Origin: Streptomyces sp. NBC_01465
GTDB taxonomy: Bacteria > Actinomycetota > Actinomycetes > Streptomycetales > Streptomycetaceae
Direction of reading: 5' to 3'
Length of the DNA: 64,000 bases
Assembly (NCBI RefSeq): GCF_036227325.1
Contig: NZ_CP109467.1
Location: forward strand, 1,860,001 to 1,924,000
Shown here: positions 1 through 64,000 of the stretch, piece by piece
Position numbering within the stretch: the first letter of the stretch is position 1
Layout of the letters: each line of letters begins with the position of its first letter
The notes under the pieces: generated by a model
Seen by the model: the letters and a program-made list of their open reading frames with translations, nothing else
Database searches by the model: none
What the model was told of the DNA's origin: nothing
Translations under genes and position numbers: made by a program

Positions 1-754
1 CGGGCGGGGTCTCGCCGCCGCCGGAACCCTGGTAGTACGGGTCGGCGTAGGACTGCTGGCCGTACGAGGTGTCGTACTGGCCGGTGTTGCTGCCGATGTA
101 CGGGTCCGAGTAGGCGGCGTAGCCCTGCTGGCCGGTGGCGTCGTAGTCGTACTGGCCCTGCTGGCCCTGCTGCTGGTCGTAGCCGCCGTAGGTGTCGTAA
201 CTCCCGTACTGGGCCTGCGCGTTGGCCCCGTACGCGGCCTCGCTGTAGATGCCGTACTGACCGGTGTCGTCCGGCATCGGCTGCGGGGCGTAGACCGACG
301 TGGAGTCGGCGGCCATGGCGTTGCCGTACGCGGGTGCGTCGAAGGAGGTGGTGTCGTAGCCGGGAGTGTCGAAACCCGAGCCCTCGAAGCCCTGCGTCGC
401 ATAGCCGGGCGCCGGCTCGTAACTGAGGTCCGAGACCTCCAGCGTCGGCTCCTGCTCCTCCGTCTCGCCGCCACCCCTGCGCCGGCGGCTGGCGCCGGGG
501 CTGCCGCCGATGGCCCAGCCCGTGGAGAAGCCACGGCGGAAGGACATCGTGACGTAGGTCTGGCCGAGCGCGAAGGCGACGGCGCCGAGCGCGATCACCA
601 GGACATTGGCGAGGAGCACGCCGATGACGACGCACAGGAAGCCGACGAAGGCCACCAGGCGCCAGCGCAGCCGCGCCTTGTACTGCAGCAGAACCTCGCC
701 GAGCAGCCACAGTGCGACCAGCCCGAACGCGATATAGAGGACCGTCCAGCCCAT
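1..754 (-). CDS. Membrane protein with Tyr/Gln/Gly-rich tail (3' end outside window)
   Basis: I do not recognise a function. The protein starts MGWTVLYIAF and has two hydrophobic segments (about residues 3-22 and 32-63), then a short basic and acidic linker containing RRRRGGG. From about residue 110 the rest is low-complexity sequence rich in Tyr, Gln, Gly, Asp, Ser and Thr, with recurring units such as QYGSYDTYGGYDQQQGQQG. The tail runs off the left edge of the window, so the C terminus is unseen. A purine-rich GGAGAGGGG lies just upstream of the ATG. The topology suggests a small membrane anchor carrying a long disordered region. Codon use is typical of the chromosome. The existence of the gene is fairly sure; its role is unknown. 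Confidence 0.8.
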   Translation of the reverse strand, partial: MGWTVLYIAFGLVALWLLGEVLLQYKARLRWRLVAFVGFLCVVIGVLLANVLVIALGAVAFALGQTYVTMSFRRGFSTGWAIGGSPGASRRRRGGGETEEQEPTLEVSDLSYEPAPGYATQGFEGSGFDTPGYDTTSFDAPAYGNAMAADSTSVYAPQPMPDDTGQYGIYSEAAYGANAQAQYGSYDTYGGYDQQQGQQGQYDYDATGQQGYAAYSDPYIGSNTGQYDTSYGQQSYADPYYQGSGGGETPP

Positions 755-805
755 GTCCGCCCCTCTCCTACGGCCACCGCCCGGGACTGGGGCGGGTACG
801 ACCGG

Positions 806-1723
806 TCACGACTGCTCGTGCAGTCCGAGATTCTCGTAGATTTCGAGGGTCGCCGTGGAGTTGTTCAGCGTGATGAAGTGCATCCCGGGGACTCCCTCGG
901 CAAGCAGCCTCGCACAGAATTCTGTGGCGAACTCGATGCCAATGGAGCGTACAGCCGCGGGGTCGTCCTTGGCGGCGAGGATCCGATCTTTCAGTGCCGG
1001 CGGGAAAACCGCTGTGGAGAGCTGCGGCAGCCGCTCCAGCATTTTGACCGTGGTGACCGGCATGACCTCGGGAATGATGGGCGTCTCGCAGCCCGCGGCG
1101 ACGACGCGGTCGCGCAGCCGCAGATAGCTCTCCGGGTCGAAGAACATCTGCGTGATGGCGTAGTCGGCGCCCGCCCGGCACTTGTCGACGAAGTGACGGA
1201 TGTCGCTGTCCCAGTCGGTGGAGCGCGGGTGCATCTCCGGGAACGCGGCGACGCCCACACAGAAGTCGCCGGACTCCTTGATGAGGCGGACCAGGTCGGC
1301 CGCGTACAGCACGCCCTGGGGGTGCTGCACCCACTCGCCCAGCGGGTCACCTGCCGGGTCGCCCCGGACGGCGAGGATGTTGCGGATCCCGGCGTCGGCG
1401 AACTGGCCGATGATGTTGCGCAGTTCGGCGACGGAGTGGTTCACCGCCGTGAGGTGCGCGACCGGGGTGAGCGTGGTGTTCGAGGTGATCGCCTCGGTGG
1501 CCCGCACGGTGCCCTCGCGCGAGGTGCCGCCCGCGCCGTACGTCACGGAGACGAAGCTGGGGGCCACCGCCTCGATGCGGCGCAGCGCGTTCCACAGATT
1601 CCGCTCGCCCTTCTCGGTCTTGGGCGCCGGAAACTCGAAGGAGTACGACGTCTTACCGGTCGCGAGATAGTCACGCACGGTCCGTGCGCGATCAGTCCTG
1701 GTGGAAGCTGTGCCGAAGGCCAT
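806..1723 (-). CDS. metF: Methylenetetrahydrofolate reductase
   Basis: This enzyme reduces 5,10-methylene-tetrahydrofolate to 5-methyl-tetrahydrofolate, the methyl donor for methionine synthesis, using an FAD-dependent TIM barrel. At 305 residues it matches bacterial MetF. Visible motifs are SFEFPAPKT (residues 28-36), whose Glu30 aligns with the catalytic Glu of E. coli MetF, then [10 protein letters not shown] (60-69), AVRGDPAGD (118-126) and TQMFFD (191-196). The ATG follows an 89 bp gap after thiE on the same strand, so co-transcription is possible but not shown. The position next to a Rv2175c-like gene resembles the mycobacterial Rv2172c region. I am confident of the family. Confidence 0.95.
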
Positions 1724-1812
1724 GCCCGCAGCGTAGTCAGGGCCGACCGCTCACCCAACCAGAGCTACGTAAATTGCCCGTTTTGTCCGCTACTTGTCCA
1801 CGCTTCGGACAC

Positions 1813-2469
1813 TTAAGAGTTACGGGCCCGGACCCGCTTCGCCAGATCCGCCGCCGCCGCTGCCGGATCGGCCGCCTCGGTGATCGCCCGTACGACGACG
1901 ATCCTGCGCGCCCCCGCGTCGAGCACCTCGTCCAGATTGGCCGCGTCGATCCCGCCGATGGCGAACCAGGGGCGCTGCGTGGTGAGCGTGGCCGCGTACC
2001 GGACGAGGTCCAGGCCCGGGGCGTACCGGCCCGGCTTGGTCGGGGTGGGCCAGCAGGGGCCGGTGCAGAAGTAGTCCACGCCGACCTCGGCCGCTGCGGC
2101 GTCCACTTCGGACTCGGCGTGCGTGGAACGGCCGATCAGGACGTCCTGGCCGAGGATCGCGCGGGCGGCGGGGACCGGGAGGTCGCCCTGGCCCAGGTGC
2201 AGCACATCGGCGCCGATCGCATGGGCGACGTCCGCCCGGTCGTTCACGGCGAGGAGCTTGCCGTGCCTGCGGCAGGCGTCGGCGAAGACCTGGAGGTGCT
2301 CCAGCTCCTCGGCGGCCTCCATGCCCTTGTCGCGCAGCTGCACGATGTCGACACCACTGGTGAGAACGGCGTCGAGGAACTCCGGCAGGTCGCCCTGGCG
2401 CTTGCGGGCGTCCGTGCACAGATACAGCCGGGCGTCGGACAGCAGCTCAGGAGCTTGGGCCGTGGTCAT
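1813..2469 (-). CDS. thiE: Thiamine-phosphate synthase
   Basis: ThiE couples hydroxymethylpyrimidine pyrophosphate with thiazole phosphate to give thiamine phosphate. The 218-residue protein has the usual landmarks: QLRDK (44-48), NDR (76-78), HLGQ (91-94), [11 protein letters not shown] (137-147) and IGGI (171-174). I chose the ATG giving [10 protein letters not shown] because it is preceded by GGGGGAAT at suitable spacing; an upstream in-frame ATG at 2532 would read through the terminator hairpin of the gene before it. The other thiazole genes (thiO, thiS, thiG) are 3 kb away on the opposite strand behind a TPP riboswitch. I see no riboswitch before thiE itself. Confidence 0.95.
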
Positions 2470-2494
2470 CGTGCATTCCCCCGCGGTTGATGAG

Positions 2495-2532
2495 GTGTAC
2501 GGGGCCGGACCGCGCGGCCCGGCCCCGTACAC
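2495..2532 (-). terminator. Hairpin terminator of the Rv2175c-like gene
   Basis: The arms GTGTACGGGGCCGG (2495-2508) and its exact complement (2519-2532) enclose a 10-base loop. The hairpin lies 17 bases past the stop codon of the minus-strand HTH gene and before the thiE start. There is no T-run, which is common for Streptomyces terminators. Confidence 0.65.
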
Positions 2533-2548
2533 CCTTGTTCTGTCTCGG

Positions 2549-2914
2549 TCAGAGAGCGAGCGCCTGGGCCCGGCGCTTCACCTCCGTACCGCGATTCTCA
2601 CTCAGGGCCTGCGCGGGGGTCCCCGGCAGGGTCTCGTCCGGAGTGAAGAGCCACTCCAGCATCTCTTCGTCGCTGAAGCCGTCGTCCCGCAGGACCGTCA
2701 GGAGCCCGGGCAGGCCCTTGACGATCTTTCCGCCGTCGATGAAGGCGGCAGGCACCTGCAGCGAGCGGTTCTCACCGCGGCGCACGGCGATCAGCTGGCC
2801 TTCCTTGACCAGCTGGCGCACCCGCGTCACCTCGATGTCGAACTTTTCGGCGATGTCGGGGAGGTACAGCCACGCAGGGACGAGAGCTTCGATGTTTGCG
2901 TCATTCTCGGTCAC
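2549..2914 (-). CDS. Rv2175c-family winged-helix DNA-binding protein
   Basis: This 121-residue protein starts at a GTG ([10 protein letters not shown]). Residues 17-46 ([20 protein letters not shown] then [11 protein letters not shown]) form an HTH of the excisionase/MerR-like kind: a helix pair followed by a basic wing. Residues 70-110 hold a conserved C-terminal segment ([17 protein letters not shown]). This is the pattern of mycobacterial Rv2175c, a DNA-binding protein reported as a substrate of the kinase PknL. A PASTA kinase also lies in this window, 5 kb away, which keeps that pairing plausible here (inference). The gene ends in its own hairpin terminator and diverges from the methyltransferase-like gene at 3002. 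Confidence 0.85.
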
Positions 2915-3001
2915 AGAACAAGCCTGCCATCTGGGACTGACACTCGGTACCCGGGCCGGTCCCGGCGTGCGCATGAAGCACGCCAATGTTCGGATCGGAC
3001 C

Positions 3002-3709
3002 ATGGAATGCGCACGTCCGACCGGCGAGATCCTGGTCACATCGCGCCCGCTCGACGAGTACTGCGCCCTCTTCGGCCTGACCCGGGCGTCCCTGGCCCAC
3101 GCCCTGACCCGGGGGCCTCTGCTCGACTGCCCCGGCGGGGCCGCCGGCCTGGTGGCCGAGGTGCGCGCGCTCGGCGGCCGGGCCGTCGCGGTGGATCCGG
3201 CGTACGCGGCCATGGGCGAAATCACCGGCCACGCGCTGGCCGGGCGGGCGGCGATGGCGGCCCAGCTGGCGACCGCCCCCGAGATCTCCCCGGCGGCGCT
3301 GAGCGGCCGCCCTGAGGCGTATCTGCGCAGCTGGGACCGGGCGCGGGAGCTGTTCGCCGCCGACGTCAGACGCCATCCCGGCGACTACGTCGCGGCCCTG
3401 CTGCCCCGGCTGCCGTTCGCCGACGGCGTGTTCGGGACGGCTCTGAGCTCGTATCTGCTCTTCGCCTATCCGGGCGTCTTCTCCCCCGCCGACCAACTGG
3501 CCGGGCTGCGCGAACTGGTCCGCGTCACCGCCCCCGGCGGCGAGGTGCGGATCCATCCGCTGCACGACGCGCACGGCCGCCGCTCCCCGCACCTGAACGA
3601 GCTGCGCTTCGCGCTCGGCACCCACGGCATCAGCAGCTCGCTGCTGCGCTTCCCCCGGCCGGGCGACGGCCGGACGCGCACCGTGCTCGTACTGCGGCGG
3701 GCCCGCTAG
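3002..3709 (+). CDS. Class I SAM-dependent methyltransferase-like protein
   Basis: The 235-residue protein has a class I methyltransferase core. Motif I reads LLDCPGGAAG (40-49), with Asp42 starting the glycine loop. An acidic residue ends strand 2 (AVAVDP, 61-66), and LPRLPFADGVFG with a following LRELVRVTAPGGEVRIHPL segment matches motifs IV-VI. The substrate cannot be told. No good ribosome-binding site precedes the ATG at 3002; a start a few codons later is possible. The stop overlaps the stop of the convergent oxidoreductase by four bases. The family call is sound, but methyl transfer is inferred from the fold only. Confidence 0.75.
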   Translation: MECARPTGEILVTSRPLDEYCALFGLTRASLAHALTRGPLLDCPGGAAGLVAEVRALGGRAVAVDPAYAAMGEITGHALAGRAAMAAQLATAPEISPAALSGRPEAYLRSWDRARELFAADVRRHPGDYVAALLPRLPFADGVFGTALSSYLLFAYPGVFSPADQLAGLRELVRVTAPGGEVRIHPLHDAHGRRSPHLNELRFALGTHGISSSLLRFPRPGDGRTRTVLVLRRAR

Positions 3710-4908
3710 AGGACAGCCGACTTCAGCGCTACGGAAGGATCGGCGGCCCGCACCGGGTCCAGCGCGGCCCCCGACTCGATGAGCTTGCGCCCCTGCGCCA
3801 GATCGCGGGGCCGGCCCACGGCGAGGACCGCGACCAGGCGCCCCTCGCGCAGCCAGCACACCGACCAGGAGGGCGTGAGGGGGTCGCCGCGCCACAGCAG
3901 GGTGTCGGCGGCGGCATGGTGGCCCGCGTACTGGACGAAGCGCCCGAACTGCTCCGACCAGAAGTACGGGACCGGGTCGTAGGTCTCCGCGTCCGTCCCG
4001 ATGATGTTCGCCGCGACCGTGCGCGGCCCCTGCAGCGCGTTGTCCCAGTGGTGGACGAGGAGGCGCTCGCCGTAGCGCCCGGAGGGGAAGGAGGCGCAGT
4101 CCCCGACCGCGTAGACCTCGGGGAGCGAGGAGCGCAGCTGTGCGTCGGCGGTGACCGCGCCGTCCGGGCCGAGCGCGATGCCGGAGCCCTCCAGCCATCC
4201 GGTCGCGGGCCGGGCGCCGATCCCGACGACCACGGCTCCGGCCGACAGCCTGCGGCCGTCCGCGAGCACGACCGTGCCGGGCTCGATCTCCGACACCCGT
4301 ACGCCGGTGAGGAGTTCGACGCCGTTCTCCGCGTACCAGTCGGCCATGGGTGCGGCGATCTCCGCGGGCAGCGCGCCTGTGAGGGGCCGGTCGGCCGCCT
4401 CGACCACCGTCACCGTGCAGCCCGCGGCGCGTGCGGCCGTGGCGAACTCCGCGCCGATCCAGCCCGCGCCGACGACGACCACGTCCTGCTGGGCGGCGAG
4501 GACCGGCCGCAGCCGTCCGGCGTCGTCGAGCGTACGGAGCAGATGGACACCCGGGACGCCTTCGGTCCCGGGGAGCGACAGGGGGTACGCGCCGGTGGCG
4601 AGGACGAGGGTGTCGTACGGGACGGGACCCGCGGTGGTGTCCAGCTCGCGCGCCTGCGGGCGCAGCCCCTTCACCTCGCGCCCCAGAAGCAGTTCGACGC
4701 CGAGCGCGTCGAAGTCGACGTCGAAGGCGGAGCTCTCTGCCGTGCCGAGCAGGACCGCCTTGGAGAGCGGCGGCCGGTCGTACGGCGGGTGCGGTTCCGC
4801 TCCGATCAGCGTGACGGTGCCGCCGAAGCCCTGTTCGCGCAGGGCGACCGCGGTCTGGACGCCCGCCATGCCGGCGCCGACGATGACGACTTTCCTCTGC
4901 TCGCTCAC
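3706..4908 (-). CDS. FAD/NAD(P)-dependent oxidoreductase, ferredoxin-reductase-like
   Basis: This 400-residue flavoprotein has two Rossmann dinucleotide motifs: GAGMAG at 11-16 for FAD and GAGWIG at 147-152 for NAD(P)H. It also has the second FAD motif YAVGDCA (266-272). The late segment VPYFWSEQFG (313-322) is characteristic of the rubredoxin/ferredoxin reductases that feed cytochrome P450s and dioxygenases. No partner ferredoxin or oxygenase is encoded alongside, so the electron acceptor is unknown. The start ATG (MSEQRKVVIVGAG) places the FAD motif at the usual distance from the N terminus. It is convergent with the methyltransferase-like gene. Confidence 0.88.
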   Translation of the reverse strand: MSEQRKVVIVGAGMAGVQTAVALREQGFGGTVTLIGAEPHPPYDRPPLSKAVLLGTAESSAFDVDFDALGVELLLGREVKGLRPQARELDTTAGPVPYDTLVLATGAYPLSLPGTEGVPGVHLLRTLDDAGRLRPVLAAQQDVVVVGAGWIGAEFATAARAAGCTVTVVEAADRPLTGALPAEIAAPMADWYAENGVELLTGVRVSEIEPGTVVLADGRRLSAGAVVVGIGARPATGWLEGSGIALGPDGAVTADAQLRSSLPEVYAVGDCASFPSGRYGERLLVHHWDNALQGPRTVAANIIGTDAETYDPVPYFWSEQFGRFVQYAGHHAAADTLLWRGDPLTPSWSVCWLREGRLVAVLAVGRPRDLAQGRKLIESGAALDPVRAADPSVALKSAVL

Positions 4909-4917
4909 CGGGCCACC

Positions 4918-5289
4918 TTAACTATCTGACGGACCGTCAGGAAAGGGGCTTCCTCGCAGCTCCTCCACCACACTCGTCCCACTGCCCTCCTGCGACTCCC
5001 ACTCCCAGGTCTCCTCCAGCCGGATCCGCCCGTCCGGGAGTTCGGAGACGACCGAGGCACAGTGCCCCGACGAGGTCTGTCCGTCGCGCTTGAGCTGCAC
5101 GTACCGGAAGTCGAGCCGGTCCCCGACGCGCGTGCCGACGAGCCGTCCGTGCACCACGTCCCCGCCCTCGTACTCGGCCCAGATCCGGCCCTCCCGCTCG
5201 TGGTACGTGAAGCGCGTCGCGGTCCCCACCTGGCCGGGCGCCTGGTCCGCGACCGGCGAGAGGACGAGTCCGTCGAGGAGACGTGCCAC
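4918..5289 (-). CDS. Conserved small protein of unknown function
   Basis: This is a 123-residue soluble protein (MARLLDGLVL start). Its middle alternates charged and hydrophobic residues in a beta-rich pattern: RIWAEYEGGDVVHGRLVGTR, DRLDFRYVQL, then SGHCASVV and RIRLEETWEWES. This looks like a small beta-barrel or lipocalin-like domain. Similar sequences in actinomycetes have sometimes been labelled N-acetylglutamate synthase, but nothing here resembles a GNAT acetyltransferase, so I would not carry that name over. It ends 10 bases before the start of the flavoprotein gene on the same strand, so the two are probably co-transcribed. It diverges from the TPP-riboswitch-controlled thiO operon. 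Confidence 0.8.
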   Translation of the reverse strand: MARLLDGLVLSPVADQAPGQVGTATRFTYHEREGRIWAEYEGGDVVHGRLVGTRVGDRLDFRYVQLKRDGQTSSGHCASVVSELPDGRIRLEETWEWESQEGSGTSVVEELRGSPFPDGPSDS

Positions 5290-5348
5290 AGCTGCTGCTC
5301 CCTTACTGCGCGCCGAGGGCTGGGTTTAGGGTGGCCACCGTAAAGCAC

Positions 5349-5440
5349 TCGCGGGAGCCCGGACGCACCGGGCTGAGAGGGAGGCTGGGCGGCCTCCGAC
5401 CGTACGAACCTGATCCGGGTCATGCCGGCGAAGGGAGGGG
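5349..5440 (+). promoter_or_regulatory. TPP riboswitch (THI element)
   Basis: The conserved THI-box blocks are in order. CACCGGGCTGAGAGGG (5367-5382) holds the pyrimidine-sensing CTGAGA. GAACCTGATCCGGGTCATGC (5406-5425) with CGGCGAAGGGAGG (5426-5438) is the pyrophosphate-sensing side and closing P1 strand. The last strand contains GGGAGG, the apparent ribosome-binding site of thiO whose ATG is at 5451. Binding of thiamine pyrophosphate would thus be expected to hide the translation start directly (inference). There is no T-rich terminator in between. Confidence 0.93.
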
Positions 5441-5450
5441 CTGGACGCCC

Positions 5451-7590
<2,140 letters not shown>

Positions 7591-7681
7591 GAGGCGTCTC
7601 CCGGGCCACTCCCCTGTCACAGCTCGGCTGCAGTCCGGCACCGACCGCAGCGGCCCGGACCAGGGTGTCAGCCCCGCCTCG

Positions 7682-7696
7682 TAGACTCGCTGCGTG
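7682..7696 (+). promoter_or_regulatory. Possible leaderless -10 element of the kinase gene
   Basis: TAGACT (7682-7687) sits six bases before the GTG start codon at 7694, and no ribosome-binding site is visible. This spacing is what a leaderless actinomycete transcript shows. No convincing -35 box is present, so the call rests on the -10 box alone. Confidence 0.4.
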
Positions 7697-9610
7697 GATA
7701 CGACCCTCCAGGACCCCCTCGTCGGGCAGCTGCTCGACGGCCGCTACCGGGTAGAGGCGCGCATCGCCGTCGGTGGCATGGCCACGGTCTACCGGGCCGT
7801 CGACACCCGCCTCGACCGCGTGCTCGCCCTCAAGGTGATGCACCCGGCCCTCGCCGCCGACGCCGCTTTCGTCGAGCGGTTCATCCGCGAGGCCAAGTCC
7901 GTCGCGCGCCTCGCCCACCCCAATGTGGTCGGCGTCTTCGACCAGGGCGCGCAGGGTGCGTACGTCTATCTCGCGATGGAGTACGTCGCCGGGTGCACCC
8001 TGCGCGACGTGCTCCGCGACCGCGGCGCGCTGCAGCCGCGCGCGGCCCTGGACATCCTGGAGCCGGTCCTGGCCGCGCTCGGCGCAGCCCACCGCGCCGG
8101 TTTCGTCCACCGGGACATGAAGCCGGAGAACGTCCTGATAGGGGACGACGGCCGGGTGAAGGTCGCCGACTTCGGTCTCGTACGGGCCGTGGACACGGTG
8201 ACGAGCACCACCGGCACCCTGCTGGGCACGGTCTCCTATCTGGCGCCCGAGCAGATCGAGCACGGCACGGCCGACCCGCGCGTGGACGTCTACGCCTGCG
8301 GTGTCGTCCTGTACGAGATGCTGACCGGCGCCAAGCCGCACACCGGCGAGACCCCGGCCCAGGTCCTCTACCGCCATCTGAACGAGGACGTGCCCCCGCC
8401 GTCCGCCGCCGTCCCCGGCCTCGCGGCCGCCCTCGACGACCTGGTCGCGGCCGCGACCGCGCGCAATCCCGAGCTCCGTCCGTACGACGCGGTGGCCCTG
8501 CTCGGCATGGTCCAGGAGGCCCGCGCCGCACTCGCCGACGAGCAGCTGGACGCGGTCCCGCCACAGGCCAGGACCGTGGAGCAGAGCGGCACCGAGGACC
8601 GTACGAGCGTGATTCCACGCGCCCTGCCCGCCGAGGACGCCGTACACCGCACGAGCCGCCTCGAGATGGCGCCCCTGCCCCCGCACCCGCCGCAGTCGGC
8701 GCACCCCCCGCGGCGCCGGCGCAGCAGACGCGGACCGATCGCGATCGTCGCCGCCCTGCTGCTCGTCCTCGGGCTCGGCGCCGGGGTCTGGTACATCAAC
8801 TCGGGCCAGTTCACCCGCGTGCCTTCGCTCCTCGGCCAGACCCAGAAGGAGGCCAAGGCGCGGCTCGCCTCGGCCGGGCTCGACGTGAAGAAGATCAACC
8901 ACGACTTCAGCGACAGCTACACCCGTGGCACGGTCATGGCCTCCGACCCCACGTCCGGCACCCGTATCCGCGACAACGGTTCGGTGACCATCACGGTCTC
9001 CGACGGCCCCCGGGTCGTGACGGTCCCCGACGTCACGGGCAAGACCCTGGCCGAGGCCCGGGCCGAGCTCAAGCGCAAGGGTCTCGCGCCCGGTCTGGTC
9101 ACCCGCGAGTTCAACGACTCCGTCGACCAGGGCAGTGTCATCTCGACGGACCCGGCCCCCGGCACCGAGCGCAACGCGGACTCCGCCGTGGCCATCACCG
9201 TCTCCAAGGGTTCGCCCGTCGACGTCCCCGGCGTCATCGGCGAAACCGAGGACGACGCCCGCTCCGCCCTGGAGGACGAGGGGTTCAAGGTCGTGATCGC
9301 GCCGGAGCGGGTCGACTCCGCCGAGGACGAGGGCTCCGTCGCACAGCAGTCCCCGGCCGAGGACGCGCAGGCGGCCGCGGGCGACACCATCACCCTCACG
9401 ATCTCCAACGGCCCGAAGCCCGTCGAGGTCCCCGACGTCGTCGGCGAGAGCATCGCCGACGCCACGAAGGACCTGAAGGAGGCGGGCTTCGACGTCAAGG
9501 TCGACCGCGCCTTCCCCTTCCTCTCCGACACGATCGCGAGCCAGTCCGTGGACGGCGGCGAGACGGCCCTGCAGGGCGACACCATCACCATCAAGACCAA
9601 GGGACTCTGA
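7694..9610 (+). CDS. PASTA-domain Ser/Thr protein kinase (PknB/Stk family)
   Basis: This 638-residue membrane kinase probably senses cell-wall fragments. The kinase domain (about 18-285) has the glycine loop IAVGGMATVY (24-33), ATP-binding Lys47, the RD-type catalytic loop HRDMKPEN (139-146, base Asp141), DFG (159-161) and APEQ (184-187). A Pro-rich basic juxtamembrane stretch leads to one transmembrane helix (about 349-368). Four extracellular PASTA repeats follow (about 375-441, 443-508, 510-574, 577-638). The start is the GTG at 7694. In M. tuberculosis the kinase in the syntenic region is PknL, which as I recall lacks PASTA repeats, so the domain structure here is closer to PknB. Partners are not shown by the sequence. 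Confidence 0.95.
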   Translation: MDTTLQDPLVGQLLDGRYRVEARIAVGGMATVYRAVDTRLDRVLALKVMHPALAADAAFVERFIREAKSVARLAHPNVVGVFDQGAQGAYVYLAMEYVAGCTLRDVLRDRGALQPRAALDILEPVLAALGAAHRAGFVHRDMKPENVLIGDDGRVKVADFGLVRAVDTVTSTTGTLLGTVSYLAPEQIEHGTADPRVDVYACGVVLYEMLTGAKPHTGETPAQVLYRHLNEDVPPPSAAVPGLAAALDDLVAAATARNPELRPYDAVALLGMVQEARAALADEQLDAVPPQARTVEQSGTEDRTSVIPRALPAEDAVHRTSRLEMAPLPPHPPQSAHPPRRRRSRRGPIAIVAALLLVLGLGAGVWYINSGQFTRVPSLLGQTQKEAKARLASAGLDVKKINHDFSDSYTRGTVMASDPTSGTRIRDNGSVTITVSDGPRVVTVPDVTGKTLAEARAELKRKGLAPGLVTREFNDSVDQGSVISTDPAPGTERNADSAVAITVSKGSPVDVPGVIGETEDDARSALEDEGFKVVIAPERVDSAEDEGSVAQQSPAEDAQAAAGDTITLTISNGPKPVEVPDVVGESIADATKDLKEAGFDVKVDRAFPFLSDTIASQSVDGGETALQGDTITIKTKGL

Positions 9611-9618
9611 TCCACCCC

Positions 9619-10470
9619 ATGCGCAACCCCATCGGCGGCCATGTCCCCGTGGCCGGCGGCCTCGCCAAGGTCGGCCTCTCGTACGCACGCGAACTCGGCG
9701 CCGAGACCGTCCAGGTCTTCGTCGCCAATCCGCGCGGCTGGGCCACTCCGGCCGGGAACCCGGCCCAGGACGAGCAGTTCAGGGCCGAATGCGCGGCCGA
9801 GTCGATCCCGGCGTACGTCCACGCCCCGTATCTGATCAACTTCGGCTCGCACACCGAGGCGACGGTGGAGAAGTCGGTGGAGTCGCTGCGCCACTCGCTG
9901 CGCCGTGGCCGCGAGATCGGCGCGCTGGGCGTGGTGGTGCACACCGGTTCGGCGACCGGCGGCCGCCCGCGCGCGGAGGCGCTCGCGCAGGTACGCACCC
10001 ATCTGCTGCCCCTGCTCGACGAGCTGACCCACGACGACGACCCGTTCCTGCTCCTCGAGTCGACCGCCGGCCAGGGCTCCTCGCTCTGCTCGCGCACCTG
10101 GGACTTCGGCCCGTACTTCGAGGCGCTGGACTCCCACCCGAAGCTGGGCGTCTGCCTGGACACCTGCCACATCTTCGCCGCGGGCCACGATCTGGCGGGC
10201 CCCGGCGGTATGAAGCAGACCCTCGACCTGCTGGTGGACACGGTCGGCGAGGGCCGCCTCAAGCTGATCCACGCCAACGACTCCAAGGACGTGACCGGCG
10301 CGCACAAGGACCGTCACGAGAACATCGGCGCAGGTCACATCGGCGAGGAGCCGTTCCGCGAGCTGCTCGCGCATCCGGCGACCGAGGGCGTTCCGCTGAT
10401 CATCGAGACCCCCGGCGGCACGGAAGGACACAAGGCGGACGTGGAGCTGCTGAAGTCTCTGCGCCCTTGA
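9619..10470 (+). CDS. nfo: Deoxyribonuclease IV (AP endonuclease, Nfo family)
   Basis: Endonuclease IV cleaves DNA 5' of abasic sites in base-excision repair, using three zinc ions in a TIM barrel. The 283-residue protein matches the family length and shows GGHVPVAGGL near the start, YVHAPYLINF with the first metal His, VVHTGS, LLLEST, CLDTCHIFAAGHD, KLIHANDSKD and IIETPGG. These carry the expected His, Asp and Glu ligands. The ATG lies eight bases after the kinase stop, so the gene is probably translated from the same transcript; a start a few codons upstream inside the kinase gene cannot be excluded. It ends just before the copper-type palindrome of the next gene. Confidence 0.92.
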   Translation: MRNPIGGHVPVAGGLAKVGLSYARELGAETVQVFVANPRGWATPAGNPAQDEQFRAECAAESIPAYVHAPYLINFGSHTEATVEKSVESLRHSLRRGREIGALGVVVHTGSATGGRPRAEALAQVRTHLLPLLDELTHDDDPFLLLESTAGQGSSLCSRTWDFGPYFEALDSHPKLGVCLDTCHIFAAGHDLAGPGGMKQTLDLLVDTVGEGRLKLIHANDSKDVTGAHKDRHENIGAGHIGEEPFRELLAHPATEGVPLIIETPGGTEGHKADVELLKSLRP

Positions 10471-10474
10471 TGGA

Positions 10475-10491
10475 ATACCCCCAGGGGGTAT
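10475..10491 (+). promoter_or_regulatory. CsoR-like GC-rich palindrome before the DUF4396 gene
   Basis: ATACCCCCAGGGGGTAT is a 17-base perfect dyad around a central A, starting five bases after the nfo stop and 50 bases before the next ATG. TACCC-GGGTA dyads of this form are the operators of copper-sensing CsoR repressors in actinomycetes. The neighbouring His-rich gene fits a metal-responsive target. CsoR binding is inferred from pattern only. Confidence 0.65.
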
Positions 10492-10541
10492 ACGGTTTTT
10501 GTCATCGACAGGAACCGCTATCCGGCGATGGGGGCCAAGCC

Positions 10542-11069
10542 ATGCAGCACGACACGCACGCCGAGCACGCGCACCACGACCACGAGGCGCACGACCACGC
10601 AGCCCACGAGCACCACGGCGCGAGCACCGGCAAGGTCACCTGGTCGACGGCCGCCCAGGCCACCCTCCACTGCCTCACGGGCTGCGCCATCGGCGAGATC
10701 CTCGGCATGGTCATCGGCACCGCGCTCGGCTGGGGCAACATGCCGACGATGATCACCGCGATCGTCCTGGCGTTCTTCTTCGGTTACGCCCTGACCCTGC
10801 GCTCGGTCACCAAGGCCGGCGTCGACTTCAGGACCGCCTTCCGGGTCGCCCTCGCCGCCGACACCCTCTCGATCGCTGTGATGGAGCTGATCGACAACGG
10901 AGTGATCGCGCTGTGGCCCGACGCCATGGACGCCACGCTCGCGGACGCCCTCTTCTGGGGCGCGCTCGCGGCGTCGCTGGTCCTCGCGTTCCTCGTCACC
11001 ACACCCGTCAACAAGTGGATGATCGGCCGCGGCAAGGGCCACGCGGTGGTCCACCAGTACCACCACTGA
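10542..11069 (+). CDS. DUF4396 membrane protein with His-rich N terminus
   Basis: This 175-residue protein probably handles a metal ion. The first 25 residues contain 11 histidines in repeated HxxH, HH and HxH patterns. A hydrophobic DUF4396 domain follows with about four membrane segments (roughly 42-60, 64-82, 96-115 and 137-157). The first begins with HCLTGC, putting Cys44 and Cys48 one helix turn apart at the membrane face. The C terminus is again His-rich (HAVVHQYHH). A GGGG-containing ribosome-binding site precedes the ATG at 10542. The CsoR-like palindrome upstream suggests copper induction. The domain has no assigned activity that I know of. Confidence 0.88.
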   Translation: MQHDTHAEHAHHDHEAHDHAAHEHHGASTGKVTWSTAAQATLHCLTGCAIGEILGMVIGTALGWGNMPTMITAIVLAFFFGYALTLRSVTKAGVDFRTAFRVALAADTLSIAVMELIDNGVIALWPDAMDATLADALFWGALAASLVLAFLVTTPVNKWMIGRGKGHAVVHQYHH

Positions 11070-11082
11070 TCACACGGCGGTC

Positions 11083-11682
11083 CTACAGCTCGGGGCCTTC
11101 GCCCGGCTCCTCCTGGTACGAGTAGCGCTGCTCGCGCCAGGGGTCGCCGAGGTTGTGGTAGCCCCGCTCCTCCCAGAAGCCCCGGCGGTCCGCCGTCATG
11201 TACTCGACGCCGCGGACCCACTTGGGCCCCTTCCACGCGTACAGATGCGGAATCACCAGGCGAAGCGGGAAGCCGTGTTCGGCGGTGAGCAGGTCACCGG
11301 CCTTGTGGGTGGCGAAGACCGTGCGCTCGGAGGTGAAGTCCTCGAGCCGCAGGTTGGCGCTGTAGCCGTACTCGGCCCAGACCATGACGTGGGTGACATC
11401 GGGCGCCGGTGGTGCCAGCTCGATGAGCGTACGGGCGAGCACGCCGCCCCATTCGGCTCCCAGCATGGAGAATTTCGTGACGCAGTGCAGATCGGCAACC
11501 ACCGTGGAGAACGGCAGGGCCGAGAACTCCTCGTGGTTCCAGCAGTGCTTGTCGCCGTCGGCGGTGGCCCCGAAGACCCGGAACTCCCAGCGCTCGGGCT
11601 TGAATTTCGGGACGGGCCCGTAGTGCGTCACCGGCCAGCCACGCTGCAGCCGTTGTCCCGGCGGAAGCTCGGACTGATCCAT
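11083..11682 (-). CDS. Sulfite-oxidase-fold molybdopterin oxidoreductase
   Basis: This 199-residue protein has the molybdopterin-binding fold of the MsrP/YuiH and sulfite oxidase family. DLHCVTKFS places the molybdenum-ligating Cys at residue 67. Other conserved stretches are RVFGATADG, GYSANLRLEDF, HGFPLRLVIPHLYAWKGPKW and the terminal FWEERGYH. There is no signal peptide or twin-arginine motif, so unlike MsrP it should act in the cytoplasm. It lacks the dimerisation domain of sulfite oxidases. The substrate is unknown. It is convergent with the DUF4396 gene and diverges from bfr. Confidence 0.88.
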   Translation of the reverse strand: MDQSELPPGQRLQRGWPVTHYGPVPKFKPERWEFRVFGATADGDKHCWNHEEFSALPFSTVVADLHCVTKFSMLGAEWGGVLARTLIELAPPAPDVTHVMVWAEYGYSANLRLEDFTSERTVFATHKAGDLLTAEHGFPLRLVIPHLYAWKGPKWVRGVEYMTADRRGFWEERGYHNLGDPWREQRYSYQEEPGEGPEL

Positions 11683-11837
11683 GCCTCCATGGTGACAGAC
11701 AGCACGGGGTGGTCATGACCAGCCACCGCGGGGATCAGGGCAACTCCGACTAAGCGTGTACTTACTGGACGCCCCTGGAGCGCGATGCGAGGATGCGCGA
11801 AACCTGCCCGGTTCACCGTTTGGAAGGAGCCTCTGCG

Positions 11838-12320
11838 ATGCAGGGCGACACCGAGGTCATCGAGTTCCTCAACGAGCAGCTGACCGCCGAACTCACCGCC
11901 ATCAACCAGTACTTCCTGCACGCGAAGATGCAGGAGAACTTCGGCTGGACGAAGCTCGCGGCGTACACCCGTTCCGAGTCGATCGACGAGATGAAGCACG
12001 CGGAGATCCTGACCGACCGGATCCTCTTCCTGGACGGTCTGCCGAACTACCAGCGGCTCTTCCACGTGCGCGTCGGCCAGACGGTCACCGAGATGTTCCA
12101 GGCGGACCGCCAGGTCGAGGTCGAGGCCATCGACCGCCTGAAGCGCGGCATCGAGGTCATGCGCGGCAAGGGTGACATCACGTCGGCCAACATCTTCGAG
12201 TCGATCCTCGCGGACGAGGAGCACCACATCGACTATCTCGACACCCAGCTGGAGCTGGTGGAGAAGCTCGGTGAGCCGCTCTACATCGCGCAGCTGATCG
12301 AGCAGCCGAGCGGGGCCTGA
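11838..12320 (+). CDS. bfr: Bacterioferritin
   Basis: Bfr forms a 24-subunit haem-containing shell that oxidises and stores iron. The 160-residue protein keeps all six ferroxidase ligands at E. coli numbering (Glu18, Glu51, His54, Glu94, Glu127, His130) and the haem ligand Met52 in the segment SIDEMKHAE. The ATG is preceded by GGAAGGAGC at 11822-11830. The gene faces bfd, whose product reduces and releases the stored iron, and the two are convergent with only seven bases between stops. I see no iron box before bfr itself. Confidence 0.97.
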   Translation: MQGDTEVIEFLNEQLTAELTAINQYFLHAKMQENFGWTKLAAYTRSESIDEMKHAEILTDRILFLDGLPNYQRLFHVRVGQTVTEMFQADRQVEVEAIDRLKRGIEVMRGKGDITSANIFESILADEEHHIDYLDTQLELVEKLGEPLYIAQLIEQPSGA

Positions 12321-12327
12321 GAAGAGG

Positions 12328-12588
12328 CTAGGCGGCTTCGGGAAGCGCGGAGAGCCCGACAGGGTCCTGTTCGGCAACCAGCGCCGGTACGCCCTGGTCG
12401 ATGAGCTCGCGCTGCGGACAGGCACCGCGGCCGAGCAGGGCCTGGATCCGTCGTACGCAGCCGCCGCAGTCGGTGCCGGCCTTGCAGGCGGAGGCTATCT
12501 GGCGCGGAGTGCAGGCACCGGCGTCCGCGTGGGCCTTGACCTGCTTCTCGGTGACGCCGAAGCACGAGCAGACGTACACGCGGTTCAC
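12328..12588 (-). CDS. bfd: Bacterioferritin-associated ferredoxin ([2Fe-2S])
   Basis: Bfd passes electrons to bacterioferritin so that stored ferric iron is released during iron starvation. The 86-residue protein has the BFD-type [2Fe-2S] ligands Cys7, Cys9 (VCSCFGVTE), Cys41 and Cys44 (TDCGGC) in about the first 50 residues. A longer C-terminal tail than E. coli Bfd (64 residues) follows, without motifs. An iron-box-like site lies 39 bases upstream of the ATG, so expression should rise when iron is scarce, opposite to storage by the convergent bfr. Confidence 0.93.
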   Translation of the reverse strand: MNRVYVCSCFGVTEKQVKAHADAGACTPRQIASACKAGTDCGGCVRRIQALLGRGACPQRELIDQGVPALVAEQDPVGLSALPEAA

Positions 12589-12626
12589 CTCCCGACGGGA
12601 TCGATAAGTAACGCCCGTCCCGATTG

Positions 12627-12645
12627 ATCGGTGAGGCTAACCTAA
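12627..12645 (-). promoter_or_regulatory. Iron box (DmdR/IdeR-type operator) of bfd
   Basis: Read on the minus strand, the 19-mer TTAGGTTAGCCTCACCGAT matches 16 of 19 positions of the actinobacterial DmdR/IdeR consensus TTAGGTTAGSCTAACCTAA. The first half is perfect and the second half degenerate. It sits 39-57 bases before the bfd ATG, where repressor binding could cover the promoter. Confidence 0.75.
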
Positions 12646-12671
12646 CCTTACCCGCCGCTCGAGGGTCGTAA

Positions 12672-12718
12672 AAGGGCCGTGGGGCACGGATCGATGTGAT
12701 CCGTGCCCCACGGCCCTT
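12672..12718 (-). terminator. Strong terminator of the DAHP synthase gene
   Basis: Two 21-base arms (12672-12692 and 12698-12718) are exactly complementary around the loop GATGT. On the minus strand the hairpin is followed by TTTT at its base. It lies 21 bases after the stop of the class II DAHP synthase gene and also insulates the bfd promoter. Confidence 0.88.
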
Positions 12719-12739
12719 CTGCGTGTGTCCCAGCTGTCT

Positions 12740-14170
<1,431 letters not shown>

Positions 14171-14202
14171 TGAAGTGATCCGAGCGATCGTTGGGGTGGA
14201 AG

Positions 14203-16182
14203 TTGAACCGTAGGCACCGCCATAACCGCACGAACAAGCTGCTGTTGTCCGCCATCGCCGCCGCCCTCGTGGCCGGTTCCACCGGTACGACAGCGTTCGC
14301 CACGCCCGACGCGTCCCTGCAGTCGCAGTTCGCGGAGGCCGCCCGGAAGTACCGCGTACCGCAGAGCGTGCTCATGGCGGTCTCGTACCGGCAGACGCTC
14401 TGGGAGACCCACGGCGGACAGCCGAGCACCACCGGTGCGTACAACGTCATGGGCCTGACCCGGGTACGGCCGCAGGACATGGAACAACCGAGCGCCGTGG
14501 AGCGGCTCGCGGGCTTCGACCGGAGCGGCGATCCGGCCGTCGTGAAGAGGTCCGGCGCCGGGCACGCGCCCGGGAGCGGCCGGGCGGACGTCGACACGGA
14601 CGATCCGCGGCTGCACACGCTGGAGCGGGCCGCCCGGCTGATCGGCGCTCCGGCGGACTCGCTGCAGAGGGACTCCGCCACGAGCATCCGGGCGGGGGCC
14701 GCCCTGCTCGCCGCGTACCAGCGGGAGGCCGGCGGCGCGCTGCCGAAGGACCCGGGCGGCTGGTACCCCGCCGTCGCCCGCTACAGCCAGTCGTCCGACG
14801 GCGCCGGCTCCCAGCTCTTCGCGTCGCGCGTCTTCGACTCGATCCGGTCCGGCGAGAGCCGGACCACCGCGGACGGCGAGCGCGTGGTCCTCCCCGCCGA
14901 CCCCTCGGTGACCCCGGTCGTGGCCGCCACCTCGTACGCGCGCACCACGGCGACCCCGAAGCCCGAGTGCCCGGCCGCCCTGCGCTGCACCTTCGTCCCG
15001 GCCGGTTACGCCGCCAACTCGGCCCCCGACGACTACGGGGACTACAACGTCGCCAACCGCCCGGCGGGCGGCGAGGACATCCGCCAGATCGTCATCCACG
15101 ACACCGAGGGCGGCTACGAGGGCTCCCTCGAACACTTCAAGAACCCGGCCGTCTACGCGTCCACCCACTATCTGATCCGCGCCTCCGACGGCCTGGTCAC
15201 CCAGATGGTGCGGACGAAGGACGAGGCCTGGCACGCGGCCAACAAGACCGTGAACATGCACTCCATCGGCATCGAGCACGAGGGCTACGCCATCAAGGCG
15301 GGCAGCTGGTACACCGAGCCGCAGTACGAGTCCTCGGCCGCCCTGGTGAAGTACCTGGCCGCCCGCTTCTCCGTCCCCCTGGACCGCGAGCACATCATCG
15401 GCCACGACGAGGTGCCCGGCGTCCTGGACGGCAGCGTCGCCTCCCAGCACTGGGACCCGGGCCCCTTCTGGGACTGGAACCACTACATGTCCCTGCTCGG
15501 CGCCCCCGTCCGGGCCACGTCCAAGGGCGGACCGCCGAAGGCGGGCCAACTGGTCCGCTACGCACCGCCGTTCACCCGCGCCAACCGCCCGAAGCTGACC
15601 AACGACGGCGCGCCGGTCGCCGCCCAGCCCGCCAACTTCGGCTACCTCTACACCGCGCCCTCGACCGGCGCGCCCGTCGTCACGGACCCGTACCTCGGCT
15701 CGCCGCTCTGGAGCGACGGCGCGAACTGGGCCGACAAGATCGTCGCCGGTGGCGCCTACGTCGTGGCCGAGTCGCGGCCCGGCTGGACCGCCGTCTGGTA
15801 CGGCGGCCACAAGGCCTGGTTCGCCAACCCCGGCGGCCGGTTCACCGTCCCCGTGAGCACGAGGTCCGTCACCGCGAAAGCGGGCGCGAAGTCGGTCCCG
15901 GTCTACGGACGCGCCTACCCGGAGAAGGCCGCGTACGCCGGCACGAAGGTCAAGGTCCAGGACAGCAACGACGCCTCGCTGACGAAGTACGCGGTCCCGG
16001 CCGGCCAGCGGTACGCCCTCGCCGGTGCGGCCGTGACCGGCGACTACTACTACGGCGGCACGGTCGACGGAAAGGGCCCCGGCTCCCGCACCCTCGTCAA
16101 GGGAAAGACCACGTTCTACCCCATCCGTTACAACCACCGGATCGCGTGGGTCCGGGTGTCCGACGTCCGGCCGGTGCGCTAG
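14203..16182 (+). CDS. Secreted N-acetylmuramoyl-L-alanine amidase
   Basis: This exported peptidoglycan hydrolase has about 659 residues. The N terminus is a signal peptide: basic LNRRHRHNRTNK, a hydrophobic core, then TTAFA before TPD. Residues 35-280 are lysozyme-like/linker sequence rich in Ala. An Amidase_2 (PGRP-type) domain follows, with zinc and catalytic positions His299 (VIHDTEGG), His397/His401 (HIIGHDEVPG) and the QHWDPGP motif (His416). The last 170 residues are repeats of an SH3-like kind (GYLYTAPSTGAPVVTDPYLG, FTVPVSTRSV). The TTG at 14203 follows GGGGTGG; a TTG at 14191 is the alternative. It would cleave the lactyl-alanine amide bond outside the cell. Confidence 0.9.
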   Translation: MNRRHRHNRTNKLLLSAIAAALVAGSTGTTAFATPDASLQSQFAEAARKYRVPQSVLMAVSYRQTLWETHGGQPSTTGAYNVMGLTRVRPQDMEQPSAVERLAGFDRSGDPAVVKRSGAGHAPGSGRADVDTDDPRLHTLERAARLIGAPADSLQRDSATSIRAGAALLAAYQREAGGALPKDPGGWYPAVARYSQSSDGAGSQLFASRVFDSIRSGESRTTADGERVVLPADPSVTPVVAATSYARTTATPKPECPAALRCTFVPAGYAANSAPDDYGDYNVANRPAGGEDIRQIVIHDTEGGYEGSLEHFKNPAVYASTHYLIRASDGLVTQMVRTKDEAWHAANKTVNMHSIGIEHEGYAIKAGSWYTEPQYESSAALVKYLAARFSVPLDREHIIGHDEVPGVLDGSVASQHWDPGPFWDWNHYMSLLGAPVRATSKGGPPKAGQLVRYAPPFTRANRPKLTNDGAPVAAQPANFGYLYTAPSTGAPVVTDPYLGSPLWSDGANWADKIVAGGAYVVAESRPGWTAVWYGGHKAWFANPGGRFTVPVSTRSVTAKAGAKSVPVYGRAYPEKAAYAGTKVKVQDSNDASLTKYAVPAGQRYALAGAAVTGDYYYGGTVDGKGPGSRTLVKGKTTFYPIRYNHRIAWVRVSDVRPVR

Positions 16183-16192
16183 GGTCGGGCCC

Positions 16193-16249
16193 ATGTTCAC
16201 GCAGACGAACCAGAACTGGTGGTGGCCCGCTCATCCGGCGGCCCACTGA
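16193..16249 (+). CDS. trpL: Trp leader peptide (TrpL) of the trpEG attenuator
   Basis: A short ORF encodes 18 residues, MFTQTNQNWWWPAHPAAH, with three consecutive TGG codons at 16217-16225. It begins ten bases after the amidase stop, with AGGGTCGGG upstream as a possible ribosome-binding site. It is followed by a terminator hairpin and then the fused anthranilate synthase gene. Ribosome stalling at the Trp codons when charged tRNA-Trp is scarce would favour antitermination. A trp attenuator with three Trp codons before a trpEG gene has been reported in Streptomyces venezuelae, as I recall. Confidence 0.9.
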   Translation: MFTQTNQNWWWPAHPAAH

Positions 16250-16270
16250 CTGCGCGTACTCAACTTCGCG

Positions 16271-16299
16271 AAGGCCGCCCGACGAGGGCGGCCTTTTCG
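16271..16299 (+). terminator. Attenuator hairpin of trpEG
   Basis: AAGGCCGCCC (16271-16280) pairs exactly with GGGCGGCCTT (16286-16295) around the loop GACGA. The right arm runs into TTTT and CGC follows. It lies 21 bases after the leader-peptide stop and 52 bases before the trpEG start. GCGGCCC at 16239-16245, inside the leader ORF, overlaps the sequence a competing antiterminator would use. Confidence 0.85.
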
Positions 16300-16351
16300 C
16301 ATTCCCGCGGGCCGTTCCTCTCCACTCCGTCACCCGGAAGGAACCGCCCCC

Positions 16352-18259
16352 ATGATCGTCCAGAAGCTCCTCGGCGCCGATTGCCCGCCCTTCGCCCTGC
16401 TGCGCCGCCGCACCCCGGGCCGCGACCACGACACCGTGGAGCTGCTGATCGGCGATGTCCACGAGGTCGAGCACCTCGCGGAGATCCCGGACCGCGCGCT
16501 CGCCCTCGTACCGTTCCGCCAGATCCGCGAGCGCGGTTTTGACGTGCGCGACGACGGGACGCCGCTGTCCGTGCTGGTCCCGCGGGAGACGTACGAACTG
16601 CCCCTCGACGAGGTGCTCGCCGAGCTGCCCGCGCACGACGTGCGGGTCGAGGGCGGCGCCTTCGACGTCGACGACGAGGAGTACGAGGGGATCGTCCGCC
16701 GGGTCGTCGAGGACGAGATCGGCCGGGGCGAGGGCGCCAACTTCGTCATCAGGCGTACGTACACCGGGGAGATCCCCGGCTTCGGCAGAGCCGATGCGCT
16801 CGCGCTCTTCCGGCGACTGCTGACCGGCGAGCAGGGCGCGTACTGGACCTTCGTCGTGCACACCGGCAATCAGAAAGGGACCGAAGGGACTTCCTTGGAA
16901 GGGCGGCGGCGGGAGACGGGAGGGCGGACGCTGGTCGGCGCCAGCCCCGAGGTGCATGTGCGGATGTCCGGCGGGACGGTCGTCATGAACCCCATCAGCG
17001 GCACCTTCCGCTACCCGCCCGAGGGGCCGACCGCCGAGGCGCTGCTGGACTTCCTGGGCGACCGCAAGGAGACCGAGGAGCTCTCCATGGTGGTCGACGA
17101 GGAGCTCAAGATGATGTGCACGGTGGGCGACATGGGCGGGGTGGTGATCGGGCCGCGGCTCAAGGAGATGTCCCATCTCGCGCACACCGAGTACGAGTTG
17201 AGGGGGCGCAGCTCGCTCGATGTGCGCGAGGTGCTGAAGGAGACGATGTTCGCGGCGACCGTCACGGGGTCGCCGGTGCAGAACGCCTGCCGGGTCATCG
17301 AGCGCCATGAAGTGGGCGGGCGCGGCTACTACGCGGGCGCGCTGGCGCTGATCGGGCGGGACGCGGGCGGCGCGCAGACCCTGGATTCGCCGATCCTCAT
17401 CCGTACCGCCGACATCTCCGCCGAGGGCCGGCTGCGCGTCCCGGTCGGGGCGACGCTCGTACGGCACTCGGACCCGGCGGGCGAGGTCGCCGAGACGCAC
17501 GCGAAGGCGGCCGGTGTGCTGGCCGCGCTGGGGGTACGGCCCGGGCGCCCCGCCGGGGAGGCGGAGCGGCCGCGGCTGGCCGACGACCCCCGGGTGCGGG
17601 CGGCGCTGGACGCCCGGCGGGCGGACCTGGCCCCGTTCTGGCTGCGGATGCAGGAGGCGGCGGCCGAGCTGACCGGGCATGCGCTGGTGGTGGACGCGGA
17701 GGACACCTTCACCTCGATGCTGGCGCATCTGCTGCGCGGCTCGGGCCTGGAGGTGACCGTACGGCGCTACGACGAGCCCGGGCTGCGGGATGCCGTGCTC
17801 GCCCACGAGGGACCCGTGGTGCTCGGTCCGGGACCGGGCGACCCGGCGGACGCGGCCGACCCCAAGATGCGTTACCTGCGGGAGCTGGCGGCCGATCTGC
17901 TCCGGGAGCACCGGGGCGGGCTGCTCGGGGTCTGCCTCGGCCATGAGCTGATCGCTGCGGAGCTGGGTCTGGAGATCGTACGGAAGGACGCGCCGCAGCA
18001 GGGTGCGCAGGAGCTGATCGACTTCTTCGGGCGGCCGGAGACGGTCGGCTTCTACAACTCCTTCACGGCGCGCTGCGACGAGCAGACCGAGGCCGAACTC
18101 GCCCTGCACCGCGTGGAGTTGAGCCGATACCCGTCGAGCGGCGACATCCACGCACTGCGCGGCCCCGGCTTCGCGGGGGTGCAGTTCCACCCGGAGTCGG
18201 TGCTGACGCTCGACGGGGCGGCGATCACGGCGACGCTGCTGGCCGGGGTGCTGGTCTAG
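16352..18259 (+). CDS. trpEG: Anthranilate synthase, fused TrpE-TrpG
   Basis: This single 635-residue chain joins a chorismate-binding TrpE domain (about 1-430) to a glutamine amidotransferase TrpG domain (about 440-635). TrpE motifs include ASPEVHVRMSGG, NPISGTFRYPP, TEELSMVVDEELKMM and GSPVQNACRVIE. The amidotransferase has VLGPGPGDP, the nucleophile Cys528 in GVCLGHE, and the His613/Glu615 dyad in FHPES. It makes anthranilate from chorismate. The architecture also occurs in PhzE-type ADIC synthases, so the exact product is an inference; the Trp leader argues for tryptophan. Residues about 173-191 are a charged insert with codons rare in this genome (AAA, ACT, TTG, GGA). GGAAGGA precedes the ATG. 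Confidence 0.93.
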   Translation: MIVQKLLGADCPPFALLRRRTPGRDHDTVELLIGDVHEVEHLAEIPDRALALVPFRQIRERGFDVRDDGTPLSVLVPRETYELPLDEVLAELPAHDVRVEGGAFDVDDEEYEGIVRRVVEDEIGRGEGANFVIRRTYTGEIPGFGRADALALFRRLLTGEQGAYWTFVVHTGNQKGTEGTSLEGRRRETGGRTLVGASPEVHVRMSGGTVVMNPISGTFRYPPEGPTAEALLDFLGDRKETEELSMVVDEELKMMCTVGDMGGVVIGPRLKEMSHLAHTEYELRGRSSLDVREVLKETMFAATVTGSPVQNACRVIERHEVGGRGYYAGALALIGRDAGGAQTLDSPILIRTADISAEGRLRVPVGATLVRHSDPAGEVAETHAKAAGVLAALGVRPGRPAGEAERPRLADDPRVRAALDARRADLAPFWLRMQEAAAELTGHALVVDAEDTFTSMLAHLLRGSGLEVTVRRYDEPGLRDAVLAHEGPVVLGPGPGDPADAADPKMRYLRELAADLLREHRGGLLGVCLGHELIAAELGLEIVRKDAPQQGAQELIDFFGRPETVGFYNSFTARCDEQTEAELALHRVELSRYPSSGDIHALRGPGFAGVQFHPESVLTLDGAAITATLLAGVLV

Positions 18260-19263
18260 GAGGCCTCGGGCGCGGCGGGGACGAGGACGTTCTCGCTGCG
18301 CCGGCCGGCCGCGAAGTCCTCGACGTTCTGGACGGTCGCGTCGATGATCTGGCCCACCGCGTCCACCGTGTAGTAGGCCTGGTGCGAGGTGACCAGGACG
18401 TTCGGGAAGGTGACGAGGCGGGCGAGGGTGTCGTCCTCGACGACCTCCAGGGACTTGTCGAGGAAGAAGAGCCCGGCCTCGGCCTCGTACACGTCGAGCC
18501 CCACCCCGGCGAAGCGGCCCTGGCGCAGCTCGTGGACCAGCGCCTCGGTGTCGACGAGTCCGCCGCGGCTGGAGTTGACCAGGATCACGTCGTCCTTCAT
18601 CGACCGCAGGGCGGCGGAGTCGATGATGTGGTGGGTCGAGGGGAGCAGCGGGACGTGCAGGCTGATCACGTCGGACTCGACGAAGAGCTGGTCCTTCTCG
18701 ACGTACCGCATGCCCAGCTCCACACAGGCCGGGTTCTCGGCGACGTCCCAGCCGAGCAGGTTCATGCCGAAGCCGTGGGCGATTCGGGTGAACGCCTCGC
18801 CGATCTTGCCGGTGCCGAGCACGCCGACCGTGCGGCCGCGCATGTCGCGGCCCATCAGCCCGTCGAGCCGGAAGTCGAAGTCACGGGTGCGGGCCGAGGC
18901 GCGGACGATACGGCGGTTGACCGCCATGGCGAGGGTCCAGGCGAATTCGGCGACCGAGTACGGCGAGTAGTACGAGACCCGGGCGACGGTGAGGCCGAGC
19001 TCCTTCGCGACGTCGAGGTCGATGTTGTTGAAGCCCGTGGAGCGCTGGGCGATCAGCTTGGTGCCGCCGGACGCCAGGATGCGCAGCACCCGGGCGTCCA
19101 GGACGCCGTTGACGCTGGAGCTGACGACCTGGTGTCCGGCGGCGAGCGGTGCGGTGTCCTCGGTGAGGAAGGTGTCCAGGCAGTGGATCGGGAAGCGGCC
19201 TTCGAAGGCCGCTTCGATCAGCGGCTTCTCATCGGCCTGCACACCGAATGCAATGATTTCCAC
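18256..19263 (-). CDS. D-2-hydroxyacid dehydrogenase, D-lactate dehydrogenase-like
   Basis: This 335-residue NAD-dependent enzyme resembles fermentative D-lactate dehydrogenase LdhA in length and sequence. It has the Rossmann loop GTGKIG (150-155), VNSSRGGLVD with catalytic Arg233, LDVYEAEAGLFF with Glu260 and TSHQAYYT with catalytic His294. The lactate-type segment YYSPYSVAEF (98-107) is present. It should reduce pyruvate to D-lactate with NADH when oxygen is short (inference from family). The start is a GTG reading VEIIAFGVQ; an upstream extension would run toward pfkA and lacks homology. It is convergent with trpEG, the stops overlapping by four bases. Confidence 0.9.
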   Translation of the reverse strand: MEIIAFGVQADEKPLIEAAFEGRFPIHCLDTFLTEDTAPLAAGHQVVSSSVNGVLDARVLRILASGGTKLIAQRSTGFNNIDLDVAKELGLTVARVSYYSPYSVAEFAWTLAMAVNRRIVRASARTRDFDFRLDGLMGRDMRGRTVGVLGTGKIGEAFTRIAHGFGMNLLGWDVAENPACVELGMRYVEKDQLFVESDVISLHVPLLPSTHHIIDSAALRSMKDDVILVNSSRGGLVDTEALVHELRQGRFAGVGLDVYEAEAGLFFLDKSLEVVEDDTLARLVTFPNVLVTSHQAYYTVDAVGQIIDATVQNVEDFAAGRRSENVLVPAAPEAS

Positions 19264-19289
19264 AGCTGACTCCCGGAACGTACGACTAT

Positions 19290-19316
19290 GGGCCGGATAT
19301 CGCGAATATACGGCCC
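19290..19316 (-). terminator. Hairpin between pfkA and the 2-hydroxyacid dehydrogenase gene
   Basis: GGGCCGGATAT (19290-19300) pairs with ATATACGGCCC (19306-19316) with one mismatch and the loop CGCGA. On the minus strand it lies 30 bases past the pfkA stop and 27 bases before the dehydrogenase start. It may end pfkA transcripts or act as an operator for the dehydrogenase. Confidence 0.45.
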
Positions 19317-19346
19317 ACAGCCCGGGCCCGCTCAGCCGGAGAACCC

Positions 19347-20375
19347 CTACCCGAAGAAGACGCTCACCTCGCTGTACAGGGCGGGGTCGACGGTCTTGAG
19401 ACGCGCCGTCGCCTCCGCGATGGGGACGCGCACGATGTCCGTACCGCGCAGGGCGACCATGCGTCCGAAGTCCCCGTCGCGCACCGCATCGATGGCGTGG
19501 AGCCCGAAGCGGGTCGCCAGCCAGCGGTCGAAGGCGCTGGGGGTGCCGCCGCGCTGGACATGGCCGAGGACGGTGGTGCGGGCCTCCTTGCCGGTGCGCT
19601 TCTCGATCTCCTTCGCCAGCCATTCACCGACGCCGGAGAGACGGACGTGCCCGAAGGAGTCGAGCGTGCCGTCCTTGAGGACCGCGTCGCCGTCCTTGGG
19701 CATGGCGCCCTCGGCGACCACGACGATCGGTGCGTACGAGGCCTTGAAGCGGCTGGTGACCCAGGCGCAGACCTGGTCGAGGTCGAAGCGCTGCTCGGGG
19801 ATGAGGATGACGTTGGCGCCGCCCGCGAGGCCGGAGTGGAGGGCGATCCAGCCGGCGTGCCGGCCCATGACCTCGACGACCAGGACGCGCATATGGGACT
19901 CGGCGGTGGTGTGGAGGCGGTCTATCGCCTCGGTGGCGATGCCGACGGCGGTGTCGAAGCCGAAGGTGTAGTCGGTGCCGGAGAGGTCGTTGTCGATGGT
20001 CTTGGGGACGCCGACGCAGGGGATGCCGTACTCGTCGTTCAGCCGGGCGGCGACCCCCAGGGTGTCCTCGCCGCCGATCACGATGAGCGCGTCGACCTCG
20101 TACTTGCTGAGGTTCTCCTTGACCCGGCGGATGCCGTTCTCCGCCTTGAGGGGGTTGGTGCGCGAGGATCCGAGGATGGTGCCGCCGCGCGGCAGGATGC
20201 CGCGCACCGCCGGGATGTCGAGCCGGACGGTGGCGCCTTCCAGGGGGCCTCGCCAGCCGTCCTTGAACCCGGTGAAGTCGTAGCCGTACTCCTGCACGCC
20301 CTTGCGGACGATGCCTCGGATGACCGCGTTGAGACCGGGGCAGTCGCCGCCTCCGGTCAGGACTCCGACCCGCAT
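19347..20375 (-). CDS. pfkA: 6-phosphofructokinase (PfkA family)
   Basis: This enzyme phosphorylates fructose 6-phosphate in glycolysis. The 342-residue protein has the nucleotide loop TGGGDCPGLNA (7-17), the catalytic segment KTIDNDLSGTD with base Asp128, and MGRHAGWIA. The start ATG gives MRVGVLTGGGDCPG; longer starts are not family-like. Two specificity positions stand out. Asp104 (IGGEDT) replaces the Gly of classic ATP enzymes, and Lys125 (VPKTID) replaces the second Gly. That pair usually marks pyrophosphate-dependent enzymes, yet the related S. coelicolor enzymes were described as ATP-dependent, as I recall. The phosphoryl donor therefore cannot be named from sequence. Confidence 0.93.
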   Translation of the reverse strand: MRVGVLTGGGDCPGLNAVIRGIVRKGVQEYGYDFTGFKDGWRGPLEGATVRLDIPAVRGILPRGGTILGSSRTNPLKAENGIRRVKENLSKYEVDALIVIGGEDTLGVAARLNDEYGIPCVGVPKTIDNDLSGTDYTFGFDTAVGIATEAIDRLHTTAESHMRVLVVEVMGRHAGWIALHSGLAGGANVILIPEQRFDLDQVCAWVTSRFKASYAPIVVVAEGAMPKDGDAVLKDGTLDSFGHVRLSGVGEWLAKEIEKRTGKEARTTVLGHVQRGGTPSAFDRWLATRFGLHAIDAVRDGDFGRMVALRGTDIVRVPIAEATARLKTVDPALYSEVSVFFG

Positions 20376-20442
20376 GGAACCACGTCCCTTCACAGTGGAA
20401 GATGTCGTGCTTCCCAAGCTACGGGTGAGGTGACCCACGTCA

Positions 20443-21114
20443 CTAGGCGTCGTCCAGGCCTCGCTCTATCGCATACCGAACAAGCTCCACTCTGTTGTGC
20501 AGTTGGAGCTTTCCGAGGGTGTTCTGCACATGGTTCTGGACGGTGCGGTGGGAGATGACGAGGCGCTCGGCGATCTGCTTGTAGCTCAGCCCCTTCGCGA
20601 CGAGGCGCAGCACCTCGGTCTCGCGGTCGGTGAGCTGCGGAGCCTTGGGTTCGTCGGCGGTCACGGGCGCCGGGTCGGACGCGAGGCGGCGGTACTCGCC
20701 GAGCACCAGACCCGCGAGGCCGGGCGTGAACACCGGGTCGCCGACGGCGGTCCTGCGCACCGCGTCCGTCAGCTCCGCCGTGCTGGCCGACTTCAGCAGA
20801 TAGCCCGTGGCCCCGGACTTCACCGCTTCCAGTACGTCGGCGTGCTCACCGCTCGCCGAGAGCACCAGCACCCGCAGGGACGGGTCCGCGCCCACGAGCT
20901 CCTTGCAGACCTGTACGCCCGGCATCCCGGGCAGATTGAGGTCGAGGACCAGGACGTCGGGCGCGACGGCCCGGGCTCTGCGCACCGCCTGCGGTCCGTC
21001 GCCCGCCGTCGCGACCACCTCGAAGCCCTCGGCGGCCAGGTCGCGGGCGACCGCGTCCCGCCACATCGGGTGGTCGTCGACGACCATCACCTTGATCGTC
21101 TGCTGCTCGGTCAT
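20443..21114 (-). CDS. macR: NarL/LuxR-type response regulator (MacR-like)
   Basis: This 223-residue regulator has a receiver domain (about 7-125) with acidic pocket VVDDH (11-15), phosphoacceptor Asp58 in VLVLDLNLPG and Lys108-region GYLLKSAS. A LuxR-type HTH (about 155-220) contains LTDRETEVLRLVAKGLSYKQ and SHRTVQNHVQNTL. Its start overlaps the stop of the sensor kinase gene by four bases, so the two form a two-component operon. Position and sequence match the pair named MacRS in S. coelicolor (SCO2120/2121, from memory), reported to control membrane-protein genes in morphological development. The name is given on that basis. Confidence 0.85.
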   Translation of the reverse strand: MTEQQTIKVMVVDDHPMWRDAVARDLAAEGFEVVATAGDGPQAVRRARAVAPDVLVLDLNLPGMPGVQVCKELVGADPSLRVLVLSASGEHADVLEAVKSGATGYLLKSASTAELTDAVRRTAVGDPVFTPGLAGLVLGEYRRLASDPAPVTADEPKAPQLTDRETEVLRLVAKGLSYKQIAERLVISHRTVQNHVQNTLGKLQLHNRVELVRYAIERGLDDA

Positions 21115-22340
21115 TTCCCTCGTCCTGCCTTCCCCCGTGGAACCTTCAGTTCTACTTCCGTGCCCTGCCCCGGGATCGAGATCAGTTCGGCGCTGCCGCC
21201 CAGATCCCGCAGCCTCCCGCGGATCGACTGGGCCACGCCGAGCCGCCCCTCGCCCTCGGCCACCGCGAGCCGCCCCTCCGGGATGCCCGGGCCGTCGTCC
21301 CGTACGGTCACGATCACCTCGTCCGGTTCGTCCTCGACCAGGATCCAGGCCTGGGCGTCGTCTCCTGCGTGCCTGCGGACATTGTCCAGGGCGGCACTGA
21401 CAGCGGACGCCAGCTCCGTCGCGGCGGCCGCGGGGAGCATCACCGGGGCGCCCGGATCGGAGAGCGTGATGCGCGATCCGGCGTGCGGGGCGAGCAGCGT
21501 ACGGACGTCGCAGGGGCCGCCCGCGCCGGCCGGCTCACCTCCGCCGTACTCCTCGCGCGGGGGCCCGCCCTGCACGGGCAGGAGCCCGCTGGAGACCAGG
21601 GTCCGCAGGGCGACCTCCTGCTCCCCCGCCATCCGGCCCAGCTCCGCCGCCTCGCCGCCCAGCGCGTTCCCGCGGCGCTGCACCATGGCGAGCACCTGCA
21701 GGACGCTGTCGTGGATGCCCCGGGCGAGGCGCTCGCGCTCACGCGTCGCCGCCTCGATCTCCAGGGCGCGGGCGAGGGTGCGCTCGGAGGCGCGGGCGAC
21801 CTCGACGATGTAGCCGATGGCGATGGAGGCGATCCACACCAGCAGGATGTTGTGCAGGGTGTCCTGGGTGGGCCGGCCGCGCTCGACGATATTGGCGACG
21901 GCGACCAGCGAGGAGGCGAATCCCGCCCACCGCCAGCCGCCCTTGATGGCGAAGGCGATGACGGAGCCGGCGGTCCATATCGACGGGATGGTCGGGCCGC
22001 CCGCCACGATCCGGGAGTGGGCGTCGGCGACCGGGGTCAGCAGGATGCCGACGAGGGCGATGGTCAGGTCCGCGGTGAGGAAGCGCTTGGTGCAGCTGGC
22101 GGCGTTGGCGACCCTGGGGAGCGTGGCCAGGGTCCAGACGGCGAGCACGGCGAGATAGCCGACGGCGACCCAGGGGCGTACGAACTTCTCCCAGGCCGAG
22201 CCGAACAGCAGGATCGCGTAGACCATGGTCAGGACGCGGTAGCCCGTCAGGGCACGCCACAGCGGCTGCTCGACCGACATCCGTATGACGCGGCCGGGCT
22301 TGTCGGGCTTCTTTCGCTTGGCCATCTCCCCCACCCCCAT
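21111..22340 (-). CDS. macS: MacS-like sensor histidine kinase
   Basis: This 409-residue sensor kinase has four to six N-terminal membrane segments between about residues 30 and 180. A dimerisation domain of the HisKA_3 (NarX) type follows, with the phosphoacceptor His210 in LARGIHDSVLQVL. The ATPase domain contains LDNVRRHAGDD, VTVRDDGPGIPEGRL and GSAELISIPGQGTEVELKVP. The ATG at 22340 has AAGGGC upstream; MAKRKK at 22325 is the alternative but its GGGGGAG would abut the codon. It phosphorylates the regulator encoded immediately downstream. The signal sensed is not evident because there is little extracytoplasmic loop. Confidence 0.85.
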   Translation of the reverse strand: MGVGEMAKRKKPDKPGRVIRMSVEQPLWRALTGYRVLTMVYAILLFGSAWEKFVRPWVAVGYLAVLAVWTLATLPRVANAASCTKRFLTADLTIALVGILLTPVADAHSRIVAGGPTIPSIWTAGSVIAFAIKGGWRWAGFASSLVAVANIVERGRPTQDTLHNILLVWIASIAIGYIVEVARASERTLARALEIEAATRERERLARGIHDSVLQVLAMVQRRGNALGGEAAELGRMAGEQEVALRTLVSSGLLPVQGGPPREEYGGGEPAGAGGPCDVRTLLAPHAGSRITLSDPGAPVMLPAAAATELASAVSAALDNVRRHAGDDAQAWILVEDEPDEVIVTVRDDGPGIPEGRLAVAEGEGRLGVAQSIRGRLRDLGGSAELISIPGQGTEVELKVPRGKAGRGK

Positions 22341-22352
22341 GGGCTGTTGCCC

Positions 22353-23075
22353 TTAACTCTTCTCGGCCTTCTCGGCCTTCTCCGCCTTCGCCGCGTCCGC
22401 GATCTGGCGCTTGGCCGCGGTCGCGTAGATGTCGACGTACTCCTGGCCCGAGAGCTTCATGATTTCGTACATGACCTCGTCGGTCACCGAACGCAGGATG
22501 AAGCGGTCGCCCTCCATGCCGTGGTACCGGCTGAAGTCGAGCGGCTTGCCGATCCTGATGCCCGGCCTCATCAGCTTCGGCATCACCTGGCCGGGCGGCT
22601 GGATCTTCTCCGTGTCGATCATCGCGACCGGGATGACGGGCGCGCCCGTGGCCAGTGCCACGCGCGCCAGGCCGCCGGGCTTGCCGCGGTAGAGGCGTCC
22701 GTCCGGCGAACGCGTGCCCTCCGGGTAGATGCCGAAGAGCCCGCCGCCCTCGATGACGTCGATACCGGCCTTGATCGCCGCCTCGCCCGCGCCGCGGGCG
22801 CCCGAGCGGTCCACCGGCAGCTGTCCGACACCCTTGAAGAAAGCCGCGGTGAGCTTGCCCTTCACACCGGGCGAGGTGAAGTACTCCGCCTTGGCGATGA
22901 ACGTCACCTTGCGGTCCAGGACCGCGGGCAGGAAGAAGGAGTCCGAGAACGACAGGTGGTTGCTCGCCAGGATCGCCGGCCCCTCGGCGGGGATGTTCTC
23001 GATCCCCTCCACCCATGGCCTGAAGGCAAGCTTGAGGGATCCCCCGATGGAGAACTTCATCGCGCCGTAGATCAA
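22353..23075 (-). CDS. 1-acyl-sn-glycerol-3-phosphate acyltransferase (PlsC family)
   Basis: This 240-residue acyltransferase adds a fatty acyl chain to lysophosphatidic acid or a related acceptor. The catalytic NHxxxxD motif is NHLSFSD (His40, Asp45), and the acceptor-binding motif is YPEGTRSPDG (117-126). VAMIDTEKIQPPG follows, as in mycobacterial Rv2182c. The C terminus ends in a Lys/Ala/Glu repeat (AAKAEKAEKAEKS). The start is TTG at 23075, supported by AGGAGG eight bases upstream. It is 12 bases upstream of macS on the same strand. Which lysophospholipid it uses is not decided by sequence. Confidence 0.9.
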   Translation of the reverse strand: MIYGAMKFSIGGSLKLAFRPWVEGIENIPAEGPAILASNHLSFSDSFFLPAVLDRKVTFIAKAEYFTSPGVKGKLTAAFFKGVGQLPVDRSGARGAGEAAIKAGIDVIEGGGLFGIYPEGTRSPDGRLYRGKPGGLARVALATGAPVIPVAMIDTEKIQPPGQVMPKLMRPGIRIGKPLDFSRYHGMEGDRFILRSVTDEVMYEIMKLSGQEYVDIYATAAKRQIADAAKAEKAEKAEKS

Positions 23076-23222
23076 CTCGGGTTCCTCCTGTATACGCCCG
23101 TGCCGACCCTATCCCGTGCGCCGCCTGCGCTCTCTTTCTGAAGCTCGCGACGGCTCTGGTCGGTGTCAGTCCGGTCGCGTACGGTGAGTAGACCTTGTCG
23201 ATCCCACATGCAGGAGGCCCTG

Positions 23223-24002
23223 GTGCCGGTCCTTCCTGGAGCCGAGCCGTACCGCCACGAGGGCGGCGAGGTCGGCGTCCTCCTCTGTCACGGTTTCACC
23301 GGTTCCCCGCAGTCGCTGCGCCCCTGGGCGGAGTATCTGGCGGAGCGCGGCCTGACCGTCTCGCTGCCGCTGCTCCCCGGGCACGGCACGCGCTGGCAGG
23401 ACATGCAGCTCACGGGCTGGCAGGACTGGTACGCGGAGGTGGACCGCGAGCTGCGCGCCCTGCTGGAGCGGTGCACCACGGTCTTCGTCTTCGGTCTCTC
23501 CATGGGCGGCACGCTGACGCTGCGGCTCGCCGCCAAGCACGGGGACGCGGTCGCCGGCCTGGTCCTGGTCAACCCGGCGAACAAAGTGCACGGTCTGGCG
23601 GCCTACGCCCTGCCGGTGGCCCGGCACCTGATCCGCGCGACGCCGGGCATCGCCAGCGACATCGCCCTCGAGGGCTCGGAGGAGGTCGGGTACGACAAGG
23701 TGCCGCTGCACGCGGCCCACTCGTTCCGCAACTTCTGCAAGCTGGTCGACCGTGACCTTCCGCAGGTCACGCAGCCTGTGGTGATCCTGCACAGCCCGCA
23801 GGACCATGTGGTGCCGCCTGCCGACACGGCGCGCATCCTGGGCCGTATCTCCTCGACCGACGTCGAGGAGGTCCTGCTGGAACAGAGCTACCACGTCGCG
23901 ACGTTGGACCACGATGCGGAGCGGATTTTCGAGAAGAGTTACGCGTTCATCGGCCGCCTCGCTCCGAGTGTCGGGAAGAAGGGGAGCACCACAGGTGGCT
24001 GA
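23223..24002 (+). CDS. Alpha/beta hydrolase, carboxylesterase (Est30-like)
   Basis: This 259-residue hydrolase is of the small carboxylesterase/monoacylglycerol lipase type. The oxyanion region is LLCHGFTGSP (20-29). The nucleophile elbow GLSMGG holds Ser93, and the triad is completed by Asp194 (HSPQDHVVP) and His224 (SYHVATLDHD), the arrangement seen in Geobacillus Est30. The GTG at 23223 is chosen because AGGAGG ends nine bases before it. The next gene starts inside its last codons, so the two are translationally coupled. Its natural ester is unknown. Confidence 0.92.
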   Translation: MPVLPGAEPYRHEGGEVGVLLCHGFTGSPQSLRPWAEYLAERGLTVSLPLLPGHGTRWQDMQLTGWQDWYAEVDRELRALLERCTTVFVFGLSMGGTLTLRLAAKHGDAVAGLVLVNPANKVHGLAAYALPVARHLIRATPGIASDIALEGSEEVGYDKVPLHAAHSFRNFCKLVDRDLPQVTQPVVILHSPQDHVVPPADTARILGRISSTDVEEVLLEQSYHVATLDHDAERIFEKSYAFIGRLAPSVGKKGSTTGG

Positions 24003-24540
24003 GAACGACGCGGAGCGCGAGCCGCAGCCGATCGACGAGGAAGCGGCGTGGGCGGCGATTGTCGCGGGGTACGGCGAGGAGCCGACGGACCCCGCGGGCA
24101 CCAAGCCGTTCAAATCGGTGGAGGACCTCGCCCTCCTGGAGGACGACGTCAACGAGACGCCCGAGGCCGCGCCGAAGCCGGACAAGCCCGAGAAGCCGGC
24201 GCTCGGCAGCTCGGTGGTCTTCGCCCCCGGGGTCGGCGGCCCGCGCGACTTCAGCGTGGCCGAGCCCAAGGACGACGACCTCGACGACAGCGACGAGGGC
24301 CACTTCGTCCCGCCGGACCCGGAGCTCCCCGAGGCCGACGTCACCGCCAAGTTCGCCTGGCTGGCCGTGGTCGGCGGCCCGGTGCTGCTGCTCCTGGCGG
24401 TGCTGCTCGGCTGGGAGATGACGTGGTGGCTGACGGTCCTGGGCGTCGGCGGCTTCCTCGGAGGCTTCGCGACGCTGGTGGCCCGTATGAAGCACGACGA
24501 CGAGGACGGCGACGACCCGGGCCGCGGAGCGGTGGTCTAG
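23995..24540 (+). CDS. Acidic membrane protein of unknown function
   Basis: This 181-residue protein is not recognised beyond its layout. An N-terminal acidic, Pro-rich cytoplasmic region (about 1-115, with clusters such as EPKDDDLDDSDEG) leads to two adjacent transmembrane helices. These are FAWLAVVGGPVLLLLAVLLG (about 119-139) and a following WWLTVLGVGGFLGGFATLV segment. The C terminus is short and acidic (KHDDEDGDD). The GTG start lies eight bases inside the end of the esterase gene, indicating coupling, and the stop overlaps that of the convergent endonuclease-family gene by four bases. Homologues usually follow the esterase in Streptomyces, from memory. Confidence 0.82.
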   Translation: MAENDAEREPQPIDEEAAWAAIVAGYGEEPTDPAGTKPFKSVEDLALLEDDVNETPEAAPKPDKPEKPALGSSVVFAPGVGGPRDFSVAEPKDDDLDDSDEGHFVPPDPELPEADVTAKFAWLAVVGGPVLLLLAVLLGWEMTWWLTVLGVGGFLGGFATLVARMKHDDEDGDDPGRGAVV

Positions 24541-25280
24541 GACGCGGGTACGCGCAACGCGGCGAGCACCGGAAGGTGGTCCGTCGCTGCGCGCAGGTCC
24601 GACTCCTCGATTCCCAACGGGACGCCGCAGCCCAGGACTTCGACGCCCGGTGTCGTGAACACCGCGTCGATCCGCTGCCGCGCGCCCGCCGCCGGAGACG
24701 TCTGTTCGCCGCCCCACGGCTTCGCCGCCCAGCAGTCCTGCAGGCGCTCCGCCAGCCGACGGAAGCTGCGCCCGCCAGGACCCTCGTTGAGGTCGCCGCC
24801 CGCGATCGCGTACGGGACGTCCAGCGCGTCGAGGCGGTCGAGCAGCAGCCCGGCCTGGGTGTACCGCTCCTCACTCTGCAGGCTCAGGTGGCAGCTGAGC
24901 ACCCCGATCCGGACGCCCCCGATGCGTACGACAGCGGTCGCGAAACCCCGCTGGTGCAGTCCGGGCGTACGCGGCAGGAGTACGTCCTCCGTGCGCTCCA
25001 CCGTGGCCCGCAGCGAGCACAGCAGCAGCGGCCCGGAGGCGGTCGCCCCGCCGCCGAGCACCACCAGGTCGGTCTGCGACGCGAGCCAGGCCGCCCGTTT
25101 CCGCCAGCGGAAGAAGCGCGGCGCCTCCTGGATCAGGACCAGATCGGGCTCGCAGGCCCGGATCACCCGCACCAGCGCCTCGCGGTCGTCGCGCATCGAG
25201 CGGATGTTGTAGCTGAGCACCCGGATCACGGCCGAACCGTCCGGTTCGGTACGGGAGTTGGGCAGCGCGGTGATCGACAT
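24537..25280 (-). CDS. Endonuclease/exonuclease/phosphatase family protein
   Basis: This 247-residue protein has the metal-dependent EEP (DNase I-like) fold. Conserved steps are VLSYNIRSM (Asn), LVLIQEAP (metal Glu), GVLSCHLSLQ, AIAGGDLNEGP (Asp/Asn), RIDAVF and TDHLPVLAAL (catalytic Asp-His). No signal peptide or membrane segment is present, so it is cytoplasmic. Substrates in this superfamily range from DNA to phospholipids and sugar phosphates, and the sequence does not choose between them. The ATG reading MSITALPNSR was preferred over an upstream ATG that would run through the glucokinase terminator hairpin. Confidence 0.88.
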   Translation of the reverse strand: MSITALPNSRTEPDGSAVIRVLSYNIRSMRDDREALVRVIRACEPDLVLIQEAPRFFRWRKRAAWLASQTDLVVLGGGATASGPLLLCSLRATVERTEDVLLPRTPGLHQRGFATAVVRIGGVRIGVLSCHLSLQSEERYTQAGLLLDRLDALDVPYAIAGGDLNEGPGGRSFRRLAERLQDCWAAKPWGGEQTSPAAGARQRIDAVFTTPGVEVLGCGVPLGIEESDLRAATDHLPVLAALRVPAS

Positions 25281-25294
25281 GGGCGCCACGATAC

Positions 25295-25338
25295 GACGCT
25301 GCCCGCCGGGTTCCCCAGGGGGCACGGCGGGCAGCGTC
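25295..25338 (-). terminator. Hairpin terminator of glkA
   Basis: GACGCTGCCCGCCG (25295-25308) and its exact complement (25325-25338) are separated by a 16-base loop that can itself pair (CCCC/GGGG). The hairpin starts 26 bases after the minus-strand glkA stop. There is no T-run. Confidence 0.65.
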
Positions 25339-25363
25339 GAATGCACCGGTGAACGGGCAGGGC

Positions 25364-26317
25364 TCACATGACGGGGTCGGGCTCCCGCGCCAGGTCGGCC
25401 GCTCCGACCAGTCCGGCCTTGTTGCCGAGCTGGGCGGCGATCACGTCGGCCACCGGGCGCCAGTTGCCGCCCACCAGCCAGCGCTTGTACGACTTGCGGA
25501 TCGGGTCGAGGACGAGCTCGCCCTCGTCCGAGAGCCCGCCGCCGACGATGAACGCCGACGGGTCGAACAGCGAGGCCAGGTCGGCAAGACCGGCACCGGC
25601 CCAGCGCGCCAGCTCGCGGTACGAGTCGACGGCCACGGCGTCACCCTGCCGGGCGGCCATCGAGATGTGCTTGCCCTCGATGCCGTCGGGCGTGCCGTCG
25701 CCCAGCGACAGCAGGTACTCGGCGTGCTCCGGGGTGGCGTTGGCGCGCTGCATCGCGTACCGGACGAGCGCCCGGCCCGAGGCGTACTGCTCCCAGCAGC
25801 CCTGCGAGCCGCAGCCGCACAGCAGACCGTCCGGGACCATCCGGATGTGGCCGAACTCGGCGGCGACGCCGAAGTGCCCCCGGCGCAGCTTGTTGCCGAT
25901 GATGATGCCGCCGCCCAGACCCGTGCCGAGCGTGATGCAGATGACGTTGCGGTGGCCCTTGCCCGCGCCGAACTTGTACTCGCCCCAGGCGGCCGCGTTC
26001 GCGTCGTTCTCGACGACGACCGGCAGGCCGACGCGCTCCTCGACCTTGGCCTTCAGCGGCTCCTGCCGCCAGTCGATGTTGGGCGCGAAGTAGACCGTGG
26101 AGCGCTGCCGGTTGACGTAACCCGCGGCTCCGATGCCCACGCCGACGATGTCGTGGCCGGCCCGCGCGCCTTCCACGGCCGATGCGATCGCGTCCACGAT
26201 GGACGGCGCCGTGCTGGGAGTCGGCACCTTGAATGTCGAGAGGATGTTGCCTTCCTCATCGACCACTCCGGCCGCGATCTTCGTGCCGCCGATATCGACG
26301 CCGATGGTGAGTCCCAT
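25364..26317 (-). CDS. glkA: ROK-family glucokinase
   Basis: This enzyme phosphorylates glucose with ATP; in Streptomyces the ROK glucokinase GlkA also mediates glucose repression. The 317-residue protein has the phosphate loop GVDIGGTKIAAG (6-17), catalytic Asp105 in VVENDANAAAWGE, LGTGLGGGII (130-139), and the ROK zinc site formed by His157 and Cys167, Cys169, Cys174 in CGCGSQGCWEQ. The ATG gives MGLTIGVDIGGTK. It lies 54 bases downstream of the DUF5304 gene on the same strand, so co-transcription is possible. Confidence 0.96.
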   Translation of the reverse strand: MGLTIGVDIGGTKIAAGVVDEEGNILSTFKVPTPSTAPSIVDAIASAVEGARAGHDIVGVGIGAAGYVNRQRSTVYFAPNIDWRQEPLKAKVEERVGLPVVVENDANAAAWGEYKFGAGKGHRNVICITLGTGLGGGIIIGNKLRRGHFGVAAEFGHIRMVPDGLLCGCGSQGCWEQYASGRALVRYAMQRANATPEHAEYLLSLGDGTPDGIEGKHISMAARQGDAVAVDSYRELARWAGAGLADLASLFDPSAFIVGGGLSDEGELVLDPIRKSYKRWLVGGNWRPVADVIAAQLGNKAGLVGAADLAREPDPVM

Positions 26318-26371
26318 TAGTCCCTCAGTTTTCGGTCGAGCCCCGCTACGGCCAACCGTACCCGAGGGCTG

Positions 26372-26791
26372 TCAGTCGAGGTCGATGTGCTCGGCTGCGC
26401 CGCCGTCCCCTTCGTCCTTCTTGGGCTCGTTCGTCCAGCGCTTCTCGTGGTTCTCGACCGCCGAGCGGTAGGCGGCGAGGAGTTCACTGCCGGCCGCGGC
26501 GAGGTGGTCGAAGACGTCGGGGTTGCGCTCGATGACGGGCTCGACCGCGGCCTTGGCCTGATTGAGCACCTGCTGAACGGCGCCCTGCGCGGCCATTCCG
26601 GGCAGCGAGGACTGGAAGGAAGTCACCTTGTCGGCGACGGCGTCGAGCAGTTTGCGCAGTTCTTCGGCGGCCGATCCGGGCGGCGTCCCGTACTGCGTAC
26701 GACGCCGGGCCTTCTCGGCGGCGAGGTCTTCCGCGCACGCCTTCTCCCAGGCGTCCGAGTCGGTGGCGGGACGCTCGGTGTCTTCGCTCAT
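26372..26791 (-). CDS. DUF5304 family protein
   Basis: This 139-residue soluble protein is mostly helical and highly charged. It has a conserved opening (SDAWEKACAEDLAAEKARRR), a central amphipathic region (EELRKLLDAVADKVTSF), and an acidic, disordered C terminus (KKDEGDGGAAEHIDLD). These features match the DUF5304 family found between the ROK glucokinase and the ArsA-like gene in streptomycetes. No catalytic motif is seen. CAGGAGTC precedes the ATG. It lies 63 bases after the ArsA-like gene on the same strand. Confidence 0.85.
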   Translation of the reverse strand: MSEDTERPATDSDAWEKACAEDLAAEKARRRTQYGTPPGSAAEELRKLLDAVADKVTSFQSSLPGMAAQGAVQQVLNQAKAAVEPVIERNPDVFDHLAAAGSELLAAYRSAVENHEKRWTNEPKKDEGDGGAAEHIDLD

Positions 26792-26854
26792 GACGGACTC
26801 CTGCGGAGGTGTGCGGTTCGTACGTACGACGTTACCCGAATGGGCGTACGGCGT

Positions 26855-27982
26855 TCACCGTGTCTGCGGCCACAGAGCGGGATCCGGCGTGAACCGGATG
26901 CCCAGCACGCCGTCGTCGAGCCCCGCACCCGACACCGTGCAGCGGCGCAGCGCGGAGGGCAGCGGGACGATACGGCGGAACGGGCCGACGGTGAGCAGGA
27001 GTTCGTCCCCGCGCCGGACCAGGCCGAGTTCGTCCTTGGCGGCGCCCGGCAGCGGCAGCCGCCAGACGAGGACGCCGTCGTCCTCGGCGCGCCGGTCCTC
27101 GACCGACCAGCCGGGGCCCGCCGCGAGCGGTGCTTCCGGGCGGCCGAGCAGGTGCAGGTCGTCGGCGGAGCGCGGGTCGCGGCCGAGGTGCGGAAGCTCC
27201 TGTACGTCGCCGAAGTCGGCGTGCATCGCCTTCAGATGCTCCTGCTGCTGGGCGGCGAGCGCGGCCAGCCAGGGGTCGGCCGACTCGGTGGGCAGCAGCC
27301 GGTTGGCGGTGACCATGTCGAGGGTGTGGCCGTGCAGCGCGAGCCCGAGGCGGGCGCTGCGCAGGGCCTCGCCCGCGGTGGGTCCGGGCTCCGCGACGAT
27401 CCGTACGACGGTGCCGGGGGCCTCTATGACGGCCTGGACGGCGGCCAGTTGGAGCTGCCAGCGCGCGGCGGTCTCGTACAGCCACTGGGCCGGCATCGGT
27501 ACGCCGGCGAGCTGCGCCAGCATCGGCCGCAGCGCCCGGGCGGCCTGGCGCTCCGGCGGGACGAGGCGTCGCAGATAGCGGCGGAGCTGCTCGGGAAGGG
27601 CGAGTACGGCGAGGGCCTGCGGGGTCGGCGGCATGTCGACGACCACCAGGTCGCCGTCGCCGCCGGACGCCTCGAGGAGGGCGCTGAGCAGGGCGAACTG
27701 CTCGGCGCCCGGCAGTTCGGTGAGCTCGCCCTCGTCGAGCCGGTCCGCGCCGAGGAGATCGAGGGCGACGGCGGACCGCTCCTGCAGGGACATGAGTTCG
27801 CTGCGGAAGTGGGCGCCGGAGTCGATCCGCGAGACGGTGAGCCCCGGCTCCCCGAAGACGGGCGGCGCGCCGTCGGTGAGCAGCAGCACGCGCAGGCCGC
27901 TGCGGGCTGCCGCGAGCGCGGTGGCCGCGGCGACCGTCGTACGGCCCGCGCCGCCGGACCCGGTGACGAGAACCGTACGCAT
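26855..27982 (-). CDS. ArsA-like ATPase-family protein with altered P-loop
   Basis: This 375-residue protein has the overall layout of ArsA/Get3 deviant-Walker ATPases: an N-terminal P-loop, a switch region (DLVVVDMPPTPQALAVL) and a C-terminal helical and beta domain. The P-loop reads GSGGAGRTT (8-16) where the family has GKGGVGKTT. Both key lysines are replaced, by Ser9 and Arg14. ATP hydrolysis may be weak or lost, or the protein may work with an intact partner. The SRPBCC gene ends eight bases before its start on the same strand. In mycobacteria Rv2184c/Rv2185c are the same pair, from memory. No arsenic genes are nearby. Confidence 0.85.
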   Translation of the reverse strand: MRTVLVTGSGGAGRTTVAAATALAAARSGLRVLLLTDGAPPVFGEPGLTVSRIDSGAHFRSELMSLQERSAVALDLLGADRLDEGELTELPGAEQFALLSALLEASGGDGDLVVVDMPPTPQALAVLALPEQLRRYLRRLVPPERQAARALRPMLAQLAGVPMPAQWLYETAARWQLQLAAVQAVIEAPGTVVRIVAEPGPTAGEALRSARLGLALHGHTLDMVTANRLLPTESADPWLAALAAQQQEHLKAMHADFGDVQELPHLGRDPRSADDLHLLGRPEAPLAAGPGWSVEDRRAEDDGVLVWRLPLPGAAKDELGLVRRGDELLLTVGPFRRIVPLPSALRRCTVSGAGLDDGVLGIRFTPDPALWPQTR

Positions 27983-27989
27983 CAGGACA

Positions 27990-28457
27990 TCAGGCCTTGG
28001 GCTCGGAGCCGGTCTCGGCCGCCGAGCCGCTTTCCACGCGCTTCTTCAGACCCGCCAGGGCGCGGTCGATGATGACCTTCTCCGCCTTGCGCTTGATCAT
28101 GCCGAGCATCGGGATCTTGACGTCGACCGTCAGCTGGTACGTGACCTCCGTGGCGTCGCCCTTGGCCGCCAGCCGGTACGAACCGTCCAGCGAGCGGAGC
28201 ATCTGCGACTTGACCAGCGTCCAGCCGACCTCGTTCTCGCCGGTCCAGGTGTACGCGAGGGTGTGGTCGTCCTTGATCGCCCCGGCGTCGAGCACCAGGC
28301 GCACCTTCTCGGCGCGGCCCTTGTCGTCGCTGGAAAGGACCTCGGCCTCCTTCACCTCGCCGGTCCACTCCGGGTAGCGGGCGAAGTCGGCGATCACTCC
28401 CATGACGTCGGCCGGTGCAGCCTCGATCGTGATGCTCGAGCTGGTGTGTTCAGCCAT
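27990..28457 (-). CDS. SRPBCC (START-like) ligand-binding protein
   Basis: This 155-residue protein of the polyketide-cyclase/START superfamily has a large hydrophobic pocket fold. The sequence opens with TSSSITIEAAPADVMGVIAD, then FARYPEWTGEVKEAEVLSSD, the typical first helix and strands. The middle is beta-rich (YRLAAKGDATEVTYQLTVDV) and it closes with a long C-terminal helix (AEKVIIDRALAGLKKRVES). It probably binds a lipid or other hydrophobic molecule, but nothing in the sequence identifies which. It is eight bases upstream of the ArsA-like gene, and the close coupling suggests they act together. Confidence 0.88.
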   Translation of the reverse strand: MAEHTSSSITIEAAPADVMGVIADFARYPEWTGEVKEAEVLSSDDKGRAEKVRLVLDAGAIKDDHTLAYTWTGENEVGWTLVKSQMLRSLDGSYRLAAKGDATEVTYQLTVDVKIPMLGMIKRKAEKVIIDRALAGLKKRVESGSAAETGSEPKA

Positions 28458-28532
28458 CGCGGTGGCGCCTCCAGTACGGGGTCCGGCAGGGGGGTGACGT
28501 ATGTGCTGTGCAGGCTATCGCGTATGCACAGC

Positions 28533-29294
28533 TCACCACTCCAGTGCCCACGGGCGGCCGGACGAGGCGAAGTGGCCGACGTTCACGCATTCCGTGCGGC
28601 CGATGCGGACCCGCTGGGCGAGCGGCTGGTGGACGTGGCCGAAGAGCGCGTACCGCGGCTTGGTGCGCCGGATCGCCTCGAGCAGGGCCCGGCTGCCGCG
28701 CTCGAAGCGGCGCGCCACGGTGTCGTACACCAGCTCGGGAACCTCGGGCGGGATGTGCGTGCAGAGGACGTCGACCTCGCCGAGGGCTTCGATCTTGGCC
28801 GCGTACTCCTCGTCGCCGATCTCGAACGGGGTGCGCATCGGCGTCCGCAGGCCGCCGCCGACGAAGCCGAAGACCCGGCCGCCGATCTCCACGCGCTCGC
28901 CGTCGAGGACGGTGGTGCCCGGGCCCGCGTACTGGGGCCAGAGGGACGGGATGTCGACGTTGCCGTAGGTGGCGTACGTCGGAGTGGGGAGGGCCGCGAA
29001 CATTTCGGCGTACTGCTTGCGTACGGCGCCCTCGATCGCGGCGTCCCGGTCTATTCCGGCCCAGAGCTCCCGCCCCAGGTCACGGGCCTCGTCGAACCGC
29101 CTGGCCGTGCGCAGCTCCACGATGCGGTCGGCGTTCTCGACGCCGAAGAGCTCGGGGAAGATGCCTCGCGAGTGATCCGCGTAGTCGAGGAAGAGAACCA
29201 GGTCACCGAGGCAGATCAGGGCGTCGGCACCGTCCCCCGCCCTCGCCAGGCCCTCGGTGTTGCCATGGACGTCACTGACCACATGCACGCGCAT
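28533..29294 (-). CDS. Calcineurin-like metallophosphoesterase
   Basis: This 253-residue protein has all the metallophosphoesterase signatures in order: SDVHGN (Asp8, His10), CLGDLV (Asp31), YGNVDIP (Asn-His substitute region), CTHIPPE (His) and GHVHQPL (His-x-His). It should bind two metal ions and cleave phosphoesters; the substrate is unknown. The insert between the second and third motifs (FLDYADHSRGIFPELFGVEN) is long and may be a lid. The ATG reads MRVHVVSDVHGN, giving the first motif at the usual position. It diverges from fadD15 across a 216-base region that contains a perfect palindrome. Confidence 0.9.
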   Translation of the reverse strand: MRVHVVSDVHGNTEGLARAGDGADALICLGDLVLFLDYADHSRGIFPELFGVENADRIVELRTARRFDEARDLGRELWAGIDRDAAIEGAVRKQYAEMFAALPTPTYATYGNVDIPSLWPQYAGPGTTVLDGERVEIGGRVFGFVGGGLRTPMRTPFEIGDEEYAAKIEALGEVDVLCTHIPPEVPELVYDTVARRFERGSRALLEAIRRTKPRYALFGHVHQPLAQRVRIGRTECVNVGHFASSGRPWALEW

Positions 29295-29448
29295 GCGATC
29301 ACCCTAGGACTCCGCCCACTGACTGGATAGAGGGGGTCGGACCTGCGGTTACTTCCGAGTCCCGATATGGGTGGACTACTGTTCGCGAAGAACCTCCGAT
29401 CCGTGTGACGCATGGAACATCTGGCCAGGACCCCCTATCCGGAACGCT

Positions 29449-29462
29449 TTACCCGCGGGTAA
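29449..29462. promoter_or_regulatory. Perfect 14-bp palindrome upstream of fadD15
   Basis: TTACCCGCGGGTAA is fully self-complementary and ends 48 bases before the fadD15 start codon. Its size and position fit the operator of a TetR-type repressor. No regulator gene of that kind is in the window. Confidence 0.5.
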
Positions 29463-29510
29463 CGTCCGGGCAGTCCATTAGCGGCGATGGCGCCCAGAGG
29501 AGCAGCAGTC

Positions 29511-31307
29511 TTGCGCGAGTTCAGCCTTCCGGCCCTGTACGAGGTCCCCTCGGACGGCAACCTGACGGATCTCATCCGCCGCAATGCCGCTCAGCATCCC
29601 GATGTGGCGGTGATGGGCCGCAAGGTGGCGGGTGCGTGGACGGATGTCACAGCCACCCAGTTCCTGGCCGAGGTCAGATCGGCGGCGAAGGGCCTCATCG
29701 CGGCGGGGATCCAGCCCGGCGACCGCGTCGCCCTCATGTCCCGTACCCGCTACGAGTGGGTCCAGCTGGACTTCGCGATCTGGAGCGCGGGCGCGATCAC
29801 GGTGCCGGTGTACGAGACCAGCTCGCCCGAGCAGGTGCAGTGGATCCTCGGCGACTCCGGCTCGGTCGCGGTGATCGTGGAGTCGGACGCGCACGCGGCC
29901 GCGGTGGAGTCCGTACGGCACTCCCTGCCCGGCCTGCAGCACCTCTGGCAGATCGACAAGGGTGCCGTCGACCAGTTGCGCACCGCCGGCGCGGAGGTCC
30001 CGGACGCCGTCGTCGAGGAGCGCAGCTCCAGCGCGAAGGCCGACGACCCGGCCACGATCGTCTACACCTCGGGCACCACGGGACGTCCCAAGGGCTGTGT
30101 GCTGACGCACCGCAGCTTCTTCGCGGAGTGCGGCAACATCGTCGAGCGGCTCAAGCCCCTCTTCCGTACGGGCGAGTGCTCGGTCCTGCTCTTCCTGCCC
30201 GCGGCCCATGTCTTCGGCCGGCTGGTCGAGGTGGCCTCGGTGATGGCGCCGATCAAGATCGGCTGCGTCCCCGACATCAAGAACCTCACCGACGAACTGG
30301 CGTCCTTCCGCCCGACGTTGATCCTCGGCGTCCCGCGCGTCTTCGAGAAGGTCTACAACTCGGCGCGCGCCAAGGCCCAGGCCGACGGCAAGGGCAAGAT
30401 CTTCGACAAGGCCGCGCACACCGCGATCGCCTACAGCCGCGCGCTCGGCACCCCCCAGGGTCCGTCCGTCGGCCTGAAGTTCAAGCACAAGGTCTTCGAC
30501 CGGCTGGTCTTCTCCAAGCTGCGCGCGGTGCTCGGCGGCCGCGGCGAGTACGCGATCTCGGGCGGCGCCCCGCTCGGCGAGCGTCTCGGCCACTTCTACC
30601 GGGGCATCGGCTTCACGGTCCTGGAGGGGTACGGACTGACCGAGTCCTGTGCCGCCACCGCGTTCAACCCGTGGGACCGCCAGAAGATCGGCACGGTCGG
30701 CCAGCCGCTGCCGGGTTCGGTCGTCCGCATCGCCGACGACGGTGAAGTGCTGCTCCACGGCGAGCACTTGTTCAGCGGTTACTGGAACAACGAGGCGGCG
30801 ACCGCCGAGGCCCTGGCCGACGGCTGGTTCCACACCGGTGACATCGGCACCCTCGACGAGGACGGCTACCTCGCGATCACCGGCCGCAAGAAGGAGATCA
30901 TCGTGACGGCGGGCGGCAAGAACGTCGCCCCCGCGGTGATCGAGGACCGTATCCGGGCGCACGCCCTGGTCGCGGAGTGCATGGTCGTCGGCGACGGGCG
31001 GCCCTTCGTGGGCGCGCTGGTCACGCTGGACGACGAGTTCCTGGGCCGCTGGGCCGAGGAGCACGGCAAGCCGGCGTCCTCCACGGCGGCTTCGCTGCGC
31101 GACGACGCGGACCTCCTCGCCGAGGTGCAGCGGGCGGTGGACGACGGCAACGCGGCGGTCTCCAAGGCGGAGTCGGTGCGCAAGTTCCGTATCCTGCCTG
31201 CCCAGTTCACCGAGGAGGCGGGTCACATCACCCCGTCCCTGAAGCTCAAGCGGAACGTGGTGGCGAAGGACTTCGCGGACGAGATCGAGGCGATCTACCG
31301 CGGCTGA
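29511..31307 (+). CDS. Long-chain fatty-acid-CoA ligase (FadD15-like)
   Basis: This enzyme activates long-chain fatty acids with ATP and CoA via an acyl-adenylate. The 598-residue protein has the AMP-binding P-loop YTSGTTGRPKG, the FLPAAHVFGR segment, GYGLTESCAATAFN, the hinge TGDIGTLDEDGYL with GRKKEII, and a final catalytic Lys region (SLKLKRNVVAKDF). The TTG at 29511 (reading LREFSLPALY) is preceded by GAGGAG nine bases upstream and gives the family length; an ATG at 29487 would add eight residues. Its neighbour on the other strand is pimB, the same arrangement as Rv2187/Rv2188c. Confidence 0.93.
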   Translation: MREFSLPALYEVPSDGNLTDLIRRNAAQHPDVAVMGRKVAGAWTDVTATQFLAEVRSAAKGLIAAGIQPGDRVALMSRTRYEWVQLDFAIWSAGAITVPVYETSSPEQVQWILGDSGSVAVIVESDAHAAAVESVRHSLPGLQHLWQIDKGAVDQLRTAGAEVPDAVVEERSSSAKADDPATIVYTSGTTGRPKGCVLTHRSFFAECGNIVERLKPLFRTGECSVLLFLPAAHVFGRLVEVASVMAPIKIGCVPDIKNLTDELASFRPTLILGVPRVFEKVYNSARAKAQADGKGKIFDKAAHTAIAYSRALGTPQGPSVGLKFKHKVFDRLVFSKLRAVLGGRGEYAISGGAPLGERLGHFYRGIGFTVLEGYGLTESCAATAFNPWDRQKIGTVGQPLPGSVVRIADDGEVLLHGEHLFSGYWNNEAATAEALADGWFHTGDIGTLDEDGYLAITGRKKEIIVTAGGKNVAPAVIEDRIRAHALVAECMVVGDGRPFVGALVTLDDEFLGRWAEEHGKPASSTAASLRDDADLLAEVQRAVDDGNAAVSKAESVRKFRILPAQFTEEAGHITPSLKLKRNVVAKDFADEIEAIYRG

Positions 31308-31319
31308 GGCCGCCGTACG

Positions 31320-31364
31320 CGAGCGAGGGGCGCCGGTCCGGTCAGGGACGGCGCCCCTCGCTCG
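31320..31364. terminator. Bidirectional terminator between fadD15 and pimB
   Basis: CGAGCGAGGGGCGCCG (31320-31335) and its exact complement (31349-31364) lie between the convergent stops of the acyl-CoA ligase (31307) and the mannosyltransferase (31371). The 16-bp stem has a 13-base loop. Confidence 0.8.
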
Positions 31365-31370
31365 TCAGCG

Positions 31371-32513
31371 TCACAGCAGGGCTTTGAGCTTCTCGGCGAG
31401 CAGGTCCCAGCGCCACTTCTCCTCGACCCAGGCACGCCCGCGCTCGCCCATCCGCCGCCGCAGCTCAGGGTCCTGGAGGAGCGCGGTGATCCGGTCGGCC
31501 GCGTCCTCGGGCGAGCCGCCGCGGACCACCCAGCCGGTCTCCCCGTCGAGTACGGCGTCCGGCGCACCGCCCGAATCGCCGCCGACCACCGGGATCCCGG
31601 TCGCGGACGCCTCCAGGTAGACGATGCCGAGCCCCTCGACGTCCAGTCCGCCCCTGCGCGTACGGCACGGCATCGCGAAGACGTCACCGGCGCCGTAATG
31701 CGCGGGCAGCTCCGCCCAGGGGACGGACCCGGTGAAGCGCACGGAGTCCGCGACGCGCGTCTCGGCGGCGAGCTTGCGCAGTTCCTTCTCGTACGGACCG
31801 CCGCCCACGATCAGCAGCACCGCGTCCGGCTCCTTCGCCAGGATCGCGGGCATCGCCAGGATCAGGGTGTCCTGGCCCTTGCGCGGCACGAGGCGCGAGA
31901 CGCAGACGACCACCGGGCGGTCGCTCAGCCCGAGCCGGGCCCGCACCTCTGCGCCGCCCGAGCCGGGGTGGAAGGTCTTCTCGTCGACGCCGGGCGGCAG
32001 TTGGGCCATGCGGCCCGCAGCGTCGGGGGTGAGCGCGGCGGCGATCCGGGAGCGCGTGTACTCACCCAGATAGGTGATCGTGTCCGTGCCTTCGCCGATC
32101 CTGCGCAGCAGTTGGCGCGATGCGGGCAACTGCGCCCACCCCGCCTCGTGCCCGTGCGTGGTGGCGACGATCCGCTCGGCGCCCGCCTTGCGCAGGGCCG
32201 GGGTCATCAGCCCGAGCGGTGCGGCCGCCCCGAACCACACGGACCTGCAGCCGTGTTCACGCAGGAGCTCTGTCGCCCTTCGGGTGACGCGCGGGGTCGG
32301 CAGCAGCATCGTGGTGCGGTCGCGTACGACCGGATACGGCTGCTCGGCGTCGAAGGCCGCGGTCGCCTCGGCGCCTTCGTGGCCGCGCTTCCAGGTGGAG
32401 GCGTAGACGACGATCTGCTCGGGATCCAGCCGCAGCGCCATGTTGTGCAGGAACGCCTGGATCCCGCCCGGGCGCGGCGGGAAGTCATTGGTCACGATCA
32501 AGGTCTTGTGCAT
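31371..32513 (-). CDS. pimB: GT4 glycosyltransferase, PimB-like phosphatidylinositol mannoside mannosyltransferase
   Basis: This 380-residue GT-B enzyme closely resembles mycobacterial PimB' (Rv2188c), which transfers mannose from GDP-mannose to phosphatidylinositol monomannoside at the inner membrane face. Shared segments are TNDFPPRPGGIQ near the start, VWFGAAAPLGL, THGHEAGW, the donor-binding SRLVPRKGQDTL, VGGGPYEKELRKLA, FAMPCRTRRGGLDVEGLGIV and the EX7E-like GIVYLEASATGIPVVGG. The ATG at 32513 aligns with the family start; upstream codons are not conserved. The GT87 gene diverges from it, another link with PIM/lipomannan assembly. Activity in Streptomyces is inferred from the mycobacterial enzyme. 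Confidence 0.9.
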   Translation of the reverse strand: MHKTLIVTNDFPPRPGGIQAFLHNMALRLDPEQIVVYASTWKRGHEGAEATAAFDAEQPYPVVRDRTTMLLPTPRVTRRATELLREHGCRSVWFGAAAPLGLMTPALRKAGAERIVATTHGHEAGWAQLPASRQLLRRIGEGTDTITYLGEYTRSRIAAALTPDAAGRMAQLPPGVDEKTFHPGSGGAEVRARLGLSDRPVVVCVSRLVPRKGQDTLILAMPAILAKEPDAVLLIVGGGPYEKELRKLAAETRVADSVRFTGSVPWAELPAHYGAGDVFAMPCRTRRGGLDVEGLGIVYLEASATGIPVVGGDSGGAPDAVLDGETGWVVRGGSPEDAADRITALLQDPELRRRMGERGRAWVEEKWRWDLLAEKLKALL

Positions 32514-32613
32514 CGCCGCCGACAGTACCGGGCGGCCCTGCTTGATGGCTCGCGCACAGCGCGGCCCGGCATGATGACACCCCAACACCCCACTAATACG
32601 GATGAGGCGGGCC

Positions 32614-33855
32614 ATGCCGGGCGCAAACAGCACAAAATCCATCGTCGCGGTCTGGCTCCTCACCAGAACCGTGCTGCTGCTCTGCGTCTTCCACGTCCTG
32701 ACCGCCCCCGGCGTCGACGTCACGGGCGACGTCTCGGTGATCTACCAGGGCTGGTACGAGATCCTCAAGACCGGCACCTACCCCCTCGACGACGTCACCT
32801 GGCAGTACCCGCCGGCCGCGGCCCTCGTCATCCTCTCCCCCGCCCTGCTGCCCTTCCTCTCCTACGCCTCCGCCTTCTTCGTCCTGGCCTTCCTGTGCGA
32901 CGCGGCGGTCCTCACGCTCCTCCTGCTCGCGGCCCGCCGCCCCGGCAGGCGGCTCGCGGGCGCCTGGGTGTGGGTCGCCGGTGTGGCGCTGCTCGGACCG
33001 ACCGCGTACGCCCGCTACGACCTGATGGTCACCGCCGTCGCCGTGGCCGCCCTGCTCGCCGGCGCCCGCCACCCGCGCACCATGGGCGCCCTGGCCGCCT
33101 TCGGCACGCTGCTGAAGGTCTGGCCGGTGCTGCTGCTCGCCGGCACCCCGCGCGGCCGCGCGACCCGTACCTCCTGGACGGCCGCCGCGGTCACCGCCAT
33201 CGCACTGCTGCTGCTCTTCGCCGCCGCGATGCCGGGCTCGCTCGCCTTCCTCACCTTCCAGCGCGACCGCGGCACGGAGGTCGAGTCGCTCGGCGCCATG
33301 GTCTTCCACGTGGCCCGGCACTTCGGCTGGCACGGGCAGGTGCTGCTCAACTACGGCTCGGTGGAGTTCCTCGGCCCGTACGTCTCCACCGTCTCCACCC
33401 TCGCGATGGGCCTCACCGTCACCGCCTTCGGCTGGCTGCTGTACTGGCGCATCGTCGCCAGGAGGTTCACCGCGAGCACGGTCTGCGACACGGCCCTCAC
33501 CGCGGTGCTGCTCTTCACCACCACCAGCCGCGTCATCAGCCCCCAGTACATGCTCTGGCTGGTCGGCCTCGCCGCCGCATGCCTGGTCCACCGCACCAGC
33601 CGCATGGCGCTCCCGGCCCGTCTGGTGCTGCTCGCCACCTTCTTCAGCTTCCTGGACTTCCCCGTCTGGTTCTCGCACGTGGTGGCCAGTGACGCGCTGG
33701 GGATCACGGTTCTTCTCGTACGCAACGGACTGCTGGTCGCCGCCTCGCTGATCGCCTGCCGCACCCTCTGGATCCACACGGTCGCCGAGCCGCGCCGCCG
33801 TGCGGCCCGCATCTCCGCCTCAACTGCCGGGGAACTCAGCCCAGTTGGCCTCTGA
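32614..33855 (+). CDS. GT87 (DUF2029) polyprenol-dependent mannosyltransferase-like membrane protein
   Basis: This roughly 413-residue multi-pass membrane glycosyltransferase of the GT-C type has about ten hydrophobic helices. The first luminal loop holds the conserved acidic pair in GVDVTGDVSVIYQGWYEI, followed by TYPLDDVTWQYPPAAALV. A later loop has SRVISPQYMLWL, a GT87 hallmark. In mycobacteria the syntenic Rv2181 adds alpha-1,2-mannose branches to lipomannan; a comparable role on phosphoinositol mannosides or another glycolipid is possible here. I chose the ATG at 32614, which has GAGGCGG upstream, over the one at 32602. It overlaps the convergent metallopeptidase gene by 20 bases. Confidence 0.88.
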   Translation: MPGANSTKSIVAVWLLTRTVLLLCVFHVLTAPGVDVTGDVSVIYQGWYEILKTGTYPLDDVTWQYPPAAALVILSPALLPFLSYASAFFVLAFLCDAAVLTLLLLAARRPGRRLAGAWVWVAGVALLGPTAYARYDLMVTAVAVAALLAGARHPRTMGALAAFGTLLKVWPVLLLAGTPRGRATRTSWTAAAVTAIALLLLFAAAMPGSLAFLTFQRDRGTEVESLGAMVFHVARHFGWHGQVLLNYGSVEFLGPYVSTVSTLAMGLTVTAFGWLLYWRIVARRFTASTVCDTALTAVLLFTTTSRVISPQYMLWLVGLAAACLVHRTSRMALPARLVLLATFFSFLDFPVWFSHVVASDALGITVLLVRNGLLVAASLIACRTLWIHTVAEPRRRAARISASTAGELSPVGL

Positions 33856-35062
33856 GGTACTCGCGCCAGCGGGCCGCGAAGTCCTCCGGCGTCGTCCCCA
33901 GCACCTCGTTCATGGCGTTCTCGACGGACCCGTCGCGCGTCTTGTGCGCGCCGACGGCCCGGTAGAAGGCGGTCAGTTTCGCCTCGCCCCACTCCTCGGC
34001 GATGAGCTTGCAGGCCAGCCAGCCGCCCTCGTACGCCCGCGCCAGCCTGTCCGCGTCGCCCCCGAAGCCGAAGTCCTCGTCGGTGGGCAGCGTGGCCGGC
34101 AGGGACCCGGCGCGGACCGCGGTCTGCAGTTCGGGGGCGGCCTGCGGGGCGGTGCGCCCGCTCCCCCGGTACGCGACCCAGTCGGCGAAGCCCTCGGAGA
34201 GCCAGAGCGGGGTGGCGGCGCTGGTGTGCTCGCGCGTCGCCACATGCGTGGTCTCGTGCGTCACCACCACCCGCTGCCCGAACTCGCCGAGGATCGCGTA
34301 CGCCTGCGGATTGACGATCACCCGGTCCGCGGGCGCCGAACCGGACCCGCCGGCCTCCCCCGTCGTCACCGCGGCGATCCCCCGGTACGAAGCGGCCGGT
34401 GCGCCCAGGAGCGAGGCCATCGCCTCCAGCGAGGACGGCATCAGCACGACCACCCGGCCCGCCCACTTCTCCTTCCACGCGGAGTCCACCGCGGGGACCG
34501 CCCGGTCCTCGACCGCGGCCACCTCGCGCAGCAGGCTCTCGCGCTGGCCGACCCCGAGCACCAGGCTGTGGCCGCCCGCGACGGCCGTGACCTTGCCCTG
34601 CTGCCAGAGCAGGCGTCCCGCGCCCTTGTCAGCCCGGTCGGCGGCGATGAACCACGTGCCGCTCCGCTCGACCAGGTCGAGGGTGCGAGCGGAGACGGCC
34701 GGCGCCTTGTCGTACCCCTTGATCCGGTACTCCAGGTCGGCCTCGGCGGTGGCCCGGGTGCCGGTACGCCGCACACTCTTGAGCCGGTAGCCCCACGAAC
34801 CGAGCGGAACCTCGGCGAGATTCCTGAACTCCCGCTGCTCCGCGGTCCGTTCGGCCTTCGCCTGCGGGTCGAGCACTCTCAGATAGGCGCTCTCGTCCCG
34901 GCCCACGACCGCGGCGGCCCGCCGGTCGAGCACCGCCTGGATGTCCCGTCCCGTGCTGTCGGGCGGTGCGGGCGCCGCGCACCCCGACGCGAGGACGAGA
35001 GCGGCGGCGCCCAGCGCCACCGCCCTCCGTCTCTGTCGTCTGCTCCGCCCCTGACCTGCCAC
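33836..35062 (-). CDS. Lipoprotein zinc metallopeptidase-like protein (gluzincin)
   Basis: This 408-residue exported protein has a basic start (QGRSRRQRRR), a hydrophobic stretch and the lipobox LASGC with Cys28 as the lipidated residue. The first part (about 40-190) looks like an NTF2-like or beta-rich domain. The second part contains HETTH (269-273) and the downstream third ligand Glu290 in WLSEGFADWVAY, the HExxH...E arrangement of gluzincin proteases. It should sit on the outer face of the membrane. Substrates are unknown. It ends inside the last codons of the GT87 gene (convergent overlap of 20 bases). Confidence 0.87.
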   Translation of the reverse strand: MAGQGRSRRQRRRAVALGAAALVLASGCAAPAPPDSTGRDIQAVLDRRAAAVVGRDESAYLRVLDPQAKAERTAEQREFRNLAEVPLGSWGYRLKSVRRTGTRATAEADLEYRIKGYDKAPAVSARTLDLVERSGTWFIAADRADKGAGRLLWQQGKVTAVAGGHSLVLGVGQRESLLREVAAVEDRAVPAVDSAWKEKWAGRVVVLMPSSLEAMASLLGAPAASYRGIAAVTTGEAGGSGSAPADRVIVNPQAYAILGEFGQRVVVTHETTHVATREHTSAATPLWLSEGFADWVAYRGSGRTAPQAAPELQTAVRAGSLPATLPTDEDFGFGGDADRLARAYEGGWLACKLIAEEWGEAKLTAFYRAVGAHKTRDGSVENAMNEVLGTTPEDFAARWREYLRGQLG

Positions 35063-35096
35063 GCTGCCGATCGTACGTCGCCGGGCCCGGTCGGGT

Positions 35097-36128
35097 TCAG
35101 ACCCGCGTCACCGAGGAAATCGGCATCATGCCGACCGGGTCGTAGCGCACCGGCGCGCCCGGGTACGGCGCGTGCACCACCTGACCGTTGCCCATGTACA
35201 TCGCCACATGGCTGGCGTCGTCGCGGTAGACCACCAGGTCACCGGGCTTGGCCTCGGAGAGAGGCACCTGCTGCCCGGCGTACCGCTGCTCCTGCGAGGT
35301 GCGCGGCAGTCCGACGCCGGCCTGGGCGTACGACCACTGGGTCAGCCCGGAGCAGTCGAAGCCGGAGGGCCCGTTGGCCCCCCAGATGTAGGGCCGCCCG
35401 ACGGCCTGCCGGGCCGCCATCACCGCTGCCGCCGCCCGGGCGGAGGAAGGGGCGGCGCCGGAGAGCGCGGGCATCTCCTCGCGGACCGAGGAGCGCGAGG
35501 CGTGGTCGTACGCCGCCCGCTCCTGTGAGGGCATCGCGTTGACCAGCCGCCTCGCCTGCGCCAGCTTGCTCTCGATCGCGCGCTTGTGGCGGGCGACGGC
35601 GGTCCTGGACGCCTCCAGCTCGGCGAGCTGGCGCACCGCCTCCGCCCGCTGCTGGCCCAGCCTGCGCTGCTCGGCCTGGACCTCGCGGATCTCGCCCGAC
35701 TGCAGGTCGCCGATCCGTTCGACGGCGGAGGCCTTGTCGAGGTAGGTGTCCGGGTTCTCGGAGAGCAGCAGCGCCAGCGAGGGGTCCATCCCGCCCGACC
35801 GGTACTGGGCGCCCGCGAACGCCCCGAGCCTGCCCCGCATCCGGTTCAGCCGCTCCTGGCCGCGCGAGACGCTGTCGCGGGTGGCGGCGACCTCCTTGCG
35901 CAGCCGGTCGGCACGCTCGTCCGCCTTGTTGTACGCCTCGGTGGCCTTCTCGGCCTGCGCGTAGAGCCCGTCGACCCTGGCCTGCGCGGAGGTGGCCGTG
36001 TCCTGCGGGTCGGCTTCCGCCGGGGCGGCTCCGAGGGCTGCCGCGGCGGTGGCCGCGGCGGCGGACAGCACGGTGACACGGGCGCTCTGGGTGAGGCCCG
36101 ACTGACCGGTTCGGCGATGGGACGCCAC
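35097..36128 (-). CDS. Secreted NlpC/P60 peptidoglycan endopeptidase (copy 1)
   Basis: This 343-residue hydrolase cleaves stem peptides in the wall (RipA/CwlO-like). After a signal peptide (to about Ala37) comes a long coiled-coil region (about 45-210) with Arg/Glu/Gln heptads. A C-terminal NlpC/P60 domain follows with catalytic Cys259 (GFDCSGLTQW), His307 (ASHVAMYMG) and His319 (VVHAPYPG). Coiled coils in this family hold the enzyme inactive or bind FtsEX-type partners. The GTG start (VASHRRTGQSG) has GGGAG nine bases upstream. The next gene is a diverged paralogue in tandem. Stop to start of the upstream gene is 240 bases with a hairpin. Confidence 0.92.
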   Translation of the reverse strand: MASHRRTGQSGLTQSARVTVLSAAAATAAAALGAAPAEADPQDTATSAQARVDGLYAQAEKATEAYNKADERADRLRKEVAATRDSVSRGQERLNRMRGRLGAFAGAQYRSGGMDPSLALLLSENPDTYLDKASAVERIGDLQSGEIREVQAEQRRLGQQRAEAVRQLAELEASRTAVARHKRAIESKLAQARRLVNAMPSQERAAYDHASRSSVREEMPALSGAAPSSARAAAAVMAARQAVGRPYIWGANGPSGFDCSGLTQWSYAQAGVGLPRTSQEQRYAGQQVPLSEAKPGDLVVYRDDASHVAMYMGNGQVVHAPYPGAPVRYDPVGMMPISSVTRV

Positions 36129-36263
36129 AGGAGTCGCACTCCCTTCCGCTGTGTGCGGCCCCCTGCCGCCCTGGTGGGCGGTCTGTTTGCCGGGAGCTGC
36201 GACGCCAGACAGTAGCCGGGCGACCACACTGCGGCCAAAGACCCCGTTGAGTACGCAAAGTGA

Positions 36264-36298
36264 CGCCCCGCCGGAGACCACAGGTCACCGACGGGGCG
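36264..36298 (-). terminator. Hairpin after the second NlpC/P60 gene
   Basis: CGCCCCGCCGG (36264-36274) pairs with CCGACGGGGCG (36288-36298) with one mismatch. On the minus strand it follows the stop of the 36369 gene by about 70 bases and precedes the next paralogue, so the two copies are probably separate transcripts. Confidence 0.6.
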
Positions 36299-36368
36299 GG
36301 GTGTCAGCTTGAGTTACCGTAATTCGCCCGTTTGGGCGGTGTCGGCAGCGCCTTTCAGGGGAGCCTGA

Positions 36369-37394
36369 TCAGATCCGGACGCCGAACTCGAAGGTCATGT
36401 TGCCGATCGACTCGTAGCGCACGTACGCACCGGGCTTCGGAGCGTGCAGCACCTGGCCGTTGCCGGCGTAGAGGCCCACGTGGTGGAAGTCGCCGTAGAA
36501 GATGACCAGGTCGCCCGGCTTCAGTGCGCTCTGCGAGTAGATGCGGGTGCCGGCGTTGGCCTGCGACTGCGAGGTGCGCGGTATCGTCGCGCCGGCCTGC
36601 GCGTACGCCCAGGAGGTCAGCCCGGAGCAGTCGAAGGAGCTGGGGCCGGTCGCGCCGTAGACGTACGGCTTGCCTATCTTCGTCTGGGCCGCGGAGAGGG
36701 CGGCGCCGCCGAGCTGGGAGGCCGGGACCTCGTTGCCGAGGTCGGCACGGGAGCTGGCGCGGCTGGCGCGGGCGTCCGCGGCGGCGAGCGACTGACGCTC
36801 GGCTGCCGTCAGGGAGTTGAGCAGCTTCTGCGCGTCGGCGAGCTTGCTCTGGACTTCTTTCTTCTTCTCACCGAGCTGCTTGCGCGTGTCGGCGAGGTCC
36901 CCCAGCTTGTCCTGCGCCTCCTGGCGCTGCTGCGCCAGCGAACGCTGCTGGGACTGGAACGTCTTGAGCGCCTCGGTCTGCTGAGTGCTCAGCTGATCCA
37001 TCGAGGACGCCTTGTCCAGGAAGTTCGTCGGGTCCGAGGAGAGGAACAGCTGCACGGACTCGTCGATGCCGCCGGAGCGGTACTGGGCGCTGGCGAGCGC
37101 ACCGAGCTGGTCGCGCTGCTTGTTGAGCGCCGCCTGGCCACGCGCGACGTTGTCCTGGAGGTCGTCGACCTGCTTCTTGAGCTTGTTCTGCTGCTCCTTG
37201 GCCCCGTCGTACTTCTCGGTGGCCTGCTCCGCCTCTTCGTAGAGCTTGTCGACCTTCGCCTTGACCTCGCTCTTGGTCGGCTTCGGGTCGGCGTGAGCCG
37301 CCTGGGAGGTCAGGGCCACGGCAGCGGCGGCAGTCGCGGTGAGCACGGTCACGCGGGTGCGGCTCGCAGGCTTGGGTCGACGGTGGGACGCCAC
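36369..37394 (-). CDS. Secreted NlpC/P60 peptidoglycan endopeptidase (copy 2)
   Basis: This 341-residue paralogue of the neighbouring copy has the same plan: signal peptide ending near AAHA, coiled coil (about 42-205) very rich in Gln, Lys and Asp, and NlpC/P60 domain. The catalytic Cys256 (SFDCSGLTSW), His305 (DFHHVGLYAG) and His317 (VLHAPKPG) are all present. Compared with copy 1 the coiled coil is more polar. The start is GTG (VASHRRPKPA) with GGAG nine bases upstream. I checked the 258-base leader for a c-di-AMP (ydaO) riboswitch, which precedes some related Streptomyces genes, and do not see its conserved blocks. Confidence 0.92.
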   Translation of the reverse strand: MASHRRPKPASRTRVTVLTATAAAAVALTSQAAHADPKPTKSEVKAKVDKLYEEAEQATEKYDGAKEQQNKLKKQVDDLQDNVARGQAALNKQRDQLGALASAQYRSGGIDESVQLFLSSDPTNFLDKASSMDQLSTQQTEALKTFQSQQRSLAQQRQEAQDKLGDLADTRKQLGEKKKEVQSKLADAQKLLNSLTAAERQSLAAADARASRASSRADLGNEVPASQLGGAALSAAQTKIGKPYVYGATGPSSFDCSGLTSWAYAQAGATIPRTSQSQANAGTRIYSQSALKPGDLVIFYGDFHHVGLYAGNGQVLHAPKPGAYVRYESIGNMTFEFGVRI

Positions 37395-37652
37395 GAAGGC
37401 GAGCTCCTTCTTCCTCAGCCGCCGAACAGCTCTGACTCGGCGGGACCTTCGCCGCCACTCGGGATGAGTGATCAACCGCGCAAAGGTACGAGGCCCGACA
37501 CTAGTGACCTTCCTGTGATCAGTTCAAATCCCGATCAGAAAAATCTCGGTCACCGAGCGCATTCTTTACCGACATCACACGCGCAGTAATGAGCACTTGA
37601 CCCTGTGCTTCAGTCGCCATGGATCGAATCCGGGCAATAGGCACAGGAGTTA

Positions 37653-39014
37653 CTAGACGCGCGAAAGCCGCTTCAGCAGCAAGGCGGACGCGACGGGCCT
37701 GGCACCGGACTTCGCCACTCCGTCCGCGACCTCGCGGTCGGTGGAGACGACCACCACGGGCCGCCCCGAGGGCTCCGCACGCACCAGCTGGCGGATCAAC
37801 TCGTCCGCCGTCACACCCGGCTTGGAGAACAGCACCCGCACGCCCCTCGGCGGCGCGAGCAGCACCGGCGCCGCCAGCTCGGCCCCGTCGAAGACACACG
37901 TCATCTCCGCGCCGGTCTGTGCCGCGAGCATCGAGAGACCGCCGAGGAGCCGCAGCCGCTGCTTCTCCAGCGGCAGTTGCGGATAGCCGGTCTTGGTGAC
38001 GTTGTAGCCGTCCACCACCAGATGCGCCTGCGGAAGCGCGAGCAGCTGGTCGAGCAGGGCCGGGTCCATGTCCGAGAGCGCCCTGGCCGCGATGTCCTTG
38101 GGTGACATGCGCCCCGGCTCCACCGCGTCCACGAGGTCGGCGGGCCGCTGGGCCGCGGGCGGCAGCGCCAGCTCGCGGCGCAGCCCCTGGGCCGCGTCCA
38201 GGACCGTGTCGAGCAGCAGCCGCAGCCGCATGTCCTCGACCGACCGGCCTTCCCGTACGGCACGACGGCCGGCCTCCGCCGCCGCCTCCGCCTCGCCGAG
38301 GCGCGCCTTCAGCCGCCGCGACTCGGCCTCCGCGGAGGCCACGTGAGCGGCCGCCTCGGCCTTGATGGCGTCGATGTCACCGTGTGTACGCCGCAGGGCC
38401 GCCTCGCCCCGCTTGATGTCGCTCTGCGCGCTGCGCAGTTTGCGCTGAAGCGATTCGGCTTCCTTACGGGCCGCGTCCAGCTCGCCGCGGAGCCGCTCGT
38501 TCTCGGCCCTGGTCTCCGCCCGGGCCCCGGCGAGCTCCTCGCGCAGCCGCTCCAGCTCGCGCCTGGCCTCCTCGTCGGCGCGCTCGGCGTCCGCGCGCTG
38601 GGCCTCCTCGCCGGCGGCGGCGACGAGCTTCACCCAGCCGACGGGGCGCAGGACATAGGCGGCCGCGGCGACGTCGACGGGATCGGCGGCAGCGGGCGGC
38701 GAGCCGGCCTCCAGGGCCCCGGCCAGCTCGGGCTGGGACTCCTTGAGCCGCTCGCCGATGCGCTGACGGAACAGCGGGTCGCTCTCCAGGGCGGCCGCCA
38801 TCGCGTTGCCCGCGAACTTGGCGCGTCTGGTGGGGGTGAAGCGGGCGTACTGGCGCAGCTGCGACGGGAGTTCGGCGACGGTCAGGCCGCCGAACGCGTC
38901 GGACACCAGGGCGACGACCCGCCGCCGTACTCCTTCGGGCAGCGGGCGGTCGAGCGCCTCGGCAACGCCGTCGGCCGCTCCGGCCGGATCAGCGCCGCTT
39001 GCTGGCTCCACCAT
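37653..39014 (-). CDS. NYN-domain (YacP-like) nuclease with coiled coil
   Basis: In this 453-residue protein the last 125 residues form a YacP-type NYN domain (PIN-like RNase fold): QAHLVVDGYNVTKTGYP with the first metal Asp, TCVFDGAEL, RVLFSKPGVTADE and VVVVSTDREVADG. The first third (about 20-135) is helical and carries KFAGNAMAAALESDPLFRQR. Residues about 138-260 are a long coiled coil (EEARRELERLREELAGARA and onward). The combination suggests an RNA-processing enzyme held in an assembly by its coiled coil. Rv2179c in the syntenic mycobacterial region is an unrelated RNase, so function is not transferred. It lies 34 bases after the small zinc-ribbon gene, probably in one operon. Confidence 0.9.
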   Translation of the reverse strand: MVEPASGADPAGAADGVAEALDRPLPEGVRRRVVALVSDAFGGLTVAELPSQLRQYARFTPTRRAKFAGNAMAAALESDPLFRQRIGERLKESQPELAGALEAGSPPAAADPVDVAAAAYVLRPVGWVKLVAAAGEEAQRADAERADEEARRELERLREELAGARAETRAENERLRGELDAARKEAESLQRKLRSAQSDIKRGEAALRRTHGDIDAIKAEAAAHVASAEAESRRLKARLGEAEAAAEAGRRAVREGRSVEDMRLRLLLDTVLDAAQGLRRELALPPAAQRPADLVDAVEPGRMSPKDIAARALSDMDPALLDQLLALPQAHLVVDGYNVTKTGYPQLPLEKQRLRLLGGLSMLAAQTGAEMTCVFDGAELAAPVLLAPPRGVRVLFSKPGVTADELIRQLVRAEPSGRPVVVVSTDREVADGVAKSGARPVASALLLKRLSRV

Positions 39015-39048
39015 CCGTCACCCCAACTGTTCTCTGCCCCGCACTCCC

Positions 39049-39291
39049 TCAGGAGGCGGCGTCCGGCCTGTCCACGAGTTCGATCTGATCCACCGCGTTG
39101 CACCAGCGGCAGCGCACCGACTCGATGGTCTCACTGACCACCTCGCGTTCCTCGACCTTCGCCTCTCCGGCCAGGTCGAGATGGAGATACTCGACGACCT
39201 TGGACGAGCGGGTCACGTCGAACCGGGTCAGGTTGCCGCACAGCGTGCAGCGCCAGCGGGTCGTGTCAGTCGGCTGGGGAACCGTCGTCAT
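39049..39291 (-). CDS. Small zinc-ribbon protein
   Basis: This is an 80-residue protein with two CxxC knuckles: Cys15/Cys18 (CTLCGN) and Cys61/Cys64 (CRWCNA). Between them is a beta-rich stretch (TRFDVTRSSKVVEYLHLDLA). This is the pattern of a single zinc ribbon, as used for RNA, DNA or protein contacts. I chose the ATG at 39291 (MTTVPQPTDT). It is encoded just upstream of the NYN-domain gene on the same strand, so it may act with that putative RNase (inference from position). It diverges from the rhomboid gene. Confidence 0.85.
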   Translation of the reverse strand: MTTVPQPTDTTRWRCTLCGNLTRFDVTRSSKVVEYLHLDLAGEAKVEEREVVSETIESVRCRWCNAVDQIELVDRPDAAS

Positions 39292-39419
39292 GCGTGCCGT
39301 CCTCTTGTCCATCGCCGTGTACTGCCCGTAACCCTACGGCCTCTCGCATACCCCTTGCGGAGCCAGTCGACCATGTGAGATCCGGCGAGGCGGTCTGTAC
39401 CGTTTGGTCCAATTACGTC

Positions 39420-40172
39420 ATGCTCGCGCTTGTGATCAAGAGGGATGCGGTCAAGAAGCGCACGGCCGGATGGCGCAGCACGGTCCGGGGACCCGTGGTC
39501 ACCTACGCCGTGATCGGCCTCTGCTGCCTGGTCTTCCTCCTCAGCCCCGTCTCGGGCTTCAATCCCGTCTACGGCACCGGCGACACCCTCCTCGCCGCCC
39601 AGAGCGCCTACTTCGCCCGCTGGGGCGTGGTTCCCGACGAGCTGACCACCGCGACGGGGCACGCGCTGATCACCCCGCTCACCGCGCTCTTCGTCCATGC
39701 CAACTGGCTGCACCTGCTCGGCAACATGCTCTTCCTGTACGTCTTCGGCGCGATGACCGAGGAGCGGATGGGCCGGGTCCACTTCGCCGTCTTCTATCTC
39801 GTCGTCGGGTATCTCGCCCTGCTCGCGTACGCACTCGCGCACCCCACGTCGGACCAGCCCCTGGTGGGCGCCTCGGGTGCCATCTCCGGAGTGCTCGGCG
39901 CCTTCCTCTATCTCTTCCCCAAGGCCCGGGTCACCAGCATCTTCCCGTTCCTTCTCTTCCTGCCGCTGCGCTTCCCCGCCTGGATCGTGCTGATCTTCTG
40001 GTTCGTCCTGCAGTGGCTGGCGGCCAGGGGCGCGGGCACCGGCCCCGGCGTGGCCTATCTGGCGCACCTGGTGGGCTTCGCGACGGGCTTCGTCTACGCG
40101 GCGGCGTGCTATCGCCGTACGACTAGAGTGAAGGTCCCAGCGACGGCCACCGAGGGAGAAAGCAAGCCGTGA
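39420..40172 (+). CDS. Rhomboid-family intramembrane serine protease
   Basis: This 250-residue protein has six or seven membrane helices and the rhomboid active site: Ser152 in VGASGAISG and His216 in YLAHLVGFATG. The HLLGNM segment (98-103) supplies the oxyanion His and Asn. It should cleave transmembrane segments of partner proteins within the membrane; no target is indicated. No ribosome-binding site is visible before the ATG at 39420, so translation may be leaderless or start at GTG 39432. Its stop overlaps the start of the RAM-domain gene by four bases. Confidence 0.9.
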   Translation: MLALVIKRDAVKKRTAGWRSTVRGPVVTYAVIGLCCLVFLLSPVSGFNPVYGTGDTLLAAQSAYFARWGVVPDELTTATGHALITPLTALFVHANWLHLLGNMLFLYVFGAMTEERMGRVHFAVFYLVVGYLALLAYALAHPTSDQPLVGASGAISGVLGAFLYLFPKARVTSIFPFLLFLPLRFPAWIVLIFWFVLQWLAARGAGTGPGVAYLAHLVGFATGFVYAAACYRRTTRVKVPATATEGESKP

Positions 40173-40450
40173 TCACCGCGATCGTGCTCATCAAGACCAG
40201 CGTGGACCGGATCCCCGAGATCGCGGAATCGATCGCCGCGCTGGACAGCGTCAGTGAGGTCTACTCCGTCACCGGTACGTACGACCTGATCGCCCTGGTG
40301 CGGGTCGCCCGCCACGACGACCTGGCCGACATCATCCCGGGCTCCATCAGCAAGATCCCCGGCGTCGAGGCGACGGACACGCACGTCGCGTTCCGTACGT
40401 ACTCCCAGCACGACCTGGAAGCGGCCTTCGCGATCGGCCTGGACGCGTAA
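40169..40450 (+). CDS. Stand-alone Lrp/AsnC ligand-binding (RAM) domain protein
   Basis: This 93-residue protein is just the RAM (ACT-like) effector domain of Lrp/AsnC regulators, with no HTH. The sequence runs ITAIVLIKTSVDRIPEIAES, then DSVSEVYSVTGTYDLIALVR, and a later DDLADIIPGSISKIPGVEAT. The TGTYDLI segment is the usual effector and dimer interface. Stand-alone RAM proteins bind small molecules or modulate full-length Lrp proteins; which applies is unknown. The GTG start overlaps the rhomboid stop. It is followed by a strong bidirectional terminator. Confidence 0.9.
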   Translation: MITAIVLIKTSVDRIPEIAESIAALDSVSEVYSVTGTYDLIALVRVARHDDLADIIPGSISKIPGVEATDTHVAFRTYSQHDLEAAFAIGLDA

Positions 40451-40462
40451 CCCGTCTTGCGC

Positions 40463-40499
40463 ACGAGGGCCCCGGCAGCGCTGCTGCCGGGGCCCTCGT
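40463..40499. terminator. Bidirectional terminator after the RAM-domain gene
   Basis: ACGAGGGCCCCGGCAGC (40463-40479) and its exact complement (40483-40499) form a 17-bp stem with a three-base centre. It lies between the stop of the RAM gene (40450) and that of the convergent aminotransferase gene (40509). Confidence 0.85.
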
Positions 40500-40508
40500 C
40501 ATGTCGGA

Positions 40509-41870
40509 TCACACCGCGGGGACACAACGCCCGTCCTCGGTACGGTAGTTCCAGCGCGCGCCGTCGCGCACCAGCTCCTTGACCGCGCGCACGAAGCGCT
40601 CCACGTGCTCGTCGGGGGTGCCCGCGCCGAAGCTCACCCGGATCGCGTTGAGCGAGCGCTCGCCCGGCTCGGCCTCGGGGGCTCCGCACTCGCCCGGGTC
40701 CTGCGGGTCGCTGCCGAGGAGGGTGCGGACCAGCGGGTGGGCGCAGAAGAGACCGTCGCGCACCCCGATGCCGTACTCGGCGGAGAGGGCCGCGGCGAAG
40801 TGCGAGCTGTTCCAGCCCTCGACCACGAAGGAGATGACGCCGACCCGCGGGGCGTCGTCGCCGAAGAGCGAGAGCACCTTGACCTCGTCGACCTCGGCCA
40901 GGCCCGCGCGGACCTGCGCGACCAGCGACTGCTCGTGCTCGACGAGCGAGTCGAAGCCGGCCTCGGTGAGCGCCTTGCAGGCGGAGGCGATCGAGTACAC
41001 CCCGATGACGTTCGGCGAACCGGCCTCGTGGCGGGCGGCCGTGGTGTGCCACTCGACGTCCACACCGCCGTCGGTGCGCCGGGCGACCTTGCGGGATGCG
41101 CCACCGCCGGCGAGGTACGGCTCGGCCTCGGTCAGCCAGTCGGAGCGTCCCGCGAGCACACCCGAGCCGAAGGGCGCGTACAGCTTGTGACCGGAGAAGG
41201 CGACCCAGTCGACGTCCAACTCCGCGATGTCCACGGGGTGATGGGGCGCGAGCTGCGCCGCGTCGAGCACGATCCGCGCACCGTGGGCGTGGGCGGCGGC
41301 CGCCAGCTCCTTGACGGGCCACAGCTCACCGGTGACGTTCGAAGCGCCCGTGACGCAGACCAGCGCAGGCCCGTACGGGTCGCGGTCGGCCAGCGCGCGC
41401 TCCAGCGTCTCGACGGCCTGCTGCGGGGTGCGGGGCGCGTTGAGGTAGGTCACCTTGGCGTCGCGCCAGGGCAGCAGCGAAGCGTGGTGCTCGGTCTCGA
41501 AGACGAAGACCTGGCAGTCGGCGGGGAGGACCGCTGCGAGGAGGTTCAGCGAGTCGGTGGTGGAGCGGGTGAAGACGACCTGGTCGCCCTCGCGGCAGCC
41601 GAGGAACTCCGCGACGGTGGCGCGGCTGTTCTCGAAGAGGTCGGTGGAGAGCTGCGAGAGGTACCCGGCGCCGCGGTGCACGCTGCCGTAGTACGGGGCG
41701 TACGCCGCCACGTCGTCCCAGACCCGCTGCAGCGCCGGGGCGCTCGCCGCGTAGTCGAGAGCCGCGTAGGTGACTTCTCCGCCGGTGACGAGCGGCACCA
41801 GAACATCCCGCCCAAGTACGGGCAGAGGGGTACAAACCGAAGAATCGACGACAGCACTGGAGACAGACAT
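40509..41870 (-). CDS. Class V aminotransferase (cysteine-desulfurase-like PLP enzyme)
   Basis: This 453-residue PLP enzyme of aminotransferase class V has the internal aldimine Lys229 in FSGHKLYAPFG, the ring-stacking His in ETEHHASLLPW and Asp203 in VLDAAQLAPH. The N-terminal half has YYGSVHRGAGYLSQLS and FTRSTTDSLNLLA. A flexible region near residue 370 contains FCAHPLVRTLLG and then GECGAPEAEPGE, but I do not see the clear S-S-G-S-A-C loop that carries the nucleophilic Cys of IscS or SufS, so desulfurase activity is uncertain. A SAM-IV riboswitch precedes the gene, which ties it to methionine or SAM metabolism. A 100-base stretch separates riboswitch and ATG. Confidence 0.9.
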   Translation of the reverse strand: MSVSSAVVDSSVCTPLPVLGRDVLVPLVTGGEVTYAALDYAASAPALQRVWDDVAAYAPYYGSVHRGAGYLSQLSTDLFENSRATVAEFLGCREGDQVVFTRSTTDSLNLLAAVLPADCQVFVFETEHHASLLPWRDAKVTYLNAPRTPQQAVETLERALADRDPYGPALVCVTGASNVTGELWPVKELAAAAHAHGARIVLDAAQLAPHHPVDIAELDVDWVAFSGHKLYAPFGSGVLAGRSDWLTEAEPYLAGGGASRKVARRTDGGVDVEWHTTAARHEAGSPNVIGVYSIASACKALTEAGFDSLVEHEQSLVAQVRAGLAEVDEVKVLSLFGDDAPRVGVISFVVEGWNSSHFAAALSAEYGIGVRDGLFCAHPLVRTLLGSDPQDPGECGAPEAEPGERSLNAIRVSFGAGTPDEHVERFVRAVKELVRDGARWNYRTEDGRCVPAV

Positions 41871-41967
41871 GACGAACTCCCGGGAAAGGCAGGCGAAACC
41901 GAGCGAAAAAGGGTGTGCGGGAAGAGGGGCTACTGCCCTATCGCATTCGCTGAACCACGGAAGAAAC

Positions 41968-41996
41968 TCCCTCGAAAACCAGGACCCCTGGTGAGG
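41968..41996 (-). promoter_or_regulatory. Hairpin downstream of the SAM-IV aptamer
   Basis: On the minus strand CCCTCACCAGG, a GGT loop, then CCTGGTTTTCGAGGG can form a nested stem: ACCAGG/CCTGGT inside CCCTC/GAGGG. A short T-run follows the inner stem. It lies directly after the aptamer and could be part of its expression platform or pseudoknot. Confidence 0.45.
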
Positions 41997-41999
41997 GAT

Positions 42000-42116
42000 C
42001 CGCGCTTGCCGCAGACGTTGTTGTCTGCGGCCCGGTCTTCACTCAGGGCACCCCGCCACGGAAGGAGGGTTGCCGGACAGCGGGCTGAGGCCGAAATCGC
42101 TGTCACTCATGACCTG
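42000..42116 (-). promoter_or_regulatory. SAM-IV riboswitch
   Basis: Read on the minus strand, the conserved SAM-IV blocks are present in order: GGTCATGAGTGACAGCG (from 42114), GCTGTCCGGCAACCCTCC, a GTGGCGGGGTGCC segment, and GTGAAGACC closing P1 near 42034. A hairpin GCCGCAGAC/GTCTGCGGC (42008-42031) follows. SAM-IV is an S-adenosylmethionine aptamer largely confined to Actinobacteria. It lies in the 329-base gap before the class V aminotransferase gene. Binding of SAM would be expected to reduce expression. Confidence 0.85.
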
Positions 42117-42150
42117 CCGAGAATCTTGCCACAAGCCGGGATGCACGCAA

Positions 42151-42177
42151 GGCGCAGTCCGTCATCTGGACTGCGCC
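42151..42177 (-). terminator. Hairpin terminator of trpD
   Basis: GGCGCAGTCC (42151-42160) and its exact complement (42168-42177) form a 10-bp stem with a seven-base loop. It is 23 bases past the minus-strand trpD stop and separates trpD from the SAM-IV leader. Confidence 0.75.
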
Positions 42178-42199
42178 CTACGTCACATCACCCGCGTGT

Positions 42200-43264
42200 T
42201 TAGGCGTTGCTGGCGGCGATCCACCGCTCCAGCGCCTTGCGCGCCGACCCCGAGTCGATGGACTCCGCGGCCTTGGCGATCCCCGCCGCGATCTGCTCGT
42301 TCAGCGTCCCGCCCCCGGGCTCCAGTGCGACCAGCGCCGCCGCCGAGTTGAGCAGCACCGCATCCCGTACGGGACCCGTTTCGCCGTCGAAGAGCCGCCG
42401 GGCGACCTCCGCGTTGTACGAGGCGTCCGCGCCCCGCAGCGCCTCCACGGGCACCAGCTCGATGCCCACGTCGCGCGGGTCGAAGGACTCCTCACGGACC
42501 GATCCGTCCCGTACGACCCATACCGTGGACGTCGCGGTCGTCGTCAGCTCGTCCATGCCGTCGTCCCCGCGGAAGACCAGCGAGGAGTTGCCCCGCTCGG
42601 CCAGCACCCCGGCCACGATGGGCGCCATACGGGCATCGGCGACCCCCACGGCCTGGGAGCGCACCTGGGCCGGGTTGGTCAGCGGCCCCAGCAGATTGAA
42701 GGTGGTGCGGATCCCCAACTCCCGCCGGGCGCTGGCCACATGGCGCAGCGCCGGGTGGAACTTCACGGCGAAGCAGAAGGTGATCCCCGCCTCCTCCGCG
42801 ACCTCGACGACCCGCTTGGGCGTCAGCTGCAGATTGACGCCGAGCTTCTCCAGTACGTCCGAGGCGCCCGAGGCGCTCGATGCCGCCCGGTTGCCGTGCT
42901 TGACGACCTTCGCCCCGGTCCCGGCCACCACGACCGCCGACATGGTGGAGATGTTGACGGTCTTGAAGCCGTCGCCGCCGGTCCCCACGATGTCCACGCT
43001 GGGCCCGGAGACCTCGATGAGGTTGGCGTGCGCGTACATGGTCCGTACGAGACCGGTGATCTCCTCCACGGTCTCGCCCTTGGCCCGCAGCGCCACCGCG
43101 AATCCGGCGATCTGGGCGTCCGTCGCCTCGCCGCTCATGATGCGGTCCATGGCCCAGGCCGTCGCGTCCGCACTCTGGTCGGTGCCGTTCAGCAGTGCGT
43201 CGAGTACGCCCGGCCAGGAGTAGGCCGCCACGCTGTCGCCGCCAACCGGTGTCCAGACGTTCAT
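42200..43264 (-). CDS. trpD: Anthranilate phosphoribosyltransferase
   Basis: TrpD attaches phosphoribosyl pyrophosphate to anthranilate in the second dedicated step of tryptophan synthesis. The 354-residue protein has the PRPP-binding [32 protein letters not shown], the anthranilate-binding region [12 protein letters not shown] and [11 protein letters not shown]. The ATG reads [11 protein letters not shown]. It stands alone here, 24 kb from the fused trpEG and bounded by terminators on both sides, so no trp operon is present. The same trpD-respiratory gene adjacency occurs in mycobacteria (Rv2192c next to ctaE). Confidence 0.95.
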
Positions 43265-43331
43265 GGTCCGCTCCTGGGTCCACAGCCGAATAGGGATACG
43301 ACTACCTTATCCAGCCCCCGGGGACAGCGAA

Positions 43332-43360
43332 GAGCCCCGTCCATCGGATGGACGGGGCTC
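43332..43360 (-). terminator. Terminator of the ctaE-qcrCAB operon
   Basis: GAGCCCCGTCCATC (43332-43345) and its complement (43347-43360) form a stem of up to 14 bp, realistically with a five-base loop. It begins 29 bases after the minus-strand qcrB stop. Confidence 0.8.
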
Positions 43361-43388
43361 CTGCTGTGGCGACCTTCAGGTCAGGGGA

Positions 43389-45014
43389 TCAGTGGTGGCC
43401 GTGGCCGCTGGTGATCTCCTCGTACTCCTGCACGGTGGGCTTCTCGATCTGGCTCTCGCCGCCGTAGTAGCCCTTGCTCAGCTTGGCCTTGAGCTTCTGC
43501 AGACGCGACACCTTGCGCGCGACACCGTTCTCGTCGACCGCAGGGCCGATCTCGAGCGGCTTGTACTGCTCGTGCGCGGTGAGCGTGTGCAGCTGCGCCG
43601 GCTTGAGCGGCTCGTGGATCTCCACGAACTCACCGTGCGGCAGGCGCTTGATGACACCGGACTCGCGTCCGTGCAGCACCTTCTCGCGGTCACGGCGCTG
43701 GAGACCGAGGCACCAGCGCTTGGTGAAGATGAACGCGAGGACCGGTCCGACGAACATGAAGATCCGGACGAACCAGGTGATCGAGTTGATCGACAGGTGG
43801 AAGTGCGTCGCCCAGAGGTCGTTGCCGCCACCGACGAGCAGGATCAGATAGAGCGTGATCCAGGCGACACCGAAGGCGGTACGCGTAGGAACGTTGCGCG
43901 GGCGGTCCAGGATGTGGTGCTCGCGCTTGTCGCCGGTGACCCAGGACTCGAGGAACGGGTAGACCGCGATCGCGACCAGGACCAGCGGGAAGATCACGAT
44001 CGGGATGAACACACCCAGCACGAGGGTGTGGCCCCAGGCGTTGATCTCCCAGCCCGGCATGATGCGGACCAGTCCTTCGGAGAAGCCCATGTACCAGTCC
44101 GGCTGGGCGCCCGTGGACACCTGGTCGGGTCGGTAGGGGCCCATCGCCCAGATCGGGTTGATCGAGGCGACCGCCGCGATGACCGCGATGACACCGAAGA
44201 CCAGGAAGAAGAAGCCTCCGGCCTTGGCCATGTAGACCGGCAGCAGCGGCATGCCGACGACGTTCTTGTTCGTACGGCCGGGGCCCGCGAACTGCGTGTG
44301 CTTGTGGTAGAAGACCAGGATCAGGTGCGCCACCAGCAGGCCGAGCATGATGCCCGGCAGCAGCAGTACGTGGACCGAGTAGAACCGGGCGACGAAGTCA
44401 CCGCCGGGGAACTCCCCGCCGTACAGGAACATCGCCAGGTACGAACCGACCACCGGGATCGAGAGCAGCACGCCCTCCATGAACCGGACACCCGTACCGG
44501 ACAGCAGGTCGTCCGGGAGGGAGTAGCCGGTGAACCCGGTGAACATGCCGAGCATGAACAGCAGGAAGCCGAACAGCCAGTTGACCTCGCGCGGCTTGCG
44601 GAAGGCGCCCGTGAAGAAGACGCGCATCATGTGCACGAGCATGCCGGCCAGGAAGATCAGCGCGGCCCAGTGGTGGATCTGCCGGATGAGCAGACCGCCG
44701 CGGACCTCGAAGCTGATGTTCATGGTCGAGGCGAAGGCCTCGGACATGCGCACACCCTGGAGCGGCTGGTACGGGCCGTGGTACACGACCTCGTTCATGC
44801 TCGGGTGGAAGAACAGCGTCAGGTACACACCCGTGAGGATGATGATGATGAAGCTGTAGAGGCAGATCTCACCGAGCATGAAGGACCAGTGGTCCGGGAA
44901 GATCTTGCGCATGTTGGACTTGGCCAGGCCGTAGATGCCGAGGCGTCCGTCAGCCCAGTCTGCGACCCGCTCACCGGCGGGCGCTTTGCGCTGTGTATCC
45001 GTCACGGTGCTCAT
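43389..45014 (-). CDS. qcrB: Cytochrome bc1 complex cytochrome b subunit
   Basis: QcrB is the quinol-oxidising cytochrome b of the actinobacterial bcc complex. The 541-residue protein has about eight to nine membrane helices and the two haem His pairs. Recognisable are QIHHWAALIFL, RVFFTGAFRKPREVNW, the PDWYMGFSEG quinol-site region (PEWY in most species), and a long C-terminal cytosolic tail typical of Actinobacteria. The ATG at 45014 has GGGAG upstream and overlaps the qcrA stop by four bases. With qcrA, qcrC and ctaE it forms an operon, and the complex associates with the aa3 oxidase. Confidence 0.96.
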   Translation of the reverse strand: MSTVTDTQRKAPAGERVADWADGRLGIYGLAKSNMRKIFPDHWSFMLGEICLYSFIIIILTGVYLTLFFHPSMNEVVYHGPYQPLQGVRMSEAFASTMNISFEVRGGLLIRQIHHWAALIFLAGMLVHMMRVFFTGAFRKPREVNWLFGFLLFMLGMFTGFTGYSLPDDLLSGTGVRFMEGVLLSIPVVGSYLAMFLYGGEFPGGDFVARFYSVHVLLLPGIMLGLLVAHLILVFYHKHTQFAGPGRTNKNVVGMPLLPVYMAKAGGFFFLVFGVIAVIAAVASINPIWAMGPYRPDQVSTGAQPDWYMGFSEGLVRIMPGWEINAWGHTLVLGVFIPIVIFPLVLVAIAVYPFLESWVTGDKREHHILDRPRNVPTRTAFGVAWITLYLILLVGGGNDLWATHFHLSINSITWFVRIFMFVGPVLAFIFTKRWCLGLQRRDREKVLHGRESGVIKRLPHGEFVEIHEPLKPAQLHTLTAHEQYKPLEIGPAVDENGVARKVSRLQKLKAKLSKGYYGGESQIEKPTVQEYEEITSGHGHH

Positions 45015-46066
45015 CCGCGCTCCCAGAAGGCAGGACCGACGGGCTCTGCGAAGTCGCCGAGCGCTTCGAGGTTCCCCTCGCCGTTGACGCCGATCCGCAG
45101 CTGCGGAAGGGCGTGACCGGCCGGGCCGAAGATGACGCGTGCGCCGTCGGACAGGTCGAAGGTGGACTGGTGGCACGGGCAGAGCACGTGGTGCGTCTGC
45201 TGCTCGTACAGGCTGATCGGGCAGCCGACGTGGGTGCAGATCTTGGAGAACGCGACGATGCCCTCGTGGGCCCACTCGCGTTCCTGCTTGTCCTTGATGT
45301 TGTCCGGCTGGATGCGGACGATCATCAGGGCAGCCTTGGCGATCTGCGTCTGGAAGTCCTCGTCGCTCTCTTCCAGGCCCTCGGGCATGGCGAACGTCAG
45401 CGAACCGACGGCGACGTCCTCAGGACGCAGCGGCTCGTTGGTGTTCATGTTGATGAGGACCTTGCCCTTGGCCCACAGGGTCGTACGGAGCTTCTTCTCC
45501 GGCAGCGGACCGAGGTCGCGCAGCAGCATCACACCGGCGAGCGGCACCATGGCCATCGCACCGAACATCGTGTTGCGGATGAGCTTGCGCCGGCCGAAGC
45601 CGGACTCCTCGGCGCCCTGGCGGAAGTCCGCGAGGACCTGCGCCTTGGTCTCGGCGTCGGCCTCGATCGGGTGACGATCGGCCGGCGTCTCGACGTCCGA
45701 CATCAGGGTGCGGGCCCAGTGGACCGCGCCCGCGCCGATGCAGAAGAGCGCCACGCCCAGGGTCAGACCCAGGGAGAAGTTGAGCGCGCTCACATGCCCG
45801 AACGGGAAGATGTAGACGATCTTGTCGACCGGGAAGGCCACGTACGACGCGATGAACGCGATCGTGGCGAGCATGGACAACACGAACAGGAAAGCGACCA
45901 CGCGCTCGGAGCGCTTGGCTGCCCGCTCGTCGATGTCCTGGACGCGCGGCCGGTGGGCCGGCAGACCCGGGTCGGCGAACGGATTGTCCGCACGCTCCAC
46001 CGAGCCGTGCTCGCCTTCGCCCTGCGCGCTCGGCAGGTTCTCTTCGGAATTCTCGTTGCTACTCAT
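45011..46066 (-). CDS. qcrA: Cytochrome bc1 complex Rieske iron-sulfur subunit
   Basis: QcrA carries the [2Fe-2S] Rieske centre that takes an electron from quinol. The 351-residue protein has three membrane helices (about 57-78, 92-113 and 165-182) instead of the single one of mitochondrial Rieske proteins, which is the actinobacterial form. The cluster is bound by Cys277/His279 (CTHVGC) and Cys296/His299 (CPCHQSTF); Cys282 and Cys298 form the disulfide. The N-terminal 55 residues are charged and cytosolic. The gene overlaps qcrC and qcrB by four bases each. Confidence 0.97.
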   Translation of the reverse strand: MSSNENSEENLPSAQGEGEHGSVERADNPFADPGLPAHRPRVQDIDERAAKRSERVVAFLFVLSMLATIAFIASYVAFPVDKIVYIFPFGHVSALNFSLGLTLGVALFCIGAGAVHWARTLMSDVETPADRHPIEADAETKAQVLADFRQGAEESGFGRRKLIRNTMFGAMAMVPLAGVMLLRDLGPLPEKKLRTTLWAKGKVLINMNTNEPLRPEDVAVGSLTFAMPEGLEESDEDFQTQIAKAALMIVRIQPDNIKDKQEREWAHEGIVAFSKICTHVGCPISLYEQQTHHVLCPCHQSTFDLSDGARVIFGPAGHALPQLRIGVNGEGNLEALGDFAEPVGPAFWERG

Positions 46067-46872
46067 GACTTCTTGGCCTTAGCGGTGTGGGCCGCGACCC
46101 AGATGGCTACTGCGATGAGCGCACCCAGACCGAAGATCCAGCCGAAGAGACCTTCGCTGACCGGACCGAGGCCGCCCAGCTTGAGGCCGCCCTGGCTGGC
46201 GGAGTTGTCACCGTTGACGGTCTTGATGTACGCGATGATGTCCTGCTTGTTCTTCTCCGGCATCGTCGTGTCGGGGAAGGACGGCATGTTCTGCGGGCCG
46301 GTCTGCATGGCCTCGTAGATGTGCTTCGCGTCCACGCCTTCGAGGCTCGGAGCGAACTTGCCGTTGGTCAGCGCGCCACCCTCACCGGTGAAGTTGTGGC
46401 ACTGGGCGCAGTTCGTACGGAACAGGTCACCGCCCTTGGCGATGTCGGCGTCCGAGGTGTCGTACTGCTTGTCCGTCGGCTTGACGGGGCCGGCGCCGAG
46501 GGAGGCAACGTACGCGGAAAGCTGTTCGATCTCTGCTTCCGAGTAGATGACCTTCTTCTTCGGCACCTGCGCGCCGGGCTGCTGGGCAGGCATACGGCCG
46601 GTGCCGACCTGGAAGTCGACGGCTGCAGAGCCGACGCCCACCAGGCTGGGACCGTCCGAGGTGCCCTGACCACCGGTTCCGTGGCAGCTGGCGCAGCCGA
46701 CGGAGTAGAGCTTCTTGCCTTCGTCGATGGCAAGGGACTGCGCGGACTCGTCGGCCTGAGCCTTTCCAGCGGGCGCGAACGCGGCGTACAGCCCCCCGGT
46801 GGCCGCCAGCGCGAAGAGTAGGACGACGACCGCCGCCAGCGGATGGCGTCGTCGTGCGGAGAGCTTTTTCAC
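46063..46872 (-). CDS. qcrC: Cytochrome bc1 complex dihaem cytochrome c subunit
   Basis: QcrC is a membrane-anchored dihaem cytochrome c that passes electrons directly to the aa3 oxidase, replacing soluble cytochrome c. The 269-residue protein has an N-terminal signal/anchor helix, two haem-binding motifs CASCH (60-64) and CAQCH (155-159), and a C-terminal transmembrane helix near GLFGWIFGLGALIAVAIWVA. ACM signature Met ligands are in the GRMPAQQPG and QNMPSFPD segments. It lies 63 bases after ctaE and overlaps qcrA by four bases. Confidence 0.97.
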   Translation of the reverse strand: MKKLSARRRHPLAAVVVLLFALAATGGLYAAFAPAGKAQADESAQSLAIDEGKKLYSVGCASCHGTGGQGTSDGPSLVGVGSAAVDFQVGTGRMPAQQPGAQVPKKKVIYSEAEIEQLSAYVASLGAGPVKPTDKQYDTSDADIAKGGDLFRTNCAQCHNFTGEGGALTNGKFAPSLEGVDAKHIYEAMQTGPQNMPSFPDTTMPEKNKQDIIAYIKTVNGDNSASQGGLKLGGLGPVSEGLFGWIFGLGALIAVAIWVAAHTAKAKKS

Positions 46873-46935
46873 GGATTACCCCGGTGTCAGGATCTTCTGC
46901 GTCGGTCTTGCGGAGTGTTTCGGGCTTGGGCCCGA

Positions 46936-47556
46936 TTACTTGATCAGGTAGATCGTGGCGAACAGGCCGATCCACACGACATCGACGAAGTGCCAGTAGT
47001 AGGACACGACGATGGCCGCGGTGGCCTGCTCGTGAGTGAATCTCTTGGCTGCGTATGTCCTGCCGAGTACCAGCAGGAAGGCGATCAGACCGCCTGTCAC
47101 ATGCATGCCGTGGAAGCCGGTCGTGAGGTAGAACACCGAGCCGTACGGATCCGAGGACAGCGAGAGGCCGTCCTTCTTCACCAGCTCGGTGTACTCGAAG
47201 ACCTGGCCTCCGATGAAGATCGCACCCATCACGAACGTGATCATGAACCAGGTGCGGAGCTTCTTCACATCGCCCCGCTCCGCGGCAAATACGCCGAGCT
47301 GGCACGTGAGGGAGGAGAGCACCAGGATCGTGGTGTTCGTCGCCGAGAACGGAAGGTTCAGCGAGGACGCCATTTCCTTCCAGTGCTCGGGACCCGTCAC
47401 CGATCGCAGGGTGAAGTACATCGCGAAGAGGGCCGCGAAGAACATCAGCTCGGAACTCAACCAGATGATGGTTCCGACGCTGGTGAGGTTCGGTCGATTG
47501 ACCGACGGGTGCGCGTGCCCGGTTTCTACTGTCGTTGCTGTCGCCACGACCGACAT
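46936..47556 (-). CDS. ctaE: Cytochrome c oxidase subunit III
   Basis: CtaE is the third core subunit of the aa3 oxidase. The 206-residue protein has five membrane helices with the family segments [45 protein letters not shown] and [13 protein letters not shown]. No clear ribosome-binding site precedes the ATG at 47556; a GTG at 47547 is the alternative. It leads the ctaE-qcrC-qcrA-qcrB operon. It diverges from a degenerate receiver protein gene across 187 bases, where the operon promoter should lie. Confidence 0.94.
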
Positions 47557-47743
47557 TATGTCGGTCGCTTATCCCGCCCTCACCCTGGGGGGTGCCGTTC
47601 GGTGTGTCAGGGCCGTGTGTCCTGCCCGAACGGCCCATCGGAAGGCTGTCCGAACCGGTGTTGACGGGGTGTCGGGCGGAGTAGCATCCGCGCCAGGATT
47701 CATGCACCGGATACACCGAAGACACCGCCGTCACGGAGGAACA

Positions 47744-48145
47744 ATGCAGCCGAGCGCCACGGTCCTGGTCTACAGCGACGACGCCAACACCCGCGAACAG
47801 GTGCGTCTTGCGACGGGCCGCAGGCCGGCCGCCGACGTTCCCCCCGTGGAGTTCCTGGAGTGCGCCACCCTCGACGCCGTCCTCACCGCGCTGGACCGCG
47901 GCGGGATCGACGTGTGCGTCCTGGACGGCGAGGCGGTTCCCGCGGGCGGCATGGGCGTCTGCCGGCAGATCAAGGACGAGGTCTTCAACTGCCCGCCCGT
48001 GCTGCTGCTGATGGGCCGCCCGCAGGACGCCTGGCTGGCCACCTGGAGCCGCGCGGAGGCGGCGGTGACCCTTCCGGTCGAGCCGGTGGAGTTCGCGGGC
48101 ACACTGGCCGCGCTGCTGCGCAGTGGGTCCGCCGTACGGGTCTGA
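47744..48145 (+). CDS. Degenerate response-regulator receiver-like protein
   Basis: This 133-residue single-domain protein has a receiver fold: acidic residues at 12-13 (VLVYSDDANTREQ), a candidate phosphoacceptor Asp61 (VCVLDGEAVPAGG) and a segment PPVLLLMG. The conserved Lys of true receivers is missing, since TLPVEPVEF has Glu where KP is expected. Phosphorylation is therefore doubtful, and it may act as a phosphorylation-independent signalling or scaffold protein. There is no output domain. GGAGGA precedes the ATG. It sits alone between ctaE and an L,D-transpeptidase gene, within the respiratory cluster. Confidence 0.82.
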   Translation: MQPSATVLVYSDDANTREQVRLATGRRPAADVPPVEFLECATLDAVLTALDRGGIDVCVLDGEAVPAGGMGVCRQIKDEVFNCPPVLLLMGRPQDAWLATWSRAEAAVTLPVEPVEFAGTLAALLRSGSAVRV

Positions 48146-48164
48146 GCACTCCACCGGCTGCGGA

Positions 48165-49445
48165 TCAGGCCGCGGTCGGCCGCAGCCGGGCCGACCCGGC
48201 GGAGTCCTCGGTCTCCTCGGGTGCCGTGGGGTCGGTGTGCTGCGCGGCGCCGTTGAGTGCGCTGCCCGTACGCCACTTGGACCAGGACATGTTCCAGTCG
48301 CCGAAGCCGTTGTCGAACGGCGTCATGGTCTCGCCGTAGCTGTTGACGACCGAGACGAGGTCGCCCGGACGGAAGTTGTTGAAGAACCAGGCGGCGTTGT
48401 CGGTGCTCATGCCCGTGCAGCCGTGGCTGACGTTGTCGTACCCCTGGGAGCCGACGGACCACGGGGCGGCGTGGACGTACTCGCCGCTCCATGTGACACG
48501 CGTCGCGTAGTAGACCGGCAGGTCGTACGAGTCGGAGCTGCCCTCGGCGATGCCGATGCTGGTTCCGCGCATCTGTACGTAGTATTCCTGCCCCAGCACG
48601 ACCTTGACGCCGTTTCGGGTGTCGAAGCCCGGCTTGCCGGTGGTGACCGGAATGGTGTTGATCACGTTCCCGTTCCGCTTCACCGTCATGTAGTGCGAGC
48701 CGGCGTCCGTGACGGCCTCCATCCGGTCGCCGGTGGTGATCTTCAGGGGCTTCGCGGTCCCGCCGTAGAGCTTGCCGTCGACCTTGATGCCGTCGAGGTT
48801 GCTGTGCACGTTGATGGTGGCGTGCGCGGGCCAGTACGACTTCGGGCGGTAGTGCAGCAGGTTGTCGTCGACCCAGTACCAGGCGCCGTCGACCGACGGC
48901 GAGGACTCGACCCGCAGGGCGCGCTCCACGATCGCCCTGGCGGCCGGGGACTTGACCTTGGAGCTGAGCTGCGCGGTGATGGGCTGTCCCACGCCGTACT
49001 TGCCGCCCTCGGGACCGAAGGTGACCTGCAGCCTGTTGGGGGCGGTGGCCGTGTCGAACGTCATGGTCCGCAGGCCCGGTGAACCGTCCTGGTCCTCGGT
49101 GCCGACCTTGACCGTGTAGTGGGCGTCCGCGGCCAGCGGAGCGGTGGAGTGCCATCTGCTGCCGTCGGCGGAGAGCTCGCCCGCCAGATAGCGTCCTGAG
49201 GCGTCTGTGGCGGTCACATCGGTGATGCGGGCCTCCGAGCCCCTGGCGGTGATCTCCAGGGGCTTGTCGGGGCTTGTCTTCCCGGTGCCCGAGGGCCCGT
49301 TGAAGGAGACCTGGTCCGCCGCGTCGTACGGCTTGGCGGAGAGCGGGTTGGCGGCGGACCCTGCGCACGCGGTCGCTGACGCTGCCAGGGACGCGACCAG
49401 CAAGGTGCAGCTCAGGACCGTACGGAATCGAGGTGCGTGGCTCAT
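48165..49445 (-). CDS. Lipoprotein L,D-transpeptidase (Ig-like domains and YkuD)
   Basis: This 426-residue exported lipoprotein has the lipobox ASATAC with Cys27. After it come two Ig-like beta domains (about 45-130 and 130-235), as in mycobacterial LdtMt2, then the YkuD catalytic domain with HAAPWSVGSQG and the SHGC motif containing the nucleophilic Cys (about 350). It would make 3-3 cross-links in peptidoglycan and resists most beta-lactams except carbapenems (family knowledge). The C-terminal tail is polar. It is located between ctaE and ctaF, away from other wall genes, and is convergent with the receiver-like gene. Confidence 0.93.
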   Translation of the reverse strand: MSHAPRFRTVLSCTLLVASLAASATACAGSAANPLSAKPYDAADQVSFNGPSGTGKTSPDKPLEITARGSEARITDVTATDASGRYLAGELSADGSRWHSTAPLAADAHYTVKVGTEDQDGSPGLRTMTFDTATAPNRLQVTFGPEGGKYGVGQPITAQLSSKVKSPAARAIVERALRVESSPSVDGAWYWVDDNLLHYRPKSYWPAHATINVHSNLDGIKVDGKLYGGTAKPLKITTGDRMEAVTDAGSHYMTVKRNGNVINTIPVTTGKPGFDTRNGVKVVLGQEYYVQMRGTSIGIAEGSSDSYDLPVYYATRVTWSGEYVHAAPWSVGSQGYDNVSHGCTGMSTDNAAWFFNNFRPGDLVSVVNSYGETMTPFDNGFGDWNMSWSKWRTGSALNGAAQHTDPTAPEETEDSAGSARLRPTAA

Positions 49446-49496
49446 GGACTCACGTTATGAAGGTCCGTCAGTTCCGGCGCGCTGGGTGACTGCAAA

Positions 49497-49536
49497 CGAG
49501 GGGCCCGGCCACCTGAAACGGTGGCCGGGCCCCTCG
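49497..49536 (-). terminator. Terminator of the ctaCDF operon
   Basis: CGAGGGGCCCGGCCACC (49497-49513) and its exact complement (49520-49536) form a 17-bp stem with the loop TGAAAC. It begins 19 bases after the minus-strand ctaF stop and isolates the L,D-transpeptidase promoter. Confidence 0.87.
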
Positions 49537-49554
49537 TCGTGCGTGGAACGGGTG

Positions 49555-49953
49555 CTACTGGTTCTGGTTCTCTCCGCGGTAGAACTCGAAGACCCAGCCG
49601 AAGAGGCCGACCAGGATCAGCGGTGCGGAGAAGTACAGCAGCCACCAGCCCATGGCGATCGCCAGGAAGGCGAGGGCGCCACCGATGGCCAGTGAGAGCG
49701 GCTGCCAGCTGTGCGGGGCGAAGAAGCCCAGCTCACCGGCGTCGTCCGCGACATCGGCTTCCTTGTTGTCCTGGGCGATGGCGTCCATCCGCCGGGCCGT
49801 GAAGGCCAGGTAGAAGCCGATCATCACGCTCAGGCCGAAGGCCATGAAGAGTGCCGTGGTGCCCGCGGCCTCCTTCGACCACACGCCGTAGACGATCGCC
49901 ATGGCGAGGATGAAGAAGCTCAGCCACAGGAACATCTTTCCCTGGACCTTCAC
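49555..49953 (-). CDS. ctaF: Cytochrome c oxidase subunit IV (actinobacterial)
   Basis: CtaF is the small fourth subunit found in actinobacterial aa3 oxidases. The 132-residue protein has four membrane helices (about 6-24, 30-50, 84-100 and 104-122) and the conserved opening [19 protein letters not shown] with [14 protein letters not shown]. It overlaps ctaD by four bases and is the last gene of the ctaC-ctaD-ctaF operon, which ends in a strong terminator. It has no catalytic residues; its role is structural in the supercomplex. Confidence 0.93.
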
Positions 49954-51683
49954 TTGCCTGCCTCCTTGCCGCCGACGAGGGCTGCGTCAGCGTGACCGTG
50001 GTTCTCGAGCTGGTCGAGAGCCGCGATCTCCGGGTGATGCAGGTCGAACGCCGGGGATTCGCTGCGAATCCGCGGCAGGGTGAGGAAGTTGTGCCGCGGC
50101 GGCGGGCAGGACGTCGCCCACTCGAGCGAACGGCCGTAGCCCCACGGGTCGTCGACCTCGACCTTCTTGCCGTACTTGGCGGTCTTCCAGACGTTGTAGA
50201 AGAACGGCAGGATCGACAGACCGAGCAGGAAGGAGGAAATCGTCGAGATCGTGTTCAGGGCGGTGAACCCGTCGGCCGCCAGGTAGTCGGCGTAACGACG
50301 CGGCATGCCCTCGACACCCAGCCAGTGCTGCACCAGGAACGTGCCGTGGAAGCCCACGAACAGCGTCCAGAAGGTGATCTTGCCGAGGCGCTCGTCCAGC
50401 ATCTTGCCCGTGAACTTCGGCCACCAGAAGTGGAATCCGGAGAACATCGCGAAGACCACGGTGCCGAAGATGACGTAGTGGAAGTGCGCGACCACGAAGT
50501 ACGAGTCGGAGACGTGGAAGTCCATCGGGGGCGAGGCCAGGATGACGCCGGTCAGACCACCGAAGGTGAAGGTGATCAGGAAGCCGACGGCCCAGAGCAT
50601 CGGTGTCTCGAAGGACAGTGAGCCCTTCCACATCGTTCCGATCCAGTTGAAGAACTTCACGCCTGTTGGCACGGCGATCAGGAACGTCATGAAGGAGAAG
50701 AACGGCAGGAGCACTCCGCCGGTGACGTACATGTGGTGCGCCCACACGGTCACGGACAGGCCGGCGATCGCAATGGTGGCTCCGATGAGGCCGATGTAAC
50801 CGAACATCGGCTTTCTGGAGAACACTGGGATCACTTCGGAAATAATTCCGAAGAATGGTAGGGCAATGATGTACACCTCTGGATGGCCGAAGAACCAGAA
50901 GAGGTGTTGCCAGAGCAATGCCCCGCCATTGGCGGAGTCGAATACATGCGCACCGAACTTGCGGTCCGCCTCCAGCGCGAAGAGCGCGGCGGCGAGCACC
51001 GGGAAGGCCAGCAGGACCAGAACACCGGTCAGCAGGACGTTCCACACGAAGATCGGCATACGGAACATCGTCATGCCAGGGGCGCGCATGCAGATGATCG
51101 TGGTGATGAAGTTGACCGAGCCGAGGATCGTGCCGAAGCCGGAGAAGGCCAGACCCATGATCCACATGTCGGCGCCGACGCCCGGCGAGCGGACCGCGTC
51201 CGACAGCGGGGAGTAGGCGAACCAGCCGAAGTCGGCCGCGCCCTGCGGGGTGAGGAAGCCACCGACCGCGATGAGCGAACCGAAGAGGTACAGCCAGTAC
51301 GCGAACATGTTCAGCCGCGGGAACGCCACGTCGGGCGCGCCGATCTGCAGCGGCATGATCCAGTTCGCGAATCCGGCGAACAGCGGCGTCGCGAACATCA
51401 GCAGCATGATCGTGCCGTGCATCGTGAACGCCTGGTTGAACTGCTCGTTCGACATGATCTGCGTGCCGGGGCGGGCGAGTTCGGCGCGCATGAAGAGCGC
51501 CATGATCCCGCCGATGCAGAAGAACGCGAACGACGTGACCAGGTACATCGTGCCGATCGTCTTGTGGTCAGTGGTGGTCAGCCACTTGATGACGACGTTT
51601 CCCGGCTCTTTGCGCCGTACCGGCAGCTCGCTCTCGTAGGAGTCTGCTGCCGCGGCACCCTGAGGTTCGTTGAGGATGCTCAC
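49950..51683 (-). CDS. ctaD: Cytochrome c oxidase subunit I
   Basis: CtaD holds haem a, haem a3 and CuB and reduces oxygen to water while pumping protons. The 577-residue protein has 12 membrane helices with the signature [18 protein letters not shown] (CuB His and the His-Tyr cross-link), TVWAHHMY with the tandem His pair, and [15 protein letters not shown]. The start is GTG reading [10 protein letters not shown], overlapping the ctaC stop by four bases. It belongs to the ctaC-ctaD-ctaF operon and partners the qcr complex encoded 3 kb away. Confidence 0.97.
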
Positions 51684-52648
51684 AGGTTGTTCGTCTCCGC
51701 GTTCTTGGCGTGGCCAGTCTGCGCGATCCCGGCGGGGATGTAGCCGTTCTGGCCCTTCTTCGCCAGGTCCTTGAGGTGCTGCTCGTACCTCTCCTTGGAG
51801 ACGACCTTCACATTGAAGAGCATCCGGGAGTGGTCGACGCCGCAGAGCTCGGCGCACTTGCCCTTGAAGGTGCCCTCACGAGAAGGGGTCACCTCGAAGG
51901 AGTTGGTGTGGCCCGGGACGACGTCCATCTTCATCAGGAACGGCACCACCCAGAAGTCATGGATGACGTCGCGCGAGGTGAGAACGAAGCGGACCTTCTC
52001 GCCCTTCGGCAGCCACAGGGTCGGACCCGGATTGCCGTTCTGCGGGTTACGAGTGCCCGGGGTGCCGACGTCGTAGACGCCTTCGGCGCCCGCCGGGAAC
52101 TGCTTCAGGAACCTGTCCGGAATGTCCTTCAGTTCCTTGGACTTGGCGGCATCGCCGGTGTCGGCCTTGCCGTCCACGTCCTCGATGTAGTTGAAGCCCC
52201 AGCTCCACTGGAATCCGACCACGTTGACCGTGACGGCCGGTGTGGTCGGGGAGAGCTTGAGGAGCTTCGTCTCGTCACGCGCGGTGAAGTAGAAGAGCAC
52301 CGAGACGATGATGAGGGGGACCACGGTGTACAGCGCCTCGATGGGCATGTTGTACCGGGTCTGCGGAGGGACCTCCACCTTGGTGCGGCTGCGCCGGTGG
52401 AAGATGACGCTCCAGATGATCAGCCCCCATACCAGCACGCCCGTGGCGAGCGCTGCCGCCCACGAGCCCTGCCAGAGGGAGAGGATCCGAGGCGCCTCTT
52501 CCGTTACCGGGGTGGGCATACCAAGGCGGGGGAAGTCCTTGTATGTGCAACCAGAGGCGGTCGCCAGGACCACGCCCGCGGTCAGCACCTGGAGCAGCTT
52601 CCGCCGCATCGGGCGCCGCGACGAGCGGTCGGAGCCGGTGGGACTCAC
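51680..52648 (-). CDS. ctaC: Cytochrome c oxidase subunit II
   Basis: CtaC carries the binuclear CuA centre that accepts electrons from the dihaem cytochrome. The 322-residue protein has a lipobox (ATASGC, Cys34), two membrane helices (about 66-84 and 106-122), and a cupredoxin domain whose ligands are His230, Cys265, Glu267, Cys269, His273 and Met276 ([12 protein letters not shown]). It has no fused haem c domain. A 20-residue loop near 160-180 is an actinobacterial insertion. The start is GTG. An 8-bp inverted repeat lies about 80 bases upstream. Confidence 0.97.
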
Positions 52649-52726
52649 GTAGCGCCTTCCCGAGAGTCTCGCCCGTGCGGCCCTGCGGCCGTCTCTCTGG
52701 TCGGTCGCCGGATCCTGCGCGGGCAG

Positions 52727-52755
52727 GGGTTTGGATGTTTATGCGGACCAAACCC
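52727..52755. repeat. Inverted repeat in the ctaC upstream region
   Basis: GGGTTTGG (52727-52734) and CCAAACCC (52748-52755) are perfect 8-bp arms separated by 13 AT-richer bases. The site lies 79-107 bases before the ctaC start and could be an operator of the ctaCDF operon. The regulator is not known. Confidence 0.45.
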
Positions 52756-52929
52756 TACTGGAGGCCATTTGGGGTCGCGCGGGGAGGGTGCCCAACGCGC
52801 CGTCCGACTCCCCAAAGGGATGGAATCCCGGCTTCCGACGGGTATCTGACGGCCCCTCCCCTCACGGCGGGTGAAGGTGGGCGCCGGGCGGAGGGGCTGC
52901 GGGTCCGCGGCGCGGGCTAGCGTGTCGGC

Positions 52930-54312
52930 GTGTCCTACTTCGATGCCGCGTCCTCCGCACCCCTGCACCCCGTCGCCCGCCAGGCTTTGCAGGCCTCGCT
53001 GGACGAGGGATGGGCCGATCCCGCCCGGCTCTACCGGGAGGGCCGGCGCGCCAGGCTGCTCCTCGACGCGGCGCGCGAGGCGGCCGCCGACGCCGTCGGG
53101 TGCCGTCCGGACGAACTCGTCTTCACCTCTTCGGGGACGCGTGCCGTGCACTCCGGAATCGCCGGGGCGCTTGCGGGGCGTCGGCGTGTCGGCCGTCATC
53201 TGGTGGTCTCGGCGGTCGAGCATTCGTCGGTGCTCCATTCGGCGGCAGCCCATGCGGCGGACGGCGGTTCGGTGACCGAGGCCGAGGTCGTACGGAGCGG
53301 GGCGGTGGACCCCGCGGTGTTCGCGGCGGCCCTGCGTACGGACACCGCGCTGGCCTGTCTGCAGTCCGCCAACCACGAGGTGGGCACCGAACAGCCCGTC
53401 GCCGAAGTGGCCGCGGCCTGCCGGGAGGCGGGGGTGCCGCTGCTGGTGGACGCCGCGCAGTCGCTGGGGTGGGGGCCCGTCGACGCGCCCTGGTCGCTGC
53501 TCGCCGCGAGTGCGCACAAATGGGGCGGACCGGCGGGGGTCGGGCTCCTTGCCGTACGGAAAGGTGTGAGGTTCGCGACTCAAGGCCCGGCGGACGAACG
53601 GGAGTCGGGGCGGGCGGCCGGCTTCGAGAACATCCCGGCGATCGTGGCGGCGGCGGCCTCGCTGCGTGCCGTACGAGCCGAGGCCGCGGCCGAGTCACTG
53701 CGGCTGCGGGGGCTTGTGGACCGGATCCGGGAGCGGGTGGCCGCGAGCGTCCCGGACGTGGAGGTCGTCGGGGATCCGGTGCGCCGGATGCCGCACCTCG
53801 TCACCTTCTCCTGTCTCTATGTCGATGGGGAGACGCTGCTGCACGAGCTCGACCGGGCCGGGTTCTCGGTGTCGTCCGGGTCCTCGTGCACCAGCTCGAC
53901 CCTGACGCCCAGTCATGTACTGAAGGCGATGGGCGTGCTCTCCGAGGGGAACGTGCGGGTGTCGCTGCCCGTGGGGGCCCTGGAAGCGGACGTGGAGCGG
54001 TTCCTGGAGGTGCTGCCGGGCGCCGTGGAGGGCGTACGGAAGCAGTTGGGGGCTCCGGCCACCGGGGCTTCCGGGAGCGGCGGCACCGAGGATCTGGTGG
54101 TGGACGCGCTCGGGAAGCTGTGCCCGATTCCGGTGATCGAGCTCGCCAAGGTGATCGGTGACGTGCCGGTGGGCGGGGTGGTGACGGTGCTGGCCGACGA
54201 CGAGGCCGCGCGGCTCGACATCCCCGCGTGGTGCGACATGCGTTCGCAGGAGTACGTGGGCGCGCACCCGGTGGGCGGCGGGACCGCCTACCGGGTGCGG
54301 CGTCTCAACTAG
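52930..54312 (+). CDS. Cysteine desulfurase fused to TusA sulfur-carrier domain
   Basis: In this 460-residue fusion, residues 1-370 form an IscS-like class V PLP enzyme with the PLP lysine Lys197 (SAHKWGG), the His in SAVEHSSVLH and the nucleophilic Cys320 in SSGSSCTSSTLTPSHV. After a linker (GAPATGASGSGG), residues about 388-460 are a TusA domain with the CPxP carrier motif at Cys398 (LGKLCPIPVIELAKV). The protein can thus remove sulfur from cysteine and pass it to its own carrier. Acceptors could be tRNA thiolation or cofactor pathways. The GTG start at 52930 gives the family N terminus. It converges with adoK, overlapping by four bases. Confidence 0.93.
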   Translation: MSYFDAASSAPLHPVARQALQASLDEGWADPARLYREGRRARLLLDAAREAAADAVGCRPDELVFTSSGTRAVHSGIAGALAGRRRVGRHLVVSAVEHSSVLHSAAAHAADGGSVTEAEVVRSGAVDPAVFAAALRTDTALACLQSANHEVGTEQPVAEVAAACREAGVPLLVDAAQSLGWGPVDAPWSLLAASAHKWGGPAGVGLLAVRKGVRFATQGPADERESGRAAGFENIPAIVAAAASLRAVRAEAAAESLRLRGLVDRIRERVAASVPDVEVVGDPVRRMPHLVTFSCLYVDGETLLHELDRAGFSVSSGSSCTSSTLTPSHVLKAMGVLSEGNVRVSLPVGALEADVERFLEVLPGAVEGVRKQLGAPATGASGSGGTEDLVVDALGKLCPIPVIELAKVIGDVPVGGVVTVLADDEAARLDIPAWCDMRSQEYVGAHPVGGGTAYRVRRLN

Positions 54313-55286
54313 GCGGCGAGGAAGGTCTCCACCTCGGCGGCGGCCTCGTGGCCGTACGCCTTGGTGAAGCGGTCCATGAAGTTCGCGCGGCGCAGCGTGT
54401 ACTCCTGGGTGCCGAGCGTCTCGATGACCAGGGTGGCGAGCATGCAGCCGATCTGGGCGGCGCGCTCCAGGCCGACGCCCCAGGACAGGCCGGAGAGGAA
54501 GCCCGCGCGGAACGCGTCGCCGACGCCCGTCGGGTCGACCTTGGCCTCCTCCTCGGCGCAGCCGACCTCGATCGGGTCGGCGCCGACGGCCTCGATGCGC
54601 ACGCCGCGCGAGCCGAGGGTGGTGACGCGGTGGCCGACCTTGCCGAGGATCTCCGCGTCGGTCCAGCCGGTCTTCGACTCGATGAGGCCCTTCTCGTACT
54701 CGTTGGAGAAGAGGTACGTCGCGCCCTCGAGCAGCGTGCGGATGTCGTCCCCGGACATGCGCGCGATCTGCTGGGAGAAGTCCGCGGCGAAGGGGATCGA
54801 GCGGGACTTGCACTCCTCGGTGTGCCGGAGCATCGCCTCGGGGTCGTCGGCGCCGATCAGGACCAGGTCCAGGCCGCCCACGCGCTCGGCCACCGAGTGG
54901 AGCTCGATCTGGCGGGCCTCGCTCATCGCGCCCGTGTAGAAGGAGCCGATCTGGTTGTGGTCGGAGTCCGTGGTGCAGACGAAGCGTGCGGTGTGCAGGA
55001 CTTCGGAGATACGGACCGAGCCGGTGTCCACGCCGTGGCGGTCGAGCCAGGCGCGGTACTCGTCGAAGTCGGAGCCGGCCGCACCGACCAGGATCGGCTT
55101 GGTGCCGAGCTGGCCCATGCCGAAGCAGATGTTGGCGCCTACGCCTCCGCGCCGTACGTCGAGGTTGTCGACGAGGAAGGAGAGGGAGACCGTGTGCAGC
55201 TGATCCGCGACCAGTTGGTCGGCGAAGCGGCCGGGGAAGGTCATGAGGTGATCGGTGGCGATGGAGCCGGTGACTGCAATGCGCAC
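54309..55286 (-). CDS. adoK: Adenosine kinase (PfkB family)
   Basis: This 325-residue PfkB-family kinase resembles mycobacterial AdoK (Rv2202c), which phosphorylates adenosine in purine salvage. Shared segments are RIAVTGSIATDHLM, FPGRFADQLVADQL, LVDNLDVRRGGVGANI, MSEARQIEL, ADFSQQIARMSGDDIR and the catalytic GD motif DPTGVGDAFRAGF. The start is the GTG at 55286; an ATG upstream adds 12 residues unlike the family. Ribokinase-like annotations are common for such proteins; the mycobacterial match makes adenosine the better guess. Confidence 0.88.
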   Translation of the reverse strand: MRIAVTGSIATDHLMTFPGRFADQLVADQLHTVSLSFLVDNLDVRRGGVGANICFGMGQLGTKPILVGAAGSDFDEYRAWLDRHGVDTGSVRISEVLHTARFVCTTDSDHNQIGSFYTGAMSEARQIELHSVAERVGGLDLVLIGADDPEAMLRHTEECKSRSIPFAADFSQQIARMSGDDIRTLLEGATYLFSNEYEKGLIESKTGWTDAEILGKVGHRVTTLGSRGVRIEAVGADPIEVGCAEEEAKVDPTGVGDAFRAGFLSGLSWGVGLERAAQIGCMLATLVIETLGTQEYTLRRANFMDRFTKAYGHEAAAEVETFLAA

Positions 55287-55417
55287 GGCGAGGACGCTCC
55301 TGTGGAGGAGGGAGGTTGACACTTCACGCTACCGGGTCGGCCGCTGGGCACCGAAGCCGGGAAACTACCTGATAGTAGGGCTTTTTTCGAAGCGTCCCAG
55401 GTGCGTACGGTGCGAAT

Positions 55418-55615
55418 ATGGAAGACGTTCTTGAACAGAGCATGGGCGAGCCCGGTCTGGTCGAACTCCGCGGTGACTGCGCCCGCATGGCTCCGCACTG
55501 GGTCGTGCCCGCCGCCCCGCTGCCCGAACCGGTGCATCCGTCGCTGATCCACGGCATCACCGTCCCGCCCGCTTCCGCCCTTCTGCTCGACTCCATGTCG
55601 GAGTACGGCGACTGA
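55418..55615 (+). CDS. Small hypothetical protein
   Basis: This 65-residue ORF (MEDVLEQSMGEPGLVELRGD start) shows the strong third-position GC of the surrounding genes. It ends at a TGA before the next gene's promoter region. There is a Pro-rich centre (VPAAPLPEPVHPS) and no membrane segment or motif. No ribosome-binding site is seen, so it may be leaderless or may not be translated. It lies between adoK (divergent) and the membrane protein gene at 55711. I keep it because the codon bias and the lack of an overlapping gene make it plausible. Confidence 0.55.
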   Translation: MEDVLEQSMGEPGLVELRGDCARMAPHWVVPAAPLPEPVHPSLIHGITVPPASALLLDSMSEYGD

Positions 55616-55710
55616 GGAGCGCGCAGAGGGAACCGCGCGCTCCCCCGCTCCGTCCCACCCGTGTCCCCCGTATAGGGGAGACGACGTACGACGGAGCGAA
55701 GGAGCGTGCA

Positions 55711-57138
55711 GTGAGCAGCAGCGAGCGACCTGACAACGATGTGGTGAGCAGCCCCCGGCGGCGATCCCCGATCGCCGTCACCTCGGTCGCGGCAGCGGTG
55801 CTGCTGGCCGGTGGTGGCGGCGCGTACTGGGCGTCGACCACCTTCGGGGACGGCGGAGGTACGCAGAGCAGCGCGGCGCCCGGCGGCACGGGATCCCCTC
55901 CCCCGCTGGCGCTGGGCAACGGTTCCTCGGGCAGCGGGGCGCCGGGGATCGCGCCCGGTGAGCCCGACCCGACCGGCGGCCGGACCGTGTACCGGGCCGA
56001 GGGGAAGTTGCCACAGGGGCCGGAGCGGGCGGCGGTCTACCGTGCGCAGGGCACGGTCTCCGCGGACGAGGTGGCGAAGCTCGCCGGGGCGCTCGGGGTG
56101 CCGGGCACTCCGCGTCTCGAGGGGACGGCCTGGAAGGTGGGGTCCTCGGCGCCGGGGCCGACGCTGCAGGTCAACAGGGCTGCGCCCGGCACGTGGACGT
56201 TCTCTCGGGCCGGCCGGGGCGAGGTCCCGCCGAGCGGTGAGGGCGCGGCGGTGAGCGAGCAGGCGGCCAAGGCCGCGGCGGCTCCGGTGCTGAAGGCGCT
56301 GGGGCAGGACCGCGCGAAGGTCGACGCGAGCCAACTGATGGGCGCCGTACGGGTGGTGAATGCCGATCCGGTGATCGACGGGCTGCCGACGTACGGCTGG
56401 ATGACCGGGATCCAGGTGGGGGTCTCCGGTCAACTGGTGGGCGGCAGCGGACAGTTGAAGGCTCCGGTCAAGGGTGCCGAGTATCCGCTGATCAGTGCGT
56501 CCGATGCGGTCAAGCAGCTCAACGCGGCCGGTTCCGGAGGCAGTTCGGTCGGGATCGGCGGATGCGCAACCGTCGCACCGCTGGACCGGACGACCGGTGA
56601 GACCGGGGAGACCGGGGAGAAGGTCCAGACTCCGTGCAAGCCGGGGACCGTCGCTCCTCCGCAGACGCTGACGATCAGCGGGGCACGGCTCGGGCTCGCG
56701 GTGCAGTTCGCGGAGGGCGGGCAGATGCTCGTGCCGTCGTGGCTCTTCGAGGTGCAGCCCGCGGGCGGGGCGCAGCACTACACCCTGACCAGGACCGCGG
56801 TGGACCCGAAGTACATCGCGCCGGAGCCGACGCCCACGGAGGAGCAGAACCATCCGGGTACGGGCACCCATGACAGGGCGCAGAGCCTCAAGTCGTACTC
56901 CGCGGACGGACGGAAGGTGACCGTGCACTTCTGGGGCGGCGCGTGCAGTACGTACACGGCGAAGGCGAGCGAGGACGGCTCGTCGGTGCGGGTGACGGTG
57001 ACCGAGCACAAGTCGGACGAGAAACGCGTCTGCATCATGATCGCCAAGGATCTGGCGCAGACGGTCACGCTGCAGCAGCAGCTGGGCGACCGGAAGGTCG
57101 TGGACGCGTCGAACGGGAAGACGGTGCCGAGGTCGTAG
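55711..57138 (+). CDS. Membrane-anchored extracytoplasmic protein of unknown function
   Basis: This 475-residue protein has one N-terminal membrane helix (about 21-41, ITSVAAAVLLAGGGGAYW-like) preceded by a short cytosolic segment. The disordered Gly/Ser/Pro-rich linker (about 45-90) leads to an extracytoplasmic globular region. The region contains TVSADEVAKLAGALGVPG, a MGAVRVVNADPVIDGLPTYG segment and two Cys that may pair (GGCATVAPLD and VQTPCKPG). Two further Cys (GGACSTY, RVCIMIA) lie near the C terminus. GGAGCG precedes the GTG start. I recognise no family, and the role is unknown. It ends before a bidirectional terminator. Confidence 0.85.
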   Translation: MSSSERPDNDVVSSPRRRSPIAVTSVAAAVLLAGGGGAYWASTTFGDGGGTQSSAAPGGTGSPPPLALGNGSSGSGAPGIAPGEPDPTGGRTVYRAEGKLPQGPERAAVYRAQGTVSADEVAKLAGALGVPGTPRLEGTAWKVGSSAPGPTLQVNRAAPGTWTFSRAGRGEVPPSGEGAAVSEQAAKAAAAPVLKALGQDRAKVDASQLMGAVRVVNADPVIDGLPTYGWMTGIQVGVSGQLVGGSGQLKAPVKGAEYPLISASDAVKQLNAAGSGGSSVGIGGCATVAPLDRTTGETGETGEKVQTPCKPGTVAPPQTLTISGARLGLAVQFAEGGQMLVPSWLFEVQPAGGAQHYTLTRTAVDPKYIAPEPTPTEEQNHPGTGTHDRAQSLKSYSADGRKVTVHFWGGACSTYTAKASEDGSSVRVTVTEHKSDEKRVCIMIAKDLAQTVTLQQQLGDRKVVDASNGKTVPRS

Positions 57139-57165
57139 TTCCCGTACGTACGACGGTACGGACAT

Positions 57166-57208
57166 GACGAAGGCGGCGGTCCCGGATCACCGGGCCGCCG
57201 CCTTCGTC
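57166..57208. terminator. Bidirectional terminator between the membrane protein gene and erpA
   Basis: GACGAAGGCGGCGG (57166-57179) and its exact complement (57195-57208) form a 14-bp stem. The loop contains a second stem, CCCGG/CCGGG. It lies between the convergent stops at 57138 and 57217. Confidence 0.83.
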
Positions 57209-57216
57209 GTGACTGC

Positions 57217-57576
57217 TTAGCTGAACGAGTCGCCGCAGGCGCAGGAGCCCGTGGCGTTCGGGTTGTCGATCGTGAAGCCCTGCTTCTCGATGGTGTCGAC
57301 GAAGTCGATCGAGGCGCCGCCCAGGTACGGGGCGCTCATACGGTCGGTGACGACCTTGACGCCGCCGTCGAACTCCTTGGTGACATCGCCGTCGAGCGAA
57401 CGCTCGTCGAAGAAGAGCTGGTAGCGGAGGCCGGAGCAGCCGCCGGGCTGGACGGCGACGCGCAGCGCGAGGTCGTCACGGCCTTCCTGGTCGAGCAGGG
57501 CCTTGACCTTGCCCGCGGCGGCCTCGGACAGGAGGATGCCGTCGCTGACAGTGGTCTTCTCGTCCGATACGGACAT
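57217..57576 (-). CDS. erpA: Iron-sulfur cluster insertion protein ErpA (A-type carrier)
   Basis: ErpA is an A-type carrier that delivers Fe-S clusters to apoproteins. The 119-residue protein has the three conserved cysteines Cys47 (GGCSGL), Cys112 and Cys114 (SCACGDSFS), with the family segment LALRVAVQPGGCSG and VTDRMSAPYLGGASIDFV. GGGAGTG lies seven bases before the ATG. It diverges from nadA, whose product is a 4Fe-4S enzyme, so a link between the two is plausible. The 261-base gap between them holds the promoters. Confidence 0.94.
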   Translation of the reverse strand: MSVSDEKTTVSDGILLSEAAAGKVKALLDQEGRDDLALRVAVQPGGCSGLRYQLFFDERSLDGDVTKEFDGGVKVVTDRMSAPYLGGASIDFVDTIEKQGFTIDNPNATGSCACGDSFS

Positions 57577-57754
57577 CTGCTTCACTCCCGGGTTGTACGG
57601 ACTGCTTGCCGACGGTTGCAACCGGCGGGGCCGCGGATTCATTCCGGGCCGAGCATGGCGTCTTTGCGCTTCCTTCCCCTTCATGCTCGCACACCCGATT
57701 CGCCAGGGGCACAGCCTGGGCTCAGCGGGATGCGTCACATCGACGCGATGGCCA

Positions 57755-57790
57755 TCGTCAGGGTGACGCAAAGCGGTTATGATAGATAAC
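57755..57790 (+). promoter_or_regulatory. Candidate nadA promoter with short inverted repeat
   Basis: TATGAT (57778-57783) matches five of six positions of a -10 box, with TCGTCA (57755-57760) at 17-base spacing as a weak -35. Over the -10 box lies GTTAT (57776-57780), five bases, ATAAC (57786-57790), a perfect short dyad that may be an operator. The GTG start is 48 bases downstream. Confidence 0.4.
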
Positions 57791-57837
57791 GTCATTTCGA
57801 CGAGAAGTCGTTCTGCAGAACAGAAAGGGTGCGTGTC

Positions 57838-59010
57838 GTGACCACCGCCCAGCCCCTTGACGTACAGCCCAGCCCGCTTGCGCTCCTGCTCCTCGGCCGC
57901 GAGGCCGACCCGAAGAGCGAGCGCGGTGTGGAGTGCCCCGGCGACCTGCCGTCGCCGTCCGACCCGGACCTGGTGGAGCGCGCCCGCGCGGCCAAGGAGA
58001 AGCTCGGGGACAAGGTCTTCGTCCTCGGGCACCACTACCAGCGCGACGAGGTCATCCAGTTCGCCGACGTCACCGGCGACTCCTTCAAGCTCGCCCGGGA
58101 CGCGGCCGCGAAGCCCGAGGCCGAGTACATCGTCTTCTGCGGTGTGCACTTCATGGCCGAGTCGGCCGACATCCTGACCTCCGACGACCAGAAGGTGGTC
58201 CTTCCGGACCTGGCCGCCGGCTGCTCGATGGCCGACATGGCGACGGCCGAGCAGGTCGCGGAGTGCTGGGACGTACTGACCGAGGCCGGCATCGCCGAGC
58301 AGGTCGTCCCCGTCTCGTACATGAACTCCTCCGCCGACATCAAGGCCTTCACCGGCAAGCACGGCGGCACGATCTGCACCTCGTCCAACGCCAAGCGCGC
58401 GCTGGAGTGGGCCTTCGAGCAGGGCGAGAAGGTCCTGTTCCTGCCCGACCAGCACCTGGGCCGCAACACCGCCGTCCGCGACATGGGGATGTCCCTGGAG
58501 GACTGCGTCCTCTACAACCCGCACAAGCCGAACGGCGGGCTGACGGCCGAGGAGCTGCGCAACGCCAGGATGATCCTGTGGCGCGGGCACTGCTCGGTGC
58601 ACGGGCGCTTCTCGGTCGACTCGGTGAACGACGTCCGTGAGCGGATCCCGGGCGTAAAGGTCCTGGTGCACCCCGAGTGCAAGCACGAGGTCGTCGCGGC
58701 GGCCGACGAGGTCGGCTCGACGGAGTACATCATCAAGGCCCTCGACGCGGCCGAGCCCGGCTCGAAGTGGGCGATCGGCACCGAGCTGAACCTGGTGCGC
58801 CGGCTGGCCAACGCCCACCCGGACAAGGAGATCGTCTTCCTCGACAAGACCGTCTGCTTCTGCTCGACCATGAACCGGATCGACCTGCCGCACCTCGTGT
58901 GGACCCTGGAGTCCCTCGCCGAGGGCAACCTGGTCAACCGGATCGAGGTCGACCGCGAGACGGAGCAGTTCGCCAAGCAGGCGCTGGAGCGGATGCTGGC
59001 GCTCCCGTAG
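57838..59010 (+). CDS. nadA: Quinolinate synthase
   Basis: NadA condenses iminoaspartate with dihydroxyacetone phosphate into quinolinate, the NAD precursor, using a 4Fe-4S cluster. The 390-residue protein has the long NadA form with LGHHYQRDEVIQFAD, VFCGVHFMAESADIL (a cluster Cys), the VLPDLAAGCSMAD segment, FLPDQHLGRNTA and the FLDKTVCFCSTMNRI region with the last cluster Cys. The GTG at 57838 was chosen because GAAAGGG lies nine bases upstream. The usual partner nadB is not within the window. Confidence 0.96.
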   Translation: MTTAQPLDVQPSPLALLLLGREADPKSERGVECPGDLPSPSDPDLVERARAAKEKLGDKVFVLGHHYQRDEVIQFADVTGDSFKLARDAAAKPEAEYIVFCGVHFMAESADILTSDDQKVVLPDLAAGCSMADMATAEQVAECWDVLTEAGIAEQVVPVSYMNSSADIKAFTGKHGGTICTSSNAKRALEWAFEQGEKVLFLPDQHLGRNTAVRDMGMSLEDCVLYNPHKPNGGLTAEELRNARMILWRGHCSVHGRFSVDSVNDVRERIPGVKVLVHPECKHEVVAAADEVGSTEYIIKALDAAEPGSKWAIGTELNLVRRLANAHPDKEIVFLDKTVCFCSTMNRIDLPHLVWTLESLAEGNLVNRIEVDRETEQFAKQALERMLALP

Positions 59011-59029
59011 CGCATACGGGAAAGACGGG

Positions 59030-59066
59030 GAAGGCCCCGGCACCGAGGGACGGTGCCGGGGCCTTC
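59030..59066. terminator. Terminator between nadA and the RND exporter gene
   Basis: GAAGGCCCCGGCACCG (59030-59045) and its exact complement (59051-59066) have a 16-bp stem and the loop AGGGA. TTCTT follows on the plus strand. It lies 19 bases after the nadA stop and 19 bases after the RND stop on the other strand, so it can serve both. Confidence 0.87.
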
Positions 59067-59085
59067 TTGTGTCGTACGGCGGGAC

Positions 59086-62000
59086 TCAGACGCTCGCGGT
59101 CTCCTGCTCCGCGTCCGACTGGGCCGGGATCCCGGCCTTCTTGGCCCGCTTGGCCTCCTTCTTGGCGGCCCTGCGCTCCTTGCGGAGCTCCACCAGCGCG
59201 TACAGCGTCGGCACCAGCAGCAGCGTGAGCAGCGTCGACGTGATCAGACCGCCGATCACCACCACGGCGAGCGGCTGCGAGATGAAGCCGCCCTCGCCCG
59301 TGACGCCCAGCGCCATCGGCAGCAGCGCGAAGATCGTCGCCAGGGCCGTCATCAGGATCGGGCGCAGTCGGTGGCGGCCGCCTTCCACGACGGCCTCGAT
59401 GACGCCCATGCCCTGGCTGCGGTACTGGTTGATCAGGTCGATCAGCACGATCGCGTTGGTGACCACGATGCCGATGAGCATCAGCATGCCGATCATCGCC
59501 GGGACACCCATCGGGGTGCCGGTGATCACCAGCAGACCGATCGCGCCGGTGGCCGCGAACGGGATGGAGACCAGCAGGATCAGCGGCTGGATCAGCGAGC
59601 GGAACGTCGCGACCAGCAGCATGAAGACGATCGCGATGGCCGCCAGCATGGCCAGCGCCAGATTGACGAAGGCGTCGCTCTGGTCGGAGGAGACTCCGCC
59701 GATCTCGACGCTCGCGCCCGCCGGGAGCTTCTTCTCGACCTCGTTGATCTTGGACTGGAGGGCGGTGGTGACCGCTCCCGTGTTGTCGCCCTCCGGCTTC
59801 GCCGTGATCGTCGCCGCGCGGGCGCCGTCGATCCGGGTCATCGAGACCGGGCCCGGGACGAGCTTCACGTCGGCGATGTCACCGAGCTTGGCGACACCCA
59901 GGTCGAGGTTCTTCAGCTCGTCCAGAGTGACGGCCGGGCGCGCGGACTTCACCACGATGTCGCGCTCGGTGTCGTCCAGGATCGCCTTGCCGGACTTGGT
60001 GCCGCTGACCGCCTGGGCCACGGCCGCGCCCAGCGTCGTCTCGTTGAAGCCCGCGTCGGCCGCCTTGGAGGTGGACTTCACGGAGATACGCGGCACGGAC
60101 TGCGACAGGTCGCTCGTGACGTCCTTGACGTCCTTGAGGCTCGCCACCGCGTCCCGTACCTGGTCGGACGCCTTGCGCAGGGTCGCGCCGTCGCCGGCCT
60201 TGACCACGACGCTCAGGTCCTGGTCGCCGAAGCCGCCGCCCGAGCCGACGGTCGTGTCACCGATGCCGTCGACCTCGGCCAGCTCCTTCTCCAGGCGGTC
60301 CTGGGTGTCGGAGTAGTCGTCGGCGCTCTTCAGCGTGAGCTGGTACGAGGCCTGGTTGGCGCCCGTACCGCCGCCGAAGGCCGCCATGAAGCCCGAGGAG
60401 CCGACCGTGACCTGGTAGTCCTTGATCGTGTCGATCCCGGCGAGGACCTTCTCGACCTTCTTCGCCGCCACGTCGGCCGCCTCCAGGCTGGTGCCCGGGG
60501 TCAGCTCCTGCTTCAGCGTGAGGGTCTCCTGGTCGCCCTGGTCGAAGAAGTTGGTCTTCAGGAGCGGGGCCATGCCGAAGGTACCGATCAGGACGACCGC
60601 CGCGATCAGCAGGCTGGTGAGGCGGCGCCGGGTCGCGAAGCGCAGCACCGGGACGTAGAGGCGCTGCAGCGGGCTGCGGGCCTCCTTCTCCTCCGCCTTG
60701 CGGCGCAGCTCCTCCGGATCGACGCCCTCCGAGCCCTTGGGGGCGCGCAGGAACCAGTACGAGAAGACCGGGACCACGGTGAGCGAGACGAGCAGGGAGG
60801 CGAGCAGGGCGGCCGTCACCGTGATGGAGAACGAGCCGAAGAGCTGGCCCACCATGCCGCCGACCAGGCCGATCGGCAGGAAGACCGCGACCGTGGTGAG
60901 GGTGGAGGACGTGACCGCTCCGGCCACCTCCTTGACCGCGGTGATGATCGCGGACTGGCGCTCCTCGCCGTACCCGAGGTGACGCTTGATGTTCTCCAGG
61001 ACCACGATCGAGTCGTCGACGACGCGGCCGATGGCGATGGTGAGCGCGCCCAGGGTCAGGACGTTGAGGGAGAGGTCGCGGGTCCACAGCACGATCAGCG
61101 CGAGGAGGACCGAGAGGGGGATGGAGATCGCCGTCACGAGCGTGGAGCGCAGCGAGGCGAGGAAGACCAGGATGACGATCACGGCGAAGAGCAGGCCGAG
61201 GGCGCCCTCGGTGGTCAGGCCCGAGATGGACTTCGAGACGGACGGGCCCTGGTCGAAGATGACCGTGAGGTCGGTGTCGGAGCCCAGGGTCTTGCGCAGG
61301 TCGGAGAGCTTGTCGTTGACCGCGTCGGAGATGCCGACGGCGCTGCCGTTCTGGTCCATCGTGAGCGAGATGGAGAGGCTGGGCTTGCCGTTGGTGCGGG
61401 TGATGGAGACCGCGGTGGCGGGCTGCTCCTTCACCGTGGCCACGTCGCCGAGGCGAACGGGCTTGGCGGGCTTGCCCGTTGCGGACTGCGGTGCGATGCG
61501 CAGGTCCGCGATCTGCTCGACGGAGGTGTATCCGCCGCCGACCTGGACCGTACGGCTCTTGCCGTCCTCGGAGAAGTTGCCGGCCGGCAGGGTCGCCCCG
61601 CCCGCCTGCAGCGCCTGGCTGAGGGAGAGGGAGTTGAGGCCGGCCCTGGCCAGCTTCTTGTCGTCGGGGGTGACCGCGACCTGGAGGTCCTGGACGCCGT
61701 CGACGCTGACCTGGCCGACGCCGTCGATGTCCTGGAGCTCGGGGACGACCGACTTGTCGAGCTGGTCGGCGAGCGCCTGCTGGTCCTTGGTGGAGGAGAC
61801 GGCGAGGACGACGGTCGGGATGTCGTCCGTGGAGCCGGCCACGACCTGGGGGTCGACGTCGGTCGGGATCTGGGCGCGGGCGCGGTTCACGGCCTGCTGG
61901 ACGTCGGCGACGAGCTGCTTGGTGCCGTTGCCGTAGTCGAACTGGGCCATGATCACGGCGTTGCCCTCGCTCGCCGTGGAGGTCACGCCCTTGATGCCGT

Positions 62001-62226
62001 CGACGGCCTTGATGGTGTTCTCGAGCGGTTCGACGACCTGCTTCTCGACCACATCGGGGGACGCACCCTGGTACGGGGCGATGACCGAGACCATCGGGAA
62101 CTCGATGGTGGGCAGCAGCTGCTGCTTGAGCTGCGGGATCGCTATGGCGCCGAAGACGACGGCGACGATCGAGATCAGCCCGATCAGGGCCCGTTGCGCG
62201 AGGCTGAATCTGGACAGCCAGGACAT
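59086..62226 (-). CDS. RND-family efflux permease (AcrB/HAE1-like)
   Basis: This 1046-residue inner-membrane permease of the RND superfamily shows the internal duplication of AcrB. There is a first helix (FSLAQRALIGLISIVAVVFG), a large periplasmic-type loop with QLLPTIEFPMVSVIAPYQGA, helices 2-6 near 330-480, a second large loop, and helices 8-12 with GIVVTNAIVLIDLIN near the end. The cytosolic C terminus is Lys-rich. No adaptor (MFP) or outer-membrane gene is nearby, as expected for a Gram-positive. A two-component system lies just upstream in the same orientation. The substrate is unknown; AcrB-like, rather than MmpL-like, sequence argues for small-molecule export. Confidence 0.92.
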   Translation of the reverse strand: MSWLSRFSLAQRALIGLISIVAVVFGAIAIPQLKQQLLPTIEFPMVSVIAPYQGASPDVVEKQVVEPLENTIKAVDGIKGVTSTASEGNAVIMAQFDYGNGTKQLVADVQQAVNRARAQIPTDVDPQVVAGSTDDIPTVVLAVSSTKDQQALADQLDKSVVPELQDIDGVGQVSVDGVQDLQVAVTPDDKKLARAGLNSLSLSQALQAGGATLPAGNFSEDGKSRTVQVGGGYTSVEQIADLRIAPQSATGKPAKPVRLGDVATVKEQPATAVSITRTNGKPSLSISLTMDQNGSAVGISDAVNDKLSDLRKTLGSDTDLTVIFDQGPSVSKSISGLTTEGALGLLFAVIVILVFLASLRSTLVTAISIPLSVLLALIVLWTRDLSLNVLTLGALTIAIGRVVDDSIVVLENIKRHLGYGEERQSAIITAVKEVAGAVTSSTLTTVAVFLPIGLVGGMVGQLFGSFSITVTAALLASLLVSLTVVPVFSYWFLRAPKGSEGVDPEELRRKAEEKEARSPLQRLYVPVLRFATRRRLTSLLIAAVVLIGTFGMAPLLKTNFFDQGDQETLTLKQELTPGTSLEAADVAAKKVEKVLAGIDTIKDYQVTVGSSGFMAAFGGGTGANQASYQLTLKSADDYSDTQDRLEKELAEVDGIGDTTVGSGGGFGDQDLSVVVKAGDGATLRKASDQVRDAVASLKDVKDVTSDLSQSVPRISVKSTSKAADAGFNETTLGAAVAQAVSGTKSGKAILDDTERDIVVKSARPAVTLDELKNLDLGVAKLGDIADVKLVPGPVSMTRIDGARAATITAKPEGDNTGAVTTALQSKINEVEKKLPAGASVEIGGVSSDQSDAFVNLALAMLAAIAIVFMLLVATFRSLIQPLILLVSIPFAATGAIGLLVITGTPMGVPAMIGMLMLIGIVVTNAIVLIDLINQYRSQGMGVIEAVVEGGRHRLRPILMTALATIFALLPMALGVTGEGGFISQPLAVVVIGGLITSTLLTLLLVPTLYALVELRKERRAAKKEAKRAKKAGIPAQSDAEQETASV

Positions 62227-62366
62227 GGGGTCTCTCTTCTGTGGCGTACGAGGCAGGAGGGCACGGTCAGGTGCCCGCCTATACCTTCAGCCACGGAAGA
62301 GGCCTCGTTCCTACCTCGCAGGTCCCTTCCTTATCCGGCGCATACAGCAGGTGCAGTACGCCGCCG

Positions 62367-63050
62367 CTACGCCCTTGGGTGGACCAGGCCCGATTCGTAG
62401 GCGATTACCACCAATTGGGCCCGGTCGCGGGCCCCCAGCTTCGCCATCGCCCTGTTCACATGGGTCTTGACGGTCAGGGGGCTCACCGTGAGGCGCTCCG
62501 CGATCTCGTCGTTGGAGTGACCGCCCGCGACCTGCACCAGGACCTCGCGCTCGCGGACGGTGAGCGCCTCCAGCCGTCCGGCGTACGCCTCGGGGTCGGG
62601 GCCGCCCTCCGAACTGCCGCCCTGCGCGAGGAACTTGGCGATCAGGCCCTTGGTCGCGACCGGCGAGAGCAGCGCCTCACCGGCCGCCGCGATACGGATC
62701 GCGTTGAGCAGTTCGTCCGGCTCCGCCCCTTTTCCGAGGAAGCCGGAGGCGCCGGCGCGGAGCGACTGGACGACGTACTCGTCCACCTCGAAGGTCGTGA
62801 GCATCACGACGCGCACTGCGGCCAGTTCGGGGTCCGCGCTGATCAGGCGGGTGGCGGCGAGACCGTCCGTGCCGGGCATCCGGATGTCCATGAGGACGAC
62901 GTCGGCGCGGGCCGAGCGGGCGAGCGCGACGGCTTCGGCGCCGTCCGCGGCTTCTCCGACGACCTCCATGTCGGGCTCGGAGTCCACCAGGACGCGGAAC
63001 GCACTGCGCAGGAGCGCCTGGTCGTCGGCGAGCAACACTCTGATCGTCAT
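62367..63050 (-). CDS. NarL-type response regulator next to the RND gene
   Basis: This 227-residue regulator has a receiver domain with acidic pair Asp9/Asp10, phosphoacceptor Asp55 (VVLMDIRMPG) and Lys near 105 (GFLGKGAEPDE). A C-terminal LuxR-type HTH (about 160-225) contains TVREREVLVQVAGGHSN and SPLTVKTHVNRAMAKLG. Its start overlaps the sensor kinase stop by four bases. The RND gene begins 140 bases downstream, so the pair may control the pump; this is inferred from position. The RND gene could be read by its own promoter in that gap. Confidence 0.9.
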   Translation of the reverse strand: MTIRVLLADDQALLRSAFRVLVDSEPDMEVVGEAADGAEAVALARSARADVVLMDIRMPGTDGLAATRLISADPELAAVRVVMLTTFEVDEYVVQSLRAGASGFLGKGAEPDELLNAIRIAAAGEALLSPVATKGLIAKFLAQGGSSEGGPDPEAYAGRLEALTVREREVLVQVAGGHSNDEIAERLTVSPLTVKTHVNRAMAKLGARDRAQLVVIAYESGLVHPRA

Positions 63051-64000
63051 GCGTTCTCCCCTGCCGCGGCCTTGACCGGAAGGATCGCATGCACGCGGAA
63101 ACCGCCGCCGTAGCGGGGGCCCGCCGAGCAGGACCCCGTCAGCGCGGTGGCGCGCTCGCGCATGCCGATGAGGCCGTGGCCGCCGCCCTCCTCGGGCGCC
63201 GGTGCGTCCTCCCGGCCCGCACCCGCACCGTCGTCGAGGACCGTGACCTCCACGCTGCGGCCCACTCGGACCACGCTGACCTCGGCCTTGGCGCCCTCAC
63301 CCGCGTGCTTCTGCACATTGGTCAGCGCCTCCTGGATGATCCGGTACGCCGCCAGGTCGACGGCGGCGGGGAGCCCGGCCGGTGCGTCGGTGCGGGCCAC
63401 CTCGACCGGGAGCCCGGCGTTGCGGAAGGTGTCGACCAGTTCGTCGAGTACAGCCAGACCGGGCGCCGGTTCGGTGGGGGCCTCGGGGTCGCCGGACTGG
63501 CGCAGGAGGCCGACCGTGGCGCGGAGTTCGTTCAGCGCGGACCGGCTGGCTTCCCGTACATGGGCGAGTGCTTCCTTGGCCTGGTCGGGGCGCTTGTCCA
63601 TGACGTGGGCCGCGACCCCCGCCTGGACGTTGACCAGGGCGATGTGGTGGGCGACGACGTCGTGCAGATCGCGGGCGATGCGCAGCCGCTCCTCGGCGAC
63701 GCGGCGGCCCGCCTCCTCCTCGCGGGTGCGCTCCGCGCGCTCGGCGCGCTCGCGGATGGCGTCGACGAAGGCGCGGCGGCTGCGTACGGCGTCCCCTGCG
63801 GCGGCGGCCATACCCGTCCAGGCGAAGATCCCGAGGTTCTCCTGCGAGTACCAGGGCGCCTCGCTGAAGCCCATCGCGAACCCCGTCAGCACGGCCATGG
63901 TGACCAGGCCGACCCGCCAGGTGGTGGGGCGGTCGGTGCGGGCTGCGATGGAGTAGAGCGCGATGACGGCGCTCATCGCGACGGGCGCGGGCGGTACGGC
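63047..64000 (-). CDS. Sensor histidine kinase (5' end outside window)
   Basis: The C-terminal 317 residues are visible. A membrane segment near WRVGLVTMAVLTGFAMGF precedes the HisKA_3 domain with phosphoacceptor His in IARDLHDVVAHHIALV. The ATPase domain follows, with AYRIIQEALTNVQKHAGEG, VTVLDDGAGAG and GGHGLIGMRERATAL. This is the NarX/DesK type. The frame stays open to the right edge, and an in-frame ATG at 63976 lies inside the membrane region, so the true start is upstream of the window. It is translationally coupled to its response regulator gene by a four-base overlap. Confidence 0.9.
   Translation of the reverse strand, partial: AVPPAPVAMSAVIALYSIAARTDRPTTWRVGLVTMAVLTGFAMGFSEAPWYSQENLGIFAWTGMAAAAGDAVRSRRAFVDAIRERAERAERTREEEAGRRVAEERLRIARDLHDVVAHHIALVNVQAGVAAHVMDKRPDQAKEALAHVREASRSALNELRATVGLLRQSGDPEAPTEPAPGLAVLDELVDTFRNAGLPVEVARTDAPAGLPAAVDLAAYRIIQEALTNVQKHAGEGAKAEVSVVRVGRSVEVTVLDDGAGAGREDAPAPEEGGGHGLIGMRERATALTGSCSAGPRYGGGFRVHAILPVKAAAGENA

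Follow-up and report, generated by a model that had tools for sequence, protein, structure and literature searches.

The 64,000-nucleotide stretch analysed here, referred to as the window, is part of a single 9,138,776-base contig of Streptomyces sp. NBC_01465 (G000:C1:1860001-1924000). On its plus strand, positions 10542 to 11069 encode a DUF4396 membrane protein of 175 amino acids, as judged from the open reading frame, the Pfam match and the structure model, and the upstream neighbour is nfo, the gene for deoxyribonuclease IV (TIGR00587). In the gap between the two genes, a perfect dyad of 17 bases, ATACCCCCAGGGGGTAT, is found at 10475 to 10491, just as the sequence-only reading had described it, four bases after the nfo stop codon and 50 bases before the DUF4396 start (10542). 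Since it shows the TAC-N9-GTA arrangement flanking G tracts of a Type 2 operator and is conserved before orthologs, we regard it as a candidate CsoR-type operator. The dyad is the only match in the window at up to three mismatches, and at least one match of that quality arose in 8 of 100 shuffles; the pattern TACCCC-N3-GGGGTA occurs exactly once in the window and never exactly in 30 second-order Markov copies, which gave a mean of 0.03 matches at up to one mismatch. The claim that no csoR, copA or copZ is adjacent holds for the window as a whole, in which CopA, CopZ and CsoR queries found no match.

The predicted protein matches DUF4396 (PF14342) over the full length of the domain (residues 33-166; E 3e-44, 151 bits at a gathering score of 27). 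Pfam returned nothing else for the query, and the lack of an HMA or ATPase domain sets it apart from the P1B ATPase CopA and the chaperone CopZ, with whose genes it shares the operator in this genome and sometimes, elsewhere, the cluster; a search of NCBIfam gave no match. AlphaFold predicts four long helices with high confidence (residues 34-61, 66-91, 96-124 and 136-162; mean pLDDT 81.6) and low confidence at both ends of the protein. As had been read from the sequence, 11 His fall within residues 1-25, Cys occurs at positions 44 and 48 only, and the C-terminus ends in HQYHH. The His-rich N-terminal tail (residues 1-26; 10542 to 10619, plus strand) has a pLDDT of about 50, and the C-terminal tail, RGKGHAVVHQYHH (residues 163-175; 11028 to 11066, plus strand), has His counterparts in two bacterial groups and none in the haloarchaeal group. 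The Cys pair, however, had been placed at the start of the first membrane helix, whereas the model puts it 10-14 residues into helix 34-61.

A comparison of 93 bacterial and archaeal sequences shows where the family is constrained; they were selected manually from three search lists of 120 and comprise 17 close to the query, 48 of the Ensifer search and 28 haloarchaeal ones. H43, C44, C48, E52, S110, M114, E115, W139 and N157 are unchanged throughout. Four of these residues form the motif H43-C44-x3-C48-x3-E52 in helix 1 (10668 to 10697, plus strand), and three belong to D107-T-x-S110-x3-M114-E115 in helix 3 (10860 to 10886, plus strand), where position 107 is either D or E. The His tails are variable, and the haloarchaeal group mostly lacks them. 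As such, the earlier choice of His-rich tails and CxxxC as hallmarks stands insofar as both are present, but the conserved part consists of His, Cys, Glu and Met residues in the membrane and not of the tails. Loop charges place loop 2 and both ends in the cytoplasm in two bacterial groups, so that the N-terminal tail is probably cytoplasmic by its charge pattern; in the haloarchaeal group they give no clear topology. An internal C-terminus would also fit one actinobacterial protein in which DUF4396 is fused via an extra hydrophobic stretch to a secreted domain, because that stretch would carry the domain out; the fused domain resembles a secreted protein of the present genome whose gene carries a CsoR-type operator (43.8% identity over 256 residues, E 2e-56).

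Two divergent actinobacterial sequences (L055 and L070), one of which has extra N-terminal hydrophobic stretches, retain H43, C44, S110, W139 and N157. One of the two has E52 replaced by D, M114 by F and E115 by Q, the other C48 by D, E52 by I and E115 by V, and they may serve another function. Some of the haloarchaeal proteins, in which long N-termini are also found, are named 'copper oxidase' by their source. Other Pfam families scored only weakly among the 93 sequences (best E 0.001, CbtA, in 4 of 93). The family is large, with at least 8000 homologs scored; matches to the DUF4396 profile at about 22 bits in proteins of 410-426 residues from four actinobacteria were dropped, as three of them resembled MacB-type ABC permeases.

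The palindrome was sought before other DUF4396 genes, its absence there having been named beforehand as a reason to give up copper control, and the proposal stood up to this check. At least 11 of the 12 fixed bases were found within -300 to +60 in 78 of 80 named loci, and all 12 in 74, where the named loci are the best 80 of 562 (78 from Streptomyces, one from [Kitasatospora], one from Nonomuraea) and therefore lean towards close relatives; the same scoring of a control stretch found an operator in 1 of 80. When the 30 best-scoring of more than 150 Streptomyces matches, a choice with the same bias, were added and 7 duplicates removed, the operator was found at every one of the 88 distinct loci beside nfo (exact in 84) and in 13 of the 15 not scored as such, two of which (L089 and L119) have nfo in the stretch and failed the distance rule. 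Twenty loci had been hand-picked as second or chromosome-arm copies, and two of these turned out to lie beside nfo after all. In 854 kb of DNA flanking the named loci, the exact motif occurs twice. Across the 78 operator-bearing loci, the three free central columns of the dyad are conserved to 33%, 56% and 88% and the flank upstream of it mostly to 30-65%; since the loci were chosen by arm match, with the two operator-less ones left out, arm conservation is partly a criterion. Conservation of this kind is what one sees in a dyad bound by a protein.

DUF4396 reaches the Pfam cut-off in 27 of 296 actinobacterial genomes, Streptomyces partly included, and 18 actinobacterial loci outside Streptomyces were readable, apart from L062, which was too short for the operator count. 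An operator lies up to 450 bases upstream in nine of these, from six families, and the other nine have none within that distance. Six of the operator-less loci are near csoR, copA or DUF305; none of these genes accompanies a seventh, whose frame is split in two, and the last two are the divergent branch. The locus L177, too short for the count, adjoins csoR and copA. Within Streptomyces, 57 of 199 genomes gave no DUF4396 match, from which we conclude that the gene is dispensable in those genomes.

In the whole genome, exact TACCCC-N3-GGGGTA is found four times, namely before DUF4396, copZ-copA, a second copA and a gene for a secreted, His-rich protein of 295 residues with a sub-threshold YtkA-like match. 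Sites with one mismatch number six, of which one precedes csoR and another a DUF6153 gene. Because CsoR-type operators precede the DUF6153 gene (L158:4113-4532, one mismatch) and the secreted YtkA-like gene (L159:6420-7307, exact), both families are candidates for the copper regulon. The relaxed counts show no excess over a reversed control (10 sites versus 11 at up to one mismatch; 16 versus 16 for the 5+5 form at up to two), and it is consequently the exact form and its conservation that carry weight. Our guess is that start codons may inflate the control count, as the reversed pattern begins with ATG and ends with CAT. The parity at up to one mismatch is what could be said for a chance G/C-rich palindrome before a constitutive gene. 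Such an explanation would have to accommodate a free-centred dyad at all 88 loci beside nfo, 1 of 80 in the control and just two exact motifs in the 854 kb that flank the loci, and it was rejected on this conservation, in spite of the parity with the reversed control at either mismatch level; we give it next to no credence.

Which repressor would bind the site can be narrowed down further. The genome encodes two proteins of the CsoR family. The first matches the solved CsoR of S. lividans (4adz) over residues 4-109 of 109 (E 2e-56), and its Cys, His and Cys can be read as copper ligands; its own gene carries a site that is one mismatch off, and copA carries the site as well. The second, without the His, is encoded in a rhodanese operon. 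In the accessible text of PMC3902906, S. lividans CsoR binds sites with TACCCCCTAGGGGTA, and copper CsoR sites have TAC-N9-GTA spacing, equivalent to n7, whereas the sulfane-sulfur repressor of S. coelicolor is described in the available portion of PMC7533328 as binding ATACC-n6-GGTAT. The n7 form, ATACC-n7-GGTAT, was found in 76 of 80 DUF4396 loci and the n6 form, the spacing of the CstR type, in none of the 80. An n6 site, TACCCTGGGGGGTA (TACC-n6-GGTA, L212:5599), starts 55 bases before an oxidoreductase-like gene that is followed by rhodanese and then CstR-type genes, and a single base of spacing may thus separate the copper from the sulfur regulons. With n7 before DUF4396 and n6 at the sulfur operon, the copper CsoR is the best candidate for the repressor.

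One could also imagine that the CstR-type sulfane-sulfur paralogue uses the site and that the protein handles sulfur compounds, as the genome has such a paralogue in its rhodanese operon and two plasmids carry DUF4396 some kilobases from sulfur genes. The spacing counts 76 to 0 against this, and the other exact n7-type sites of the genome precede copper-type genes. CstR control was therefore rejected, and we consider it very improbable. The arrangement resembles the CsoR regulon of S. lividans in the TAC-N9-GTA operator with G tracts, in the close repressor ortholog and in a copZA with the same site. The regulons named there (csoR, copZA1 and copZA2) are three, and none includes DUF4396 as far as the accessible part of PMC3902906 extends.

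The dyad does not stand by itself, as it fills the 18-base spacer of GGAAT-N18-GTT, with a -35-like GGAAT at 10472 to 10476 and a -10-like GTT at 10495 to 10497 (plus strand; both exact matches). The sigma-R consensus, GGAAT-N18/19-GTT, is matched exactly in the window, and N18 is the spacing beside nfo; the accessible parts of PMC9205884 and PMC2375139, which describe the SigR regulon of S. coelicolor, agree with GGAAT-N18-GTT, the occupation of the spacer by a CsoR-type operator being the difference here. The promoter, which the sequence-only reading did not contain, hence looks to be of the sigma-R type. Of the 78 named loci with an operator, 67 have GGAAT-N18-GTT exactly, as do 81 of the 88 distinct loci next to nfo, and fewer of the remaining copies have it (5 of 15); genome-wide there are 80 sites versus 12 for the reversed pattern. 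At the copZA and secreted-protein sites of this genome, TATAGT, by our own reading a -10 element, overlaps the operator, and DUF4396 has the sigma-R-type promoter instead. As CsoR on the site would cover the promoter, output should need both CsoR release and active sigma-R, and the position of the operator within the spacer points to an AND gate with copper and thiol stress as its two inputs. Titles on CsoR, thiol stress and sigma factors in Streptomyces, PMC10318464 among them, include none on such a combined promoter as far as these sources are accessible.

An inverted repeat, GGTTTTTGTC-ATC-GACAGGAACC (10494 to 10516), overlaps the -10-like GTT and is typical of the locus beside nfo by its stem counts. 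A stem of at least eight is present in 39 of 78 named loci, compared with 4.9% of shuffles, and paired changes in the stem, such as CGTTC/GAACG, occur in two loci. Among 44 operator-bearing copies not scored as beside nfo, a comparison that leaves out L165 and L172 for want of a tblastn match, three have the stem.

A sigma-R-type promoter in 81 of 88 loci would also be explained if the protein acted in thiol redox chemistry, that is, if CxxxC were a membrane disulfide or cuproxidase site directed against copper-induced thiol damage, with the gene still a member of the CsoR regulon. The two Cys in one helix, invariant in 93 sequences, would suit such a role, but C-x3-C inside a helix differs from the thioredoxin-type CxxC, Met114 and the acidic residues look more like parts of a metal site, the query matched only DUF4396 in Pfam and nothing in NCBIfam, and sigma-R elements are missing in 10 of the 15 other copies. 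From our point of view, this makes a redox function improbable.

Other copies of the gene tie the family to copper through their neighbours. On pKRAD01 of Kineococcus radiotolerans, the annotated order is DUF305, a metal-sensitive regulator (csoR), an HMA protein (copZ), a P-type ATPase (copA) and DUF4396, the last of these preceded by a small hypothetical gene of opposite orientation; TACCCCCTGGGGGTA, the 15-mer of the window on the other strand, occurs twice before csoR, and no copy lies directly before DUF4396. Several Streptomyces plasmids carry DUF6153, DUF305 and partly an F510_1955 glycosylhydrolase ahead of DUF4396, with a four-helix copper-binding protein right after it in three and CopC with DUF1775 (YcnI) further off in two. 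In Ensifer, a megaplasmid has DUF4396 ahead of copA and of a gene for a MerR-type regulator that can be read as cueR. Among bacterial plasmid loci with a match, a copper-type gene lies within the stretch in 9 of 15, a count that, like that of the six operator-less actinobacterial loci above, is an upper bound because its 'CsoR' matches can include the sulfur-type paralogue (as on two plasmids), and 5 of 15 have none of the neighbours sought. Two haloarchaeal regions were read, one without a copper gene and the other with a plastocyanin-type gene 2 kb away. By tblastn, a four-helix copper-binding protein of the storage type is near DUF4396 in nine loci (L184, L186-L188, L190, L213, L214, L217 and L218).

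Beside nfo, copper-type neighbours, with DUF305, DUF6153 and F510 included, were found in 0 of 65 named loci, in contrast to 9 of 15 loci not beside nfo under the same definition, so that the copper link at the nfo locus rests on the operator. The description of a stand-alone gene is accordingly right for the present chromosomal locus, but many other copies sit within copper gene clusters. Taken together, the operators before orthologs, the copper neighbours of other copies and the operator common to copper genes in this genome support the proposed copper control by CsoR, and the present gene very probably belongs to the copper CsoR regulon.

The same neighbourhoods can be reconciled with a membrane-anchored buffer or chaperone of the CsoR regulon that would bind Cu(I) at the inner face for delivery to CopA. 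DUF4396 lies close to copA in several actinobacteria as well as in Kineococcus and Ensifer, copper-storage-type proteins adjoin it on plasmids, and its His-rich tails are long in the bacterial groups. A PacL-type ATPase partner has one helix, which differs from the four long helices modelled for the window protein. Still, a membrane partner of such a type is known for zinc: in the accessible text of PMC9374683, PacL1 is the membrane partner of a zinc P-type ATPase, and the type consists of a transmembrane domain and a cytoplasmic region that ends in a metal-binding motif. What speaks against the buffer is the location of the invariant residues within helices 1 and 3, together with the variability of the tails, which the haloarchaeal group mostly lacks; a path through the membrane fits this better than buffering by the tails. 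We hence hold this explanation to be rather unlikely, though it is the strongest of the competitors.

Most likely, the protein helps cells to cope with excess copper. Under CsoR control it would be produced when copper is in excess, and this speaks for a role in export, relay or buffering and not in uptake. Because the invariant set lies inside the membrane, we favour a carrier or relay that would detoxify Cu(I) over a static buffer and consider it slightly more probable than not. In the mechanism that we propose, apo-CsoR on the operator would block the sigma-R-type promoter. Excess Cu(I) would remove CsoR, and sigma-R, active in thiol-oxidative stress, would then start transcription. Excess copper can also cause thiol-oxidative stress. 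The variable His-rich tails would take Cu(I) from the cytosol and pass it to an intramembrane site formed by His43, Cys44, Cys48 and Glu52 of helix 1 together with Asp107, Met114 and Glu115 of helix 3, from where it would be exported or handed over outwards. The model as a whole, combining the CsoR regulon, the sigma-R-type promoter and a four-helix Cu(I) carrier or relay, appears to us reasonably probable. More tentatively, DUF4396 might be an unrecognised four-helix Cu(I) exporter family of bacteria and archaea, built around the His/Cys/Cys/Glu plus Asp/Met/Glu site, that in Streptomyces, with CsoR between the sigma-R -35 and -10 elements, is made only if copper overload and thiol stress coincide; this goes further, and we see it as possible but doubtful.

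No functional paper on DUF4396 was found in the open-access literature. One paper names the domain, which there flanks a metal-resistance cluster (PMC7760498), and the accessible portions of the Kineococcus copper proteomics (PMC2928746) and of the gut CsoR meta-regulon (PMC4938975) make no mention of it; the predicted CsoR targets in the available part of PMC6414726 carry names that could not be matched to the present gene. The analysis thereby ties a widespread domain of unknown function to copper control without relying on its His-rich appearance and names conserved residues as candidates. It also suggests an AND-gate promoter that would join copper and thiol-stress sensing in antibiotic producers; according to the accessible text of PMC6414726, copper affects both differentiation and antibiotic production in these bacteria.

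Some further observations concern related sequences and the surroundings of the locus. A phage record that carries no annotation and stems from human faecal samples encodes, near its end, a DUF4396 relative with 53.6% identity (MT835530.1:37356-37769), and this may be host DNA. In an actinobacterium of another family, two exact operators (L163:3253 and L163:3310) lie between two genes, one rhodanese-like by our own reading and the other Cys-rich and presumably DUF1326-like. In the window itself, a ferritin-like gene (11838 to 12320) adjoins a BFD-like ferredoxin gene (12328 to 12588, minus strand), and before the latter stands GGTGAGGCTAACCTAACCTTACC (12630 to 12652), which resembles an iron-regulator (IdeR/DmdR) box.
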